A stretch of 10,291 bases of DNA from NCBI GenBank assembly GCA_031267195.1, contig JAIRZO010000081.1, positions 1 to 10,291 of the forward strand. Direction: 5' to 3'. This document shows, one piece after another, positions 1-10,291 of the stretch. Each line of letters opens with the position of its first letter. Within the stretch, counting starts at the first letter, position 1. The notes under the pieces are model-generated. The model saw only the letters and a list, made by a program, of their open reading frames with translations, had not been told where the DNA came from and did not search any database. The DNA comes from Holosporaceae bacterium. GTDB lineage: Bacteria; Pseudomonadota; Alphaproteobacteria; UBA3830. Position numbers and translations under genes: made by a program.

Positions 1-7
1 AGCCTGC

Positions 8-748
8 TCACATCCGACAAGCTCCCGCCTCCGCTGGGACGTTATGATTTATTTTGTTGTTATTATTGTTTAATGTAGCCAGAATGCCCGATGATATTTT
101 TTCATCTTTATCCTTGCTACCGCGTGATGAGCCAAATTCAAAGCTATAAGCATCCTTAAGGCAGGAGCCAAATATGCCGGATACAGTAGATATAATTCCC
201 ACAACTTCTCCTGGCAATTCACCTTGATAGAGAGAAAGTATCAACATGCATATGATTAATCCGACAACGGCTCCGACAATCATAATATTTAATCTCCTGT
301 TGCGGCTGTAAGCATTGATGGTGTGAACGGTGTTGGGATTGCTGAATACATTGCTGCGGTTTGTTGTTTCGCCACCGGCTTCTCCGTGGGAGGTATTATT
401 TTTTTTATAATTTTCTCCATCATTCCCATTTTTTTTGTGACTTTCTGACAATTTTTCTTGCGCCAGCGGAGGCTTGGGATTTAACACAATTCGCTGAACA
501 TTTCCTATTCCTGTGGAAATGGTTGTGATGGATTGCTCTGTTTCTTCATCAAAGGCTGATTTTTCATAAGAATCTACAATAGTATCATCATGCGATGATG
601 ATACTGGTATCTGCACTGCAGCCTGTCCATCCTGCTCTGCAGTTGATGAAGGCGACAGTGATTTTTCTGCTTCCTGCAGCACATTCACCATTTCATTCTT
701 CAGAGTATTGATGGAGTGCAGTACTATTTTTTCCAAGAAATTTTTCAT
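8..748 (-). CDS. Putative phage membrane protein, possible holin, downstream of the endolysin
   Basis: A complete 246-residue gene, last in the minus-strand phage-type cassette. The first ~150 residues are hydrophilic, rich in Ser, Glu, Asn and Lys, and look disordered. A strong membrane segment follows at about residues 154-174 (IMIVGAVVGLIICMLILSLY), then a weaker hydrophobic stretch (VVGIISTVSGIFGSCL) and a polar tail containing FGSSRGSKDKDE. A short hydrophobic hairpin followed by an FGSS.GS..K tail is a pattern I associate with small phage holin-like proteins; this is recall, not a search result. The start is supported by an AAAGGA ribosome-binding site 9 bases upstream, and only 18 bases separate it from the stop of the hydrolase gene, which suggests translational coupling. 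Endolysin-holin adjacency supports a lysis role. The long hydrophilic N-terminal half is unusual for a holin, so a spanin, anchor or unrelated membrane protein remains possible. Confidence 0.55.
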   Translation of the reverse strand: MKNFLEKIVLHSINTLKNEMVNVLQEAEKSLSPSSTAEQDGQAAVQIPVSSSHDDTIVDSYEKSAFDEETEQSITTISTGIGNVQRIVLNPKPPLAQEKLSESHKKNGNDGENYKKNNTSHGEAGGETTNRSNVFSNPNTVHTINAYSRNRRLNIMIVGAVVGLIICMLILSLYQGELPGEVVGIISTVSGIFGSCLKDAYSFEFGSSRGSKDKDEKISSGILATLNNNNNKINHNVPAEAGACRM

Positions 749-766
749 TTTGTTTTTTCCTTTCGC

Positions 767-1183
767 TTAATTTTTGAGTACATAAAAATAATGGGATCCG
801 AAAATTCTTCGAGGAATCAAATAAACGGCCCAGTAGGGTTTGATGCTGCGTTCGTGATAGTGATCACAGCCATCTGTCAAATCTGGCCATCTTTCGCACA
901 AAACATTTTCTGCAGTTTCCAGACATTTACCAAAAATATGAGCATCTTCCTGGGAGATGTGCATTATTCTTCTGTAGTTGGGATCACTTCTGTTCCAGCA
1001 GGAGAATTGATACGGAGCGGTGCAAACATCGGCTATAGAATTGGCGAAACTTTTCTTTTTTCTGTTCATAACAACGTTAGCTACGGCTATTAGTGATACC
1101 AAACCGAACTTGCTCAGCTCTCCGCGAGCTTCGCCATAGACGGTTCTTGCCAATGTCTGCAGGTCATTTTGTGAGTAATTCAT
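767..1183 (-). CDS. SleB-type cell wall hydrolase (phage endolysin)
   Basis: A 138-residue protein matching the SleB/Hydrolase_2 family of peptidoglycan-cleaving enzymes (lytic transglycosylase-like). The N-terminal signature LARTVYGEARGE (residues 11-22) carries the expected catalytic glutamate, E18, in the YxEAR context. Further family landmarks follow in order: VANVVMNR, then YQFSCWN, and a C-terminal HYHERSIKPYWA block corresponding to the family's YH...P.W motif. The length fits the bare catalytic domain with no added cell-wall-binding domain. No signal peptide is apparent, so it would need a holin or similar to reach the periplasm; the next gene, 18 bases away, is a membrane protein. 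The start has an AAAAGGA ribosome-binding site about 8 bases upstream. In a phage-type cassette the likely role is host lysis; a host spore-type SleB role is unlikely given the neighbours. Confidence 0.85.
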   Translation of the reverse strand: MNYSQNDLQTLARTVYGEARGELSKFGLVSLIAVANVVMNRKKKSFANSIADVCTAPYQFSCWNRSDPNYRRIMHISQEDAHIFGKCLETAENVLCERWPDLTDGCDHYHERSIKPYWAVYLIPRRIFGSHYFYVLKN

Positions 1184-1255
1184 GGAGATTATTCCTTTTC
1201 AGATTTTTTGCGGGAGAAAATGTTTTTTTGGTGATTAAAACGAATGAATCAGAAA

Positions 1256-2206
1256 CTAATCCAGAGCAATGAAGTTGATCCTTATCAGATTAGTGCCCGG
1301 AGTGTGGATCAAGCCGCTGCTTCCGTAGGTGCGGCTCCTGCCAGAACAATTGTTGGTGAGTTGTATTTTACAACCACCATTTTTTAACTCCTCATAGAGC
1401 GTCATTTTTTGCGAAATGGTAAATGTATGCATAAAAATTGCCCTGGCGTCATTTAGCATATTAACTTTGCTATCGGGATCGATACCTAATTTTTTTAGAC
1501 CACTCAATTTTGATAGGTATATGCAGGAAGCACGACCCTCGGCTGTGGAATGAAAAACGCAGGATTCCATGTTCTGGGGATGAGTTCCATATTCGTAAAA
1601 ACCTCCGTAGGCATAGAAATGATATGGAGCTCGCCCGGAAATTCCTTCCATTTGTAAAAATTTACTGGCTCCACTTCCTCTGGTGTATTTCTCAATGATA
1701 TCTCCAGATTCTGCGGTGGGAAATTTTTTTTCGAACAGCACCACTTTTTTGTTGCGGGAAGAATCAGCTATAACCGAGGCTGTATTGCTCGGCACAAAAA
1801 AGTATTCACCAAAAAACTCGTCCATGAAGGACTGACTTTGTCCATCGCAAAAATATTCTCCGGTTTTTTCAAAAAGAATAAGGATTTTGGAGCAAAATAA
1901 TCTGTTGTTTTTAAAGGTTGAGCAGGAATCAAAATGAGGATTTTCGTAGATGCTATTTTTCCCGAGGCTAACATTGTCTTCCTGACGGATTAGCACCGTG
2001 TGCTGCTTTATCTTTGCCGGATGCATGCTGGCATCCAAAATGATCGACGTTGGCCATTCTTCATTTAGCTTTATGGGACAAATGCCGCCATCATCTGGCA
2101 TTTCTAACGCAACTGTGGTGACAATATTTTCTTCGGTATCCGGCACATTGCCAAAGTTGCGCAAATATCCGTCCGACAAAAATCGAATACTTCTTACAAT
2201 GGACAT
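1256..2206 (-). CDS. Uncharacterised protein of phage-type cassette
   Basis: A 316-residue protein of the minus-strand cassette, between the tail-like gene (61 bases upstream) and the hydrolase (72 bases downstream). I do not recognise its family. There is no signal peptide or membrane segment. The composition is that of a soluble globular protein with eleven or so cysteines and many aromatic residues (for example GRAPYHFYAYGGFYEYG). The C-terminus reads GRSRTYGSSGLIHTPGTN and then a short hydrophobic beta-like end. The ATG is preceded by GAAAGGAAAAGACA, a reasonable ribosome-binding site. Its position between a tail/baseplate-like gene and the lysis genes suggests a minor tail, tip or receptor-binding component, but this rests only on order. 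Two shorter open frames lie inside it on the same strand and are shadows. Confidence 0.8.
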   Translation of the reverse strand: MSIVRSIRFLSDGYLRNFGNVPDTEENIVTTVALEMPDDGGICPIKLNEEWPTSIILDASMHPAKIKQHTVLIRQEDNVSLGKNSIYENPHFDSCSTFKNNRLFCSKILILFEKTGEYFCDGQSQSFMDEFFGEYFFVPSNTASVIADSSRNKKVVLFEKKFPTAESGDIIEKYTRGSGASKFLQMEGISGRAPYHFYAYGGFYEYGTHPQNMESCVFHSTAEGRASCIYLSKLSGLKKLGIDPDSKVNMLNDARAIFMHTFTISQKMTLYEELKNGGCKIQLTNNCSGRSRTYGSSGLIHTPGTNLIRINFIALD

Positions 2207-2267
2207 TGTCTTTTCCTTTCAAAAATAAAAAATGATTCGCCAATTTTTTTTTGATATTTTTCAAAAT

Positions 2268-4091
2268 TTATTGTGTGGGGAGAGAGAACTCCGGTAGATC
2301 AATTTCCCTTACGATTTCCCGTGTTGTGCTAAAGGGATGTAGTGTAACCTTGATTTTCGTTGCATGGACTTTCAGCTGATTCTTCAGTTCATTCACGGAC
2401 TTTGCTTCCTGCTGCGCCAGCATATCCTCCTGTTCTTCTGGAGAATTTGTAATTTTGACATCGGTGACAATATCTTCCATTGCCAGCTCAGTTTCTTCCG
2501 GCATAATTTCCAAAGCATTCATATAGTTGTTCAGCAGGGCAGGCCAATTATCGTTAGACTCCACTAGACAGCAGGCAATGGAAACATTCAAAATCTTTCC
2601 TGTTGCGTTAGCCTCCAGATTAGTTTTTGTGATTTTTCCAGAAATTTTACCCATCTGGAATCTATTATCTTCAACGGTAATTTGATCGTTTATGCTAGCA
2701 AACCAAAAGGCGCTTGCATCAACGCTGAAGCTGACCTCGATATATCTGGATGAATAGTTTATCAGGGCAATGGCTTTTTGGATTGCGTATCTAATGGCAT
2801 TTTTACCGCGGTCGGTCGCAAAAAACGAACTTTTGGAATCGTTCGACAGGGCATCCGGAATTTTTTCCTTTGATTTCCATTTGTTTTCATCAAATTCTTC
2901 CTGCGACAGGTGAGTCAGCGTGCATTCCCACACGAAATCATTCCGGATTACCTTCATGCCCATCTCATAATGCATATAGCATTGCCAAAAGGGATACTGT
3001 TTTGCCAGTTGAATGCGATTTAACTGTAAATGCAGTGTTTTGTTACGGCCATGCATCACATGTCCATTGCCGACATTTACCCGAACGATTTCATGACGTT
3101 TTTGGCGATAGTTCCATCCGATCAGCATTTTTCCATGAAAATAAAAGCGGCGAAATTGCACTCTTTTCCTATTCATGGGAACTAAAGTAGATGCAGATGA
3201 GGATGATGCCATCAACGGCGCTTCACCTGTTCCATCACCTATAAAAAATTCCCGAGAAACTGCGGGACATTTTTGCACATAGGTCGCCGTTTGCGGTGGC
3301 ACCATTTCGTTTATTTTACAATAAATGAGATGGTATCCGCTGCGGATGGAAAAACGACAGAGTTTTTCTAGTCCGGATTTTATGTTGGTAAATGAGTTGA
3401 TGTAGTTTGTCTTGAAATTAGACGCAATTATCGGATATAGATCAATATAGCCGTAGATTCGCTGGATCCAGCTGGTTTCCAGTACCACATTCACATTTTT
3501 GTATGGTTCCCGTGCCAGTCTCACTTTCATGGAATTTTGCAGGATTTGGTCACCACTGACGGTTATGTGTTGCTTTCCTTTGACGATATCCGATAGAGAT
3601 AGTGCGCCGGTTCGCATGGACCAATAGAATATTTTTTCGTCATTTTCCAAAAAAATTGTTGGATTGTCGAGGTCTTTGGAAGAAAAAAATAAATCATCGA
3701 ACGGAATATGATGGTCCTGCAGATCATGCATATTTGTCTGCCGATAGCACTGCAGATTGTTTTCTGCAAACATTTTCAGCTGTTCATTGTAGTCGTCCGG
3801 TTCCGCTATTAATTCCAGTTGTACACAGCTGTTGGAGAATCCCACTGGAAATGCCATCAATCTTCCGGAAAATAGCAGATCAACCCGTGGGTCGTCATCG
3901 TTTTGCTGCAGGCCTATTTTTGCATACCGTTTTCGCAGTAATTCTTCAGAATTTTCCGTATAAATCGAGACTTTTGCCGTAGCAAAGCCCCATTCCCGCT
4001 GGTTGATTTTCAGGGAAATCATATCTTCATCTCCACGCCATGATTCTTTTTTTTCGAAGAAAGAATCACTCCAATCAAATAGTAATTTCAT
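2268..4091 (-). CDS. Probable phage tail/baseplate structural protein
   Basis: A 607-residue protein, first gene of the minus-strand cassette. There is no signal peptide or transmembrane segment. The N-terminal ~110 residues are beta-rich and include LLFSGRLMAFPVGFSN followed by LELIAEP, a pattern I associate with tail hub/baseplate-type proteins. The later part (about residues 430-530) contains SFFATDRGKNAIRYAIQKA, then YIEVSFSVDA, then GKISGKITKTNLEANATGK and a V-x-I-A-C strand. A comparable 'SFF.T.RG...' to 'G.I.GK' arrangement occurs in proteins of alphaproteobacterial prophage tail regions that I recall, but no search was run. The last ~80 residues are acidic and predicted helical, then basic. 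The ATG is preceded by TTGGAGAC with about 10 bases spacing. The gene opens the operon, so the upstream head and tail genes expected of a full prophage are absent on this side; the transporter gene diverges instead. Confidence 0.6.
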   Translation of the reverse strand: MKLLFDWSDSFFEKKESWRGDEDMISLKINQREWGFATAKVSIYTENSEELLRKRYAKIGLQQNDDDPRVDLLFSGRLMAFPVGFSNSCVQLELIAEPDDYNEQLKMFAENNLQCYRQTNMHDLQDHHIPFDDLFFSSKDLDNPTIFLENDEKIFYWSMRTGALSLSDIVKGKQHITVSGDQILQNSMKVRLAREPYKNVNVVLETSWIQRIYGYIDLYPIIASNFKTNYINSFTNIKSGLEKLCRFSIRSGYHLIYCKINEMVPPQTATYVQKCPAVSREFFIGDGTGEAPLMASSSSASTLVPMNRKRVQFRRFYFHGKMLIGWNYRQKRHEIVRVNVGNGHVMHGRNKTLHLQLNRIQLAKQYPFWQCYMHYEMGMKVIRNDFVWECTLTHLSQEEFDENKWKSKEKIPDALSNDSKSSFFATDRGKNAIRYAIQKAIALINYSSRYIEVSFSVDASAFWFASINDQITVEDNRFQMGKISGKITKTNLEANATGKILNVSIACCLVESNDNWPALLNNYMNALEIMPEETELAMEDIVTDVKITNSPEEQEDMLAQQEAKSVNELKNQLKVHATKIKVTLHPFSTTREIVREIDLPEFSLPTQ

Positions 4092-4145
4092 GTATTATGT
4101 CTCCAATTAATTTAGTCATTGAATTAAACAGGAAAAGGAAAAAAC
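4092..4145. promoter_or_regulatory. Divergent intergenic region with both translation starts
   Basis: Only 54 bases separate the oppositely oriented starts of the tail-like gene and the transporter gene, so both 5' signals must lie here or overlap the genes. It holds the ribosome-binding sites of both: GGAG on the minus strand and AGGAAAAGG on the plus strand. A 6-base inverted repeat, TTAATT (4107-4112) and AATTAA (4122-4127), sits at its centre; its role is unknown. I could not assign convincing -35/-10 boxes. Confidence 0.3.
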
Positions 4146-5033
4146 ATGTCAGAATTCTCCGGCGATCGTCGTGTCACCAACACTCGCCGAGGCGTACTAT
4201 TCCTACTGTTGGTGATGGTGATTAGCTGTGTCAATGACGCCATCGCAAAACTTTTGGGGCAACGGCTAGATGCGCTGCAAATCATTTTTTTTAGATTTTT
4301 TTTCAGCCTCATAACCCTGCTACCGATTGTGCTCAAAATGGAGGCGAAGGTGTTTGAAACAGCCAATCTGACCTTCAATTTTGCCCGCGGAGTTCTGGGG
4401 GTCATAAGTTTCTATCTGTATACCTATGCCATTATGAAAATTTCTCTTGTGGAAGTTGTAACGATTATGTGGATCATTCCGCTATTTACCATGATCCTGG
4501 CGATATTTTTCCTGCATGAACGGGTAACAGCGGAACGATGGACAGCAACAATGCTGGGATTCTGTGGACTTGCTTTCCTCATATATCACGACTCGGGTTC
4601 GATGCCTTTGTCTTTTAAGTGGATTTATCTTGTGCCGTGTGCAGCAGCATTTTTATTCGCCATTCAAGATATTATGATAAAAAAAATGATTGTTACCAAT
4701 GAGAACAGCTGCACCATATTACTATACTTTGCTATGATTACCAGTGCTCTTGCTTTTTTCCCTGCGATGGCGGTATGGCAAACACCTAACATGCGCGAAC
4801 TGCTGCTGCTGTCGCTGCTTGGTTTGTTTGCGAACCTGATGCAATACCTTCTTATGAAGGCATTTGATGCGGCGAAGCTGTCTGTGCTAGCCCCCTACCG
4901 GTATCTCGAATTTTTTATCTCCGCCCTGATTGGTTATCTGCTATTCAACGAATTACCAGGCACAAATGTTTTGGTTAGTGCCATGATGCTTATCCCAGCA
5001 ACACTCTATTTAACGCTAGTGCGCCGGGGCTGA
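4146..5033 (+). CDS. EamA/DMT-family transporter, S-adenosylmethionine uptake (Sam)-like
   Basis: A 295-residue inner-membrane transporter of the drug/metabolite transporter superfamily, with about ten hydrophobic helices in two EamA repeats (roughly residues 14-140 and 150-290). Its pattern closely follows the Rickettsia S-adenosylmethionine importer: an early N-D-A-I-A-K-LLGQRLDALQ block, FFRFFFS then LLP at the second helix, IPLFTMILAIFFLHE in the first repeat, and APYRYLEFFISALIGYLLFNE in the second. Sam-type carriers let intracellular bacteria import host S-adenosylmethionine for methylation. Substrate assignment is by resemblance; EamA proteins also carry other amino-acid-like or nucleotide-sugar solutes. 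The start has AGGAAAAGG a few bases upstream. It is divergent from the phage-type cassette and followed by gene-free AT-rich DNA, so it appears to be transcribed alone. Confidence 0.85.
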   Translation: MSEFSGDRRVTNTRRGVLFLLLVMVISCVNDAIAKLLGQRLDALQIIFFRFFFSLITLLPIVLKMEAKVFETANLTFNFARGVLGVISFYLYTYAIMKISLVEVVTIMWIIPLFTMILAIFFLHERVTAERWTATMLGFCGLAFLIYHDSGSMPLSFKWIYLVPCAAAFLFAIQDIMIKKMIVTNENSCTILLYFAMITSALAFFPAMAVWQTPNMRELLLLSLLGLFANLMQYLLMKAFDAAKLSVLAPYRYLEFFISALIGYLLFNELPGTNVLVSAMMLIPATLYLTLVRRG

Positions 5034-5302
5034 GAAGATCCGACCCTACCCATTAATCCTAAAGAGAAACTCGTAAACCTCCGGACAATCATTGCCATCC
5101 GCCAATAAAAAATAACAAAGTATTGAATGTTAAATCAGCTGAGAATTTTAGGTACAGCCCTAAGAGCTAAAAACCTAAGATGCATTTTATAATATAAAAA
5201 ACATCTTGTCAATAGCTAAAAACATATTCAGAAATATTTTTTTGAGTAATATTGAGCGACCAGACTCAAAGCTTTTTATTTCCATGGGGCCGGTGATAAA
5301 CC
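5034..5302. other. Gene-free AT-rich spacer with one inverted repeat
   Basis: The stretch between the transporter and the IS200-type element holds no gene I can support on either strand. It contains an inverted repeat, AAGATG (5177-5182) and CATCTT (5202-5207), whose inner part is also largely self-complementary and purely A/T. This could form a hairpin in the transcript but lacks the GC stem and U tract of a normal terminator. A 10-base direct repeat, AGCTAAAAAC, occurs at 5165-5174 and 5214-5223 and flanks that hairpin. No promoter or RNA gene is assigned. Confidence 0.45.
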
Positions 5303-5319
5303 TTACGCTTTAGCGTGAA
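5303..5319 (+). repeat. Left-side hairpin of the IS200-type element
   Basis: A perfect ACGCT-TT-AGCGT palindrome (5305-5316) extended by one wobble and one A-T pair. It lies about 60 bases before the transposase start and resembles the right-hand hairpin in loop and core sequence. A further GCTTTAGCG occurs just downstream at 5322-5330. In IS200 elements the left hairpin is the TnpA recognition structure and may also limit read-through into the gene; that role is inferred here. Confidence 0.55.
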
Positions 5320-5376
5320 TTGCTTTAGCGTCCTAGTAGTTGTAAGCATGAGACATGAAGAATAGTCGAAAAAGAT

Positions 5377-5835
5377 ATGCAAAAGGTGCCCGCACAGTAT
5401 TGGACATTACAGTATCATTATGTGTGGAAGACGAAGTATTCTTACAAGGTATTAAGTGGCGATATTGCTCTCAGATTGAGAGATTTGCTGAAGGAAGTAT
5501 GTAGCTTGCAGGAAATGACAATTGTGCGCGGAAATATCAGAGCTGATCATGTGCATATTCTTGTAAGAGCTCCAAGCTATCTGTCTCCGGCGAAAATTGC
5601 TCAGTACCTGAAAGGACGTTCGGCACATGCAATGTTAAGGGAGTTTCCCGAGCTTAGAAAAAAATATTGGGGATGTCATTTGTGGGCTAAGGGTTATTTT
5701 TGCAGCACAATTGGGGCAGTTACTGAAGAAACAATAAAAAAGTATATCGAAGACCAAAAAGATGAAGATTCTGTCTTCAAAGTTTGGGACGAAAAGAAGG
5801 ATTTATCCGCATCCGGAGAGCCTTTAGGTACCTAA
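5377..5835 (+). CDS. tnpA: IS200/IS605-family transposase TnpA (Y1 HUH nuclease)
   Basis: A 152-residue Y1 transposase, the usual length for TnpA. It binds single-stranded hairpin ends and cuts and rejoins the strand through a 5'-phosphotyrosine bond. The N-terminal block (YHYVWKTKYSYKVL) is the family's first beta strand and basic segment. The metal-binding HUH motif is present as H58-V-H60 in ADHVHILV. The mid region YLKGRSAHAMLREFPEL is the conserved helix, and the catalytic tyrosine is most likely Y123 in TIKKYIEDQ. All catalytic residues are present and the frame is intact, so it may still be active. Translation signals are weak: no clear Shine-Dalgarno sequence lies before the ATG, which is common in IS200 elements that keep transposase levels low. 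The last ~20 residues (from WDEKKDLSASGE) are poorly conserved in the family. Confidence 0.92.
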   Translation: MQKVPAQYWTLQYHYVWKTKYSYKVLSGDIALRLRDLLKEVCSLQEMTIVRGNIRADHVHILVRAPSYLSPAKIAQYLKGRSAHAMLREFPELRKKYWGCHLWAKGYFCSTIGAVTEETIKKYIEDQKDEDSVFKVWDEKKDLSASGEPLGT

Positions 5836-5842
5836 CATTCTT

Positions 5843-5856
5843 CGTGCTTTAGCACG
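5843..5856 (+). repeat. Right-side hairpin of the IS200-type element
   Basis: A perfect CGTGCT-TT-AGCACG palindrome 8 bases after the transposase stop codon. It has the same TT loop and CTTTAG core as the left hairpin, with different but compensating stem bases, so structure rather than sequence is kept. This is the expected position for the right-end recognition hairpin. Confidence 0.6.
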
Positions 5857-5919
5857 TAGTAATTGAATTTACCATATTTCTTAAGCGAGATGTTGCATAT
5901 ATACTTAAATTATACTTAT

Positions 5920-5947
5920 TTGCAAACTCTTGCTTCGCTTGTATTAT
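5920..5947 (+). promoter_or_regulatory. Tentative sigma-70-type promoter for the repeat-protein gene
   Basis: TTGCAA (5920-5925) and TATTAT (5942-5947) are separated by 16 bases, about 65 bases ahead of the start codon of the exported repeat-protein gene. The surrounding 5860-6000 stretch is strongly AT-rich, so a chance match is easy. Other combinations nearby have worse spacing. Confidence 0.2.
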
Positions 5948-5998
5948 TACACAGCATATGCTATTAATACATTGTCATGTGTTTTTTTATTGGTAATT

Positions 5999-6004
5999 TA
6001 GGAG
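5999..6004 (+). promoter_or_regulatory. Ribosome-binding site that decides the start of the repeat-protein gene
   Basis: TAGGAG lies 8 bases before ATG 6013. A longer open frame begins at ATG 5977 but has no Shine-Dalgarno sequence. Starting at 6013 also yields a canonical signal peptide beginning MKKMLLL. Confidence 0.7.
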
Positions 6005-6012
6005 TTAGAATA

Positions 6013-7686
6013 ATGAAAAAAATGTTATTGTTGTCCTCTGGGGTTGTTTGTTTTGGGATCCTGCCACTACAAGAGATAAGTGGGTTGAATGGACCTGCGC
6101 AGAAAAATCAGGTGATGAACACTAGAATTAGATCTTTGCAGCGTCCGGCTGGTTCTGTACCTCTACAGCGGGTAGCGGATCGGCGACTTATTGAAAAACC
6201 GCGACCTGCTCCTGTTATGGGCTTTGCTGGTAAGCCTCCTGCTGTGGCTGGTTCGATATCTCCGAAAGTCTTCTCAGGGAATAAAGTTGGAAACAACCTG
6301 CAGCCGTCTTTGAGCTATGTGGGAGATTACCCGTTGAGGGGACATACACCTGTTCTTGATTTGGCCGGGTCGGAAAATATGAATCCATCCGGACCAAACT
6401 ACCATCGGCCGTTGGCTGGGGGCTCGTCCTTGGGCAATTGCGGGGCAGAACCCTGTGCGGGGCCGCTGGTGGATTGGTACAAATATGTCGGGGGTTTTGC
6501 ACCTGACACGTCTAACCATCCGGCAACCAGCCGGAAATCCGGGGCGCCGCTGCTGGAGAGCCTGTGTTCACACAGCAACGGCTCTGGGCGTCAGGAGTTA
6601 GACAAACAGACTTCCACACCAGAATCCGGCACCGGGATAGGACTGGGCTGGTCCGGGTACGACTTCGGTTCTGGATTTGCGGAACGTGGAGGCCCGGAGG
6701 CTTCGGGACATGGCCGTGCCCGGCCCGGAGCCGGTGCTGATGTTTGGTCCGGGTACGACTTCGGTTCTGGATTTGGGAGAGGTAAGAGGCAGGAACGTTC
6801 GGGAGATGGCCGTACCCATCCCGAAACCGACATGGATGAAACGAATCAGGTCCAGGTCTTTGGTTATGGTCCTGCCCCGTACGCTCGCCCAGGTAGGCCC
6901 GCCGAGGCAGCCTCGGGGGACAAAGTGCTAAAGAGATTCGAAAATCTGAGGCTTGGATCAATTGGAGAATATCACAACAGATTAGGCTCGGATGTTAATA
7001 CTGGCCTGAGACGTAATGTAGATGCGGTAGGGTATCAACAAGCACTAAACACCACATCGGCCTCAGGTAACCTAAGTCAGCGGAACATACTGCTGAGCAC
7101 GTTCCCGGCTGTGGACTACACACCTCAGTCTTTGGCTCAGCTGACCGAGTCGGCAGAACGAATTAGCTCCGCCTTGGCTATGATACGTGGGGAACTAGAG
7201 GATAGCATCACTGCTGACCTAAGCCCTGGGCAAAGGGTAGGTTACCCCCCGGCAGAAACAACCACCTTGCATCGGACAAGAACTAACCTGGAATCAACTT
7301 TGCATGATTACGGCCACTTACACTGCTTGACCCTTGGTATAAGACTGCAGAGTATACACAACTGGAAATTTCCACCTAGCTCTGGGTCGGTCACAACTTA
7401 TCCGCAAAAGAGGCTGCTCAACAAATTGTACTCGCTCATGGACACCTGCAGCAGCAACGTGGTCTTTATAACATCGCTGTTGGGTGCTAATCTAACACCG
7501 CCGATTGCTACTCTCCAGCCGGTTGTATCAGTTATAGATGAGCTCTGCAACCGGTATTTGGATACCTGCACCCAGCGTGCTGAAGTCACCATACCTGGGA
7601 CCATGGTCCAGAGTAAGGGTTCCACCAGTGCTATTTCGGACGCAAGGACCCCATCTCGGACTCACGGCACTGAAAAAAAAAACTAG
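6013..7686 (+). CDS. Exported repeat-containing protein, N-terminal part; ends at a slippery A-run
   Basis: A 557-residue frame of unknown family. Residues 1-24 form a Sec signal peptide (MKKMLLLSSGVVCFGILPLQ, then EISG); there is no lipobox, so the protein is probably periplasmic, surface-exposed or secreted. Residues ~25-210 are Pro/Gly/Ser-rich and probably extended. Residues 213-276 are two 32-residue tandem repeats beginning WSGYDFGSGF. Residues ~303-520 are less biased and predicted mainly helical, with several cysteines. The frame ends T-E-K-K-N-TAG directly after ten consecutive A. The next frame (open from 7674) is probably its continuation, which would give a product of about 1096 residues. 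Base composition is visibly more GC-rich than in the phage-type cassette, suggesting foreign origin or compositional drift. A secreted effector or adhesin of an intracellular bacterium is a reasonable guess only. The start was chosen for its TAGGAG site and signal peptide. Confidence 0.75.
   Translation: MKKMLLLSSGVVCFGILPLQEISGLNGPAQKNQVMNTRIRSLQRPAGSVPLQRVADRRLIEKPRPAPVMGFAGKPPAVAGSISPKVFSGNKVGNNLQPSLSYVGDYPLRGHTPVLDLAGSENMNPSGPNYHRPLAGGSSLGNCGAEPCAGPLVDWYKYVGGFAPDTSNHPATSRKSGAPLLESLCSHSNGSGRQELDKQTSTPESGTGIGLGWSGYDFGSGFAERGGPEASGHGRARPGAGADVWSGYDFGSGFGRGKRQERSGDGRTHPETDMDETNQVQVFGYGPAPYARPGRPAEAASGDKVLKRFENLRLGSIGEYHNRLGSDVNTGLRRNVDAVGYQQALNTTSASGNLSQRNILLSTFPAVDYTPQSLAQLTESAERISSALAMIRGELEDSITADLSPGQRVGYPPAETTTLHRTRTNLESTLHDYGHLHCLTLGIRLQSIHNWKFPPSSGSVTTYPQKRLLNKLYSLMDTCSSNVVFITSLLGANLTPPIATLQPVVSVIDELCNRYLDTCTQRAEVTIPGTMVQSKGSTSAISDARTPSRTHGTEKKN
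6649..6840 (+). repeat. Two tandem 96-bp repeats (32 residues each)
   Basis: Unit 1 is 6649-6744 and unit 2 is 6745-6840. The first 31 bases of each (6649-6679 and 6745-6775) are identical and encode WSGYDFGSGF. The remainder is diverged but aligns without gaps, including TTCGGGA-A/G-ATGGCCGT at 6702 and 6798. The protein units end in a charged, Gly/Arg-rich stretch. The pattern is that of an in-frame duplication inside a coding region, with the start of the unit kept and the tail free to vary. Confidence 0.9.
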
Positions 7687-7691
7687 CACTG
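7667..7691 (+). promoter_or_regulatory. Slippery poly(A) site joining the two frames of the repeat protein
   Basis: Ten A (7673-7682) are followed by C-TAG. Read in the upstream frame the codons are GAA AAA AAA AAC TAG, so the last bases form A AAA AAC, a classic -1 slippery heptamer, placed immediately before the stop. A -1 step, or one added A in DNA or RNA, gives T-E-K-K-K-L-A-L-L-E-R-N and continues open to 9302. The sequence GCACTG flanks the run on both sides (7667-7672 and 7686-7691). No strong downstream stimulatory stem is visible by eye. Ten-A runs are known sites of RNA polymerase slippage in AT-rich endosymbionts and of replication slippage in phase-variable genes; which applies here is not decided by sequence alone. 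Confidence 0.6.
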
Positions 7692-7727
7692 CTTGAGCGC
7701 AACTGTACCTCCTCGATACAATTACCA

Positions 7728-7832
7728 CCACCTATTCCTATCACGGATTTCTTGAAGAAAGATGACGGTGACATTGGACTGGGCGAGGGCGCGCATAGTA
7801 ATGCTGGTTCGAGGCGAAGCGGTCCCTCGCCG
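7728..7832 (+). repeat. DFL block, copy 1, spanning the nominal TTG start
   Basis: The translation PPIPITDFLKKDDG, followed by GSR and SPF landmarks, aligns without gaps with copy 2 at 9009-9113. Both copies have Asp-Phe-Leu exactly 28 codons before the S-P codon (gat at 7746 and ccg at 7830, versus gat at 9027 and ccg at 9111). The matching PP residues at 7728-7733 lie upstream of the TTG at 7752, so this upstream DNA is coding in the second frame. Confidence 0.75.
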
Positions 7833-9302
7833 TTTGTCAGTACTAGTGATTATAGACCCTCAAGCGTGGTAACGACCAAACCTATCTTTGGGGGGTTTTC
7901 CTCGCGCAAACCTGAGGTTGACCTTCGCGGGACCGGGTACCCTGACCTTAGTTCTGATCATGGAAGAAGCAGCTCCTCACCGTTTGTTAGTACTAGCGTC
8001 TACAAACCTTCGAACGTGGTGGAGAACAATCCTGGCTTTGGCGGGTTTTCCTCGCACCAAGCTGGTGATAACCTTAGCCGGACCAAGTACACTGCCCTTA
8101 GTTCTGATCATGGAAGAAGCAGCTCCTCGCCGTTTGTTAGTGGCAGTTTTTTCGAGCGCTCTGGATGGGGACAAGCACCGCCTGATAATAAGGCGGATCG
8201 CTTTTTCCCAGTTGTGAATTACCCACCCCAGCCCGGGAGCAAACGCACTGATACTCGTCCTGGGCGGAACAGTCACTCGCCATTTGTTAGTGAGAATTCA
8301 GGTAGAACTGCTTCTGGTAACGGGAGGGAAAGTAAAAAGATCGACTCTGGCCGGGGGAGCTTGACCTCGGTTGAGCTCCTCGGTAGCTGCGTGCTGCCAT
8401 CCATACCAGCTGCTTTTACCGGGGCTTGCTTGACGGAACCTTCGTATGATCTTGCACTGACTGATAGAGCACACAATAGCACTTGTTCTGGGCCAGGCAG
8501 CCACTCGCTGTTTGTTAATTTTGGTAATCTCGGGCGGTCTGACCAGTCAATAACACTGCCTGCTTGTATGACGGATTCCTCGGTCGCGTCTACGGATAAA
8601 CTTCAGCGGACCGGACTCATGTACAGTACTGCTGACTCTAGGCCCAGCAGCCACTCGCCCTTGGTTAGTGAGGCTCCTGGTGAACCTGCTGGTAAAACAA
8701 AGTACCAGAATCAGGATCACCGCTCTAGAACCGGACAGAGGAACTCAGCTGAGCGCCACATTCGCCACCCAGCGACCATCACATCGCCTGATTTTAGCAA
8801 GAGTTCCTTGCACCGTACTAAGGATACTTTTCAGGCGCCTCTTCGCAACTCCGGTAGACCTCGTGCTGCTATGACAAGACGGTGGCAGTGTGTTGATGGG
8901 GATCATGATGGAACTACTTTTGGTCAGGGGACACGATACGGGGAGAACGACTCTCAATTGAGCTTGGACTCGGCTGATGACGGCTGTAGCTCCTCAGGAG
9001 CATCAAAACCACCTGTTTCTATGGAGGATTTCTTGGAGAAAGATAAAGGTAGCAATGACCAGACCGGGAGCAGACGCACTAGTATTGGTTCGAGGGGTAG
9101 CAGCCACTCGCCGTCACTTGATAAAGCTGAGCTTTTCTCATTCGCACCTGGGAATTCTCTTCACACACCTGAGAGCAGACACACTATTACTGGCTCTGAC
9201 AGAATCAGTCACTCGCAGTCTGGTGATAGTACTGCTGGAGAGGACAAAAAGTTGCCTCAGGTTGATGAGTTCATTGCTAGCCTCCACAAAATTGGCAAGT
9301 AG
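7752..9302 (+). CDS. Ser/Gly-rich repeat protein, probable C-terminal part of the preceding gene
   Basis: A 516-residue frame from a nominal TTG; the open frame actually extends back to 7674, just after a TGA at 7671. I do not think the TTG is a true start: there is no Shine-Dalgarno sequence, no ATG or GTG nearby, and the block that straddles the TTG is a recognisable internal repeat. The sequence is rich in Ser, Gly, Arg, Thr and Asp and probably disordered. Its hallmark is S-x-S-P-F-V-S, with the Pro codon at 7830, 7980, 8130 and 8280, then degenerate copies at 8508, 8658, 9111 and 9216. The last residues, LPQVDEFIASLHKIGK, form a short helix-like end. No membrane segment or known domain is seen. 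The most likely role is the extended tail of an exported protein; such tails can be surface filaments, host-facing effector regions or phosphorylation targets, but none of this is shown. A strong terminator follows 32 bases after the stop. Confidence 0.7.
   Translation: MKKDDGDIGLGEGAHSNAGSRRSGPSPFVSTSDYRPSSVVTTKPIFGGFSSRKPEVDLRGTGYPDLSSDHGRSSSSPFVSTSVYKPSNVVENNPGFGGFSSHQAGDNLSRTKYTALSSDHGRSSSSPFVSGSFFERSGWGQAPPDNKADRFFPVVNYPPQPGSKRTDTRPGRNSHSPFVSENSGRTASGNGRESKKIDSGRGSLTSVELLGSCVLPSIPAAFTGACLTEPSYDLALTDRAHNSTCSGPGSHSLFVNFGNLGRSDQSITLPACMTDSSVASTDKLQRTGLMYSTADSRPSSHSPLVSEAPGEPAGKTKYQNQDHRSRTGQRNSAERHIRHPATITSPDFSKSSLHRTKDTFQAPLRNSGRPRAAMTRRWQCVDGDHDGTTFGQGTRYGENDSQLSLDSADDGCSSSGASKPPVSMEDFLEKDKGSNDQTGSRRTSIGSRGSSHSPSLDKAELFSFAPGNSLHTPESRHTITGSDRISHSQSGDSTAGEDKKLPQVDEFIASLHKIGK
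7830..8279 (+). repeat. Array of 150-bp (50-residue) tandem repeats
   Basis: Three exact 150-bp periods run between the S-P-F-V-S motifs at 7830, 7980, 8130 and 8280. The first two units share the order STS-x-Y-[RK]PS-x-VV, FGGFSS, then LSSDHGR. The unit junctions at 7946-7991 and 8096-8141 match at 45 of 46 bases, pointing to recent duplication or gene conversion. The third unit is diverged in between but keeps the period. The same 150-bp spacing recurs between 8508 and 8658 farther on. Confidence 0.9.
9009..9113 (+). repeat. DFL block, copy 2
   Basis: PPVSMEDFLEKDKG followed by GSRRT, GSRGS and SHSPS is the second copy of the block at 7728-7832, offset by exactly 1281 bases (427 codons). 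This suggests a larger duplicated module, with the DFL segment opening each series of S-P motifs. Confidence 0.75.
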
Positions 9303-9334
9303 TTGCATGTCTAACCATGGAACATTGATACACG

Positions 9335-9368
9335 GGGCGCCCAGACTATGGGATGCCCTGCGTTTTTT
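9335..9368 (+). terminator. Rho-independent terminator after the repeat-protein gene
   Basis: The stem GGGC-(G)-CCCA pairs across a GACTA loop with TGGG-(AT)-GCCC, giving eight GC-rich pairs around one small internal loop. TGCG and six T (9363-9368) follow. It begins 32 bases after the TAG of the second frame. No comparable structure lies between the two frames at 7671-7752, which fits a single transcript covering both. The following stretch to 9540 holds no gene that I can support. Confidence 0.75.
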
Positions 9369-9540
9369 GTGCCAAAATAGGTATTCGATGGTAATTTTGG
9401 GACATGTACTTGTCGGACAACAGGTTTCTGTATCGGTACTATTTGCTGTGGTTTGGTGCAAATAACGGAATTCTGAAGTCGTTCGGTCTTAGGAAAGTGC
9501 GACCTGGAATATCATAGATATTCTTGCGCATCATTATCGC

Positions 9541-10180
9541 TCACGCAGCTTGCTTGCTGGGCCTATCGCCAAAAAGGCTCAGCAATTGCTGGCAGGTTAT
9601 ACCCCAGTTGTGTACTTTTGTCATCTATTTTCTCTCAAACCTGCGAACTCCAGCATAAAGGCTCTTAGACAACGCCGGAGACCTCCTTCAAGTCCTTGTA
9701 GGACACATGTTTCACGGAATTGCGGATCTGATGAACAATGCATTTTTGATGATCCGATTGTGGAAAACAACTCTTGATTGCCTCGTCCAATCCCCTCAAA
9801 TTGTCGGTGCAAAAAATCAGAACCCGCCGAACTCCGCGACTTTTCAGGTCGTTCATCATCGAAAGCCAATATTTTGCAGATTCTGCTCCTCCAATGGGAA
9901 AGCTCAATACCTTTTTCTGTCCCTCCATTTCAACGCCAACACAACCTTAGGCTGTTACTTTTTGCATAATTCCGTCTTTTTTGGCTTTGAACGCCATACC
10001 ATATATACAGACTTCAACGGCCTCAATTGCCACTCCTTGATCTCACCCAAAACTCGATTGGTAACATTGGACACAACCTCCGCAGAGACCTCAAATCCAT
10101 ATAATTCCTTGATATTTTCGGATATGTCCCGGGTACTCATCCCGCAACCATAGAGAGATTATTTTGTCTTCAATCCCTAG
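9541..10180 (-). pseudogene. Decayed IS256-family transposase, 5' end missing
   Basis: IS256/mutator-type transposase remnants lie in order on the minus strand. DKIISLYGCGMSTRDISENI with ELYGFEVS and KEWQLRPLKSVY comes first (from about 10175). AFKAKKDGIMQKVTA follows, then EMEGQKKVLSFPIGGAESAKYWL, CTDNLRGLDEAI and the signature HQKCIVHQIRNSVKHVSYKD (to about 9670). Next come KSLYAG and HNWGIT..QQLLSLFGDR, ending at a TGA at 9541. The frame is broken at least three times: near 10160 (apparently a lost CT), near 9990 (where the first catalytic Asp of the DDE triad should lie and is missing) and near 9675. In-frame stops occur at 9947-9949 and near 9620. About 50 residues before the C-terminus are also missing. 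It cannot make active transposase. The first ~100 residues are absent because the sequence changes at a CTAG at 10177-10180. Confidence 0.85.
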
Positions 10181-10291
10181 ACTCTGTCGTCATGAGATGA
10201 TATATGTTATACTGGCATGAGAGCCATGTATAGGAGTAGGAGAATGGAATTAGCACACAGGAGACATGATATAACAGATAGAGTGTGGTCA
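10181..10291 (+). mobile_element. Left part of an IS5-family insertion sequence, cut by the window end
   Basis: IS256 homology stops at CTAG (10177-10180) and, 63 bases later, an IS5-type transposase starts on the opposite strand. IS5-group elements commonly duplicate a 4-base YTAR target such as CTAG, so CTAG is a candidate target duplication and 10181 a candidate left end. The right end and second CTAG lie outside the window. A TATACT at 10208-10213 may be the -10 box of the transposase promoter; no good -35 is seen. Confidence 0.5.
10244..10291 (+). CDS. IS5-family transposase, N-terminal fragment (runs off the window)
   Basis: The first 16 codons read MELAHRRHDITDRVWS, matching the usual N-terminus of IS5-family transposases (R-R-H-D-[IL]-[TS]-D-x-x-W, then normally LLEPLLP). 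A TAGGAGTAGGAGA ribosome-binding region directly precedes the ATG. The DDE catalytic core lies beyond the window, so intactness cannot be judged. Confidence 0.7.
   Translation, partial: MELAHRRHDITDRVWS

Follow-up and report, generated by a model that had tools for sequence, protein, structure and literature searches.

Two long frames on the + strand of the window (the whole 10,291 nt stretch of DNA analysed) are well supported by their geometry as one gene linked at a run of ten A's, and we tentatively favour, whilst stopping a little short of calling it probable, the reading that this gene has two length forms made by RNA-polymerase slippage at the run. The product is most likely a repeat protein, secreted or at the surface, whose tail would be optional and is probably disordered, where both export and function are predicted from the sequence. 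A-run slippage is itself known, and the split gene looks like a further example of it.

The features of the locus, read from the sequence with the addition of RNA folding for the terminator, are as follows:

6000..6004, + strand: Shine-Dalgarno (SD) sequence AGGAG of frame A
6013..7686, + strand: frame A, ATG at 6013, 557 aa, Gly/Pro/Ser-rich in its middle, N-terminus signal-peptide-like by eye
6649..6829, + strand: two in-frame 85-nt repeats of frame A, spacing 96 nt
7671..7673, + strand: TGA closing frame B upstream, its final A being base 1 of the tract
7673..7682, + strand: A10 tract, the frame junction
7674..7683, + strand: overlapping in-frame slippery heptamers A AAA AAA (7674-7680) and A AAA AAC (7677-7683)
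7684..7686, + strand: TAG stop of frame A, directly 3' of AAC
7674..9302, + strand: frame B, the -1 frame, 542 codons, Ser/Gly/Pro/Arg-rich with SSPFVS-like repeats, TAG at 9300-9302
7703..7769, + strand: junction repeat copy 1, starting 17 nt past the TAG of frame A and spanning a putative TTG start, 50/67 identical to copy 2
7815..8114, + strand: two tandem 150-nt repeats of frame B
8984..9050, + strand: junction repeat copy 2, deep in frame B and in the same frame as copy 1
9333..9368, + strand: intrinsic terminator, an 11-pair GC-rich hairpin (9333-9360) with a one-base bulge, T6 at 9363-9368

The split gene has an IS200-type transposase on one side (5377-5835) and a fragment of the Mutator family on the other (9665-9928).

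Evidence for a single gene

Frame A begins with an N-terminus, MKKMLLLSSGVVCFGILPLQEISG, judged by eye to be signal-peptide-like and, as the first-pass annotation had described, its 557 residues end in GAA AAA AAA AAC TAG (7672-7686). The same annotation had a second frame open for more than 530 codons in the -1 frame, which is borne out by the 542 codons that run to 9302. Both frames are far beyond chance, as the longest open stretch over the three + frames, when each half was shuffled 300 times with dinucleotides preserved, was at most 248 codons for A and 216 for B. The tract lies in the context GCACTG-A10-CTAGCACTG, where CTGA takes its A from the start of the tract, and the two frames overlap by only 13 nt, a stretch that covers nine of the ten tract A's. 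Past the tract only 10 of the following 537 codons in frame A are stops, an immediate stop being expected about 2% of the time by chance, and a B-frame stop exactly at the tract start has a chance of about 4.5% (25/553), both figures being post hoc. The tract is the longest homopolymer within the split gene and when 6013-9302 was shuffled 2000 times a run of this length arose in 8 cases.

The earlier proposal that frames A and B belong to a single gene is supported by this minimal overlap at the tract, by the in-frame repeat near the TAG, by the lack of a B-frame start before 7752, by a shared atypical GC content and by the terminator after B. The junction repeat pair scored 24.5 against a maximum of 11.5 in 200 shuffles, and the repeat spacings of this pair and of five repeat families wholly within frame B (450, 228, 150, 453, 105, 831, 378 and 1281 nt), which are not all independent, are all multiples of three. 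GC content is 53% in frame A and 52% in frame B, both above the maximum of 49% amongst 67 ORFs sampled (their mean being 43%) in a genome of 41% GC. From the tract to 7752 the B frame contains no ATG, GTG or TTG, and TTG 7752 is the sole ordinary start there, with no SD 4-mer upstream. Frame B had earlier been described as having neither a ribosome-binding site nor a convincing start, but the missing SD is weak evidence because an SD 4-mer precedes only 23 of the 63 ATG ORFs sampled (random places, 10%).

The scanner found no + strand terminator-like site between frames A and B, in agreement with the first-pass annotation, and three within frame B (8129, 8178 and 8494), the regional total being 5 against 4.2 by chance. 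The strong terminator that had been placed after frame B looks real as a hairpin followed by T6, the folding of 9303-9400 giving a z of -2.2, although it was missing from the list of the simple scanner.

Tests of selection and codon usage gave a mixed picture. Values of dN/dS were 0.58-0.63 between the B repeats read in the B frame and 1.98 between the A repeats read in the A frame, the latter being adverse for A, and amino-acid identity exceeded the neutral null in only one of six B repeat pairs. For the junction repeat one off-frame scores better than the B frame (P 0.027), and comparison of RSCU (A-B 0.25, B-genome 0.14, and 0.36 for A with B shifted by one) did not set the B frame apart. 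At the junction, a match of 15 nt in the A frame (7316-7330 and 7682-7696; P 0.03, 200 shuffles) was taken as chance, and the best BLASTP match between A and B without filters (E 0.002) was set aside as resembling shared composition.

The split gene is an orphan in every collection searched. Searches of 99 other genomes with each frame found no relatives, 10 genus-mates gave no match to the split gene, and no relative of A or B except A itself was found in the protein collection, where the searches scored only the 7,990 and 7,991 candidates having most words in common; residues 300-550 of A likewise had no relative there at E up to 1. There was no match in genome contigs (query A only), viral contigs (A and B) or plasmids (B only), nor among PDB sequences for either frame, and Pfam and PHROGs gave nothing above chance, the one Pfam line for B having an E of 0.087. 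A single-sequence structure model of frame A was unusable (mean pLDDT 36).

Proposed slippage at the A10 tract

As the gene is split exactly at ten A's, short and long versions are probably made by slippage. Under RNA-polymerase slippage, transcription would begin upstream of 6013 and finish at the terminator beyond 9302, with the polymerase slipping on the ten A:T pairs in a share of transcripts. Where the tract length in the message is suitably altered, ribosomes would pass from frame A to frame B and the product would have about 1,100 residues, and an unaltered message would lead them to stop at the TAG just past the tract, giving the 557-residue form; -1 ribosomal slipping at the A-run may contribute as well.

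An SD-like stimulator of -1 frameshifting usually lies roughly 10 nt upstream of the heptamer. Here 7650-7676 contains no SD-like word, the nearest being AAGGA at 7644-7648, 25-28 nt before the heptamers, and no stimulatory structure was found in 7687-7760, where 157 of 200 shuffles fold equally well or better (z +0.82). The A AAA AAC that had been presented as a canonical -1 site is present in frame before the stop, and the A AAA AAA that overlaps it was absent from the first-pass annotation; both are reported to be much less shift-prone in E. coli than A_AAA_AAG (PMC5009743). The emphasis on a ribosomal heptamer is weakened by these three points. Some bacterial dnaX genes are described as having an A-rich in-frame heptamer that a stop in the zero frame follows immediately (PMC5009743), which resembles the arrangement found here, but with its run of ten A's and without a downstream structure or a nearby SD-like word the locus is unlike the dnaX type, and a classical signal of that kind was down-weighted. 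The A10 tract suits RNA-polymerase or replication slippage better than ribosomal -1 heptamer shifting.

Slippage on poly(A) is reported to put right 12-50% of the transcripts of certain frameshifted genes in endosymbionts (PMC5009743). Counting against the slippage reading, at the poly(A) runs tested in another report E. coli RNA polymerase showed little or undetectable slippage (PMC6260861).

Poly(A) tracts elsewhere in the assembly and genus

The assembly contains nine A/T runs of at least 10, of which six lie in ORFs and keep the frame, one is intergenic-looking and one is at a contig end, the A10 of the split gene being the only break. The six in-frame A10-A13 tracts include those of topA (A11), glmU (A11), a PPIase-like gene (A13) and an NlpD-like gene; the Toprim domain spans the tract in topA, NTP_transf_3 spans that in glmU, and LysM and M23 flank that in the NlpD-like gene. 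Amongst 30 of the 33 A9 tracts, 14 are in frame within ORFs and 3 were flagged as broken and are explained otherwise. By eye, the flagged breaks at topA and at a rimI-like gene of the same genome were normal overlaps, no gene was seen at L084 or at L172 of genome G001, and the flag at L058 was on the antisense strand, the other strand being in frame.

A sister species (G008) has a low-complexity ORF of 513 aa with a signal-peptide-like start that reaches an A10, past which the -1 frame is open for 263 codons. Separate initiation is possible in this analogue, since the TTG of its second part has AAGGAG 12 nt upstream. In G008 30 of 68 A9 tracts were examined, with 11 in frame and one flagged break (L202), possibly just an ordinary overlap of stop and start at ATGA. 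It could be supposed, though we consider it quite unlikely, that large exported low-complexity proteins with mid-gene A10 slip sites, newly originated in each species, occur across the genus, each as a mix of short and long-tailed forms, in a lineage that would tolerate RNA-polymerase slippage as a steady background (with A10-A13 tracts present even in topA and glmU) and use it to vary outward-facing proteins.

If RNA or peptides confirm slippage at the split gene, the range of slippage-made two-form proteins would grow to take in orphan proteins that an uncultured gut lineage exports, and gene callers could split such proteins in metagenome bins, losing half of each. The A11 tracts of topA and glmU provide yardsticks inside the same genome for a metatranscriptome comparison.

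Alternative explanations

Second to RNA-polymerase slippage, and possible though on the whole unlikely, is a switch by replication slippage, in which the length of the A-run varies among cells to give long or short protein (phase variation) and the assembly represents the short state. Switched surface proteins are typically exported, rich in repeats and confined to one lineage, as the product of this gene seems to be. Tract length alone marks no switch, however, because the housekeeping genes above carry in-frame tracts of equal or greater length. Prokaryotic poly(A) tracts are described as hypermutable switches, the inlA tract mutating about 1000-fold over the average point mutation (PMC2831843), and the split gene is like inlA in having a long A-run within a gene whose product is probably secreted or surface-located; yet inlA carries its tract at the 5' end, with an 'off' product of 8 residues, whereas here the tract is mid-gene and 'off' would still yield 557.

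That the break is an error of sequencing or assembly, with the real tract giving one plain frame of about 1,100 codons, we hold to be distinctly unlikely. It does sit at the longest homopolymer of the gene, in a bin of 100 contigs that is 55.8% complete, but all six other ORF-internal tracts of at least 10 keep frame, which would still allow a single error, and the immediate stop would then be a coincidence. Less likely again is a recent disabling mutation, in which a tract indel broke an orphan gene that was dispensable and lay in a mobile neighbourhood, frame B being so far undecayed. The lack of a match among the 10 genus-mates and the transposase neighbours fit such a loss, as does rmuC, a conserved gene broken at an A11 tract in the genus-mate G005, and in Blochmannia vafer eight genes are reported to be frame-broken in such tracts (PMC3017870). 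Against it, the 542 codons of B are free of stops, the stops on both sides adjoin the tract, and some long product would probably leak from an A10 tract anyway. Two genes, with A finishing at the TAG and B initiating at TTG 7752 or by reinitiation, seem highly improbable, and a two-gene operon was down-weighted. TTG 7752 does open 516 codons, an SD 4-mer is missing in 40 of the 63 sampled ORFs too, and there is a 9/12 promoter-like match at 7693-7722, such matches being at chance level regionally (3 against 4.1 expected); but the in-frame junction repeat starts 49 nt upstream of this TTG, B by itself would have no signal peptide, and no terminator-like site divides the frames.

Comparison with known systems

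In Citrobacter rodentium, tssM1 is reported to have an A11 tract at which transcriptional frameshifting amounts to about 20%, both of the resulting forms being needed (PMC4256274). Like the split gene it is a long gene with a stop soon after the A-run and a continuation in the frame reached by extra A's, giving short and long forms that are here predicted. The tssM1 tract lies 28 nt before the stop, whereas the stop here is one base past the A10, and the full length of tssM1 is known from homologs and both its forms from experiment, whilst the split gene is an orphan known from sequence alone. The locus also resembles the genes of Buchnera and Blochmannia described as frame-broken at poly(A) or poly(T), in that a small genome has long A tracts in its genes and a few broken frames that slippage may correct (PMC3017870, PMC5009743). 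Those genes are conserved and their genomes very AT-rich, in contrast to the split gene, which is apparently exported and 52-53% GC.

The overlapping frames and the tract between them

The feature described here is real. It is most likely a single exported protein with repeats that is produced in a short and a long form by way of a run of ten A's (the A10 tract), a mechanism that we infer. The window is contig C74 of its own genome, an assembly of 571,271 bases in 100 contigs that is 55.8% complete.

Features of the window
8-4091, minus strand: block of four genes (246, 138 [Hydrolase_2], 316 and 607 aa)
5377-5835: IS200-type transposase gene, upstream of frames A and B
6013-7686, plus strand: frame A, ATG 6013 to TAG 7684-7686, 557 codons, signal-peptide-like start
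7673-7682, plus strand: A10 tract, the 3' end of frame A reading GAA AAA AAA AAC TAG
To 9302, plus strand: frame B, -1 register, open for 542 codons directly after a TGA at 7671-7673
9333-9368, plus strand: hairpin with a T6 tail, downstream of frame B
9665-9928: Mutator-family transposase fragment, downstream of frames A and B

The first-pass annotation had described a 557-codon frame running into the tract, a -1 frame open for more than 530 codons and a terminator after it, and all of these are present, with a Shine-Dalgarno AGGAG ahead of the ATG at 6013. Frames A and B share 13 nt (7674-7686), and both are longer than would be expected by chance: when each half was dinucleotide-shuffled 300 times, the longest open stretch was at most 248 codons for A and 216 for B. 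A scanner also reports a weak minus-strand terminator-like site at 7700-7686 whose T tail is the complement of the A-run, such sites being at chance level regionally.

One gene or two

The only ordinary start of the second frame is TTG 7752; between the tract and this TTG the B frame contains no ATG, GTG or TTG, and a CTG is present at 7689. A 67-nt repeat (7703-7769 and 8984-9050, 50/67 identical, in the same frame with a spacing of 1281 = 3 x 427) reads CTSSIQLPPPIPITDFLKKDDG and CSSSGASKPPVSMEDFLEKDKG when translated and scores 24.5 against a maximum of 11.5 in 200 shuffles; taken by itself, the portion ahead of TTG 7752 reaches 14.0, where 200 shuffles gave no more than 11. B-type sequence therefore extends to within 17 nt of the TAG and so precedes the sole ordinary start. 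Repeat families wholly within B have spacings that are all multiples of three, these spacings not all being independent. Frames A and B are alike in GC (53% and 52%), both above all 67 sampled ORFs (maximum 49%) in a genome of 41% GC (20 contigs sampled).

On the other side, codon usage shows no preference for the B frame; comparison of the B repeat copies gave no clear sign of protein-level selection, one off-frame scoring better than the B frame for the junction repeat; and between the two repeats of A, dN/dS is 1.98 in the A frame. The one-gene reading is therefore based on frame geometry and not on selection. The stops on either side of the tract, with chances of about 2% and 4.5% (a post hoc observation), favour somewhat a junction under selection rather than a break that arose at random.

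In E. coli the ribosomal slippery sites A_AAA_AAC and A_AAA_AAA are reportedly far less liable to shift than A_AAA_AAG (PMC5009743). Transcriptional slippage in vivo is efficient on runs of nine A or T (PMC5009743), the A11 tract of tssM1 in Citrobacter rodentium gives about 20% slippage and two needed products (PMC4256274), and poly(A) runs tested with the E. coli polymerase showed little or undetectable slippage (PMC6260861). Replication slippage and transcriptional slippage are equally possible for the A10 tract and are not mutually exclusive.

Reliability of the tract length

The own genome has nine sites with at least 10 A/T, including the window tract; of the other eight, six are within ORFs whose frame continues uninterrupted across the A-run, one falls at the end of a contig and one lies in sequence with no long ORF.

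In-frame tracts of A10 to A13 in the own genome (loci L024, L032, L029, L031, L035 and L026; topA, glmU and several envelope-type genes)
topA: A11, Toprim 14-125 spans the tract at codon 109 (Pfam)
glmU: A11, NTP_transf_3 15-161 spans the tract at codon 107 (Pfam)
NlpD-like LysM/M23 protein gene: A10, domains flank the tract (Pfam)
cpoB-like gene: A10, named by eye
PPIase-like protein gene: A13, exported as judged by eye
Gene for a lipoprotein-like protein of 545 residues: A10, lipoprotein as judged by eye

The genome also has 33 A9 tracts, and 14 of the 30 examined lie in ORFs that keep their frame, each with 60 or more open codons to either side of the tract. Together these 14 and the six longer tracts indicate that long A-runs are well handled by the assembly; even so, the A10 of the window could be a lone error. 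Three of the 30 A9 tracts had been flagged as frame breaks but were discounted. At about 6840-6860 of L005 (contig C2) an A9 tract lies at an overlap, where a rimI-like ATG (by eye) is inside the end of topA.

Tracts in related genomes

All 75 tracts of at least 10 A across 11 genomes of the genus were classified: 25 are in frame inside ORFs, four were flagged as broken and 46 are neither, with the number per genome varying strongly by species (1 to 18). Two tracts are common to the own genome and that of the sister species (G008), those in topA (A10 in G008) and in the PPIase-like gene (A12 in G008). Besides the window, the flagged breaks are at C20:24710-24719 of G008, at L135:2243 of G005 and in L172 of G001, the last being set aside with no gene visible by eye. 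In G005 (contig C96) it is rmuC that is frame-broken at an A11 (L135:2243-2253), with RmuC matched after the tract (Pfam, E 1.7e-99) and the part upstream recognised by eye. The step in G008 is -1 like that of the window; that in rmuC is in the opposite direction.

The G008 ORF, which also looks exported, parallels frame A and is a possible second case in the sister species. It lies on the minus strand (L125, C20:20000-32000), encodes 513 aa with a strong Shine-Dalgarno, a signal-peptide-like start (MKKKLLHVFTGTLFLLGNDAYG) and a charged low-complexity body, and stops about six codons past its A10, with a -1-frame TAA directly at the tract. The -1 frame after the A10 is open for 263 codons, and none of the other 10 genus genomes contains a match to this second part. 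A caveat is that the second part includes a TTG preceded, at 12 nt, by an SD-like AAGGAG.

Genomic setting and origin

Systems of this kind are already known; what is of interest is the setting, since the protein is an apparently exported orphan that evolves fast and G008 may hold a second example. An open-licence library listed no paper that deals with the A/B gene or describes sites of this type from the lineage, a result that says little of wider print. Frames A and B have no match in the 10 genus-mates searched and lie between a transposase gene and a transposase fragment, thus they look like a species-specific insertion or birth.

The four minus-strand genes upstream and an EamA transporter occur together in 6/6 genus-mates with a long stretch read, and past EamA three genus-mates carry genes other than A/B. 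The four-gene block may be part of a gene-transfer-agent or prophage-derived cluster, since genes that by eye resemble portal and capsid genes are located near it in L087 and L089.
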